From assembly GCA_020152595.1 (NCBI GenBank), contig JAIGNY010000327.1, positions 2,677,001-2,741,000 of the forward strand: 64,000 nucleotides of DNA. Direction: 5' to 3'. Under the pieces are notes generated by a model, which did not search any database, was not told the origin of the DNA, and worked only from the letters and a program-made list of their open reading frames with translations. The DNA is from Chiridota heheva. Its lineage: Eukaryota > Echinodermata > Holothuroidea > Apodida > Chiridotidae. The translations under genes and the position numbers were made by a program. Shown here one piece after another: positions 1 to 64,000 of this stretch. Within the stretch, counting starts at the first letter, position 1. Every line of letters begins with the position of its first letter.

Positions 1-443
1 TTGAAATCATGCCCATGACGACATAATTTGCCCCATGTGCTAGCACACATAATGCATTTCTTTAGAACTCACCTTGAAATGTTTTTTCCAAAATGCTTTG
101 AAATGAAGTTCTAAGGGTTTGAATCATTAATATTATATAGAAATAATAATCCATAGACCCATGCAAAGAAAAAAATATTTCTTAGAACTTAGAAAATGTG
201 AAATAGATTCTAAAGAATTACATTAATATTCTAATCTTTACTGGGTGTATGTTATTATTTTTTATAGGGCGTATGAAGAAAATGGCCGCTCATTTAAGTG
301 TATATTGATAGAATTGATGTTTTAATAAATTCGAAAATATATGCTAGATTGTTTTGTGCGGTGTGAATTTCTTCAAATGACATGATTATTTTTATCATAT
401 TATTGAATAAAGAAAAAGCCAGGCTTCATGTCTCCCTTCAAGA
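1..443. repeat. Dispersed repeat R1, copy without LINE insertion
   Basis: This stretch aligns over its length with 40320-40635 followed by 45660-45790. Shared landmarks are the ACACATAATGCATTTCTTTA block, the ATGGCC block near 280 and the ATGTCTCC block near 428. In the second copy a 5-kb LINE sits between the two halves; here the sequence is continuous. It lies in an SMC3 intron. I see no coding sequence. The class of R1 itself is unknown. Confidence 0.75.
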
Positions 444-2310
444 TCTATGGGAGCAGCATAAGCTGTATCAATGGGAGCAGCATAAGCTGTATCTATAAAA
501 GCAGCCCTAAGCTGTATCAATGGGAGCAGCATAAGCTGTATTAATGGGAGCAGCATAAGCTGTATTAATGGGAGCAGCATAAGCTGTATCTATGGGAGCA
601 GCATAAGCTGTATCAATGGGAGCAGCATGAGCTGTATCAATGGAAGCAGCATAAGCTGTATCTATGGAAGCAGCATAAGCTGTATCAATGGGAGCAGCAT
701 AAGCTGTATCTATGGGAGCAGAATAAGCTGTATCTATGGGAGCAGCATTAGCTGTATCAATGGGAGCAACATAAGCTGTATCAATGGGAGCAGCATAAGT
801 TGTATCAATGGGAGCAGCATAAGCTGTATCAACGGGAGCAGCATAAGCTGTATTAAAGGGAGCAGCATAAGCTGTATCAATGGGAGCAGCATAAGCTGTA
901 TCTATGGGAGCAGCATAAGCTGTATCAATGGGAGCAACATAAGCTGTATCTATGGAAGCAGCATAAGCTGTATCAATGGGAGCAGCATAAGCTGTTTTAA
1001 TGAAAGCAGCATAAGCTGTATCTATGGGAGCAGCATAAGCTGTATTAATGGGAACAGCATAAACTGTATCAATGGGAGCAGCGTATGTTGTATCAATGGG
1101 AGCAGCATAAGCTGTATCAATGGGAGCAGCATAAGCTGTATCAATGGGAGCAGCATTAGCTGTATCAATGGGAGCAGCATAAGCTGTATCTATGGGAGCA
1201 GCATAAGCTGTATCAATGGGAGCAGCATAAGCTGTATCAATGGGAGCAGCATAAGCTGTATTAATGGGAGCAGTATGGGAGCAGCATAAGCTGTATCAAT
1301 GGGAGCAGCATAAGCTGTATCAATGGGAGCAGCATAAGCTGTATCAATGGGAGCAGCATAAGCCGTATTAATGGGAGCAGCATAAGCTGTATCTATGGTA
1401 GCAGCATAAGCTGTGTCAATGGGAGCAGCATAAGCTGTGTCTATGGGAGCAGCATAAGCTGTGTCAATGGGAGCAGCATAAGCTGTATCTATGGGAGCAG
1501 CATAAGCTGTATCAATGGGAGCAGCATAAGCTGTATCAATGGGAGCAGCATAAGCTGTATCAATGGAAGCAGCATAAGCTGTATCTATAGGAGCAGCATA
1601 TGCTGTATCTATGGGAGCAGCATAAGCTGTATCAATGGGAGCAGCACAAGCTGTATCAATGGGAGCAGCACAAGCTGTATCAATGGGAGCAGCACAAGCT
1701 GTATCAATGGGAGCAGCATAAGCTGTATCAATGGGAGCAGCATAAGTTGTATCAATGGGAGCAGCATAAGCTGTATCTATGGGAGCAGCATAAGCTGTAT
1801 CTATGGGAGCAGAATAAGCTGTATCTATGGGAGCAGCATTAGCTGTATCAATGGGAGCAGCATAAGCTGTATCAATGGGAGCAGCATAAGCTGTATCATT
1901 GGGAGCAGCATTAGCTCTATCAATGGGAGCAGCATATGCTGTATCAATGGGAGCAGCATAAGCTGTATCAATAAGAGCAGCATAAGCTGTATCAATGGGA
2001 GCAGCATAAGCTGTATCAACGGGAGCAGCATAAGCTGTATCTATAGGAGCAGCATATGCTGTATCTATGGGAGCAGCATAAGCTGTATCAATGGGAGCAG
2101 CATAAGCTGTATCAATAAGAGCAGCATAAGCTGTATCAATGGGAGCAGCATAAGCTGTATCAATAAGAGCAGCATAAGCTGTATCAATGGGAGCAGCATA
2201 AGCTGTATCAACGGGAGCAGCATAAGCTGTATTAAAGGGAGCAGCATAAGCTGTATCTATGGGAGCAGCATAAGCTGTATCTATGGGAGCAGCATAAGCT
2301 GTATCAATGG
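444..2310. repeat. 24-bp minisatellite, about 77 copies
   Basis: The unit reads CTGTATCAATGGGAGCAGC plus ATAAG, with frequent CAA/CTA variants in the middle and a few indels such as the one near 1270. Because 24 is a multiple of 3, two frames per strand stay open. This explains the long ORFs, including a 399-codon frame on the - strand made of an eight-residue DTAYAAPI unit and an NGSSISCI frame on the + strand. No initiation context, splice sites or unique coding sequence accompany them, so I read the array as non-coding and intronic to SMC3. Confidence 0.93.
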
Positions 2311-3014
2311 ACATGCAGCAATGTCTATATTGGTTGAAAGAGTAATCAAATCTGAATAGATGAGTTGATGAATTTTTGAAAGAAAGCATATTTAGTTTTT
2401 GAATCTTGGCTGATCAAAGTTTGATCAGTTTTTCATTGATGCAAAATTTGTGATTTATGACTGGGCGGACAGGACAGCTCAAAAGCTTTATGTAATTCTT
2501 TCGATTTATTTCCTTACTCATAGTCACTGAATGTGTTAGGAAAGTCTATTCTTGCTAGAATTGTAATGGGTACATGACAAAGACTCAAAAACATTTGGTC
2601 AGAATTTGCTGCACCACTTTTTATGATAGACATACAAAAATAAAAAAAAATAAAAATTAACAAAAGAAAATACAAAGGTTGCATAAAATATGCAAATTGT
2701 ACCTGAGATTTTGATACAATGTGAAATGGGCAATGTTTAACTGATTTTGATGAAACTTTTTGGTACTATTATGATTTTTAATATACTTTTAAGCAATTTA
2801 GCTAATGTTGCCTCTACACATCCATACCTGTAATGATTGCAGTAATGATTCTTACAATGGTAATGATCATTAAATCATTATTGATTACTTAATCGTTTGC
2901 ATTTATCCCTCTCATAAAGGACATACTTGACCCCTAAATTTCTCCTTTAATTTATATCGTTTTCCTTTTTGTGAAAAATTGTTGAGAACTGATAACGGTT
3001 TTGTCATTTTTTAG
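2311..3014 (+). other. SMC3 intron, no recognisable feature
   Basis: Unique-looking AT-rich intron sequence between the 24-bp array and the first visible SMC3 exon. It ends in a T-rich tract and TTTTTTAG acceptor. A 17-bp palindrome, TGATCAAAGTTTGATCA, lies near 2411. The preceding SMC3 exons are not in the window. Confidence 0.6.
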
Positions 3015-7695
<4,681 letters not shown>

Positions 7696-7716
<21 letters not shown>

Positions 7717-7850
7717 AGATGACACCATCCATGGTTAAAGATGACACTACCTACCTATGGCTAAAGATAGACACTATACATGGCTAAAGATGACTCTAAC
7801 CATGGCTGATGATGACACTACCCATGGCTAAAGATGACACTACCATAAGA
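7696..7850 (+). repeat. 22-bp tandem repeat derived from the SMC3 stop region
   Basis: Unit GATGACACTACCCATGGCTA plus AA. The first unit (7696-7717) is the genuine end of the SMC3 ORF. About five more copies and a partial one follow in the 3' UTR, two of them with small insertions. Read in the local frame, the unit at 7811 encodes DDTTHG and stop, the vertebrate-type ending. Since 22 is not a multiple of 3, readthrough would meet TAA AGA TGA at once. Confidence 0.93.
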
Positions 7851-8017
7851 TTCTCTCACTCCCATGTACATATATTCCTATACATACACTGTTCACAAAT
7901 TGTCTTATGTAAGATTTCATTGTATCATAGTCATTGCTTGTTTCAAGGTGTTTTGTTATTGTTCATGGTGCATACAATCATTTTTGTAGTAGTAAGATGT
8001 CAACATAGGATTCTATA

Positions 8018-8023
8018 AATAAA
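8018..8023 (+). promoter_or_regulatory. Candidate SMC3 polyadenylation signal
   Basis: AATAAA about 300 bases after the SMC3 stop, followed by a T-rich stretch (GTATTGAATGTTTCATT). It is the first canonical hexamer downstream of the stop on the + strand. Confidence 0.6.
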
Positions 8024-10009
8024 CAAGTATTGAATGTTTCATTCTAGAAGTGTATAGGAAAAGGCTTTAATTACCCATCATGTTACATCACATATTTGAG
8101 TAACCTTTTAATCGAAGGTTTGCATTTGCACACATTCATGCTTTGTACAAGTAAACTTCTACATATTTAAGGTGATAGAGAGAGAAGTATAGTTAGCAGA
8201 CTCAAAACTCAGAATCAGTCTCAGAATCCATTTATTTGTAATCTATTAAAAAGTGGCTGGTTTACCAAGTGTAATTACAGTTTGGGTAACATGGCTACTC
8301 ACATGCAGGTTAACTGTAAACTTCTAACATGAGGTTGAGTCAAAATTCAAGTCTAGATGTTTTGTTTGTCCAATTTGGTATAAATTCCTGTCACCATGAA
8401 AATCTCATACTCCGGATGTAAATCATCAAGTACATTTGATGGCTGTGAACCTGCAGAGGGCAACATTAGCTAAATTGTTAAAAAAATGTAATACAAAAAA
8501 GTTCACAAAAATTTCAGTTAGCATTGCAAATTTGTTTTGTATGAGGACGAATTGGGTGTTTTTGTTTTACTTTTGATCAAAAGGTCCATAGGTGCAATAA
8601 TGCAAGTTGAGTCTATTTATTCTCGAACACTCAATATAATAGGGGATTACAAGATTTTCATTGTAGACAGATTCCAAATGGTAACAATGTTTGGTTTTTC
8701 CATTTTTTAATCTAAATCATTCACGACTTGGAAGCTATTGTTTTTGTTTTGTTGCATATTTAAACATTTTGTGTAAGAATTTCACTGATAGTTGGAAAAC
8801 TTGAACTTGTCAATTTTTTGGAGAAAAAAAAACTTAAAAGAAAAGTACTTTTTCTTATTTTGTGTCTCTGTTTGTTTTTATGATTTCGATGTTGGATCAA
8901 TTTTGTCTCAATTTCTGGATTTTTTAAAATATCAATAGAATTACACCTTTACCCAACCTGTTATCTTAAAGGTTGGGACTTAAGGGAGTTTATTTAGAGG
9001 TGCACAGTATGTAAGGTTCCATATTTCTCGAAGCAAAAGAAATGTTGAAGCAGGAGTGTTTTGGAGGAAGGATAATTTTTATTTATATACTTTTTTTAAG
9101 GGTGGGGGGCAAGCATATTTTGGAGGAAATACCATTCCCTTTTCTTTAAATAATTTGAATTTTAGAGAAGGGAGACCCAAAAATTTAAAGCGGCTTTCAA
9201 GAACAAAAAATTAGTATTGCATTTCAACACTGATTTCCTGAAATGCATCAAATTATTTATTTTCATGTACTTATTATGATTTTAAAAATTTGTTTTATTT
9301 TGCACTTTTCAATGTTTCTGGTAAAAGTTTTGTTTGTTTTACCATATCCCCCTGGTTCATCTCTTTTAAATCAGAGCCCCACCCCCCCTATTAATGATTT
9401 TAGAATACATCTCCCCTCCCAGTGGAAAGAAGTAGCCCCCTGAAAAAGGTTGGTACTCACTTATTTTCACATTTGAAAGGCTGGACAACCAATAGGACAC
9501 AAAGCATTTCTAAGGAGAATCTATTTCAGATAAAACAAAATTGCTCACAATGACAAATGTGATCAGAAAAAAGAATATACGTTACAGTAAGAATAAGGAC
9601 AAAGAGATTTTGTGCCAATTTCCCCTTTTTAATGCAATGATATATTATGCATGGTACACCTACCCTTGTTATATTTAAAGATTAATGTTGAGGCAGAGTG
9701 TTTATATGCATATTTAATGCACGGGGCAAAGAACTTTGGCCCAAGCATTAAATTCACATATAAACACGATGCCAATACATTGATCTTTTCATAACATTTC
9801 CGTGTTATATTGTTTAAAATACATAAAAAACAACAACAAAAGAATGAACCAGAACCAAACGGTTTTGCATGCTTTGTTTCATATGCTGATTGATTTGCAA
9901 CTTTCGTCGTACTAACCGTCATGAAGTATTTGTTCCAGGATATTCATAAGCCACGACCACCATGCATGATGCAGATCAATAAAATAGACATACCTATTGA
10001 CAACACTAG
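8024..10009. other. Intergenic, no recognisable feature
   Basis: AT-rich sequence between the SMC3 3' end and the first 290-bp array. The small ORFs near 9243 and 9629 resemble nothing I know. An ATTTAATGC ... GCATTAAAT inverted pair lies near 9715-9755. Confidence 0.5.
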
Positions 10010-10860
10010 CATGTGCACAATAATTAACTACATTATCATAGCAAGTATGATGCAAAACAGACATACAGTCATGTATCATATTTGAAGAATTTTAGGTTTA
10101 GCCCCACCTACTCATTAATATGCATGGTATCAAAACCAATATGGCACATTTACAGACCATGGGCTATCTGTGTATCACATGACTTTAATCCAGTTTATCA
10201 TTCTTTAGATATCATGATTACAAGCTTTTTTCAAGCCCTGCCCACTACGCATACTAATAAAATTCAACATTTTTATATCATGAACATGTACACATTAGCA
10301 AACAACTGTACCAAATATGAAACAAAACATGGTAATAATATGAGCATTTCAATTTGTTTACATAAAGCCCCGCCTACTCATTAATATGCATGACATCACC
10401 AAATACAATAGGGCACATCTACGGACCATGAGCTATCTGTGTATGACATAAGACTTGAATCCAGTTTATCATTCTTTAGATATCGTGTTTACAAACCCTT
10501 TTCAGCAAAATCATATTATGCCCCGCCCACTGCATATTAATGAAATTCAAAGTTTTTATAAATGTACACACCAGCAAACATAACTGTGCCAATTATAAAA
10601 GAAAACAGATATGCGGTTGTTAAAATAAGAGCATTTCAAGATTTTTACAATAAGCCCCTCCCACTCATTAATATGCATGACATCACCACCATAAACAACA
10701 GGGCACACCTACGGACCATGAGTTGTATGTACACTACATATGACATGAATCCACTGTACTGTTCTTGAGATATCGTGTTTACGAGCTGGCCTTTACATAT
10801 ACACACATACATACACACACACGCCATCATGACCACAGGTTCCTGATGCTATCGCATCAG
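10010..10860. repeat. Composite element: three units of about 290 bp plus conserved hairpin end (copy 1)
   Basis: Each unit contains AAGCCCCGCCCACT-like text, ATTAATATGCATGACATCAC, GGGCACATCTACGGACCATG, CTATCTGTGTA and TTTAGATATCGTGTTTAC. The last unit ends in CACGCCATCATGACCACAGG and then CTGATGCTATCGCATCAG, a 7-bp perfect stem with a 4-base loop. The same units and the same end occur at 39100-40090, so this is a dispersed element. No coding potential. Confidence 0.8.
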
Positions 10861-10904
10861 AAACAAAAACGAGAAAAGTTTACATACATTTTTTCGCTTT
10901 GTTA

Positions 10905-11459
10905 TAAAGGAATATTCCCATGGTTTTTTGTCAAATTTGATTTGAAAGCATCTAGAGCCAATTTGGTACAAAAATCAGGTTGATATCGTATTCTGTTCAG
11001 GAAATATGGATTTTTGTGTGCATTTTAAAGTTTTTGTACAGTAATGAATTAGTCTTTGAAGATGTCATAGAGGCAATTCCATTGCAAAAGTTCATGTATT
11101 TCTTTGAATGTTATTTGGTTGTTTCTGTGTGATTAAAAACAATTTTCCAAAAGTTACTGAGGTAGGGTATATTGGCAATGTATATAAATACATTACTTTC
11201 ATCAATTTATTTTTCTAGCAGGTTTTACTAATAAAAAAGGATGATAGATTTTAGTGAAATACCTAAACTTTGTGGGGGAATGTGTTGCTGTGATGTCATA
11301 CTGAGCCTTTTCCTACTCGTTGATTGGCATTGTTTGTAAACCTTAAAATGTGAATACCTCCTGGTAGGAATTACATATCATCATGGTTTTTGTACTAAAT
11401 TGTTTCTAAAATATTTCTCTTAATAAAAGGTTATGAAAAAACATGGGAATATTCCTTTA
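10905..11459. mobile_element. Non-autonomous inverted-repeat element, about 555 bp
   Basis: Left end TAAAGGAATATTCCCATGG; right end CATGGGAATATTCCTTTA, which is its reverse complement. TA at both borders fits a TA target duplication, as in Tc1/mariner-like elements. There is no transposase ORF. A longer diverged relative lies at 61611-62468, and a single right end near 29650. Confidence 0.72.
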
Positions 11460-11608
11460 AGCAAATACTCAAAAGTTGTGCATTACAGGGATTTAATGCA
11501 CACATCATGACAATGCAAATAATACTCCATAGATATGGTGTATGCCAGGTACAATATCCTCATATATTTAATGTTTTTTGACACTCTCTAAAGCTCTAAT
11601 ACTTTAAT

Positions 11609-12094
11609 GTGCAGCCACTATACATACTTTATTGTGCAGCCACTATACATACTTCCAGAGGCTTTTATAACGCCATTCGATATAGACAACAGCACCACCA
11701 GTCGAGTTCTCTGGCTGCTGACGAATTAGCACACGTGAACTTGAATGAGCCAGAACGGGAAGTGAATGAACACCGCGTTTTCATGGTTATTTTCTCTAAT
11801 AAGTGTTCAGAGAACCAGGCAGGGGGTGACTCCTGCTGTCAGGACCGACAGCTTAATGCTCCCTTCAAGGACGATGTGCGCTATTCAAGCATTGTCACTC
11901 CTCTCAACTACTCAATGAGGAGTAGGAGTTGCAGACAAAATACTTATGCCGAACCCGCTTTGAAGTTCGCCGTTTCTGAATTCGAGTTGGACCTTACCTC
12001 AACTCGGGACATCCAGCGTCTGTTAACTGAGCTATCTGTTCTCCAATATGTAAAATCTTCAAACATAAACCATCGGTTTTGCTGTTTCAGATGA
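11609..12094 (+). other. Unassigned open frame of 161 codons in a GC-richer patch
   Basis: The stretch is visibly richer in G+C than its surroundings and open for 161 codons on the + strand. The predicted protein is hydrophilic, with segments such as LAHVNLNEPEREVNEHR and FELDLTSTRDIQRLL. I recognise no domain, and no intron or polyadenylation signal was placed. A 27-base direct repeat (GCAGCCACTATACATACTT) opens it. On the - strand TAGCTCAGTTAACA resembles a tRNA A box, so an old tRNA-derived element is possible. Probably a repeat fragment rather than a gene. Confidence 0.3.
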
Positions 12095-12914
12095 AGATGT
12101 GCAACCTTTTAAAATACATACATCTATTTTTTTAATGAAACGTTTTACCAAATTGGTCCCTGATTTCCTATAAAATGACCATCTAAATCTTAAAATAATT
12201 CTCACCGTCCATTATGCACCAGTGGACATTTGGACTGGAAAGTTGTAAATGGCTAAATTTGAATAACCAAAGTTTAAATTTGATTCAATTGATAATTAAT
12301 TACTGCAGCAAAATGACATTTAAAATTGCAACTTCTTGATGGAAAAAGATTAATTTTGCCTTTGTTAACATCACCCCCTTCCTTACTTTTCCTTCTTGAT
12401 ATAAAATAATGACTTAACAGTACTGTGAATGTGAACACATATGAATGTAAGAATTATTAGTTATATTATGCAAGCTGTCACAGCTAAGTCATGGAAATAA
12501 CAAAGATCTATATCATTTAAATATTTCATTGAAAATTTCTTAATTAAAATAATTATGGTTGATTTGAACATTCACATCAAAGGTTATCAATAATTTGTGA
12601 ACACCATCACTTGTAATAAAAGTGTGTTAAAATATTATAGAGACTCAATAATAATAATAACACCCTCATATTTCTGTTAAATGCTGCTTTGCCTAAAACT
12701 CTTAAATCAAAATATATCCAATTTCTAATTCTATGTACATTTTTCTAAAACATGACTTATGCTAAGATCTAATAAACTGCACCAAAATACATATGAAACT
12801 GCATTAGAATATATATTATCATTAGTATAATTTACGCTGTCATACAAGCTGTCATGAAAAAGAAAAATACTGTGTTTGATATTTCATTTGAATAATAAAG
12901 GATCTTTGTGCCTG
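12095..12914. other. Intergenic, no recognisable feature
   Basis: Strongly AT-rich, with short (ATA)n runs near 12650. I see no ORF, inverted repeat or array. Confidence 0.5.
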
Positions 12915-13038
12915 ACTATATTTGGTGGGGTGAATGGAAATGGGACAAATGGTAATTACCCAAAACTCAATACTCCTATATATTTGGTGGGGTGAACGGA
13001 AATGGGACAAATGGTAATTACCCAAAACTCAATACTCC
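12915..13038. repeat. 62-bp direct duplication
   Basis: Two adjacent copies of TATTTGGTGGGGTGAAYGGA ... GTAATTACCCAAAACTCAAT that differ at very few bases, directly before the 47-bp array. Confidence 0.85.
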
Positions 13039-13048
13039 TGACCATCCT

Positions 13049-13754
13049 CATAGATTGCCCATTCCTCACCCTGCCCAGAGCTACCCTCAACCCTTCATAG
13101 ATTGCCCATTCCTCACCCTGCCCAGAGCTACCCTCAACCCTTTATAGATTGCCCATTCCTCACCCTGCCCAGAGTTACCCTCAATCCTTCATAGATTGCC
13201 CATTCCTCACCCTGCCCAGAGCTACCCTCAACCCTTCATAGATTGTCCATTCCTCACCCTGCCTAGAGCTACCCTCAACCCTTCATAGATTGCCCATTCC
13301 TCACCCTGCCCAGAGCTACCCTCAACCCTTCATAGATTGCCCATTCCTCACCCTGCCCAGAGCTACCCTCAACCCTTCATAGATTGCCCATTCCTCACCC
13401 TGCCCAGAGCTACCCTTAACCCTTCATAGATTGCCCATTCCTCACCCTGCCCAGAGCTACCCTCAACCCTTCATAGATTGCCCATTCCTCACCCTGCCCA
13501 GACTTACCCTCAATCCTTCATAGATTGCCCATTCCTCACCCTGCCCAGAGCTACCCTCAACCCTTCATAGATTGCCCATTCCTCACCCTGCCCAGAGCTA
13601 CCCTCAACCCTTCATAGATTGCCCATTCCTCACCCTGCCCAGAGCTACCCTTAACCCTTCATAGATTGCCCATTCCTCACCCTGCCCAGAGCTACCCTTA
13701 ACCCTTCATAGATTGCCCATTCCTCACCCTGCCCAGAGCTACCCTTAACCCCTT
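13049..13754. repeat. 47-bp C-rich minisatellite, 15 copies
   Basis: Unit CATAGATTGCCCATTCCTCA ... CCCTGCCCAGAGCTACCCTC ... AACCCTT, very homogeneous (a few T/C changes such as TACCCTTAACC). The high homogeneity suggests recent expansion or gene-conversion-like turnover. It is intergenic between the convergent genes. Confidence 0.93.
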
Positions 13755-14199
13755 CAACTGCATTGCCAAGTTCTTCCACGATAAGTCACCCCAAAAATCC
13801 TCTCCTTCCTGTAACGCACACTACTACCTGCTCACCTCAGTATTTCCCCAACCTCTTTTAACCTCTGACATAATCTAATCTCTCTGGCACAATTTGGCCA
13901 TCGCTTTCATGGTGCCATTAACCTCACCAACAAACCCGGTACCAAGCATACTTTTGCCCAAAGTTTTTGCGCACAGGTGTGCCCAAAAATATACTATATC
14001 AGGCCTACTAGGGGCTCTTTAACAAAAAGGGTTTTTTAAAGGTTGGTAATTTAAAAGAAAGGTTTTTAAAGGCTTCAGACAGTAAAATAAATGTCAACAA
14101 ATATAAGTTAATTAATAACATAAAGCTGAATTTTATAATATCTGTGGCCCAAATTTCAATTCCCTAACTTAAATTTTAATGTTTTCTGAGCTCCAGTGG

Positions 14200-14460
14200 G
14201 AACCCCTCAAAATTAGACGTACCAAGCGTAAGATTCACTGCCATTTTGAAGGAAGTCCACAACATGACTTCTTCAAACATCCAGCTCCCTGCAGAGCATT
14301 AATGGAAGACATACAAGACAAAACATAGGCATGTACTCATATAATAACTTCACCATCTTTCAACAATTTACGCTCTTTATACCCCAGACTAATCAGAGAA
14401 TGGAACTTGCTTCCGTCTCACATCTGTGCAATAACTGACATTAAGGTATAAATTTGAATC
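14200..14460 (+). mobile_element. 3' relic of a non-LTR retrotransposon
   Basis: In one + strand frame the segment at about 14355-14440 reads NNLRSLYPRLIREWNLLPSH followed by ICAITDIKV. This matches the end-of-RT signature of APE-type LINEs (an R-x-I-R-x-WN-x-LP core). Upstream frames are broken by stops, so only a decayed C-terminus remains. Confidence 0.6.
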
Positions 14461-15546
14461 AAGTCTAGCAGACATAAATCTCCCAAAGTTAGAAAGGCAA
14501 ACTTTAGAGTTTGGATGCATGGTGCTGCACTTCCACACTGATAAGTGTGTAATAACCATTGAAGGTGTTTGCAGTTTCAACCAGAGCTGCTATTTGTGAG
14601 TGTTTTAGGGCAGTTGCCACCCACCACCAACTGGGAAGGGCGGGGGTACCAGTCAGTCAGAAGCTCATAATGCCAATAATTCCTGACCCCTGTGCGAAAA
14701 AAAAAACATGTTTAAAAGGGGATGCAATAGCAGTAGCGCATTTGCTTTAATCACACTGATCTTATTTTTCCAGCGGCTAGTCGGAATAGGTCTGTATTGC
14801 TATGCTCCTGACTGTTTTGGCGATTAAATATTATTCAAAAGATGTGTGAAAGGAAATTCTACATCACATACTCAAAACTCACTCTGTTGTGAGATTGATT
14901 ACCCACATTGCATCGGAAAAATTTATTAGGTAAGATTTTCACCTTTGTGACGTTCTTTTTGTTAGTAAATTTCATCTTTTTTTTCAATCAATGATGAGTT
15001 TAAGACACCAATGAACAAAAATATTCACCCTCTTAACTAAACTTTTTGTGAAAATGATGCTCATTTATCAATGAATTTGTCGACAAATGACACGTTTAAA
15101 CTCATTATACATTCATAAATATGAGTGGGCGTGAATACGTACGGGACATAAAGAAATACTTGGAGAATGTGGCCTTCATATTTCCTAATTTAATTACTTT
15201 GAAAATTCTCAGAATAAACCTAATGCATTAAAAGCCTCTCCACACTAAGTGGCCATTACCCTTACACATGTAAATCTTTGCATAGGATAAAGCAGGCAAG
15301 TGATATTTCAGCTGAAAGGTGAATCAAATACACACTATGTGACATGAGCATATACAGTAGAAGTGATTTTCCAATATTTTATATAATCAGGTAATACAGG
15401 CAAAAAAAGATAACATTTTCATTGTTTAATTCGTTTTAAACAATCTTACAACTGTTTTTACTTCTTTAACTTCCACAAACTTGTTTGCATAAATGCAGGA
15501 CTTAGGCAGAAATTCCCTGAAACAATTCTTTTGTATACAATAAGGA
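14461..15546. other. Intergenic, no recognisable feature
   Basis: AT-rich. The start may hold the 3' tail of the LINE relic (a GC-rich patch at 14590-14700). Nothing else supported. Confidence 0.45.
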
Positions 15547-15775
15547 GGGGCTCATTTTTTTAGATTTACAAATTGAGCTATTAAATAAATATCGGCTAGC
15601 TGAGCTCAGGGGCGGAGCCATGTCAAAATTGTAAGGGAGGGGGGGAGGCACACACCAAACCAGAGGCTCATTTACAAATTGAGCTATTAAATAAATATCG
15701 GCTAGCTTAGCTCAGGGGCGGAGTCATGTAAAAATTGTTCGGGAGGGGGGGGGTACACACCAAACCTGAGGCTAT
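15547..15775. repeat. 115-bp direct duplication
   Basis: Two copies of ATTTACAAATTGAGCTATTA ... AATATCGGCTAGC ... CTCAGGGGCGGAG ... CACACACCAAACC, the second slightly shorter at its left edge. Related text (TTCTTCAAGATTGGGAGGTAAAATTG) recurs near 16030, so the family may be wider. Confidence 0.8.
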
Positions 15776-16897
15776 CTTAGGAAATGGGACGTGCATGTTT
15801 TCTTCCAGGTTGGGAAGTAAAATTGATCTATTATTAAAATAACATTGGAAAATGTATTAAAATGATTGAAACATATCCTTGAAAATTTAAGAAAACTGAC
15901 ATCCAATTTTTCAAAACTTGAAAAAAAATTCCCAATTAACTGCAAAGTTTTGATGGAAACTTAATCTGTCCCTGTCAGAGGCGTAGGAAGCAGGGGAGAT
16001 CATTTCACTCTTCCGATTGCATGCTTTCTTCAAGATTGGGAGGTAAAATTGGGAAACAATTAATTAAAAACATTGAAGACTTTTTTGAGAAAACTTGAGC
16101 AGAAAATTAAAGGTGTTTTCCTGAAAATTAAAGGATATTTGCCCCCCAAAAAATGAACTGATTACATTTCTGAAAATTGAAGGATATTTGCCCCCAAAAA
16201 TGAACTGATTACATTTCCCATTAAAAATTCCAAGTATCATGGTAACTTTCATCTGTCGAGACTATTGTTCCCACACTGCTAAAAAAATTGTCCGTCTTGT
16301 TTATGACAGTATAACACTTTTAAAATGATGATTATCAACATGATTACTTAATAAGAGAAAATTAACAGGCAATTTCATGGATCATTGCAAAGCAATTTTT
16401 TATAACATTTTCATTAGATACTGAATCCACAGTATTTCCCTTTCAAATCCAAGGTGTCTATTTTACCAATGTCTCAGGTTACATATTATCTTGTGAACCT
16501 TCCATACATTAAACATAAATTGTGTATATATATATATATATAGATTTTCATTAACTACTTACATTTGAAAATATAATTTTCTTATTTTTATGTTTTATAA
16601 AAGTGTAGAACTATAAATTTCAGTGACTATGAAAATAGGTTATGATTTATAATCATAACTATATAGCATTTGTTTGCACATCGACAACAAACATTTAAAT
16701 ATTTGTAACATTTACCACAACTACATAATTCTGCAAAAGATAATAGTTTAAAACTGAGCTTTGCTGTATAAATTGCTCATTTTAGTACTGAATTCTAAAA
16801 CATGTCTTCATACTTGATAAGACAGACAATATTTAAAGTAGTGTCCGCGCTATAGCAGTAAATTTAGAACATGTCATGGTACTCAATGCAATGCCCT

Positions 16898-17006
16898 TTA
16901 ACCTTTACTTTACCACGCGGCGATATTATCGCCGTTTGGGGTGACCCGTCTTTGACCCTGCCTCCCAAGCGCATTTTCAAAAAGGTACTGGTAGAGTAAG
17001 GGTTAA
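16898..17006. mobile_element. piggyBac-like miniature element, copy 1 (109 bp with TTAA)
   Basis: Bounded by TTAA on both sides. Left inverted repeat CCTTTACTTTACC, right GGTAGAGTAAGGG. Between them lies CGGCGATATTATCGCCG, a near-perfect palindrome. TTAA duplication with CCY...RGG ends is the hallmark of piggyBac elements. No coding capacity. Confidence 0.72.
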
Positions 17007-17134
17007 TCAGCCCGCGACACGTGTGTCAACTCAAAAAAATATGCAGCATGGTCCCGGTGGGTGGCCCACTGAAGTAGAACGAGCCCGACTTTGCTTCTCG
17101 AAAGACAGAGGACCCTTCAATATTTAGCCTGTGC

Positions 17135-17243
17135 TTAACCCTTACTCTACCCCGCGGCGATATTATCGCCGTTTTGAGTGCCCCGTCTTTGGCCCCGCCT
17201 CCCAGGCACATTTTCAAAAAGGTGCTGGTAGAGTAATCGTTAA
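17135..17243. mobile_element. piggyBac-like miniature element, copy 2 (109 bp with TTAA)
   Basis: Same length and architecture as the copy 130 bp upstream: TTAA, CCCTTACTCTACC, the same central palindrome, GGTAGAGTAATCG, TTAA. The right end carries two or three substitutions relative to AAGGG. Direct orientation. Confidence 0.72.
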
Positions 17244-17959
17244 ATAGTGGTCAAAAAATAAAGGTATCTGGACATGTAGAGACTACAATAGCCAAATTGC
17301 TTTAAAATATAACACAAGTAGCAAAAATCTAATCAAAATTGGTTAAAATTGACCATTTACAGGGTTTTGAAATCTCGGGCGTCAACACACATATTTGTAT
17401 GCAAATAAGTATGTATTACATGGCAACCATAGTATTTGTTTTTGTAAATCTCCATTGTTTTTTACATGTCTATCGTAAGTCTTTACCATATCACTTAGCT
17501 CTACCAGGATTCAGATATATAATATATATAATATACATATATATATATAATATATATATATATATAATATATATCTCTAGGATATATATGCAGCTCTAGG
17601 ATCCCTATTGAGCACTCTGGAAACATGCAAGTTGGACTTACATGCCTTCTGATTACTATATAATGTAATATGTATATATAATTTCAAAATTTATATCAAA
17701 GCAAAATCTTAGAGAAAATTCTTTTTATTTAAAGTAGCGAAGTAAGGAACAGGCCATAAAAGAATGGCAATGAATGTGAATAACTATCTTGTCCAACCAA
17801 AAAATAAAATCTTAATGCTTCCACAAATTTCTCTAAAAATAAACGGTATCAGACATCTTGTCATCAAAACAATAACTCATTAGGTCACTTTCCTCAGAAA
17901 TATATATCATTTTCACATGCCTCTTAAAAAAAAAAATTCTTATTCCGCATCTATAATAG
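17244..17959. other. Intergenic with (TA)n at 17515-17590
   Basis: AT-rich DNA with an imperfect TA microsatellite, interrupted by two CTCTAGGATATATATGCAG-like words. A shorter (TA)n occurs at 16526-16544. No gene seen. Confidence 0.6.
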
Positions 17960-17964
17960 TTTAC

Positions 17965-18330
17965 TTTATAACCGATTTACCCCTAATATAAATCATTAAA
18001 AGTGACATCATTAAAAAGCTATTTAAAGCCATCGAGAATTGGTAGCATTAAATGGTAACGATAGATAGAATTAAAGGTTAAAAAGTTACAAACACCATAT
18101 ACTTATTTTATTAAATTGACAACAACTGTAGCACCACAAATATATCAATCATTACTTATCGGATTTACCCCAATATAAATCGGTAAAAAGATACATCATT
18201 AAAAAGCTATTTGAAGCCATCTGAGAATAGGTAGAATTAAAAGGCAAGAAGTTACAAACACCATATCTACTTAAATTGGCAACTGTAGAACTACAAATAT
18301 ATCAATCATTATTAAGCACAACTAAACAAA
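17965..18330. repeat. Tandem duplication, two units of about 185 bp
   Basis: Both units contain CATTAAAAAGCTATTTRAAG, GTTACAAACACCATAT and CTACAAATATATCAATCATT in the same order. The copies are diverged and carry indels, so the duplication is not recent. Confidence 0.75.
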
Positions 18331-18628
18331 AAGTTAAGGTATATGAACGTGTGTAGACACAACATTAGGTAGTGGTTTCAAGCGCTTTGAAATCTAAAAA
18401 CAAACAAGAAAGCAGCAAAATATTTGACAAAAATCAAGTTACAAAAATTGTCCATTTAATAGTGCCTTGAAATCTTAGGCACCAATATGCAACTTTTAAT
18501 ATACTAAATAAGGACCTTCGAATTTTCTTATGTTTCTGAATCTTTGCTATATACCTTTACAAATCTGAATCCGCAATTTTCGGAAAACTAATTTAAATAA
18601 TGTCACATGGCCATGATTCATGTGTCCA

Positions 18629-18818
18629 TAATGGACCAATAGAATCTTGGCCTTCTCCACAATTTACGCACATTATGGGACCAAGCGTATGAAAAAATGT
18701 TTTCAAGCGTACGCATCATACGAGCACGCATTGCTGGTTACAATTTTTTGCTCAAGCCTGCACCTGACTGATTGGGAAACGAAGGTAAAATTCCCCCAGT
18801 ATTTGATTGGTCGAAGTG
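18629..18818. mobile_element. Inverted-repeat miniature element, copy 1
   Basis: Right end CCCAGTATTTGATTGGTCGA mirrors the left end ATGGACCAATAGAATCTTGG imperfectly. The interior (ATTATGGGACCAAGCGTATG) is the reverse complement of the interior of 33194-33416, so the two are copies in opposite orientation. The 64-codon frame inside is incidental. Confidence 0.65.
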
Positions 18819-19499
18819 CTAATGAAATCACGTTTGGTTAAACTTGGTTTGAAGAAGTCTATACTCCCAACCAAATTCTAGAAATAAACTTTGTCATCAT
18901 TTTCAGTGACTGCAAAATCAGGAAAAAATTTAAACAAATTCATAGCATTGTGTAAAGATTAAGATAATAAGCTGTTCGCAAAGTCGAACATCACAAAATT
19001 AGCATTCATTAAATACTTTATCTATATTTTAAAAACTAGAATTGCTTTTTATCAAAATTTAAAAGCTGACCTATTCAGATTTTATTGATAAAAATACTAT
19101 GCGTTCATAGACTTATAATTTAACCCTATACAATAATCCCATCATTTTAAAACAACATTTTCAAGTTGATAAGACAGAGAAACATTCTCCAAAAAACATG
19201 CGAATTATATGTACAATTTTAATGCAAGTGACAGTTGCAAGACTTTACAAAGCTAAAAACTTTATGTGGTAATTTTAATTAAGAATCCTAACGTTGTTCA
19301 GGAATAAAAAAGATATGAAAAATTGCAAGTAAAGCAGGAAGAAACAGCTGTTGTTGAAGAAATAAGGCACATAAACTGCAAAGTATGAAGAAAAAGTTAT
19401 AAATCTACTATATACAAATACTAATATCCCATTATAAAAATTTGCATGAAAGCAATTAAGCATCCGCAATATACAAAGAATAGTGTCTTATCACTGTTG
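18819..19499. other. Intergenic, no recognisable feature
   Basis: AT-rich; the small frames have no recognisable content. Confidence 0.5.
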
Positions 19500-19850
19500 C
19501 ACCAGTATATTAAACTCCAATGAGCTTTGGCAGCTTAAAAAATATCCATTATCATTTTATAATGAATATTCATGTTTTGTAATATGAATATTCATTATTT
19601 TATAGCATATTTATCCACAATATACAAATAATAATGTCTCAATCACTATTGCACCAAATCACCAATGATTGGAGTTAACATACATTCAAGCAAGTGACCA
19701 AACATATGTTCTTTTAGGGGTATATTAAACTCTAATGAGCTTTGGCAGCTTAAGAGAAAAACCCATTTTCATTTTATAATGAATATTCATGTTTTGTGAA
19801 ATGAATATTCATTATTTTATTGCATATCTGTTATATGTGTAATCAGTTAT
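19500..19850. repeat. Tandem duplication rich in GAATATTC palindromes
   Basis: Two units of about 230 bp share TATATTAAACTCYAATGAGC, TTTGGCAGCTTAA and ATAATGAATATTCATGTTTT. Each contains two ATGAATATTCAT palindromes. The region would lie in or just past the 3' UTR of the transporter. Confidence 0.75.
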
Positions 19851-19875
19851 ACTTATTCATGTAAATTCATTGCTA

Positions 19876-19881
19876 TTTATT
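19876..19881 (-). promoter_or_regulatory. Candidate polyadenylation signal of the transporter gene
   Basis: TTTATT on + is AATAAA on the transcript strand, about 380 bases past the stop. A second hexamer lies at 19816-19821. Neither is backed by other evidence. Confidence 0.3.
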
Positions 19882-20257
19882 ATATGCATATTCATTGACA
19901 TTGTGATGATTATGAGTGCATTCTGCATTATTGAATATTCATCAATGGCAGTCAAACAATTTCAATATGTGTTCAATATTTCATGAAATACCTTGTCTAA
20001 AAAAACCCCAATGATTTCCTTAAAATTGGTAAAATTTTCTTACATGTAAAACCAACTAGATGGGTGTTAGCCCTTTACATATCATGCATACAATAATGAA
20101 AAATAAAAGCTTTTGTAACAAAAGCTGCACTATGACTTAAGATTATTAACATACTCACAAAAATTCCTGATGCCATTAGACACAGGACAAAATTACTTTC
20201 AGAAAGCATGGGGCAAAAAGTTGAACTCATTTGGATCCTCCAAACAGGAGTGTAGCA

Positions 20258-20442
20258 TCACACACTCAAATTCTTTATGATTTCTTTGATTGAACAGTAC
20301 ACGCCTGTTCCCATGCCAGCAAAACCAAAAATTATTAAAAAGACATCTTTGACCAGGATGAGTGGGTGCAGGTCGTTCTTCTTCAAGCTGATTTGGATAG
20401 CACATGGGAGGATAAATGCCAACATGGTACTGCCAATAGCAC
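20258..20442 (-). CDS. Transporter terminal coding exon
   Basis: Acceptor CTTTATTCCCAG. It encodes AIGSTMLAFILPCAIQISLK, KNDLHPLILVKDVFLIIFGF, then AGMGTGVYCSIKEIIKNLSV and stop: the last helices and short C-tail of the family. The frame upstream to 20614 is intron read-through. Confidence 0.9.
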
Positions 20443-23400
20443 CTGGGAATAAAGAAGAGACAATCCCTTTAGAGTGAGGTTTTGATGGCATAACAATTTC
20501 TACTACTAATGTCATCCCCAAAACAATGTTTGTTACCCACCCATGGTCATAGGGACTGGAAGGAAGTACAAATTGTACACAAAAATAAAGTAAAATTAAG
20601 TTTTTGAAGACCAAACTGTAGGTGGGCTTAATTCGGTTAAAAACGACTGGAAATGGAACAAAGATGAATTTTTCTTACGAGATCTCGTAATCCATTTTTT
20701 GACACGGTGTTGTGAATCAGTTGTAAGGCAGCACACCTGAATCACTTTCCGCTATATAGAGGGACAAGGGGATGCAAACGGTATGCGAACATCCAGTACT
20801 GTACATGCTGTGGTCTTCAATGCATGGTATGTACGTTGCACTGACAGTTGATAATGCATGTTTTGCTACATATGATCTTCATCATGATGAAAATAAATTT
20901 TCCAGGGGGCCAAGTACCGTTTTGGCCCCCCCCAATATGGAAGGTCTAACAAAATGATTTTGAAAAGCCAAATTCCATGGCTCCTTTTCTTCTGGAAATC
21001 TTCAATTTTCTTGCAATTTCCTTCATTTTCCAAAAATATTGTTTTTCTTAATGTTCGAGGAGTTTCTTATCATTTTCAGGACATTTCCTAATTTTTTGTA
21101 AAACATCCTTCATTCTCGTAAAATTAGCTTTAATTTTCTTCAATTTTCGTGCAATTTTCTTCATTTTCCGTAAAGTTTCTTTATTTTCATGAAAATTGCT
21201 TCAGTTTTTGTGAAATTTTCTTCATTTTCATGAAATTTTCCCAAATTTTTGAAAAATTTCCTTACAATTGCTGGAAATGTTCTTCAATTTTCACAAAATT
21301 TCATTCCTTTTTGTAAAGTTTTCTTCAATTTTCATGATATTGCTTTTTCTTCAACTTCAATTTTCGGGAAATATTTCAATAATTTTACAACCTTGCAAAT
21401 ACTTTTTGGACCGTGATAAGAGATTCATACATTTTTGTAGTTGGGTTCATTGACACAAATGATAAAATCTCCTCAACCTCCCCCACCTTCCAATGTAAAA
21501 TACTTTCCTATGCAGTTGTCAATGTTAAATTCAGATTGTTAATGTCAATGTTAAATTCAGATTGTTAACAAAAGCCAAGAGAAAATACTTCAAACACCAA
21601 ATTCTTTTTAATGTAAAGTACAAGCCATTTGTATTTTTTTATTGAAAAAACATTTATGTAATTTAACCTTAATCAGGTAATCTCCTTGCTCCACAATGCC
21701 CCCCCCCCAACAAAGTTGCTTCGCGATGCCCCTGTACCCACCTAATCAAATTCCTACCTGGTCCAATAATATTTCATGCTGTTCATAATCTATATATGCA
21801 ATTACAACCCGATCAGGATTGTGATATATCAATATTTCAATATATTTTTTATTTTGACCAGTTTGGTCATACATCACAAAATTAACATAAAGTGAAAATG
21901 CTAGCTGAAACTTTGAACAGACGTTACTTAGAAACTACAAGAACTGTTTCCAAAATTCAAAGACTGTTCCATCTCAAAATTGAAGCTCTTTTTGATGAGC
22001 TGTTCAGCTCTTTACTTCCAGAGAAGTAAATCTTTCCAAGCCTTTGGACCAATGTGTATCCCAGGGATGCAGATGGATGAAAGTAGTCGGGTTCGTTGAG
22101 ACTCCCTAGACGAGACAATATCCAGGTACTGTAGTAAGCTGTTACTGATGTAAGAGGTTGGAAAATGTTGTTTTTCTTGTTTAGATCGTATCATACCAAA
22201 ATGTGTGATTTTAGCATAGTTAGTTTTTTTTACTTGCATGTTGCTTCTTCATGTGGGCTTTGAAATAAGTATTTCTTTTTGCCTATAGTTTGCCATTTGT
22301 GTTTTCTCAAGTTTGCAAATAATGTGCTGCAAGTGTATTTTATACGCTCTATGCCATTTCTAAACTGAATTAATATTATTTTCCATCTTCTTATGTTGAT
22401 TGCTAAATTTTATTTTGTTAAGACGTTTAAATCCTGACTGAAATGATTTTACCTGGTCTCTTTAACCATAAAGCTATTAACTGAGATAATAATAGCTCCA
22501 TGCTTGAACTTACTCACTATTACTGTAATGAAACCATTTATTTTGATACTTTCCTCAGTTTAGACTTCCCTTTGTGTATTCAGTTACATCTAAGATGGTC
22601 ATTTTCTTTGTGTATTCAGTTACATCTTAGGTGGTCATTTTCTTTATCTTGTCTTTAATTAGTGGTTTTGGTTAGTTTTCCTTCCTGTTTTCATCAGTCC
22701 ATCAAAGTCTGGACAGAAGAAGGGTTTTCTTTGTTTAGAGTATTATGGGATAGCCAAATGTAATATTATGGGATAGCCAAATGTAATATTATGGGATAGG
22801 CCACATGTTCTGGTGAGAAGTAATTTTAGATTTTCAGCAGACACTTTCAGGAGGCCATAGAGTAAAGTTGGACTATCACCATGTAGCTTATCAAATACCA
22901 AGTAATATCTTTTCACTCTTGTAAATATTGTACAGTACGGTATGTGGAGTAGAAATAGACTTTGCACTGTAGATGAAGTTGAAATATTACTGTGATGTTC
23001 TTTCATCTCCGTTTTTATATATCTCATGAACTGCGTAAGAATCCACCAGCATTTGCAGTCCTCATACTGCAGATGCTGGCACATCCCAAAGGACATCACG
23101 TCTCGTCCCCCCCTTACAAATTGGTAGTAGAGGTGGGGCTATGGATATTTTGGGATGGATTCTATGCTGTTTCCTTGGACATACATGTATCTTCAAATCG
23201 ATTTAAAATGGACTGACTATTCCTGACATGTACCTCTTGTTAACACCTGGACCATTACAATTTGGAGCAGTCATATCATCTGTGATCTTCGTTTAATACC
23301 TGTGTACATGTAGCTGATTTGTTTTACTTACTCCTGAAGGTTATCATCGTGCATGAACATGATTTTGTTTATTTGATTCAACTCTGGACTGACTTAAGGG

Positions 23401-26400
23401 AAGTGCGGACCACCCCTCAACGATTGCTCATCGGTGGCCTTAATGCGCCCTTTAGTCGCAAAAATACATAGATGCTGATTCTTTATTTTCAAGTACTGTT
23501 AACTGACTCGATCTGGCTCACTTTTGTTTTTATCTGATTGTATCTCTTTTACTTCCATGTATCAATGTACTTTTGATTCTACAATATTTTGGAGAGATAC
23601 TTTTGATTCTACAATATTTTGGAGAGATTTATTTTGAAGAATAAGGAATGACGACCCTGATTCTCTGATGTGTTTCTTGCACCTGGATGAATGGTTTCCT
23701 ATTGAACATGTATTTTCATACCCAAGATACTACAGTTCTACCGAGATGCCGTCCCGTTTGGTGCTTACATTATTTTGGAGATTATGCAGAATTGTCAATT
23801 TCTATCAAGGAACATTAATGTGTAATAGTTTTGTTATGTTTATTTATTTGTGCTCATTGATCATATCATTCTGGATTATGTAAGAGACAGTAATTTGTTT
23901 CCAAGCCGGACTTTACTGGACAATACATTTTCTTTTGCTATCCTTTAAGATTTGTATGTGCTGTACATGTGTGTTAATTTCTGTGGAACTACAGGTAATT
24001 TACTTTGATCTTAAAGATGTTGTGGTCGGATTTATTTTATGTTCAATGTTTACATTTGATATTCAGACAGAATTATGTGCATTTTATATCATAGAAAATT
24101 GGAATCTGTTACATTAATATAATTGCTAAGCTTGTTGACAGTCCATTTTAAGAAATGTGTTAAATGAATTTGCTTTGATTCATTATGTTTAAATGATTTT
24201 GAGAATGTATGTATGGCATGAGCTGTATCAAGATTGCCTCCGGGTGGTGCAGTCAGGGTCCATGGTTTTGATTTCCAAATATTTTGGTCTGAGCATTTAT
24301 TTTTGACTCATCTTGCAACTTTGGTGTGTTAACTTGTTCAAAGCAGTTCTTTAATCAAAAAGCAATTTATATTATTATGATAGAACAGTACTACAATACT
24401 ACATTTTTGTTGCTGTTGCATTGACGATACAAAAAATCTTATGTACTTTTTCAGATTTAAATTACCGGTTCTTGTTGACAGTGTAAGTCAACATTAAGCA
24501 GGGAGGGATGTAAGAGGTTGGAAAATGTTGTTTTTCTTGTTTAGATCGTATCATACCAAAAATGTGTGATTTTAGCATATTTAGCTTTTTCTTTACTTGC
24601 ATGTTGCTCCTTCATGTGGGCTTTGAAATAAGTATTTCTTTTTGCCTATGGTTTGCCATTTGTGTTTTCTCAAGTTTGCAAATAATGTGCTGCAAGTGTA
24701 TTTTATAAGCTCTATGCCATTTCTAAATTGAAATAATGTTATTTTCCATCTTCTTATGTTGATTGCTAAATTTTATTTGTCAAGACTTCAAAATTCTGAC
24801 TCAAATGAAATTACCTGTTCCCTTTAACTTACTATTACTTTAATGAAAATGTCTATTTTGATACATTTCTCAGTTTAGACTTCCCTTTGTGTATTCAATT
24901 ACATCTAAGATGGTCATTTTCTTTGTGTATTCAGTTACATCTAAGATGGTCATTTTCTTTATCTTGTCTTTAATTAGTGGTTTTGGTTAGTTCTCCTTCC
25001 TGTTTTCATCTGTCCATCAAAGTCTGGACAGAAGAAGGGTTTTCTTTGTTTAGAGTATTATGGGATAGCCAAATGTAATATTATGGGATAGGCCACATGT
25101 TCTGGTCAGAAGTAATTTTAGATTTTAGGAGACACTTTCAGGAGGCTGGTCAGTGCAGTTGTGTAACAATGTAGCTGAGAATTATCTTTGGAAAAACTGT
25201 ACATAGTGTATATACATCTTGAGCTGTAGAAAAATAGAATTTAGTTTTGATGCACCACAAATATTACTCTCTTGTTTTCTCCATTCTTGTGACTATGTTA
25301 TTTCTTTCATCTACATTTTTATATATATTTCATGAACTGGTAAGAATCCACCAGCATTTGCAGTCCTCATACTGTAGATGCTGGCACATCCCAAAGAAGG
25401 AGATCACGTCTCGCTCGTGCCCCTTACACTAATTTCATAGCTGTGCGGTGTATAAAGCAATACCCTGTATCTTTAGTGTAGGCATTTGATGGTCTACCAG
25501 TAAAGAAATACTCCTGTGGATATTCATTTTCATATACATGATGGAGGACTATTAAAGAAGCAAAATGGTAAAGAAACCATATTGATATCTTATTCCATCT
25601 ATAGTTATCGCACTTCAAAGATTTCCACATTACTACAAATTGCAGATCCAACATAATTCTTTATGTATTTTCTTTCATATAGAGTGTAAGGTAATGAGCT
25701 AATGGGCAAAGCATGATATTGTAAAGTGCATGTTATACCCCATCTCAATCATTACATGAGCTGATGGGCAAAGCATGTTCTTGTAGAGTGCATGTTATAC
25801 CCCATCTCAATCATTACATGAGCAGATGGGCAAAGCATGTTCTTGTAAAGTGCATGTTATACCCCATCTCAATCATTACATGAGCTGATGGGCAAAACAT
25901 GTTCTTGTAGAGTGCATGTTAAACCCCATCTTAATCATTACATGAGCTGATGGGCAAAGCATGTTCTTGTAAAGTGCATGTTATACCCCATCTCAATCAT
26001 TACATGAGCAGATGGGCAAAGCATGTTCTTGTAAAGTGCATGTTATACCCCATCTCAATCATTACATGAGCTGATTGGCAAAACATGTTCTTGTAAAGTG
26101 CATGTTATACCCCATCTCAATCATTACATGAGCAGATGGGCAAAGCATGTTCTTGTAAAGTGCATGTTATACCCCATCTCAATCATTACATGAGCTGATG
26201 GGCAAAACATGTTCTTGTAGAGTGCATGTTATACCCCATCTCAATCATTACATGAGCTAATGGGCAAAGCATGTTCTTGTAAAGTGCATGTTATACCCCA
26301 TCTCAATCACTACATGAGCAGATGGGCAAAGCATGTTCTTGTAAAGTGCATGTTATACCCCATCTCAATCATTACATGAGCAGATGGGCAAAGCATGTTC

Positions 26401-29400
26401 TTGTATAGTGCATGTTATACCCCATCTCAATCACTACATGAGCAGATGGGCAAAGCATGTTCTTGTAAAGTGCATGTTATACCCCATCTCAATCATTACA
26501 TGAGCAGATGGGCAAAGCATGTTCTTATAAAGTGCATGTTATACCCCATCTTAATCATTACATGAGCAGATGGGCAAAGCATGTTCTTGTACAGTGCATG
26601 TTATACCCCATCTCAATCATTACATGAGCTGATGGGCAAAACATGTTCTTGTAAAGTGCATGTTATACCCCATCTCAATCATTACATGAGCAGATGGGCA
26701 AAGCATGTTCTTGTAAAGTGCATGTTATACCCCATCTCAATCATTACATGAGCAGATGGGCAAAGCATGTTCTTGTAAAGTGCATGTTATACCCCATCTC
26801 AATCATTACATGAGCAGATGGGCAAAGCATGTTCTTGTAAAGTGCATGTTATACCCCATCTCAATCATTACATAAGCAGATGGGCAAAGCATGTTCTTGT
26901 AAAGTGCATGTAATACCCCATCTCAATCATTACATGAGCAGATGGGCAAAGCATGTTCTTGTAAAGTGCATGTTATACCCCATCTCAATCATTACATGAG
27001 CTGATGCACAAAGCATGTTCTTGTAAAGTGCATGTTATACCCCATCTCAATCACTACATGAGCAGATGGGCAAAGCATGTTCTTGTAAAGTGCATGTTAT
27101 ACCCCATCTCAATCATTACATGAGCAGATGCACAAAGCATGTTCTTGTAAAGTGCATGTTATACCCCATCTCAATCATCACATGAGCTGATGGGCAAAGC
27201 ATGATCTTGTAAAGTGCAGGTTATACCCCATCTCAATCATTACATGAGCAGATGCACAAAGCATGTTCTTGTACAGTGCATGTTATACCCCATCTCAATC
27301 ATTACATGAGCGCATGGGCAAAGCATGTTCTTGTAAAGTGCATGTTATACCCCATCTCAATCATTACATGAGCAGATGGGCAAAGCATGTTCTTGTGAAG
27401 TGCATGTTATACCCCATCTCAATCATTACATGAAGAAATGGGCAAAGCATGTTCTTGTAAAGTGCATGTTATACCCCATCTCAATCATTACATGAGCAGA
27501 TGCACAAAGCATGTTCTTGTACAGTGCATGTTATACCCCATCTCAATCATTACATGAGCAGATGCACAAAGCATGTTCTTGTACAGTGCATGTTATACCC
27601 CATCTCAATCACTACATGAGCAGATGCACAAAGCATGTTCTTGTAAAATGTATGTTATACCCCATCTCAATCATTACATGAGCAGATGGGCAAAGCATGT
27701 TCTTGTACAGTGCATGTTATACCCCATCTCAATCATTACATGAGCGCATGGGCAAAGCATGTTCTTGTAAAGTGCATGTTATACCCCATCTCAATCATTA
27801 CATGAGCAGATGCACAAAGCATGTTCTTGTAAAGTGCATGTTATACCCCATCTCAATCATTACATGAGCAGATGGGCAAAGCATGTTCTTGTACAGTGCA
27901 TGTTATACCCCATCTCAATCATTACATGAGCGCATGGGCAAAGCATGTTCTTGTAAAGTGCATGTTATACCCCATCTCAATCATTACATGAGCTGATGGG
28001 CAAAGCATGTTCTTGTAAAGTGCATGTTATACCCCATCTCAATCACTACATGAGCAGATGGGCAAAGCATGTTCTTGTAAAGTGCATATTATACCCCATC
28101 TCAATCATTACATGAGCAGATGGGCAAAGCATGTTCTTGTAAAGTGCATGTTATACCCCATCTCGATCATTACATGAGCAGATGGGCAAAGCATGTTCTT
28201 GTAAAGTGCATGTTATACCCCATCTCAATCATTACATCAGCAGATGGGCAAAGCATGTTCTTGTAGAGTGCATGTTATACCCCATCTCAATCATTACATG
28301 AGCTGATGCACAAAGCATGTTCTTGTACACTGCATGTTATACCCCATCTCAATCACTACATGAGCAGATGGCCAAAGCATGTTCTTGTAAAGTGCATGTT
28401 ATACCCCATCTCAATCATTACATGAGCTGATGCACAAAGCATGTTCTTGTACACTGCATGTTATACCCCATCTCAATCACTACATGAGCAGATGGCCAAA
28501 GCATGTTCTTGTAAAGTGCATGTTATACCCCATCTCAATCATTACATGAGCTGATGGGCAAAGCATGTTCTTGTAAAGTGCATGTTATACCTTATCTCAA
28601 TCATTACATGAGCTAATGGGCAAAGCATGTTCTTATAAAGTGCATGTTATACCCCATCTCAATCATTACATGAGCAGATGGGCAAAGCATATTCTTGTAA
28701 AGTGCATGTTATACCCCATTTCAATCATTGCATGAGCTGATGCACAAAGCATGTTCTTGTAGAGTGCATGTTATACCCCATCTTAATCATTACATGAGCT
28801 GATGCACAAAGCATGTTCTTATTAAGTGCATGTTATACCCCATTTCAATCATTACATGAGCAGATGGGCAAAGCATGTTCCTATAAAGTGCATGTTATAC
28901 CCCATCTCAATCATTACATGAGCTGATGCACAAAGCATGTTCTTGTAAAGTGCATGTTATACCCCATCTCAATCATTACATGAGCTGATGGGCAAAGCAT
29001 GTTCTTGTAAAGTGCATGTTATACCCCATCTCAATCATTACATGAGCTGATGGGCAAAGCATGTTCTTGTAAAGTGCATGTTATACCCCATCTCAATCAT
29101 TACATGAGCTGATGGGCAAAGCATGTTCTTGTAAAGTGCATGTTATACCCCATCTCAATCATTACATGAGCTGATGGGCAAAGCATGTTCTTGTAAAGTG
29201 CATGTTATACCCCATCTCAATCATTACATGAGCTGATGCACAAAGCATGTTCTTGTAGAGTGCATGTTATACCCCATCTTAATCTTTACATGAGCAGATG
29301 GGCAAAGCATGTTCTTGTAGAGTGCATGTTATACCCCATCTTAATCTTTACATGAGCAGATGGGCAAAGCATGTTCTTAATGTAAAGTGCATGTAATACC

Positions 29401-32400
29401 CCATTTCAATAATTAAAAACAAAACATTTCCAAAAATTTAAAAAGAGGAAATCAATTAAAAAGGATATACATAAGCATTGTCGTGGGTCTGCAAGTATGA
29501 CATTACACTTAACACTTCAAGGTCACTTTTCAAAACACTGGTGAAATGTTTGCTGGTGATAACTCCTGAACATAATAAGATATGAACATAGCGTTTTCGC
29601 TGGTTTGTTTCTTTAACAGTCCTCTATTCTGTTTATGAAAATTAAAATCTACGGAAATATTCCTTTAAGGTAACAACACTCCCATACAGGCAATGCTACA
29701 ATCATTAACTCACCTATAAGAGCAGAAAGGTAAGCATATTCATTTCTCAGGAGTCCGGCTATACCGAGTTCAACCACAACGATGGAAAATCTCACAAAGT
29801 TCCTCTTCCTCCACGGTACCTAAAAAAAAGCAATTTTTTAAAATGAGTAAGCAGGAAAACAAATTAACTCTTCAAGATGACGAGCATTTTTGTAAAAATC
29901 TCTGAGCAGATCAGTTTTTTTATTCAGAACATAGCACTTTTTGTTTTTGATTTACTGCTGGTCAAGGTTTGATTCATTTATGCTATTGTTTGTTTGTTTG
30001 ATGAGGTCTTAACGGCACCACGACAACGAGGGTCAAATTGTGCCTGAGAGGTCATATCATTTTAGAGTTAGGAAGGAAAGAGACCAGGGGGAGAATGAGA
30101 GAAATTCAAGAACAAAAGCCAGAAAGCTGTGATCGAGTGAGGAGGTGCATGGGTAAAACAAAAACAAAGTAGAGAGGGGGTGGAGGAGGAGAATTAAATA
30201 TGGTTGTAGAGGGATGCATGATGAAGAAGGGAGATTATTTTATCTGGAGGATTTTTCTGGAAGAACTTAGCAATTGAGTTGTGGGGAGCGAGGGAAGCTC
30301 TGGGAAGGTTGTACAGGGGGCAAGCAAGGAGAACGTGTTGGATTGTGAGGATGCAGTGGCAATTGTTACAGAGGGGTTGGGGGGAACCAATAAGGAGGTG
30401 GGAGTGAGTGAAGTGGGTGTGACCAATTCTAAGACGGGTAATATGAACGTTGTCGATACGAGAGAGGTTGTTGATGGTGGATTTGATCGGGATTGTGGGC
30501 TGGATGACATGGAGTTTGTTATCAATTTGGGAGTTCCATGAGGTTTGCCAGCGGTCATGAACAAGGGAAGCGATAAGCGGAGAAAAGGGGAAGGGAGGAG
30601 GTTGAGGGCAAGCTTAGCGGCTGCATCAGCCCTGTCATTGCCAGGGATGCCAACATGGCTGTACTTGTGATGCATGACTGAACGAACAGCTCAAAATTTT
30701 AATGTAATTTAAAAAAAATTCTTTCCTAAATCTCATTTAATGAAAATTCAATGAGCAATTTATGCAATTTTTATGATTTGGATCCATTTTAAAACTGCAA
30801 AAACTGATGCCCAATTTTGATATTTTCTTTCTACACTTGAAGACACACATCTATAATTTTTAAATTAAATATTTTTACAGGCAATACTGTACTAATATTA
30901 TCAAATTTAATATTTTCACAGGCAATACTGTACTAATATTAATGAATTAAATATTTTCACAGGCAATACAGATATAAATAAATTTAATATTTTCACAGGC
31001 AATACAGATATTAATTTAATATTTTCACAGGCAGTACAGATATTAATCAATTTAATATTTTCACAAGCAATACAGATATTAATTTGATATTTTCACAGGC
31101 AGTACAGATATTAATCAATTTAACATTTTCACAGGCAATACAGATATCAATTCAACATTTTCACAGGCAGTACAGATATCAATCAATTTAATATTTTCAC
31201 AGGCAGTACAGATATCAATCAATTTAATATTTTCACAGGCAGCACAGATATCAATCAATTTAATATTTTCACAGGCAGTACAGATATCAATCAATTTAAT
31301 ATTTTCACAGGCAGCACAGATATTAAATCAAATGATTTGTAAGTAAGCTTTTGTATTTTTTATCATACCCATAACAAATCCTTAAAATATTAAAATGTTA
31401 TGCATAGATCAGTGCCCCTCTTGCCAAGTGATGTGTCCCCACTATGTCAAAGCACATCATTTAAGATTTACAATAAATATGTTAAAATATGAAGAAGTCA
31501 TTGTCCTCAGACTCGAAAATCGGTGTTCTCAAAAAAAAAAAAAATGCGTTTTTAGGTTCTGCTGATTTTTAACATTTTAGAATAATATTCACCCATAATA
31601 AAGTACAGACACATCATATGTGAGTGGCTGGAATTTCACAACCTTTGCCCCTCAGCAGAAAAATAAAAGCTTAGTCTAAAAAATATGTGACAATATAAAA
31701 GTAATCACCACATTGTCTTTAAGAGGTATATGTACATGAACAGCTTCAATTTAAAAAATGACTGAAAGAAGTCTATTTCTATTCGGTATGCATATGATGC
31801 TGTCAACTCTTGTTGACCTTTGACCTAGAAAACAGACTATGACCTTTGACCTCTTAGGGAATGTTGATAGGATTTATAAACCTTTATCCTTGTAAGATTT
31901 TTTCATGTGGAACTTCACCAAAAATAAGAACCTTATTGACCTCAACATTTGTTCTGACAGCAGAAAAATGGAATTTAGGTACTCCATTTTGGCACCATAT
32001 ATATTCATGAATATTCAATGCCTATTAGATTCTAACTTTGGATATTACTCAATGGGCAGGGAAAAAACAATTTTGTATATAAGAATGAAGTAAAAAATAT
32101 TCTTTTTTTGTATACAGCCACAATTTTTGCAGGACAAAGGAAATGAACAATTGCATATATGCAAATTTCACTAGTTAGCTACAAAAAATGGGCGGAGCTT
32201 AATCTAGATGATTCAAAAAGTATTTTTTTAGCCACAGAATACAGATCAAGAGCAAAAACCTTCAAATCTTGTACTGAATTTCTTTAAATGATAGTTCCAT
32301 TTGATACCAAACTACTGGGACACAAAATTGGTGGTAGATATTTTTCATGAGGAGCTTTGAAGCAAATAACCCATGTCATTTTACTATAGATGAAAATACT

Positions 32401-35400
32401 TACTTGTATTTCACCCCAACTACAATTGATCTTTCTGGTTCAAATGGGAAATGATGATATTGGGTTTCATGATTATTGTTCATGAGATGTGTTGCCTTGC
32501 TCTTGTTACGCTACAACACATAAACTTCCTGATCCCTTCATTTACAACCAAAAAGGTCCATTCTATGTTTAGTAAAAAATTGAAGTCTTAACCCTTTTTC
32601 CGAGACAATGAGACATACTTTTATTCATATATTTTTCTTGTATGCAAAGGAAATGTGCCAACATTAGCAACCTTGTGTGATCAAAATCAACTGTGTCCAC
32701 AGGTGACTATATTTCAGGTGACTATAATATTCATGTGTTTGCCTCTGGGTGGTAAATCTTTTCATAAAAAAACTGGCTGTTTAAAGCCTAAAATCATTTC
32801 TGTAGGTTGTTTTGCCTTTTAATGTATTTTACATTTGCCTTGTCCTGTTTTGGTATTGATTCCTGAAGTTGTCTGATTGCATTCGCTACTGTCAATAAAC
32901 ATAGTTCATGCACACTTAGGGACATAGCACCCACCATGGCTGTATAGCATGCCGTGGCACTATTTCAATTAACATTTTTTTAAAGGTTTTATTGATTAAC
33001 TTTTAACTAATACAATATTATGCCTCCGGCAATCAAGCCTGCAGTTGCACTTTTCAATAGGCTACTGACAGCAGTGACACTTTCATATAAGCAAAACCTA
33101 TTTACTTTGGAGAACACTGTACAAGCAAGTATGACAACACATTTATCTATAAACCTTTTCAAACCGAGTTTAGTTGAACATTATTTCTTCCGTACTTCGA
33201 CCAATCAAATGCTGGGGAAATTTCCCTTTGTTACCCAAACAATCAGGTGGAGATTTGGAGAAATTTTTTGTAAGAAAAATGCATGCGCATATCACCTTCA
33301 TGTATAACGCACATATGATAAGTGCGTCTGAAAGCATTTTTCATACGCTTGGTCCCATACTGTGAGTAAATTGTGCAGACAGCCCAGATTCCCCCATTAT
33401 TTGATTGGTTGAATAGATTACCCCAGTCCATAAAGGATACATGAATTTAGGTCATTTGAGATTATTTATATTATATATATGATATGAAAAGATCTCTATT
33501 GTGGTGCTGAGACCGCTTCATTCTTTCAAACAGCCCACAGCCCCTAGTTTGCCCCAAATTCACTCACCTTTGCATTAGAGTAGCTCACGTCTTCAGTAGG
33601 CACACCACTTATAAGCAGAGGCTCCTGGTCATTGATAGATTGAATAGTAGCAGCTGTAGATTCATTACTACTTTGCTTTATTGCTGAAAAAGCAGGAAAA
33701 TGTGACAATTCAATATGAAGCACCTCCCTCAATGTTTGTTAGCAATTAAACACTTGTGTGTACCTTGCTCCTAGGGGGACACCTATAAATCATGTATGCA
33801 AAATATAGTCAACTCCGACCTCCCCCCCCCTCCCCCAACCCCCAGGCATTCCTAAGTTAGTACTACTCATATCAGGGTTCTAGCTAGTCAAGTTTGAGTG
33901 CCGGGCTCCAGTGACATCAGTGGCATGCCCCAGGTGACCTCCTAGACCCCCTCCCATGAAGAACTATTTTTGTTTTTATCGGAATGCTAGAAGAATTTAC
34001 AAAATAATTTATGTTACATGAGACTAGAAATTACAATGAATATTCAATGTCACCCCCTTTTCTTTCCTACCAAAAAATTACAAACACATGCCTGAAACTC
34101 TTCTCTCAAGCTGGTTCGTTTGTGTGTGAGTTTATAAGTTCGCTTGTGCATAATGATGTGTGCATATGAATGGGTTGTTAAAGTGGTATGTTGGATAATC
34201 TCATTGATTTCTATATCTCATTGTTATTCATCTTGCCAGCTCTAAACTTTTTACTGCTTTTATCTAGTGGGCAACACATATGCCTGAAACTCTTCTCTCA
34301 ATTCATCTCAATTCCCATTGTTATTCATCTTGCCCAAACTTTTTACTGCTTTTATCTTCGTCCCAGTATTGTTCGATGAAAGCCATACATTATTATAACT
34401 ATTTCAAGTTAACTAACGGCACATGTTCCTATGAACTACACAACAACTTTTGTCAATATCAAATCCCAAGAATATAGATCAGTCCATTATAGTGTTAAGT
34501 GCATATGGGGTTTATAACAAATGTGATTGGTTACTTACATTTGGACCAGTCTATAAGCACACCTTGCGCCCTTGTGGATGTAATATTTACTTTGTTAAAT
34601 TTTGTTTGTACATTAGGTGACGGACTTGGCAAGCTGCCAGCAAGTGATTCACAAGGATTAAAACTTGAACCTGAACTGTGTGCATGTGAGTGTTTATGTA
34701 GGTGACATGTATGGGTGATTTTATGATAATATGTATGTTTAATTGCATTAAATTCCTATATAGTTCAGTTGTTTTGATCTAAATTCATGGTGTGTAATGT
34801 ATGTTATATGTGTAAATCAACGGATGACAAATAGAACGAGATTGAAAGGAGATCTGTTTATATGCTTAATTAAATAGCCGAATTGAATTTTTGAGTGCCA
34901 GCAGAAGAGTGAACCTTAGAGCACGTGTGGGAATATGAGTTGTGGGCGGGTCCGCCCAGTGCGGCCAACGTAGCTAGAACCCTGCTCCCTATACTAATAC
35001 ATATTGTATATAATACACAAGGTCGGACACCTCTCAGGAACTTTCAGCACCCAGAGAGATAAAGCTCAAAGCCAAACAGCAATGATGTTATCAAGTAGTG
35101 ATCCTCTTGGTCATACGGCTCTGGGCACAGAACACTCATGAGCTGTCCTACTTTGTGTATTATATATATATGAATTAGTATAGGGAGTAGAACTAATGTT
35201 AGGAACCCCTGTGCCCCCACCTCCCTAGAAATGTGTGCATGTATGAAATCCCCAAGCTACGACCAATGATATATTAGTTTTTACAAATTTCATTTCAAAT
35301 TTAGGTTGTATAGAACATAAGAAGGTGGCTCTATTCAATCAACATCACATTTGAAGAACAGAGATCCACACATGGAATTGTCTAGATGTCAAGTAGAACC

Positions 35401-38400
35401 AAATATCTGGACAGACATAGCTTTTTGAGCAGAAGTTTTATCATTTACATATATGCACAAATTTCTACTGACAACCTGAATGCCTACATTAAGATGAACC
35501 AGACATCACAAACGATACATCCCCTCACCATTAATAACATGCTTTCCAGCCTCTGTCACACCTGCCATCCCACCCTCTGTTCCACATATCATACCATGCT
35601 ACTTCCTCTCCACAGGAAATCATACATGAAATCCAGATACCATTCCACAACATGATCTGTATGCCATCACACCTGCAATCAAGATGACATCCCACCATAT
35701 GCCTTGCCACCCTGTCCGATAAACAATGCCACCTTGTTCCATATACCATGCCACCATGTCTCACGTGCCATCCCTCCCTGTCCCAAATACCATGCCACCT
35801 TGTCCCACACCCCATCAGTCCCTGTACCATCCTACCCTGTCCCACATGCCATCCTTCCATGTACCACGTGCCATCCCTCCCCATCCTACAGGCTATTCCA
35901 CCATGTCCCACATGCTATTCCACTGTCCCATATGCCATCCCACCTGAAATCCAGACGGCATGCTATCCTGTCTCACGTCATTACAATGTCCCCCGTATCA
36001 TCCCACCTTGTCCCACATGCCATCCCAGCCTGTCATAAATGCCCATGACACTACCTTGTTTCACATGTCATGTTACACTGTCCCCACATGCTATCCCACC
36101 CTGTCCTATATGCCATGACATCCTGTCCCACATTTCATGGTACCCATACCCACATGCCACCCTGTCCCACATGCCATCCCACCTGTCCCACATTTCATCC
36201 CATCCCGTACCCCATACCATTCCACCTTCATCCTAATTCCTACATCTACCATTTTCCACCCAACATTCTTTCCTTTCACTCCCATTCCCTCACTTCTATC
36301 AACTCAATATACTGTACCTCATTCACCTACCATCCCCATTCACCTACCATTCCCCTTCACCTACCATCCCCATTCACCTACCATCCCCCTTCACCTACCA
36401 TCCCCCTTCATCTACAATCTACAATCCTCCATTCACCTACCATCCTCTATTCCCCAACATGATCCATTCACCATACCATTCCCCATTCACCTAACATCCC
36501 CCATTCACCTAACATCCCCATTCACCTACCATCCCCATTCACTTACCATCATTCATTCACCTACTATCCCAACCCACCTTTTGCCATCCACTCATCTACC
36601 AAAGATACTCTTAAGCAACTCATCAATCCAACTTTCACTGTAACCTCCACTCTCTCCATTGCATTACAGCCCCCTTTTTCCCAGCTTTAACTTAAATCTG
36701 ACACTTCAAATAGAAACACGCTCAAATTTTCCCCCTTATAAACCAGATAGAGCTGATTTTTCCCGAAAAATAGAATGAAAATTCAGCACAGATTAATTTG
36801 CAAATTATCATAAGTCTATTATGTCCACTCTATTCAAGCAAAGACATTATTTTTTTGCTTTTCATTCACAAGACACTTTATTATAAAATCCATCCAGTCG
36901 TCAGATCTGTTATTCAACTTTTAAAAATCAGTACAGGTTAATTTGCAGATTATCGTAAGTCTATTATGTGTCCCTCTATTCAAAAAAATACTTGTTTTTT
37001 TTTGCTATTAATTTACAAGACACTTCATTATAAATTCCATTCACTTAAATTCTATTATTTAACTTTTTTTCATATGAGAACAAATCCTTTAATTGCTGCT
37101 ATTCAAGTCTTAAATGCATTTGTTCTTCTTTCTATATAAATTTTTTCTCATACAAATAGTTAAAATTCCTTTCGTAGGGCAGCAATCTTTTGTTCCCTAG
37201 TAGCTGAACAGTGCAAGAGGCTGGACGGACAATAGATGTAAACAGACAGACGAATGAACGGTAAAGACGCAATATCCCATTCGTTGCCAAGTGGATAAGG
37301 AATTGGAGAGTTGAATGCGCGGTGACAAGTAGCTTTTAAGGTTGAAAAGATGAAAGGGATGTACGCAGTAAGAACAATTATATTCTCTTTTGACATTCTG
37401 TATATATTAATCTGGTTGGTGACTTGGTGTGTTTATGTATAAGTTGGTTTATTTTCTAACTGATTGAATCGTTATTTTTCTTTCAATTCTGATGTTAGTG
37501 TATTTATGGTATAAGCTGACGAAATGTTCACGTCATACTTCATGTAACAGTTATTTTCCCTTAAATTTTGATGTTCATAATTACAATACAATTCAAGTAA
37601 TATTTGTATATTTAAATATACTTTAAATTTATTCGAATATTTAAACGTTCAACTATTCTGTCAGGCGAAAATCTTTGGAATAATTTGTCACAAAATAAAC
37701 CAAGCCCAACCAGTCTCCACTTTTTAAAGATTATTTCAATCAAAGCTCCTTCTGAATTAAAAGTAATAATGTATCAAGGAGTTGTTGTAATTTGTTTTAT
37801 TTATTTTCTTCTCGGGTGAGGGGAATGGGGAGTGATTTGTGTGGATTTTTTTCAGCATGAGTGAGTGTGTGCTTAGGTTATTCGTAATAATTCAAGATTT
37901 CCATAAATTATTCAAGGTTTCCATCAACTTTATTTTCACAAATTATATCATTCCATGGTTAATTTTTGCTTTTTGTTAAAAAAATTTTTTTCTAAAGCTG
38001 GACTAAATTGTACTTTGTAAAGTTCTTTTATTAATATCTGCAATTGTGGAAAACAAATCTTGAATATTACATACCTGAACCCCAAAAATCTTGAATATCA
38101 CATGCCTGAACCCCAAAAATCTTGAATATCACATGCCTGAACCCCAAAAATCTTGAATATCACATGCCTGAACCTCAAAAATCTTGAATATCACATGCCT
38201 GAACCCCAAAAATCTTGAATATCACATGCCTGAACCCCAAAAATCTTGAATATCACATGCCTGAACCCCAAAAATCTTGAATATCACATACCTGAACCCC
38301 AAAAATCTTGAATATCACATGCCTGAACCCCAAAAATCTTGAATATCACATGCCTGAACCCCAAAAATCTTGAATATCACATACCTGAACCCCAAAAATC

Positions 38401-41400
38401 TTGAATATCACATGCCTGAACCCCAAAAATCTTGAATATCACATGCCTGAACCCCAAAAATCTTGAATATCACATGCCTGAACCCCAAAAATCTTGAATA
38501 TCACATGCCTGAACCCCAAAAATCTTGAATATCACATGCCTGAACCCCAAAAATCTTGAATATCACATGCCTGAACCCCAAAAATCTTGAATATCACATA
38601 CCTGAACCCCAAAAATCTTGAATATCACATGCCTGAACCCCAAAAATCTTGAATATCACATGCCTGAACCCCAAAAATCTTGAATATCACATACCTGAAC
38701 CCCATATACATCCTTCTATAAGCTCAACAACTATAAAATTCTGCAATGGAAAGGTTAGCAGAACACCAATGCAAATGGTGATGTTAGTGACATAAGAAAG
38801 CACTGATCCTTCTGGTATACTCCATATAATGACTTGTTGAACCTCAGAGCCAAAGTAAAGATACCCTAAAACTCCAATACTTGCATACACAAGCGTGAAT
38901 AGGATAAGCGCCATATTAAGCAGAAGTGGGTATTTTGATCTACTGCCCTCCATGCTTGATTCTATTGGAATGATCTGGGGAAGAAAAGGTTATATTTACA
39001 AACAATAGTACCCATTAAAGATTGACTGATAGATTGGAACGTATTGGTACATGACATAATTTCGAAATTACAAGAAAATCAAAAGTTTTGAGGTTCCCAT
39101 GCACAACATGGATTTTTTCCTTCAACAAAATAGTATTAAGCCCTGCCCACTATCCATATAACTGAAATTCAACATTCTCTACCATGAACATGTACGAACT
39201 AACTAACAAGATAACTGTAATTATACCAAATATGAAGTAAAACAAGTTGTTAAAATATGTGCATTTCAAGATTTTGTTACATCAAACCCCGCCTACTCAT
39301 TAACATGCATGACATCACCACCAAAAACAATAGGGCATATCCACAGACCATGAACTATCTGTGTACCACATATGACATGAATTCTGGTTATCATTCTTGA
39401 GATATTGTGTTTTAAGTTCCTTTCAACAAAATCATATTAAGCCCCGCCCACTACACACATGAATGAAATTCAACAGTTTTTATACCATAAACATGTACAT
39501 GTACACACCATCTAACATCATATTTATACCACATATGAAACCAAACAGGCATGTACAATACTTAAAATATGAGCATTGCAAGATATTTAACATTAAGCTC
39601 CGCCTACTCTTTAATAAACATAAAATCACCACCAAAACAATAGGGTACATCTTCACACCATAGGCTATCTGTGTACCACATATGACTTGAATCCAGTTTG
39701 TTGTTCTTTAGATATCGTGTTTACAATATATTTTCAGCAAAATCATATTAAGCCCGCCCACTACGCACATTAATGAAAATCAACGTTTTTATACCATGAA
39801 GATGTACACACTAGCTAACATCATAACTGTACCACACATGAAACAAAACAGATAGGTGGCTGTTAGAATATGAGCATTTGAAGATTTTTACATTAAGCCA
39901 CGCCTACTAAATATTATGTAAGACATAACATCCAAAACAATAGGGCACATTAATGGACTATCTGTGTACCACATACGACATGAATCCACTGTACTGATTG
40001 TGTTTACAGTACAAGCTCAGCATCACAAACATACATACATAACACATACGCCATTATGACTGCATAGGTTCCTGATGCTATCGCATCTGAACCAAAAAGG
40101 ATACAAGATTTAAAGAAGCTAAACTAAGAGGTGTATTAACAGTGTAAAAGGAACTTTAAAGGAGAAAGTCAAATATTCTAGTTTGATATTAGATATGATG
40201 GAGAATTACAAAATAAACCAATGAACAAAACCCCATAATAAAATCTGATTCATAATTCCATTAAGTTACCAGTTTTCAAAAGTTGTAACATGGACGCTGC
40301 CATTTTGTCTAATTAGCTATTAAAATCATGCCAATGAAGACATAATTTGCCTCATGTGCTATCACACATAATGCATTTCTTTAGAATTCTCGGTGAATTT
40401 TTTTCTCTCCAAAATACTTTGAAATGAAATTGTTAGGGCTTGAATCATTAATATATATATACACATGAAAACTTACAGATCTCAAGCATGCAAAGGAAAA
40501 ATATTTCTTCGAAGTTAGAAAATTTATAATAGAAATTACATTAATATTCTAATCTGTACTAGGTGTATGACATCATTTTTAGAGGGCTTATGAACAAAAT
40601 GGCCACTTTCATGTAAGTTTATATTGACAGAAGTTATAACACAACAAGATTACAGGAGAAGTCAGAAGAAGGGTTAGTCACCCCATAAAAAGCCCAAACT
40701 AACAACACCACCACCACAAAAAAAAAAAAGATGCCCAGACTTAGTAAAGAACTTATCAATGTTGACTTTGAAATTGTGAACAGAATTGCAGCTAACTACC
40801 CACTCAGGCAAACCATTCCACTCATCAACAACTCTTTGCAAAAAGCTAAAATGCCGAATATTTATCAGTGAGAACACTTTGGTCAACTTTAAACTGTTAC
40901 TACGTGTCACATGAGGATTAGCTGAAACATGCAAGAACAAACAGGAAGTCAAAGCATCACTACTAGATAGGAATTTAAAAACCTTAATTATATCGCCACG
41001 TACTCTTCTTAACTCAAGCGTGGTCAAACCAAGAATTTGCAACCTAGATTCATAAAAAAGGTTCTTTACTTCGGGAATAAGTCTACTGGCTTTTCGCTGA
41101 ACCTGCTCCAAAATGAACTTATCCTTTTCATAAAAGGGACTCCAAGCCTGAATAGCATACTCAAGGTGGGGCTTCACTAACTGATTATACAAATTAAGAA
41201 CAACCTCTTTACCAAGAAAACAAAAATTCGTTTTAATCAAACCAAGCATCCTATTTGCCCTTGCAGCTGCTAAAGCACACTGTTTAGAAGGCGTCAGATT
41301 GCTAGAAATGACGACACCTAGATCCCTTTCTTGATCAACACAACCAAGATTTGAACCATTCATGCAGTAATCAAAAGCTAAATTGCTCTGACCAAAATGA

Positions 41401-44400
41401 ATAACTTTGCATTTATCAACATTGAATGACATCTGACATGTTTGGGACCAAGAAACTAACTAATCCAGATCAGTTTGCAAAAGTGAAGAATCCCTAGCAT
41501 CATCAACAATCCTGTACAGCTTAGTGTCATCAGCAAATTTACAAATCCTGGAGTAAAGGGAAACATCAACATCATTAATGAAAATTAAGAAAAGAAGTGG
41601 ACCCAATACAGAACCCTGAGGAACACCACTTGTAACCTTCTTCCATGGAGATACTTCACCATTAACAACAACTCTTTGTGACCTGTCAACTAATCAAGAA
41701 TATAAGCAACTGGCACACTTTCCCTTCACACCAAGCACTCTTGTTTTCATTATGAGCCTACCCAATGGAACCTTATCAAATGCTTTTTTGAAAACTAAAT
41801 AGATAACATCCACATTATGACCAGAATCAACTAGTTTAGTAACATCATCAAGAAACTCCAATAAATCAGAAACACAAGACCTCTTTAATAGGTAAGAACC
41901 CATGCTGGGACAAATTCAACAAACCATTGACCAGTAAATAATGTAGTGCAAGATCCTTAACAATGGACTCCATGACCTTGCACACAACACTAGTAAGACT
42001 CACTGGCCTATAGTTACAAGCAAACTGTGGTCACCTTTTTTTAAAATATGAGTAACATTAGCAGTTCTCCAATCACTAGGAACAATACCAACATCAAAGC
42101 ACTTTAAAAAGATAATACTCAGGGGAGCAGAAAGAACATCAGAACACTCACATAAGACAGCAGGATGTCTACCATCTGGACCAAGTGCTTTATTTGAATT
42201 CAAACCCTTCAACTTCTGAGACACAACATCAACTAAATCAACATTCTTAATGGATACTGGAGAGCGCAAACTAAGATAATCCACAAGATCATCAGCAGGG
42301 GACTCCTTAGTAAAAACAGACACAAAGTAGTCATTCGAAACCTCAGCCATATCCTTATTGATAGTAACACCGTCATTACCCTGAAGGGGACCAACAACCT
42401 CCTTGGTTTTTTGCTTTGAGTGAACATAAGAATGAAACGACTTAGGATTAATCTTAACCTCTTTGGACAAACATTTTTCAAAAAGCACTTTAGTATCTCT
42501 TATCAAACCCTTTGTAAACTTTTCATGATCCCTATACCTAGCAAACTCCACAGGACACGCACTGTGTTTGAACCAAGGCCACAACTTTTTCTTTTTCTGA
42601 ATAGCCTGCAAAACCTCCCAAGACATCCACACTGGCCGATTACGCCTACAGACTTTCTTTAATGGGACAAACCTATTTACACCCTCTAAAACTATAGTTT
42701 AGATAACATCCCATGCTTTAGAAGGATCTAAGTCACGGAGCAAAGAGGTCCAATCAAATGACAAATTATCCTGAAGTGCAGCAAAGTCAGCATTCTTTAA
42801 ATCTAAAACCAGTTTAATAGCTAAAGAAGCTTTTGTGAAACAATACAGATCAAAACTAATGAGGTCATGATCACTACACCCTACCTTACCGCTACTTAGC
42901 ACATTTCTAACCATACTTTCTTTACTACTGAAAATCATATCAAGATAATTACTACCACGTGTGGGGAATAACACATGCTGGGTGAAAAGGCATTCAGATA
43001 CAGTTTGTTTGTTTGTTTGATGAGGTCTTAACGGCACCACGACAACGAAGGTCAAATTGTGCCTGAGAGGTCAGATCATTTTAGAGGTAGTAAGGAAAGA
43101 GACCAGGGGGAGAATGAGAGAAACTCAAGAACAAAAGCCAGAAAGCTGTGATCGAGAGAGGAGGTGCATGGGTAAAACAAAAACAAAGTAGAGAGGGGGT
43201 GGAAGAGGAGAATTAAATATGGTTGTAGAGGGATGCATGCTGAAGGAAGGAGATTATTTTATCTGGAGGATTTTTTTGGAAGAACTCAGCAATTGAGTTG
43301 TGGGGAGCAAGGGAAGTTCTAGGAAGGTTGTACAGGGGGCAAGCAAGGAGAACGTGTTGGATTGTGAGGATGCAGTGGCAATTGTTACAGAGGGGTTGGG
43401 GGGAACCAATAAGGAGGTGGGAGTGAGTGAGGTGGGTGTGACCAATTCTAAGACGGGTATTATGAACGTTGTCGATTCGAGAAAGGTTGCTGATGGTGGA
43501 TTTGATCGGGATTGTGGGCTGGATAACATGGAGTTTGTTATCAATTTGGAAGTTCCATAAGGTTTGCCAGCGGTCACGAACAAGAGAAGCGATAAGCGGT
43601 TTGATGTCAGAGAGGGTTTTGGGAAAAGGGGAAGGGAGGAGGTTAAGGGCAAGCTTAGCGGCTGTATCAGCCCTGTCATTGCCAGGGATGCCAACATGGC
43701 TGGGTATCCAGAAGAAAGAACACTTTTCCTGCAGAGGGTGGGAGAAAAGAGTTTCGGAGGAGGAGGTGGCAGGTGAGGTTATCCCATTTAAGATTGAGTA
43801 ATGAAGTAAGAACAGCCTTTGAGTCAGAGAAAATGGCAAAGTGACTAAGAGGAGAGTACTCAATAAAGTTGAGGGCGAGGAGAATGGCCTTAGCCTCGGC
43901 TGAAAAGATGGATGAGTGGTCAGGAAGTCTGCTACTAAGGGTGATGTCTTGGATGATGGCAGCAGCAGCTGTCTTGTTGCCTTCCTTAGAGCCATCAGTA
44001 TAGATGGAGGTGTAATTTGAGAGTTGGTCTTTGATTTGGTTGTGGAGATTGATGAAGAGGTTAGGGTGAGTTTGAGTTTTGTTATAAGTGGAGAGGTCTA
44101 GGTGGACAGAAGGAAGGGGGGTGGCCCAAGGCGGAAAAGTGGGCCAGGAGTAGGTGCCGAGAGTGGCGGGGTTGATGCCAAGTTGAAAGAGGTCTGATTT
44201 AATGCGTAAGCTGAAGGGAGGCGATAGGGTTTTAGTCCTATCAAAGAGGGAGGAGAAATTGGGGTACCTAATGAGGTTGTAAACAGGGTTCTGGGTGTTG
44301 GTGAGGACTCTAAAAGCATAGGAGAGGCTAAGCTTTTTACATCTAAGTAGAAAGGGGGGTTCATTGGCTTCAACATGAAGGCTAGTGATTGGGGAGGTCC

Positions 44401-47400
44401 TGTAGGCTCCTAGACAAAGCCTGAAGGCTTCATTTTGGATGGTGTTAATGTGGTTGAGGTATGAGTTGTGAGCGACACAGTAAACAATATTGCCATAGTC
44501 AAGCTTGGCACGAATGGTGAGCCTGAAAATTTTGAGGAGAGCAAAGCGGTTCCAGAAAATCTTTACAATGAAAACCACTAGTACAAAGATTCCAATCAAT
44601 GTCTGGAAAACTAATGTCCCCAAAAACAATAACCCTCCTAGAAGCAACTTTCCTGAAGCAGTCAAGCAATTTCTGATTGTTCTCTGGACTAGAATTTGGT
44701 GATCTACAGTATACACAGCACCAACAGCCACTGAACTACCAAAATCGCCATCAACAATAAAGCTCACACCATAGGCAATTTAAAAAACCAAAAAAAAAAC
44801 TGAGCACTTATATCTCTACAATTAAAACTGTCTTTTACAAACAATGAAACGCCACCTCCTTTACCATTGAGAGTATCGAATCTGTCTAGCCTAAAAACTG
44901 AGTAAGCTGGAATATGTACCTCTCAGTGAATCACTAATTTCACTATAAATCCAACTCTCCGTAATACCAATTATATCAGGTCTACTAATTAAAACTTCAG
45001 CCAGAAGCTCATCTTGCTTAGTAAAAATGCTACAAACATTTGAAAACATAGCCTTAAATCGACCACTAGAATCCTTATCCCCAGAAACATGCCCGACAGG
45101 TGGGTTTAAACTCTTACCCCCGTGACTAGTTTAAAGGAGTCAGATCCTTAATTGCCCTATTGACACCCCTAGCAAGAACACAAGCACCTTTCCTAGTTAA
45201 ATGCAAACCATCTCTTATGAACCAATCAACCTAATATTCAAATTTATGCCAGATAATTACAAAACCGAACTCAAACAGATGACAAATACTCTAGCCAACT
45301 ATTGATTAACAATATCTTATCTATCATGAAGGAAGTACCCCTACGCGGCAACAGACCAACAACTAGAACCCTACAGCCTGTGTCCTTCAACTTGAATAAC
45401 AAATCCATGAAACTCCGCAACAAAATTAACATTTCTCCTTGAAATATCATTGGAACCAATTAAAACTACGACGATATCTTTACCTTTACATCAAGTGTCT
45501 ACACGATAACTAACATCATCAACTCTAGCCCCTAAAAGACACACCCTGATCCTTCTACTACGATCTACTCCACAAAACTCTTGTGTCAATATAAACCTTA
45601 CAAGTGAATCCCCTATCCATAACACATTATCCCTAACATAATCCACAGGCAACGTACTAGATGTTTGAATAAATTACAAAATATGTGCTTAATTGTTTTG
45701 CATGATGTGAAATCTCTTTATATGACTAATAATTGTTATTTCTATCATATTAAATGAAGAAAACGCCAGACTTGATGTCTCCTTGAAGGGGTTAATTATA
45801 GAAGCAGAATGTGTTCCATTGTTCTTTAATAATCTTAAATGTTTTCTGCACCATTTTCTTTCATTTAAAGTCCTCATTCATATCAAATAAACTTGCTTGA
45901 CCACTGCACTAATCCTTTAAACTCAGAGATTACAGTACTGTTGCATTTTCACCTCTTTCATATCAGATAAACATGCACCAGCACGACACTACTCCTTAAG
46001 ATCTTTACAATCAAAAAAAGTCTTTGCAATCAATGATACCTTCATTGCAAGGACATTAATGCTGGGGAAAAGAGAGGGCGCTTTATCTCATGGGGAGGGG
46101 GAAAGAAGGAAGGGGAGGTGACATACTATAAAATCAGACAAATATGCCGCCTGTACAAGATTTTCTGTGGGGTTCAAAGAGATCTCATATGGGGAAAATG
46201 TTTCCAGTAGCGCCCCTTAGAGCACTGTGACTGCTCAATTGCAACTGTAACTATGAAATGAATACATAATTATTATTTAAAAATACTTACTGTGCCAATT
46301 CCTTCATACGCAGAGGTTACTTGACCAAAAAAGATTGGGAATGTTTTGAAATTAACCCACACGATGTCTTCTGCAACATGGAAACCTGAAAATGAAAAAA
46401 AAAAAATATTTAAGAAAACATTAAGTCCTGTATTGGGTTACAATAGACAGCAAGCTGTCATGATGGTCCTGTATTGGGTTACAATAGACAGCAAGCTGTC
46501 ATGATGGTCCTGTATTGGGTTACAATAGACAGAAAGCTGTCATGATGGTACTGTGTTGCGTAACAATAGATAGCAAGCTGTCACGATGGTCCTGTATTGG
46601 TTTACAATAGACAGCAAGCTGTCAGGATGGTCTTGCATTGGGTTACAATAGACATCAAGCTGTTATGATGGTCCGGTATTGGGTTACAATAGACAGCAAG
46701 CTGTCATGATGGTCCGGTATTGGGTTACAATAAACAGCAAGCTGTCATCATGGTGCAAACATCTTTCCAAAACTGTAAATAAAGCTGGTCAAAGGCTTGG
46801 AGCACTATGAAAAGTTGAAGATGAGCTTGTTACTGAAGGCAGAGTTACTGTCTACAAAGCTCAGGTTTGAAGTATCATGGTATATGCATGCTTAGCTTGA
46901 ATGAATGCACCCCCCCCCCCTCCTCCCCACAACCCTGGGTCTCCTCAACACCATTTAAAGGTGGGCAATGAAAATTAAAGGTATAGACAAGGTTATTACC
47001 ACAAACATGCTCCATCAACATAGAAGACAGGTTGTAGCAGTAACTGCAAACTAATCACAGCCCCAAGACCTTTAACCGATTTTGCCTGCAACCTATGTCA
47101 GATGGCGTACCACAAGATCAAGTACATCTGAACCTGATCATGCTGCTTGCCTGCAGCTACTGTAGGACAAACTCTCTGGACAGAAACTCCATACTACCAC
47201 CAGAACATGGAATACCCATCGCGTAGATGTTGTTGGTAACATAACAGATAACATCCAAGATTTCAAGACAATCGTTTCTTCCTGTTCATGAGATGAGGGT
47301 CTTATTCTGTTTGTAATGGTTGACAGAGTATGGAATTTCCTTTACAATTACCACCAGCTATTTTAGTTCATACTATTGATTTAATCAGGTTTGGTTATGT

Positions 47401-50400
47401 AATGTTTACAATTCCCTTAGTTTTAAGTTTCGGTTTCTGCTATTCCATTTCATTTTGTTTGTTGGTCTTAATGACTTGTTTTTATCTCACTGAACTGCTA
47501 TAAGGCATCTGATTGGCACACAGGACCTACTAGTTATCTTCTGGTGTGGCTATTGCAAATATGCAATACTCTTTCAGTTTGTATTGAATCTAGAACGAAA
47601 CTAGCTGAGCTTCTGACTTTATGACAGGAACTGGCAGCCGAAAAGTAAGAGTGTATTTTTCTTGAGTCTCTAGAATATTGAACACACTTTTCATGCATGT
47701 GGGGGTGATGACTGAAAATCTTTGATACCTACAGTATGTTCAAATATGTCATTATTTTTTATGAATACTTCAACTCATTTTTCAACGACACGAGTATCAT
47801 ATATTAGATCTTATTTCAAAATTTGCTTAGCAAAACCAGACAACCTTACTTTTCGAGAGTTCATGTACTGTAAGTGAACCTAAGTGTATGTACTGTAAGT
47901 GAACCTAAGTGTATGTACTGTAAGTGAACCTAAGTGTATATACTGTAAGTGAAACTAAGTGTGTACACTGTAAGTGAACCAAAGTGTATATACTATAAGT
48001 GAACCAAAGTGTATGTATTGCAAGTGAACCTAAGTGTATGTACTGTGAGTGAACCTAAGTGTATGTACTATAAGTGAACCTAAGTGTATGTACTGTAAGT
48101 GAACCAAAGTGTATGCACTGTAACTGAACCCAAGTGTATGTACTGTAAGTGAACCAAAGTGTATGTATTGTAAGTGAACTTAAGTGTATGTATTGTAAGT
48201 GAACCTAAGTGTATGTACTGTAAGTGAACCTAAATGTATGTGCTGTAAGTGAACCTAAGTGTATGTACTGTAACTGAACCTAAGTGTATGTACTATAAGT
48301 GAACCTAAGTGTATTTACTGTAAGTGAACCTAAGTGTATGTATTGTAAGTGAACCTAAGTGTATGTACTGTAAGTAAACCAAAGTGTATGTACTGTAAGT
48401 AAACCAAAGTGTATGTACTGTAAGTGAACCTAAGTGCATGTACTGTAAGTGAACCTAAGTGTCACTGTAAGTGAACCTAAGTGTATGTATTGTAAGTGAA
48501 ACTAAGTGTCACTCTAAGTGAACCTAAGTATCACTCTAAGTGTATGTACTGTAAGTGAACCTAAGTGTATGTACTGTAAGTGAACCTAAGTGTATATACT
48601 GTAAATGAACCTAAGTGTATGTACTGTAAGTGAACCTAAGTGTGTGTACTGTAAGTGAACCTAAGTGTATGTACTGTAAGTGAACCTAAGTGTATGCACT
48701 GCAACTGAAGCTAAGTGTCACTGTAACTGAACCTAAGTGTCACTGTAAGTGAACCTAATTGTATGTACTGTAAGTGAACCAAAGTGTAACTGTAACTTAA
48801 CCTAAGTGTCACTGTAACATATTGAACCTAAGTGTCACTGTAAGTGAACCTAAGTGTAAGTCTAAGTGAACCTAAGTGTCACTGTAAGTGAACCTAAGTG
48901 TCACTGTAAGTGAACCTAAGTGTCACTGTAAGTGAACCTAAGTGTCACTGTAAGTGAACCTAAGTGTCACTGTAAGTGAACCTAAGTGTCACTGCAAGTG
49001 AACCTAAGTTTCACTGTAAGTGTCACTAAGTGTCACTAGATGTATGTGCTGTACGTGAACCTAAGTGTATGTACTGTAAGTGAACCTAAGTGTAGAAGCT
49101 GTAAGTGAAACTAAGTGTATGTACTGTAAGTGAACCTAATTGTATGTACTGTAAGTGAACCTAAGTGTGTACGGTAAGTGAACCTAAGTGTATGTACTTT
49201 AAGTGAATCTAAGTGTATGTACTGTAAGTGAACTTAAGTGTATGTACTGTAAGTGGACTTTGAAAATTAAAGGCATATGGACAGGTACAAAACAATTCTG
49301 TTTGATGACTTAACAAAAAGAGCACTAAATTTAATAGTCTTCGTTTAATAATCTTTGAATTTTGAAAATAGCATGAGTAGATTTCAAGATATTGAGTAAT
49401 CACGGGAGATTGAAATCTGTTTTAAACATATTGAAAAAATATTGTGTGAACAGGAATACACCCCAAAGTGCTATTGTTTCCCTTTATCCTTCTTCCCTTA
49501 ATTTCAGAACTTGAAAATGTTCAAAATGCCTTTTGAGGTTCTGTGCAGGTACAGTACAGATCAAATCCTCTTCATTAGAATTACCTTCGCTTTTTTAATG
49601 ACAAATGGCTGAAGGTTAAAAAAACAATGGATTTACATAAGAAAATATATATTATGTCCAGTTTATACATAACAAGAGTTTTAAATACAAAAATTTGCTC
49701 ATATTTGCACACAAATCTTCTAAAAGCTGTAAAATGGCCATGTTTTATTTTAACCCATGATGTTTTTGTTTTCTTTATGCTATTTTGTGGATTTAAATCA
49801 ATTTAGCTATTGGTGTCTCTATCCGTCCATGTACTTTACTTTAAGTTGATGTAAATCCTTTAAAGGCATATAGACAGGTAGCAATTTTGTTATAAATACA
49901 TTCCTTTTAATATTCTAAACATTTCATTAACATACATCTATCAGAAATTTCCACTTGTTTCTAAGATATTCAGGAAAAAGTGAAAAAATAAGCCCTAAGA
50001 AACAGCTGGACTTCCATTATTAAAAAAGGTGTGACATAAGAATAAGGACACGGCATGGTCTACAATAAATAATTTCTAGTGTCACTTTGACCTAGGCTAC
50101 TTTAAAACGTCATTTTGCATCAGACAACAGAATATAACTTAAATAGCAATAAACTGACTATTTTAGGACATTTTCTCGTGGATAAAGAGGAAAAATTGTC
50201 TCCGATCCATTATTTTTTTATGATTGGCGAAGTCCACTTTTTACATTAAGCTTTAAGTATTATTGTATGGTACAATGTAACTTTCACATAACGTTAGTGT
50301 TGTACTGTCCTATTCTTACATCACGAAAAAACCGATACGTAATGAGCATACGTTTGGAAACCTAAAAATAAGCCAGATTTTTCACAATTTGGGATCGATT

Positions 50401-53400
50401 TTGTAATAAAGTGTTTGTGGTGAGTGTTTATGAAGGACATTTGTATCAGTTTATGCAAAGTGGTTGCTACCTGTCCATATACCTTTAATTCCTTACTCAT
50501 TCTCAACCTCCTTTGCTACTAACCAGCTGGTAAGCTCAATTGGTAGAGCACCCGCTTTTCAGTCAGGTCATGGGATCGAATCCTGGTCGAGTCGTATCGA
50601 AGACGACTTAAAATGGGACCTGCTGCCTTCTTGACTGGTGCTCAGCAGTTAAAGAGTGGAGCAGGGTTTTGAACACTACAGCCGTTGCACCGTGAAATGT
50701 GGCAGCATGTTGCAGTTTTGAGCTATGTTTGTTTGTAACACGTTTTTGAATATACCTATATAGAAAGGGTGCTATATAAAATCATTGTATTATTATATTA
50801 TTCTAATGCTTCATCAATCCATTACTGTGAAAATGTATATTTTTTTTTTATCATTTTGAATTTGCAAGGACTGATAAAATTTAAAATATTAAAGACTTAC
50901 CATCACCAAGAATGTGAAAGAGAATGCTGAAATAACCCACAAACACAGAAACGTTGGCTAAGAGACTGAGTACACCCATGTCTCGTATGCTCCTGATCAT
51001 CGCAAACACCACAAAAAAGGGAAACGGAATAAGGGTCAAATATAAATAGACGGTGTTCCGATTCCGCGATGAAAGGTTCAGAGTAAAAAATTTCCAATCG
51101 TCGTCAGCTTCACCACCATAATAATGAGCACCACTTCCATCAAACATCACTTCGGAATGGTATTGCATTGCGGATGATTGACCATGGAAGGAAGGTTTGA
51201 TTATTGTTTCGTTGACTTGGTTCGGCTCCGGGAATATAATATCCTCTAAGGTGTTCCCAAGAAATACAAAATATCCAATGCAGAAGCCAAACTGAGTTAC
51301 AAATAGGGCTATAACAGTTAAGTAATAACCAATATTCCCAAGACTGGCCTTGGCAACGTCACCATACTCTATATGCTTCTCAATATATTCAGGCTGCGCG
51401 TTGAGGAGGCGGCTTGACACATATCCTTGAAGTGATGCTGGTTCTTCAATGATTCTGCGGACGACTTCCTTCTTGCATTTTACAATTAGAGAACAGCAGT
51501 GTATAGTTGCATATGATATGAAAACAACACCAGCAAGGCCGAGCTAAAAGACCAAAATTAGACATTTTGAATTATTTATAATTTACACCAATAAGAAACA
51601 ATCATGCACGAAGGAAGATGGACCTACTAAGCAGGAAGGTGGAGACCTATAAGGTGAAGGCAGACCTACCAAGTGGGAGACAGAGGCACAGAAAGCATGG
51701 TTGCTGGGAGGTGGAAGACAAAATAAAAACTGCCCTCAGAGTATTTTACCTTCTTAGCACCTGAGAGGATTTTACCTTCTCAGCCCCCTTAGAAGATTTT
51801 ACTTTCTCAGCCCTCCTGAGAGGATTTTTTATCTTCTCAGCCTCCAGAGAGGACTTGACCTTCTCAGCCTCTTGAAAGGATTTTACCTTCTCAGCCACCT
51901 TAGATGATTTTACCTCCTCAGCCCTCTGATAAGATTTTACCTTCTCAGCCCCCTTAGAAGATTTTACCTTTTCAGCCCCCCTTGAGAGGATTATACCTTC
52001 TCAGCCCCCTTAGAATATTTTACCTTCTCAGTCATCTGAGAGGATTTAACCTTCTCAGCCTCCTGAGAGGACTTTACCTTCTCAGCCTCCTGAGAGATTT
52101 TGACCTTCTCAGCCCCCGTAGTAGGTTTGACCTTCTCAGCCCCCTTAGTAGATTTGACCTTCTCTGCCCCCTGAGAGGATTTTACCTGCTCAGCCTCCTG
52201 AGAGGATTTTACCTTCTCAGCCTTCTGAGAGGATTTTACTTTCTCAGCCTGCGGAGAGATTTTGACCTTCTCAGCCCCCTTAGCAGATTTTACCTGCTCA
52301 GCCTTCTGAGAGGATTTTACCTTCACAGCCCCCTGAGAGGATTTTACCTTCTCAGCTCCCATGAGAGGATTTTACATTCTCAGACCCCTGAGAGGATTTT
52401 ACCTTCTTAGCCTCCTGAGAAGATTTTACCTTCTCAGCCCCCTGAGAGGATTTTACCTTCTTAGCCCCCATGAGAGGATTTTACATTCTCAGACCACTGA
52501 GAGGATTTTACCTTCTCAGCCCCCTGAGAGGATTTTACCTTCTCAGCACCCTGAGGGTTTTACTTTCTCATCCCCCTGAGAGGATTTTTCTTCTCATCCC
52601 TCATAGTAGATTCTACTTTCTCAGCCCCCTGAGAGGATTTTACCTTCTCAGCCCCCTTAGAAGATTTTACTTTCTCAGCCCTCCTGAGAGGATTTTTTAT
52701 CTTCTCAGCCTCCAGAGAGGACTTGACCTTCTCAGCCTCTTGAAAGGATTTTACCTTCTCAGCCACCTTAGATGATTTTACCTCCTCAGCCCTCTGATAA
52801 GATTTTACCTTCTCAGCCCCTTAGAAGATTTTACCTTTTCAGCCCCCCTTGAGAGGATTATACCTTCTCAGCCCCCTTAGAATATTTTACCTTCTCAGTC
52901 ATCTGAGAGGATTTAACCTTCTCAGCCTCCTGAGAGGACTTTACCTTCTCAGCCTCCTGAGAGATTTTGACCTTCTCAGCCCCCGTAGTAGGTTTGACCT
53001 TCTCAGCCCCCTTAGTAGATTTGACCTTCTCTGCCCCTGAGAGGATTTTACCTGCTCAGCCTCCTGAGAGGATTTTACCTTCTCAGCCTTCTGAGAGGAT
53101 TTTACTTTCTCAGCCTGCGGAGAGATTTTGACCTTCTCAGCCCCTTAGCAGATTTTACCTGCTCAGCCTTCTGAGAGGATTTTACCTTCACAGCCCCTGA
53201 GAGGATTTTACCTTCTCAGCTCCCATGAGAGGATTTTACATTCTCAGACCCTGAGAGGATTTTACCTTTAGCCTCCTGAGAAGATTTTACCTTCTCAGCC
53301 CCTGAGAGGATTTTACCTTCTTAGCCCCCATGAGAGGATTTTACATTCTCAGACCACTGAGAGGATTTTACCTTCTCAGCCCCCTGAGAGGATTTTACCT

Positions 53401-56400
53401 TCTCAGCACCCTGAGGGTTTTACTTTCTCATCCCCCTGAGAGGATTTTACTTTCTCAGCCTTGGAGAGGATTTTACCTTCTCAGCCCCCTGAAAGGATTT
53501 TACCTCCTCAGCCCCTTGAAAGGATTTCACCTTCTCAGCCCCCTGAGGATTTTACTTTCTCAGCCCCTGAGAGGACTTTACCTTCTCAGCCCCCTGAGAG
53601 GATTTTACCTTCTTAGCCCCCATGAGAGGATTTTACATTCTCAGACCACTGAGAGGATTTTACTTTCTCAGCCTTGGAGAGGATTTTACATTCTCAGACC
53701 ACTGAGAGGATTTTACCTTCTCAGCCCCCTGAGAGGATTTTACCTTCTCAGCCCCCTGAGAGGATTTTACCTTCTCAGACCCCTGAGAGGATTTTACATT
53801 CTCAGCCCCCTGAGAGTATTTTACATTCTCAGACCCCTGAGAGGATTTTACCTTCTCAGCCCCCTGAGAGGATTTTACATTCTCAGACCACTGAGAGGAT
53901 TTTACATTCTCAGACCACTGAGAGGATTTTACCTTCTCAGCCCCCTGAGAGGATTTTACCTTCTCAGCACCCTGAGGATTTTACATTCTCAGACCCCTGA
54001 GAGGATTTTACATTCTCAGACCCCTGAGAGGATTTTACCTTCTCAGATCCCTGAGAGGATTTTACCTTCTCAGACCCCTGAGAGGATTTTACCTTCTCAG
54101 CCCCCTGAGAGGATTTTACATTCTCAGACCCCTGAGAGGATTTTACCTTCTCAGCCCCCTGAGAGGATTTTACATTCTCAGACCACTGAGAGGATTTTAC
54201 CTTCTCAGCCCCCTGAGAGGATTTTACATTCTCAGCACCCTGAGGATTTTACATTCTCAGACCCCTGAGAGGATTTTACATTCTCAGACCACTGAGAGGA
54301 TTTTACCTTCTCAGCCCCCTGAGAGGATTTCACCTTCTCAGCCCCCTGAGAGGATTTTACTTTCTCAGCCCCCATAAGAGGATTTTACATTCTCAGACCC
54401 CTGAGAGGATTTGACCTTCTCAGCCCCCTGAGAGGATTTTACATTCTCAGACCACTGAGAGGATTTTACCTTCTCAGCCCCCTGAGAGGATTTTACCTTC
54501 TCAGCCCCCTGAGAGGATTTTACCTTCTCAGACCCCTGAGAGGATTTTTACATTCTCAGCCCCTGAGAGTATTTTACATTCTCAGACCCCTGAGAGGATT
54601 TTACCTTCTCAGCCCCCTGAGAGGATTTTACATTCTCAGACCACTGAGAGGATTTTACATTCTCAGACCACTGAGAGGATTTTACCTTCTCAGCCCCTGA
54701 GAGGATTTTACCTTCTCAGCACCTGAGGATTTTACATTCTCAGACCCTGAGAGGATTTTACATTCTCAGACCCTGAGAGGATTTTACCTTCTCAGACCCC
54801 TGAAAGGATTTTACCTTCTCAGCCTCCTGAGAGGATTTTACCTTCTCAGCCCCCTGAGAGGATTTTACCTTCTTAGCCCCATGAGAGGATTTTACCTTCT
54901 CAGCCCCCAGAGAGAATTTTACATTCTCAGACCACTGAGAGGATTTTACCTTCTCAGCCCCCTGAGAGGATTTTACATTCTCAGCACCCTGAGGATTTTA
55001 CATTCTCAGACCCCTGAGAGGATTTTACATTCTCAGACCACTGAGAGGATTTTACCTTCTCAGCCCCCTGAGAGGATTTCACCTTCTCAGCCCCCTGAGA
55101 GGATTTTACTTTCTCAGCCCCCATAAGAGGATTTTACATTCTCAGACCCCTGAGAGGATTTGACCTCCTCAGCTCCCTGAGAGGAATTTACATTCTTAGT
55201 TGCATGTTATCTTCCCTGTTGGGAGGTAAATATGCATATTCTTTTTTTTTTTTAAATTGAAGGAAAATTGCTAGGCAAAAAGTAAATCTCAGTAGGCTAT
55301 TCCCTTTGTATGAGATATGCCCAAGAGCAGCACTAGAAACATAATTTACCATTCCTTGCTTGGAGAGGAACTACTGCACAACTACATGTATCCAAATGAT
55401 GGCGTTGAATTAATTATACAATTTCCCCCAGTTCTGAAGGTGTCAAAAATCTTCCCACAAAAAATCACGACAGAAATAATATTAATGTAGTGAATACATC
55501 TTTACATACTTCCCTCTTCCACAATTGAATGTACTTTTCACATCGCACAATTACATGGGAGACATTTTTAGAGCACATATTTACTACATATATTGTTGTT
55601 TCTTGTGCTATTTCTATGAACAACTTCAAAGAATTATTGGTGAAGTACCAAGTCACGATATTTTTATTGGAGACGCTAATGCTAAAGTTGGTGGAGTAAA
55701 TAGGGGTAGAGAAAGTGTAATGGAGAAAGAAGGTCTGGGAATTATGAACGACAATAGTTAATGATTTGCAGACTTATGTGAGGTTAATGAACTAATCATT
55801 GGAGGTACTATGTTCAAGCATAGAGACATACACAAATACACTGACTGCCTCAAATGGCAATACTAGAAACCAAATTGACCATTTCACAACATCTCGGAAA
55901 CATAGAAGGTCTTTGTTGGATGTAAGACCCAAAAGAGAAGCCTATATACACAGTGACCACAATCTGCTAATTGGAAATATCAGAGTTAAACTGAGAGGTG
56001 AGAAGAAAAACAGCCAAACATCAAGACCCATTTTTGAGTCCAACAGACTAAAATGTGTAGAAGTAAGACATGACTACAAGAAAGAGCTGAACAAGAATAT
56101 GAGGAGAGACAGGAATGATAGTATAAATGAAAAGTGGACAAACATTAAAACAGCACATATCAATGCTGCAAAGAAAGTATTAGGGAAAAGGAAAGTAAGC
56201 TTGCATGGTTTTGCCCTGATGTGAAACCAGTCTGTTTCCAAAACAAAAACCGCTTGTAACCGCAAAACCAGTTTGTCACTCGTAATGTAAACGAACTTTG
56301 AACATTAAGTGTATTACACTAACTGTGCACTGTTAAATGATAGCAGCTAATGATGTTTGTATTTTCTGTAAATAATGATCAAAATGATAACAGAGGCAAT

Positions 56401-59400
56401 GATAAATAAAATGTATTAATAAACTTTAATACTGTTTGTGTGTAAAAGTGGTTTTATTACCCCATTTTCCCCTCAAATGATGCTGATTTTACCCCTTTGT
56501 CAGTCTAAAAACAAATTCCAGATGTCCCAAGCCAGTCACATAAAAAATTTGTGAAAAATGTTGTGTCGACAGGCCATCTATATGCCCTTATTTGCTCACA
56601 ATTTCTAATTCATGGTTATGATTTCAATTTTCTTTAATGTAGAAGGAGAAGAAATTTATCAGATAGTTGCAAAATACAGTAGATAAAAATTAAGCCTCTA
56701 AATGCACTATCTAGCCATCGTATATTTGATCACGCAGTACACTTGTTGCTGATTTGCATTTAGCCTTCGGCGGGAAAATGAAAATCTTACAGTTCAGATC
56801 CCGCCCACTTGATAATCAACATGTCTTTTAAACATTAACCATGGCCAGGCATGGCTCTATTTGAAAAATATATATATAGTTCAAAAGCAAAAAAAAAAGA
56901 ACCCTCATAAATCATGCATACAGTACCTCTGTTATTTTTCAAGTTCAATAATCATTCTTGCTATATTTTAAATTGGCCCCGATTGTGCATCGCGGTGGCA
57001 TTTTCGGTGGGAGAGTATATGTTAAGGTCTTCAAATAAAAGGGATTATAAAGGAATGAAGGTACAGTTGTGGTCATGGAAATATTAGCCCAGATAGAAGA
57101 CACAGAGACATTATTATCGACCGGATTCCAGCCTGTTATCACAAGTACATGTGTTATTTATGACTATGCATTTCCAAACATTCTCATTTCTAAATCTTAT
57201 AATTAATTTAATCTGCATAAATATCACATATTTTCACAATTATATGAAAAAGTATTTCCAAATACATTCTTATACAAAGCATGAACTTTCTTTTTATCGA
57301 AACAAAACCAATTTTTACATCTTTTGGCCATTTATTTACAGTGATTTAGATCTTTACCGTACTTTCGGTTTTTCATAAAACATTAGTCAGACCAAAACCG
57401 CTGTTTCACGGAACCGGTTTGAGTTACGAAACTGGTAGACCGTGCAAGCTTGAAGAAAAGGCATAAGTAAACCATGGATTTTGGCCAACTCATAAAGAGC
57501 TATTAAAGACAGGAAAAATCTAAACTGTCAAATAGATGGAAGAAAATCTGAAAGAATAAAACAGCTAAAAAGAACAGAACACAAGAAGAAAGACAAAGAA
57601 GTAAAGAAAAGAGTCTGATCAGATAAAAGAAAGATGGTCCATAATATGGCGAAAGAAGCAGAAAATGGAGACATGGAGACACGAGTGGTCTATACAAAAT
57701 TACAAAGAAGATATGTTATAAAGGAAGAAAGAAGAATGTTGGAGTAAGGAATGGAAATGTAAAGCTTATCACTGGAGAAGGTGAGATGAGAGAAAGATGA
57801 AAAGAAGACTTGGAATCAACTTTGAACCAACCTATACCATGCAGAGGCAACCAATCAAGGTATAGAGGCAAACAAAGATGACATTAATGTTCGATATGTC
57901 CCAAGAAGGAGGCACTTATGAAGACATAAAACGCAGAATTGGGCCGGCGCAGGCAACTTTCAGACAACTTGACAAGATCTGGAAATCAAACATCTACTGG
58001 ATAAAAACTAAACTGAAAATATTTCAATCAAATGTAATCTCAGTACTCCTCCATGGATGTGAAACTAGCTGGAAGCTGACAAAAGCTGATAAGAAGAAAC
58101 ATGTGTTCCAAAGAAGGTGCCTTAGAATTATTTTAAAAATTAGATGGCCAGTGAAAGTCACCAATGAAGAACTATATGAAAGAACAGGCACAGTGGAGAT
58201 AAACAAGGAGATATTTAAGAGAATATGGGGATGGTTGGGTTATGTATGAAGAAAGGACGAAGGAAACTATGCCAGAATAGCCATCACCTGGACACCAGAA
58301 GGTAGAAGAAAGAAGGGAAGACCTAAGACTACAAGGAGAAGAGTGGCAGAAAAGGAGAGAAACAGTTTTGTATGGAACAGCTGGGGAGAAGCTGCAGTAG
58401 TAGCAAGAGACGGAAAGAGATGCAAGAATTTGCTTGGAGAAGCCTCAATCTCTATACCCAGGAGAAAGGAGCGGTAAGGTACTGTTGTTTACTCAAGAAA
58501 TTTAAAAGAAAAATATATATATATATATATCTTAATGAATTTTTTCTTCCTGCGAATTCCCAATTTTCTCGCAGTTATAATCGCCAGAGCCATAGATTGT
58601 TTTCCAGCTCCGCCAAATAACAAACAAATTAACTCCAAGGAGTTTGTGAAAGGTCTCTGCCTTTAAGCCTTGCAGACTCTACAAAGTTGCGGCTAAATAA
58701 GAGGAGATAAACATTAGAAGAAAGTTAACTGAAACTGCTAGATCATAAAACATAGACATACATGTAGCTCACTTACTCTACGTAGTTAAATCAATATGCA
58801 TTTAGACAATTGACACCGAGATCTAATCAATCACCCATTTCTTTGAAAGCTACTGCAGATAAACACAGGACTAACAGTGTACTGTTAGTTATGATGGTTT
58901 GTTGAATTGCACCTGTTTTAACCAACAAATGAACATGACTATTTTGAAAGCTGATTAAAAGTCTGATAGTTTTACCAAAAAAAAAAACTTAAAGACCTAT
59001 GGACAGGTAGCAACAAAATAATCTTAATTCAAAGAAAATAGGCTATAACTAGAGCTGTGAACGTTTAGGGATTTTAGTAAACGTGTACATGCCAAAAAAA
59101 GCAAGCGTGTATCGTGTACATGCGTTTGGTACCGTAATTTTCAGAAATACACCAAAATTGCTCCAAAACTATGAGACGAAGTAAAAAAAAATGCACAACC
59201 AAGTATGGCAAAAGTACTGACTCCATTGCCCAAATAGACGCTGAGTTTTGCTTTCCAAATCGTAAAAAGTTTACTTCTACAGTATAAATCATCATTTTTA
59301 TAAAAAATATGCATGAAAATTCAGTTTAGAAAGAACAGATAACTTCCTTTCAATGTCATTTAAACTCAACATCGCCTAACTTTTTTGTCCTATTTGCTAC

Positions 59401-60834
59401 GGCTTTCAAAGTTCTTCTGTAAAAATCTTGCATACTAGGCCTATGATAAACCTTGCCATAAAGCATTTCAAAACTACGCCACCACCACCAGGAGGTTCTG
59501 AAATATCAGTCCTCTCAAAAAATGGCCGCCATCTTTGCGCATTTACAGAATTTCAGCTCTGTTAAAACATTTTTCTGTTTGTTTATCATGCAATATTTTT
59601 TCTTTTTTGCAAAATTTATTTGACTATCAGGTAATATTTACATGCAATTGTCACGATTCAAGTATTTTTCAAGTGTTTTTTGGTCAATTCAACAGCTTTT
59701 TTAACAAGCCTTGATTGCATAGGATTTCAAGCCTTATGGCCTAACTTTAGGCCTATTGTTAGTTTCACTGTTTACTGCTGCACATTCGCGGTGCATTTTA
59801 CAAGTCAGATAACTCAGATTTCGGCGAAATCAAAGTGCATAATATCACCATTCATTAGTGATTACTGCGCATTTGTGATTCGCACATTTAAAAAGGATTA
59901 TGCTAATCGGGTTTACAGTTTGTAAAAAGTCATTGATTGCAATTTTGTCAGCCGAATGTGTGTGTAATTTGAATCATGAATATTGATTTTCAACGGCAAG
60001 AACCAATGATGTATGAAAAACGATTACTCGCAATAAAGTATTTAGCAAACGTTTACAAGATTTGCCAGCGTGTAGCGTGTACACGCTAAACGGTCACACC
60101 TCCAGCTATAACCCAGGAAAATAGTAAAATATTTCATTAATATTGCTCAAAAATTGACCATTATACAGCAATTTTAATTTTCATGCCTTATTATAAAAGA
60201 ATCATTTTGTGACATCAACATGGAAAAACAAATGGATTTACATATGTTAACTTATAATTTTTCAATCCTTCACCAACGTTATCTGGATGGGAGGAGCTAA
60301 ATATGAAGCTCCCTCATACCCCCAACCAATATCTAACAAAAAAACAGTCTGGTGATTATCAGTGACTAGAAATTTAAGACGAAATTTTAAAGAATTACAT
60401 TAAAGATTTTGAGCTTCTTTCCCTTTCATACATCACAACTTTTACACATGTTTAAAAACAATTCAAACCTTGATTAACCATACAAGTGACACTGCAGGTG
60501 CTTGTGACATACTAACTATCTGTTTCGAAAGTTAAAAGGTCTTTCTGCTGAATATGATATTTCTACCCATCCATATTCCTTTAAACATGGATGAAAAGTG
60601 GGAATAATTTTTAACGTAAGTTTCAGTCACCAAATTCCTCCACATATCCGCACCTTCCTTATTCTAAAAAATAACATCAGAGAATAACATATCGGAAAGA
60701 AAAAAATGAATAAAAGAAATTTTCTTACTGCAAGGCCACTTTCTTTGAAGGCAAACGATATCTGTAAATAGTTGACTCCAATGAAGGCTTTGAAGATGTT
60801 GGCAAAGTCTTGTAACAATAATACAAAACCCATG
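20258..60834 (-). CDS. SLC36/PAT-like amino-acid transporter, seven coding exons (N-terminus missing)
   Basis: Membrane carrier of the amino acid/auxin permease superfamily; SLC36 members move small amino acids with protons across plasma or lysosomal membranes. Exons in transcript order: 60834-60729, 51543-50901, 46385-46291, 38974-38695, 33683-33568, 29819-29714, 20442-20258. All junctions are AG/GT and phases agree, giving about 509 residues and a stop. Family marks are FKAFIGVNYLQISFAFKESG in the first helix, WVNFKTFPIFFG, YASIGVLGYLYFG and the terminal GAIGSTMLAFILP and KDVFLIIFGFAGMGTGVY. The length slightly exceeds the usual 470-500 because of a long extracellular loop and a hydrophilic insert. 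The first ATG seen is one base inside an exon, so an upstream exon is likely. Substrate cannot be told. Introns are full of repeats. Confidence 0.9.
20443..22148 (-). other. Last transporter intron, part 1, with degenerate TTTTC repeat
   Basis: From about 20990 to 21400 the + strand is a degenerate tandem of roughly 20-bp units such as TTTTCTTCAATTTTCGTGAA. A 28-bp direct repeat, CAATGTTAAATTCAGATTGT, lies near 21515-21565. The remainder is unremarkable intron. Confidence 0.6.
22149..23118 (+). repeat. 5' LTR
   Basis: Contains a 38-bp internal duplication (GTTACATCTWAGATGGTCAT), two extra tandem copies of TATTATGGGATAGCCAAATG, and near the end a 13-bp hairpin CCAGCATTTGCAG / CTGCAGATGCTGG at 23046-23079. 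Confidence 0.82.
24509..25428 (+). repeat. 3' LTR
   Basis: Same termini and order of blocks as the 5' LTR, slightly shorter, with the hairpin kept at 25351-25384. It directly follows the purine tract. Confidence 0.82.
25690..29410. repeat. 62-bp minisatellite, about 60 copies
   Basis: Unit GATGGGCAAAGCATGTTCTT, GTAAAGTGCATGTTATACCC, CATCTCAATCATTACATGAG, CA. Common variants are GATGCACAAAG for GATGGGCAAAG, GTACAGTG and GTAGAGTG for GTAAAGTG, and GAGCGCATG. Variants recur in blocks, for example GCGCATG near 27310, 27745 and 27930. No open frame is kept. It is the largest array in the window and lies in the last transporter intron. Confidence 0.95.
29714..29819 (-). CDS. Transporter exon 6 (penultimate helix)
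   Basis: Acceptor GCTTTTTTTTAG, donor CTTATAG|GTGAGT. It reads VPWRKRNFVRFSIVVVELGI, then AGLLRNEYAYLSALI. It starts in phase 0 and leaves one base that joins the last exon as Gly, giving the family pattern L-x-x-x-G-A-I-G-S. Confidence 0.87.
29985..30660 (-). mobile_element. 5'-truncated 3' end of an RNase H-bearing LINE
   Basis: Near-identical to 43007-43690. It begins at the (CAAA)n tail (seen on + as TTTGTTTGTTTGATGAGG) and ends abruptly at CCAACATGGCT near 30660, inside the sequence that encodes the last RNase H motif (GNDRADAAAKLALNLLPSPF). About 25 bp are deleted relative to the other copy. It carries the zinc-knuckle C-terminus out of frame. Confidence 0.82.
30865..31325. repeat. About 36-bp A+T-rich tandem repeat, about 13 copies
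   Basis: Unit TTTAATATTTTCACAGGCAG, TACAGATATCAATCAA. Copies are shorter (about 29-34 bp) on the left and longer and more regular on the right. Confidence 0.88.
31326..33193 (-). other. Transporter intron, no gene
   Basis: AT-rich intron between the exons at 29819 and 33568. Apart from the paired TGACCTTTGACCT words near 31820 I see no conserved sequence. Confidence 0.5.
31814..31852. promoter_or_regulatory. Two perfect DR1-type hexamer repeats
   Basis: TGACCTTTGACCT occurs at 31814-31826 and again at 31840-31852. This is two AGGTCA half-sites with a one-base spacer, the consensus bound by HNF4, RXR/PPAR and COUP-TF receptors in animals. The words may also be chance or part of a repeat; function is unproven. 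Confidence 0.35.
33194..33416. mobile_element. Inverted-repeat miniature element, copy 2
   Basis: Left ACTTCGACCAATCAAATGCT and right CATTATTTGATTGGTTGAAT form inverted repeats of about 25 bp with few mismatches. The interior is the reverse complement of 18629-18818. It ends about 150 bp before transporter exon 5. Confidence 0.7.
33568..33683 (-). CDS. Transporter exon 5 (hydrophilic insert)
   Basis: Acceptor GCTTTTTCAG, donor GCAAAG|GTGAGT. Thirty-eight residues, polar and acidic, with IKQSSNESTAATIQSINDQE and PLLISGVPTEDVSYS. No helix. It has no obvious counterpart in mammalian SLC36 and probably lengthens a loop. It is accepted because it is the only piece that bridges the phases of the neighbouring exons. 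Confidence 0.78.
33873..34984. mobile_element. Possible non-autonomous element with CAGGGTTCTAGCTAG ends
   Basis: Left end CAGGGTTCTAGCTAG, right end CTAGAACCCTG preceded by GTAG: inverted ends with CAGGG termini as in many hAT elements. Inside are diverged direct repeats (CTGAAACTCTTCTCTCAA at 34091 and 34281). No transposase ORF, and no matching 8-bp target duplication was found, so assignment is tentative. Confidence 0.5.
34983..35193. mobile_element. Palindromic miniature element, about 210 bp
   Basis: Left CTCCCTATACTAATACATAT ... ATAATACACAAGG and right CTTTGTGTATTATATATATA ... TTAGTATAGGGAG are long inverted repeats. The left edge abuts the right edge of the preceding element within one or two bases. 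Confidence 0.65.
35194..35549. other. Transporter intron, no recognisable feature
   Basis: No repeat or coding signal recognised. Confidence 0.45.
35550..36250. repeat. Degenerate about 22-bp C-rich minisatellite
   Basis: Repeats of CATGCCATCCCACCCTGTCC with many substitutions and length changes. All + strand frames stay open for 60-168 codons by composition alone (H, P, C, S-rich), which explains the cluster of overlapping ORFs here. Confidence 0.8.
36251..36570. repeat. Short-unit repeat CATTCACCTACCATCCCC
   Basis: Irregular units of about 16-18 bp directly follow the 22-bp array and may derive from it. Confidence 0.8.
36571..38057 (-). other. Transporter intron with a diverged duplication
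   Basis: Two units of about 160 bp at 36775-37060 share TTAATTTGCARATTATCRTA, GTCTATTATGT and TTCATTATAAA. The 78-codon frame at 37160-37396 has no known domain. Nothing else seen. Confidence 0.55.
38058..38703 (-). repeat. 31-bp minisatellite grown from a splice donor, 21 copies
   Basis: On + the unit is TCTTGAATATCACATGCCTG, AACCCCAAAAA. On the transcript strand every unit contains GGGGTTCAG|GYATGTGATATT, which is the junction of transporter exon 4 and its intron. Units 1, 8, 11, 18 and 21 counted from 38058 have CAG|GTATGT; the other 16 have CAG|GCATGT. The 21st unit is the real donor at 38693-38695. Period and register are exact over all units, with only two other substitutions noticed. 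Confidence 0.95.
38695..38974 (-). CDS. Transporter exon 4 (helices 7-8 region)
   Basis: Starts IIPIESSMEGSRSKYPLLLN after CTTCCCCAG, with the conserved pro-rich and glu-rich entry, then LFTLVYASIGVLGYLYFG and LLTFPLQNFIVVELIEGCIW. It ends GGGGTTCAG|GTATGT. The final nine exon bases and the first part of the intron are the seed of the 31-bp array that follows. Confidence 0.92.
39100..40090. repeat. Composite element: about three 300-bp units plus conserved hairpin end (copy 2)
   Basis: Same units as 10010-10860 in the same orientation, with CTATCTGTGTACCACATA at about 39355, 39665 and 39957. It ends in ACGCCATTATGACTGCATAG, GTTCCTGATGCTATCGCATC. The copies are diverged. Confidence 0.8.
40315..40635. 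repeat. Dispersed repeat R1, left half of interrupted copy
   Basis: Matches 1-318 of the window. It is cut at TATTGACAGAAGTT, where the LINE begins; the right half resumes at 45660. Confidence 0.78.
40674..42632 (-). pseudogene. CR1 reverse transcriptase, inactive
   Basis: Order on -: LNSNKALGPDGRHPAVLCEC (fingers), DWRTANVTHILKKGD, LLEFLDDVTKLVDSG, motif A as VIYLVFKKAFDKVPLGRL, motif C FADDTKLY (41526-41537) in another frame, then FNVDKCKVIHFG and the intact 252-codon C-terminal part with LGVVISSNL and LVKPHLEYAIQAWSPF. Motif A normally has Asp where Val (GTT, 41793-41795) stands, so this copy could not polymerise even without its frameshifts and the TGA before the C-terminal part. Confidence 0.87.
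42690..45110 (-). pseudogene. CR1 endonuclease domain, split by an inserted LINE
   Basis: The N-terminal part has LISRPDIIGITESWIYSEIS (catalytic Glu) near 45000-44930. The middle has SVAVGAVY, a frameshift, then RRVIVFGDISFPDIDW and LCTSGFHCKDFLE up to 44550. The C-terminal part resumes at 43006 with TVSECLFTQHVLFPTRGSNY, LDMIFSS and VGCSDHDLI, the conserved SDH block. Across the insertion LE|TVSEC joins without gain or loss of frame. Confidence 0.8.
43007..44549 (-). mobile_element. 5'-truncated RNase H-bearing LINE nested in the CR1
   Basis: On - it begins within the RT thumb (FALLKIFRLTIRAKLDYGNI), continues through a linker to an RNase H domain and ends in a CCHC knuckle, UTR and (CAAA)n tail. 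RNase H acidic residues are all present: YTDGSKEG, SAEAKAILLAL, FSDSKAVL and PSHVGIPGNDRAD. The knuckle is CNNCHCILTIQHVLLAC. One frameshift near 43700 separates the third and fourth motifs. RNase H after RT points to the I/Nimb-type clades; exact clade not determined. Confidence 0.85.
45120..45640 (-). pseudogene. CR1 ORF1, SGNH hydrolase (esterase-like) domain, broken
   Basis: The - strand reads RDNVLWIGDSLVRFILTQEF with the GDS block, then CLLGARVDDVSYRVD (Gly block), a TGA stop, DIVVVLIGSNDIS (GxND block) and, after frame changes, WFIRDGLHLTRKGACVLARG with the DxxH block. These four blocks in order define the SGNH fold known from CR1 first ORFs. Ser, Asn and the Asp-His pair are all still visible. 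The frame is broken by the stop and at least one frameshift. The start of the ORF is missing at 45659. Confidence 0.82.
45660..45800. repeat. Dispersed repeat R1, right half of interrupted copy
   Basis: Resumes at GATGTTTGAATAAATT, matching 318-440. It ends with CCTTGAAGGGGTTAATTATA, GAAGCAGAATGTGT, which resembles one unexpanded unit of the 24-bp minisatellite at the same place in the other copy. Confidence 0.75.
45801..46290 (-). other. Transporter intron, no recognisable feature
   Basis: Two short similar stretches (CTCATTCATATCAAATAAAC and CTTTCATATCAGATAAACAT) near 45870 and 45955 hint at an old duplication. Nothing else. Confidence 0.45.
46291..46385 (-). CDS. Transporter exon 3 (KTFPIFFG block)
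   Basis: Ninety-five bases: two bases complete a Gly codon, then FHVAEDIVWVNFKTFPIFFG and QVTSAYEGIGT. The family motif of aromatic-rich K-T-F-P-x-FFG followed by an E-x-IG is intact. Acceptor CATTTTCAG, donor GCACA|GTAAGT. Confidence 0.9.
46426..46755. repeat. 41-bp minisatellite, 8 copies
   Basis: Unit TCCTGTATTGGGTTACAATA, GACAGCAAGCTGTCATGATG, G. Each unit holds GACAGCAAGCTGTC, a perfect inverted repeat. It starts about 40 bp upstream (transcript sense) of the acceptor of transporter exon 3. Confidence 0.9.
46756..47865. other. Intron with possible LINE relic
   Basis: On + at 46765-46870 a broken frame reads VNKAGQRLGAL, then EDELVTEGRVTVYKAQV, which loosely resembles the post-RT region of APE-type LINEs (SKA-x-x-x-G-x-L ... 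KLKVYKA). Stops interrupt it. The rest is featureless apart from a C run at 46909. Confidence 0.3.
47866..49255. repeat. 25-bp minisatellite with 22-bp variants, about 55 copies
   Basis: Unit GTATGTACTGTAAGTGAACC, TAAGT. In the middle (about 48720-49030) a shorter form, GTCACTGTAAGTGAACCTAA, GT, takes over, lacking the TATG part. Both forms carry CTGTAAGTGAACC. Confidence 0.93.
49256..49860 (-). other. Intron with one end of a dispersed inverted-repeat family
   Basis: AAAGGCATATGGACAGGTAC near 49270 matches the left end of the element at 49861-50487 but has no partner right end here. No gene. Confidence 0.45.
49861..50487. mobile_element. Non-autonomous inverted-repeat element, 627 bp
   Basis: Left TAAAGGCATATAGACAGGTA, GCAA; right TTGCTACCTGTCCATATACC, TTTA: 24-bp inverted repeats with one or two mismatches. 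No transposase. Another copy (58990-60583) is interrupted by a hAT element. Confidence 0.78.
50521..50805 (+). mobile_element. tRNA-derived SINE
   Basis: Head with TAAGCTCAATTGGTAGAGC (A box) and GGATCGAATCC (B box), the two internal RNA polymerase III promoter elements, about 30 bases apart. It is followed by a non-tRNA body (GACCTGCTGCCTTCTTGACT) and a tail GGGTGCTATATAAAATCATT with ATT repeats, as in LINE-mobilised SINEs. The acceptor stem does not pair, so this is not a working tRNA gene. Confidence 0.78.
50901..51543 (-). CDS. Transporter exon 2 (several helices and large extracellular loop)
   Basis: Acceptor TTTTGGTCTTTTAG, donor GGTGATG|GTAAGT. It encodes a helix (LGLAGVVFISYATIHCCSLI), a basic cytosolic stretch, YGDVAKASLG, a helix with FGFCIGYFVFLGNTLEDIIF, and then a loop of about 60 residues with possible N-glycosylation sites NET and NLS. 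Two further helices follow. The loop is longer than usual for SLC36. At 643 bp it is the largest exon. Confidence 0.9.
51735..55190. repeat. 27-bp minisatellite with higher-order duplications, about 125 copies
   Basis: Unit GATTTTACCTTCTCAGCCCC, CTGAGAG with many variants (ACATTCTCAGACC, ACTTTCTCAGCC). Twenty-seven is a multiple of 3, so long frames stay open: on + RGFYLLSPL, on - AEKVKSSQG. A block of about 868 bp (about 51785-52580) is repeated at 52653-53446, and another of about 750 bp (from about 53960) at about 54715. Later copies of each block mostly differ by loss of one C in C runs. It ends about 190 bp from transporter exon 2. Confidence 0.94.
55191..55559. other. Intron, no recognisable feature
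   Basis: AT-rich transition between the 27-bp array and the LINE. Confidence 0.45.
55560..58490 (+). mobile_element. APE-type LINE with its reverse transcriptase deleted
   Basis: Left part: YEQLQRIIGEVPSHDIFIGD, ANAKVGGVNRGRE (endonuclease, catalytic Asp-x-Asn), NTRNQIDHFTTSRKHRRSLL, YIHSDHNLLIGNIRVKLR (SDH block) and a basic connector with KVLGKRKVS. After an inserted element (56204-57452) the connector continues with frame breaks to NGNVKLITGEGEMREK near 57780. The RT core is missing: within about 100 bp comes the post-RT part EGGTYEDIKRRIGPAQATF, LLHGCETSWKLTKA, CLRIILKIRWP and GRRKKGRPKTTRRR. Ends near 58490 at an AT repeat. Confidence 0.82.
56204..57452. mobile_element. Non-autonomous DNA element inserted in the LINE, about 1.25 kb
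   Basis: The LINE frame KRKVS|LKK is split with AAGCTTG on both sides (56197-56203 and 57446-57452). Just inside are CATGGT at left and ACCGTG at right as short inverted ends; AAACCAGT near 56227 and ACTGGT near 57434 continue the symmetry loosely. No transposase is seen. The family is uncertain. Confidence 0.65.
58491..58989 (-). other. Intron, no recognisable feature
   Basis: Begins with (AT)n at 58511-58530. No gene or inverted repeat seen. Confidence 0.45.
58990..60583. mobile_element. Inverted-repeat element interrupted by a hAT element
   Basis: Left TAAAGACCTATGGACAGGTA, GCAA; right TTCTACCCATCCATATTCCT, TTA. Both match the ends of 49861-50487. Removing 59050-60104 and one 8-bp duplication leaves an element of about 530 bp, close to that relative. 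Confidence 0.68.
59050..60104. mobile_element. Non-autonomous hAT-type element with 8-bp target duplication
   Basis: Flanked by perfect GCTATAAC at 59042-59049 and 60105-60112. Ends TAGAGCTGTGAACGTTTAG and, on the other strand, TGGAGGTGTGACCGTTTAG form imperfect inverted repeats. An 8-bp duplication with such ends is the signature of hAT transposons. The 1,055-bp interior has no transposase; the 81-codon frame inside is unrelated to one. Confidence 0.85.
60729..60834 (-). CDS. Transporter exon 1 in window (first membrane helix)
   Basis: Acceptor TATGTCATAACAG, donor CTTGCA|GTAAGA. After one leading base it reads MGFVLLLQDFANIFKAFIGV, then NYLQISFAFKESGLA, the helix 1 block of the family. Only eight residues precede the conserved part, so translation probably starts in an exon not found here. 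Confidence 0.85.
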
Positions 60835-60882
60835 CTGTTATGACATAGAAAAGACAAAATATATTAACCAATATTTCAGGTT

Positions 60883-61500
60883 TGGTTTGTTTTGATGGCA
60901 CCGCGACAGTCAGAGTCAAACGTGCCAAGAGGGTTTTAAGTAATTAAGGTGCAAAGGTTAGGAAAGAGATGATTGGAAGAGGAGAGGATGGGGAGAAGTG
61001 AAAATTTTAGAGGAAATAAGTTGTAGAAGAAAAAGTGGTGGTAAGGGGAGAGGGATGTGAGATAGAAAAGGATGGGGGTATGGGGAAATTAAATCAAGTG
61101 AAAAGGTTGCTGTTGCGGAGAAAGGTAATAATGTTGGAGGGGATTGTTCTTGAAGAATTCAGAAATTGTGGTGGCAGGGGATAAGGAAAGATCTGGAGTT
61201 GGCGTAAATCGGACAGGTTAAGAGGATATGATTGATCGAGGAATTACTATTGCAAGTGGGGCAGAAAGGTTTGGGAGAGCCAGAAAGGAGGTGGGAGTGG
61301 GTGAGATAGGTGTGGCCTAGGCGAATGCAAGTGATGACCACGTCCTCTCTGCGTTTGCGACTTAGAAGGGGAGGGTCGATGCCTACTTAGGGATTGATAG
61401 TGTGAAGTTTATTATTAGTCTCCAGATTTCACGAGTGTTGCCAAGTCTACCTGGGGTAGTTGGAGGTATTTTAACGAAAGTACGAGTGAACTTAAGAATT
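60883..61500 (-). mobile_element. Diverged 3' end of an RNase H-type LINE
   Basis: The - strand reads PPTTPGRLGNTREIW, then VITCIRLGHTYLTHSHLLSG and CPTCNSNSSINHILLTCP, the same CX2CX7HX4C knuckle as the nested LINE at 43 kb. The 3' UTR shares GATGGCACCGCGACA. It is clearly more diverged and truncated at both coding ends. Its tail lies 48 bp from the acceptor of transporter exon 1. Confidence 0.75.
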
Positions 61501-61610
61501 TTCACAACACCATTTCAGGTTTTTGTGAAAATCATATTTTTCTTCATATTTTGAAACTTCTCATTTACTATTACTTTTACATGGTCAATAATTCTCTATC
61601 AATAAGAACT

Positions 61611-62468
61611 GTAGGAATATTCCCATCTTTTTTTTGTGAACCTATATCTTTCATATTATGAATTAAGGAACATATACATTGTTTCAGACTATCTCCCCTT
61701 AACATTCGGAAAAAATGATTTTAACAGCAAATTTCATAATTAAAAAAGGTTCCTGAACACTTTATCCAGTGATGTAGGAGCGACAAATTGTTGTTGTGGG
61801 AAACCACTAAGTACGTGTGTGTCATATACATAGCCCAGGCAACCATGGCTGAGGAGTTTTTTCAAGTTAAAAATGTGAGTTTTTACGATACTATCGATAG
61901 CAGGGAATTAAACAATGTAAGTTTTAAGTTCATGTTTGATACCTGTCCTGCCCTTTTTTCGATATTAAATATTCTTTTTCTCGCGGTAATTATTTTGAAC
62001 AGCGGAATATGGCACTTCACTGTAGTACTCAAGCCTAGCCTCGGCCGAGTGTAAAGACTAACAAATGCAACTTTTGCTTTGCAAATTTTAAATAATCATT
62101 TCAAATGTTTACTTTTTTGGCATATAAACGCCATTCAACTACTGTACTTGGTTTTGAATCACATGTAAACACTACGAATTAAAAATACTCAAAATGTGAC
62201 ATTCACTAAGCACCACGGTAAGTGTCTCTGGTATGACTTTTCGTATTGTTGGTCAAAATCAATGCAAAACTAAAAATGTCACTCTGACGTAATGTATCAA
62301 GCTTACGGAATTACAAAATAGGCATCCAGCCCATGAAAAATAGCGATGATTTTTTATCCTTTTTTCGATGAGCACAGGTTTTTTTCCATAAATTAGTATT
62401 GGAGTATCTTAAGTATATTTAATGTTATGATCTACCCCAAAATGGAAATCCATGAGAATATTCCTTTA
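61611..62468. mobile_element. Inverted-repeat element related to 10905-11459
   Basis: Left GTAGGAATATTCCCATCTTT, right AATCCATGAGAATATTCCTT. The ends match the 555-bp element near 11 kb, with decay. The 88-codon + strand frame at 61788 lies inside and is treated as incidental. Confidence 0.6.
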
Positions 62469-63739
62469 AGTACCATAGTTGAATTTAGTCCATTGTTCAC
62501 TTTTACATTCAATGTCCAGGGGTTCATACAGTAGGGTAGAATGCAACAAACATTCCAAAAAAGCACCAAAATATAATAAAACTTAAGAGCGTTTTATAAC
62601 ATACATGTACACTATCCATTAATTATGCTGTAGCCTCATTAATGACATAAACTCCTTTGCCTTGTACAGTACATCCTTAAATGTTAAATACAATTTAATA
62701 CGGATACTAAAAAATTATATCATAATGCTTTTTCTGCCAAAGTCAGCATGTTGTTTAAAATGCCAGATACCATTTAAACGTTGAGACAAATATAAAATAT
62801 AATTAAATGTTTTATGATAAGTTGAAATATTGACACAAATAATGACAAGTCATCCCATAATCATTGCAAATCTTGTGACAGCAGTATTATGTATCAGATT
62901 TACTGGTGATGTCGCTGACGTGTCAGGCAATTTTCTTGGGACAAGATTCCTTATTGATACTTCAAAAGCTATAAAAAATAATTAAATGTTATCATTTCAG
63001 GGATCGCCCTACGTATGTCCAGCAATAAGGGAAAAGAGTCAATACCTGCAAAAATATACATTTGCATAACCTGAAGTTGTAATACTCTGTAGGACAACAC
63101 GACTTTCCTCCCGAACATAAATACAAAAGGTAATTTATGATAGACTAGTTGCTTTGGGTTAAATTGCTGAACAGCAAATGCACCCTTCTTTCCCCCTTAA
63201 AGTTATTTTTTCTCTTTTGAACAATCAATTCTTCTATGAAACCTCCATGAAACTAATTTCTCAACAATAAAAATCAATTTACTTTTTATATTATTCAAGC
63301 AAAACCATTATTTTGATCCCACATAATTCCTTTCAACACAAAACTACTTACATGCTTGGTCTGTTGTAAATTCTGATTCCAGTTTCATTAAAAAATGATT
63401 TTCTTAAAGCAATCCTAACACGACAGTCCAGAGCTATTCTGCTGCATTTCAAGTAGAATCTTTGAACTAATAAATGATATTGATGATGAAATGTACCATC
63501 CTCTTCTTTACTGTACCAGATACGGTAACATTTCTGAGCACTATAATTTGTGGAGAAAAGAAGGAGAATGAAATTTATCTGTAAATCTGTTTTATTCTTT
63601 TAGGATTAGTCCAGTGGTCAAACATGTCCATCTTATATGAAAGAGGACTTCAAAAGAAACAAAATGGTGAGGAAACATTCAAAAATCTTACTACATTATG
63701 AAGATATTCACCCGGTGACATTCTGAATAGGCTTATACA
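62469..63739. other. No recognisable gene
   Basis: I searched both strands for an upstream exon of the transporter (signal or cytosolic N-terminus with a donor) and found none I can support. AT-rich DNA without arrays. Confidence 0.4.
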
Positions 63740-64000
63740 TTTTGTTTGTTTGATGAGGGCTTAACGGCACCATGACAACGAGGGTCAAATTGTGCCTGAG
63801 AGATTAGATCATTATAGAGGTAGGAAGGAAAGGAAACGGAGGGAGATTGAAAGAAACACGAGAACTAAAATTCAGAAAGCTGGGATCAAGATAGAAAGAG
63901 GGGGTGGGAGAGGAGGACTAAATATGGTTGTTGAGGGAAGCATGATAAAGGAAGAAGATAATTTTATCTGGAGGGTTTTCTGGAAGAACTCGCCTATTGA
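63740..64000 (-). mobile_element. 3' end of RNase H-type LINE, running out of the window
   Basis: TTTGTTTGTTTGATGAGGGC, TTAACGGCACCATGACAACG matches 29990 and 43010 closely, same orientation. Only the UTR and the last codons are inside the window. Confidence 0.85.

Follow-up and report, generated by a model that had tools for sequence, protein, structure and literature searches.

A 31-bp intronic minisatellite that repeats a predicted 5' splice site 21 times in a probable amino-acid transporter gene

In a window of 64,000 nucleotides, the whole stretch of DNA analysed here, a predicted exon of a transporter gene runs into a tandem array of 21 units, each of which carries the exon/intron junction. 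The array is a minisatellite of the 'mirage' type and a fresh example of an already known kind. What is new is the build of its unit, which looks like a composite: nine bases of exon, five of the donor and, from a dispersed repeat adjoining the array, its tip. We consider it quite probable that the array originated from an exon end, a donor and a repeat tip brought together in this way, that unit 1 supplies the donor in use and that the other copies are silent decoys. The features on which this reading draws are collected in Table 1.

Table 1. Positions in the window of the transporter exons, the array, its GT donors and the neighbouring repeat
Feature	Position	Strand	Basis or detail
Exon 2 of model	50901..51543	minus	open frame 50884-51543, PF01490 E 7.2e-12
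Exon 3 of model	46291..46385	minus	splice signals, in-frame join between exons 2 and 4
Transporter exon ('exon 4')	38695..38974	minus	acceptor CCCCAG, in-frame coding, PF01490 Aa_trans E 3.9e-16
31-bp tandem array, 21 units	38053..38703	minus	Tandem Repeats Finder and unit-by-unit reading
Array edge, unit 1	38703-38673	minus	
Unit 1 donor CAG/GTATGT, presumed used site	38689..38697	minus	first intron base 38694; 9.89 of 13.22 bits
In-frame TGA that splicing at donors 2 to 21 would reach	38687..38689	minus	stop at one codon, 20 of 20
Unit 4 GT decoy donor	38596..38604	minus	unit-by-unit reading
Unit 11 GT decoy donor	38379..38387	minus	unit-by-unit reading
Unit 14 GT decoy donor	38286..38294	minus	unit-by-unit reading
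Array edge, unit 21	38083-38053	minus	
Unit 21 GT donor, tail runs into dispersed repeat	38069..38077	minus	unit reading and repeat comparison
Dispersed repeat directly behind unit 21	37538..38069	minus	genome search rows and comparison with L005 and L007
Last exon, acceptor 20647 or 20556, stop 20258-20260	20258..20646	minus	homology and frame

The gene is SLC36-like and probably encodes an amino-acid transporter. It lies on the minus strand, an orientation absent from the original prediction. Exons 2, 3 and 4 of the model join into one open reading frame with matching phases, and exon 4 starts in phase 0 and ends in phase 1 (TGG GGT TCA G/GTATGT, where the slash marks the junction here and below). 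The in-frame model contains the Aa_trans domain (PF01490, 131.7 bits), and its closest solved relative is PAT1 (Proton-coupled amino acid transporter 1, 9v3t; E 8e-31). A search for exon 1 of the gene found nothing convincing.

The open frame of the last exon by itself scores 21.5 bits, below the Pfam cut-off of 25.6, and two acceptors are candidates for its start. Acceptor 20647 keeps the frame and adds 31 residues. Acceptor 20556, scored on a shorter protein that was joined by hand, gives the better homology (120.4 versus 110.4 bits for the PAT1 match and 134.2 versus 131.7 for Pfam) but needs a donor in phase 2, whereas the exon 4 donor is in phase 1. This weighs against our preferred reading, as the better-supported start does not fit its donor and the start that does fit brings a 31-residue insertion and lower PAT1 and Pfam scores. 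Any one of three causes would account for the mismatch: a small exon overlooked in the model, an erroneous base, or a donor TAT/GTGATA four bases on in the unit.

The array itself is regular. Tandem Repeats Finder called it at 38055-38704 with a period of 31, 21.0 copies, 98% matches and 0% indels, and unit-by-unit reading from the junction GGGGTTCAG/GTATGT on the minus strand gave 21 gapless units, each with 9 exon-type and 22 intron-type bases. Both confirm the 21 exact-register units of the original prediction, which had put their intronic portion at 646 bases; the array spans 651 bp, made up of 9 nt in the exon and 642 nt, not 646, in the intron. As had also been counted, five units carry CAG/GT and 16 carry CAG/GC. 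Numbered from the exon, the GT units are 1, 4, 11, 14 and 21; the positions first given for them (8, 11, 18 and 21) correspond to 14, 11, 4 and 1, with the terminal unit in addition. Apart from the GT or GC base, 19 of the 21 units are identical.

Three hallmarks of a mirage can be read directly from these units. All 21 span the exon-intron boundary, given the predicted exon end, and all contain a splice signal of the GT or GC form. The interior is uniform and the array diverges toward its margin, though at one edge only: two private changes are found in unit 21 and none in unit 1, and unit 18, with one, is the only interior unit to have any. Both edge units are GT.

The arrangement of GT and GC units preserves a trace of how the array grew. 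Moved along by ten units, the pattern matches itself in all 11 comparisons. Such agreement occurs in 9 of the 20,349 possible placements of five GT units, or in 9 of 969 when both ends are fixed as GT, and 42 of the 20,349 are perfectly periodic at some period between 2 and 10. A ten-unit block duplication, as proposed originally, would yield exactly this period and is supported by the pattern. GT is probably the older state of the donor, because both edges of the array have it. GC is the sole variant to have spread through the array, and it weakens the donor. One spread variant in 31 positions is no proof that selection rather than drift removed GT.

How much weaker the GC form may be was scored with a weight matrix and by pairing with the U1 5' end. 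The matrix gives 9.89 bits for the GT donor and 3.77 bits for the GC donor, and the U1 pairing energies are -9.2 and -5.1 kcal/mol, in agreement with the earlier description of GC as the weaker site. These scores also bear on the suggestion that TAT/GTGATA is the working donor, in which case GT or GC at the CAG site would be irrelevant to splicing. Such a donor would be in phase 2 and match acceptor 20556, and by a hand count it would give 21 residues from the ELIE glutamate to the NIVLG IV, the same number as in the paralog C3615 if its exons L021 and L013 are joined. However, TAT/GTGATA scores 0.92 bits against 9.89, phase 1 is what we read in the paralog exons L019 and L021 and in those that follow in C3615 (L013 and L014, which start in phase 1), and a missed small exon or an assembly base error could equally explain the mismatch. 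We judge this donor distinctly unlikely.

A donor as good as that of the unit's GT form, scored with the same matrix, arose in 1.8% of 500 circular dinucleotide shuffles of that form. None of nine other arrays in the window fell below 5% in this test, the lowest reaching 5.8%. A general enrichment of donors in the minisatellites of the window was considered and not adopted, this array, in its GT form, being alone below 5% among ten.

Use of any donor beyond the first would have the same consequence. The in-frame TGA already lies inside unit 1, two codons beyond the unit 1 junction, and all 20 distal donors read it; therefore, distal splicing would truncate the protein. Originally, distal donors were expected mostly to shift the frame or add stops; they do not mostly shift the frame, as every one of them meets this single stop instead. 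Nonsense-mediated decay is expected where a stop sits well upstream of an exon joint. The distance from stop to joint is 23 nt for donor 2 and 54 nt for donor 3. We would thus expect decay of RNA spliced at most of the distal donors but perhaps not at donor 2, because the stop is only 23 nt from its joint.

It has to be asked whether these outcomes are put to use. If distal donors were chosen in a tissue-dependent manner, the array could act as a working regulator that tunes the level of the transporter through truncated or decaying RNA, and its length would set that level. Every distal RNA would indeed be a truncated product because of the unit 1 stop, and a strong GT donor has been kept in four distal units. 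Yet the commonest variant of the array weakens its donors, and lancelet mirages are reported to leave splicing undisturbed (PMC3087553, PMC3902484). We regard a regulatory role as very unlikely, and the original suggestion that the array tunes splicing gained no support in this analysis. The companion suggestion, that the array may be buffered by donor choice, agrees with the published lancelet and human F7 cases.

The sequence behind unit 21 offers a clue to the origin of the unit. In a genome search with window positions 38000-39000, 22 of 28 rows fell on 38004-38072, a stretch of some 60 bases where the array ends on the side away from the exon. Eleven of these 22 end at 38068-38069, and the other edge, near 38011, is where the window copy is without bases that are present in the compared copies. 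These rows belong to a dispersed repeat that, over about 0.5 kb (38069 to about 37538), has 71% identity to L007 and 67% to L005. The tip of the repeat in L005 reads TAATATTCAAGATTT and resembles the tail of unit 21, including an A where units 1-20 have G. Among the three copies compared, the tip match is close in L005 and loose in L007 and L008, and a close match in one copy of three counts against our reading. Still, the unit appears to owe its intronic bases to the repeat tip. Growth in place is probable, because the repeat whose tip enters the composite unit continues behind unit 21; unit 21 would then adjoin the original intron and may be read as the original junction. The composite unit and the continuation of the repeat directly behind unit 21 support the earlier proposal that the donor gave rise to the array.

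In its exact GT form, the unit also appears to be confined to this locus. A search of the 1.1-Gb genome with the exact 26-mer of the GT unit gave four matches, every one within this array, which is the number expected from units 1, 4, 11 and 14; copies of the GT unit at unlinked places, which would have argued against growth from the donor, were not among them. Mirages can vary in length between alleles or tissues; the search with 38000-39000 listed one full-identity copy of the locus in the assembly, and for the array part of the region it found no 31-bp unit elsewhere above 66% identity. Membership of the unit in a dispersed family of minisatellites was rejected: five further rows of this search overlap the array at only 64-66% identity, and the four loci concerned have arrays of other units. 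Three of these four loci have the short core ATGTGATAT in common. The array at L020 has five units, four of them beginning CAGGTGAGT, and no exon could be shown there.

How old is the end of exon 4? We set it beside four paralog exons (L019, L021, L024 and L012) whose ends fall close to it in the profile. In L019 and L021, a phase-1 intron lies about one codon from the exon 4 end, as reckoned by hand in Pfam profile coordinates. The L024 exon ends in phase 0 near the same position, and the end of the L012 exon could not be placed. When the last 22 residues were scanned without gaps, the shared column did not stand out in either L019 or L021 (best shifts -4 and 7, not 0), and the idea that the paralog introns occupy one identical column was given up. 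The same phase and a distance of about one codon in two of four paralog exons are support, not proof, for an old exon end; the phase of L024 and the outcome of the scan weigh against our reading.

These comparisons bear most directly on an alternative order of events, in which the array was older in the intron and the exon was later extended into its first unit. The scan leaves the ancestral exon end without proof, the L024 phase differs, and the core ATGTGATATTCA is common to other arrays in the genome, all of which would be compatible with such a capture. There is even a possible older donor, GAT/GTATAT, in frame and in the same phase 15 nt upstream, but it scores 0.66 bits against 9.89. Moreover, the exact GT 26-mer occurs nowhere but in this array, arrays elsewhere share only 64-66% identity with it, and two paralogs have an intron in the shared phase about one codon away in Pfam profile coordinates. 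We therefore consider capture of the donor by a later exon extension unlikely.

We infer the following order of events for the preferred reading, growth from the exon 4 donor. The dispersed repeat would have come to sit about five bases into the intron behind this donor, and a 31-bp stretch reaching from the final 9 bases of the exon across the donor into the repeat tip would have been duplicated in tandem, by slippage or unequal exchange. A change from GT to GC in one interior copy may then have reached 16 of the 21 units by copying and by duplication of the ten-unit block, with both edge units keeping GT through the spread. The pre-mRNA would most likely be spliced from unit 1, the exon-proximal copy, because the 5'-most competent site goes first, as has been reported in human F7, and the intron would take the other 20 copies away with it. 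Splicing at a distal donor would lead to the TGA in unit 1 and a truncated product, with decay of the misspliced RNA where the stop is well upstream. We expect unit 1 to be the used donor and the decoys, mostly weakened to GC, to be silent.

RNA structure as a means of hiding the decoys was considered and given no weight in this reading. A 331-nt piece folds more stably than its 100 shuffles (z -4.27). With plfold windows of 120 and 400, the edge units 1 and 21 are the two most open; at 200 they are not, and unit 1 thus has no accessibility edge at one of three folding settings, a point against its preferred use.

Human F7 intron 7 has fewer repeat units than 21. In lancelets, mirage minisatellites have been described in Adh (Adh3), the globins BflGb6 and BflGb9, troponin C and PGBD5 (PMC3087553, PMC3902484), and one report terms their generating mechanism unclear (PMC3087553). 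The array described here is set apart by its 21 copies of a 31-bp unit at 98% matches, by donors that are mostly GC and by the match of the unit's intronic portion to a repeat tip. Human F7 intron 7 contains several 37-bp repeats that each have a 5' splice site; the donor in use is that of the first repeat, and normally only this most upstream one is used (PMC6627357). Unlike F7, the present case has 31-bp units, GC decoys and 21 copies.

A third system suggests a more speculative route. Human UBC has tandem dual-specific AGGT splice sites (PMC10809524), and the repeated AG/GT motif of our array could likewise serve, in principle, as donor or acceptor. If each TTCAG/GYATGT were both, the array could erase itself: a distal extension would be bounded by the unit 1 donor and the AG of unit k and could be removed exactly, recursive splicing within the array would regenerate an identical junction, and a second splice would restore the normal mRNA at any array length. 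The 3' splice-site context of the units is weak by eye, and the UBC repeats are coding ubiquitin monomers whereas ours are intronic units of 31 bp. We hold this to be highly improbable; if true, a splice-site array could grow without cost.

Minisatellites make up 23% of the window, from 11 arrays, while under a stricter count of 30 loci (two of them from the window) 21 were below 5%. In DNA rich in repeats, some arrays are expected to start over splice sites by chance, and they should be tolerated while the first copy keeps working. Two details of this array deserve to be kept: the composite unit, which may preserve a record of how it probably arose, and the way GC has spread among the decoys. 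The composite unit suggests how such an array begins, with an exon end joined to the tip of a repeat element. The 21 near-identical donors in near-identical context differ mainly in position and in the GT or GC base, and thus offer a natural experiment on site choice by the spliceosome. Finally, if the host is not a lancelet, this array would widen the range of mirages beyond that given in the publications cited here.

A strong donor-like sequence, CAGGTGAGT, begins four of the five 29-bp units in a tandem array at L020, another locus of the same genome, and no exon adjoining this array could be demonstrated at L020. Behind the 31-bp array over the exon 4 donor, the dispersed repeat reads TTTGTTTTCCACAATTGCAG on the minus strand at 38038-38057. 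By eye, this sequence looks like a 3' splice site, lying a few dozen bases past the last donor.

Other tandem arrays lie close to exons of the transporter gene, and a further one stands near the start of the window (see table). On the minus strand, the 27-bp array stays open in frame over long stretches. Much of the 24-bp array is spanned by a 407-residue open frame, also on the minus strand, which is mostly (IDTAYAAP)n. The intron between transporter exons 3 and 4 carries reverse-transcriptase-like open frames (40674-45130, minus strand) that, on visual inspection, appear similar to a non-LTR retrotransposon.

Tandem arrays at L020 and in the window
Location	Unit (bp)	Copies	Matches	Position relative to exon
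L020 207-348	29	5		
443-2310	24	~78		
39250-39908	310	2.2	79%	~0.3 kb upstream of transporter exon 4
46425-46754				40 bp upstream of transporter exon 3
51733-55196	27	~129		190 bp upstream of transporter exon 2

In a genome search, the repeat tip region matched six times on contig C3268 of the genome assembly (G000), at 207765-213539, with the matches spaced ~1.14-1.16 kb apart. These matches suggest that part of the dispersed element has itself been amplified in tandem.
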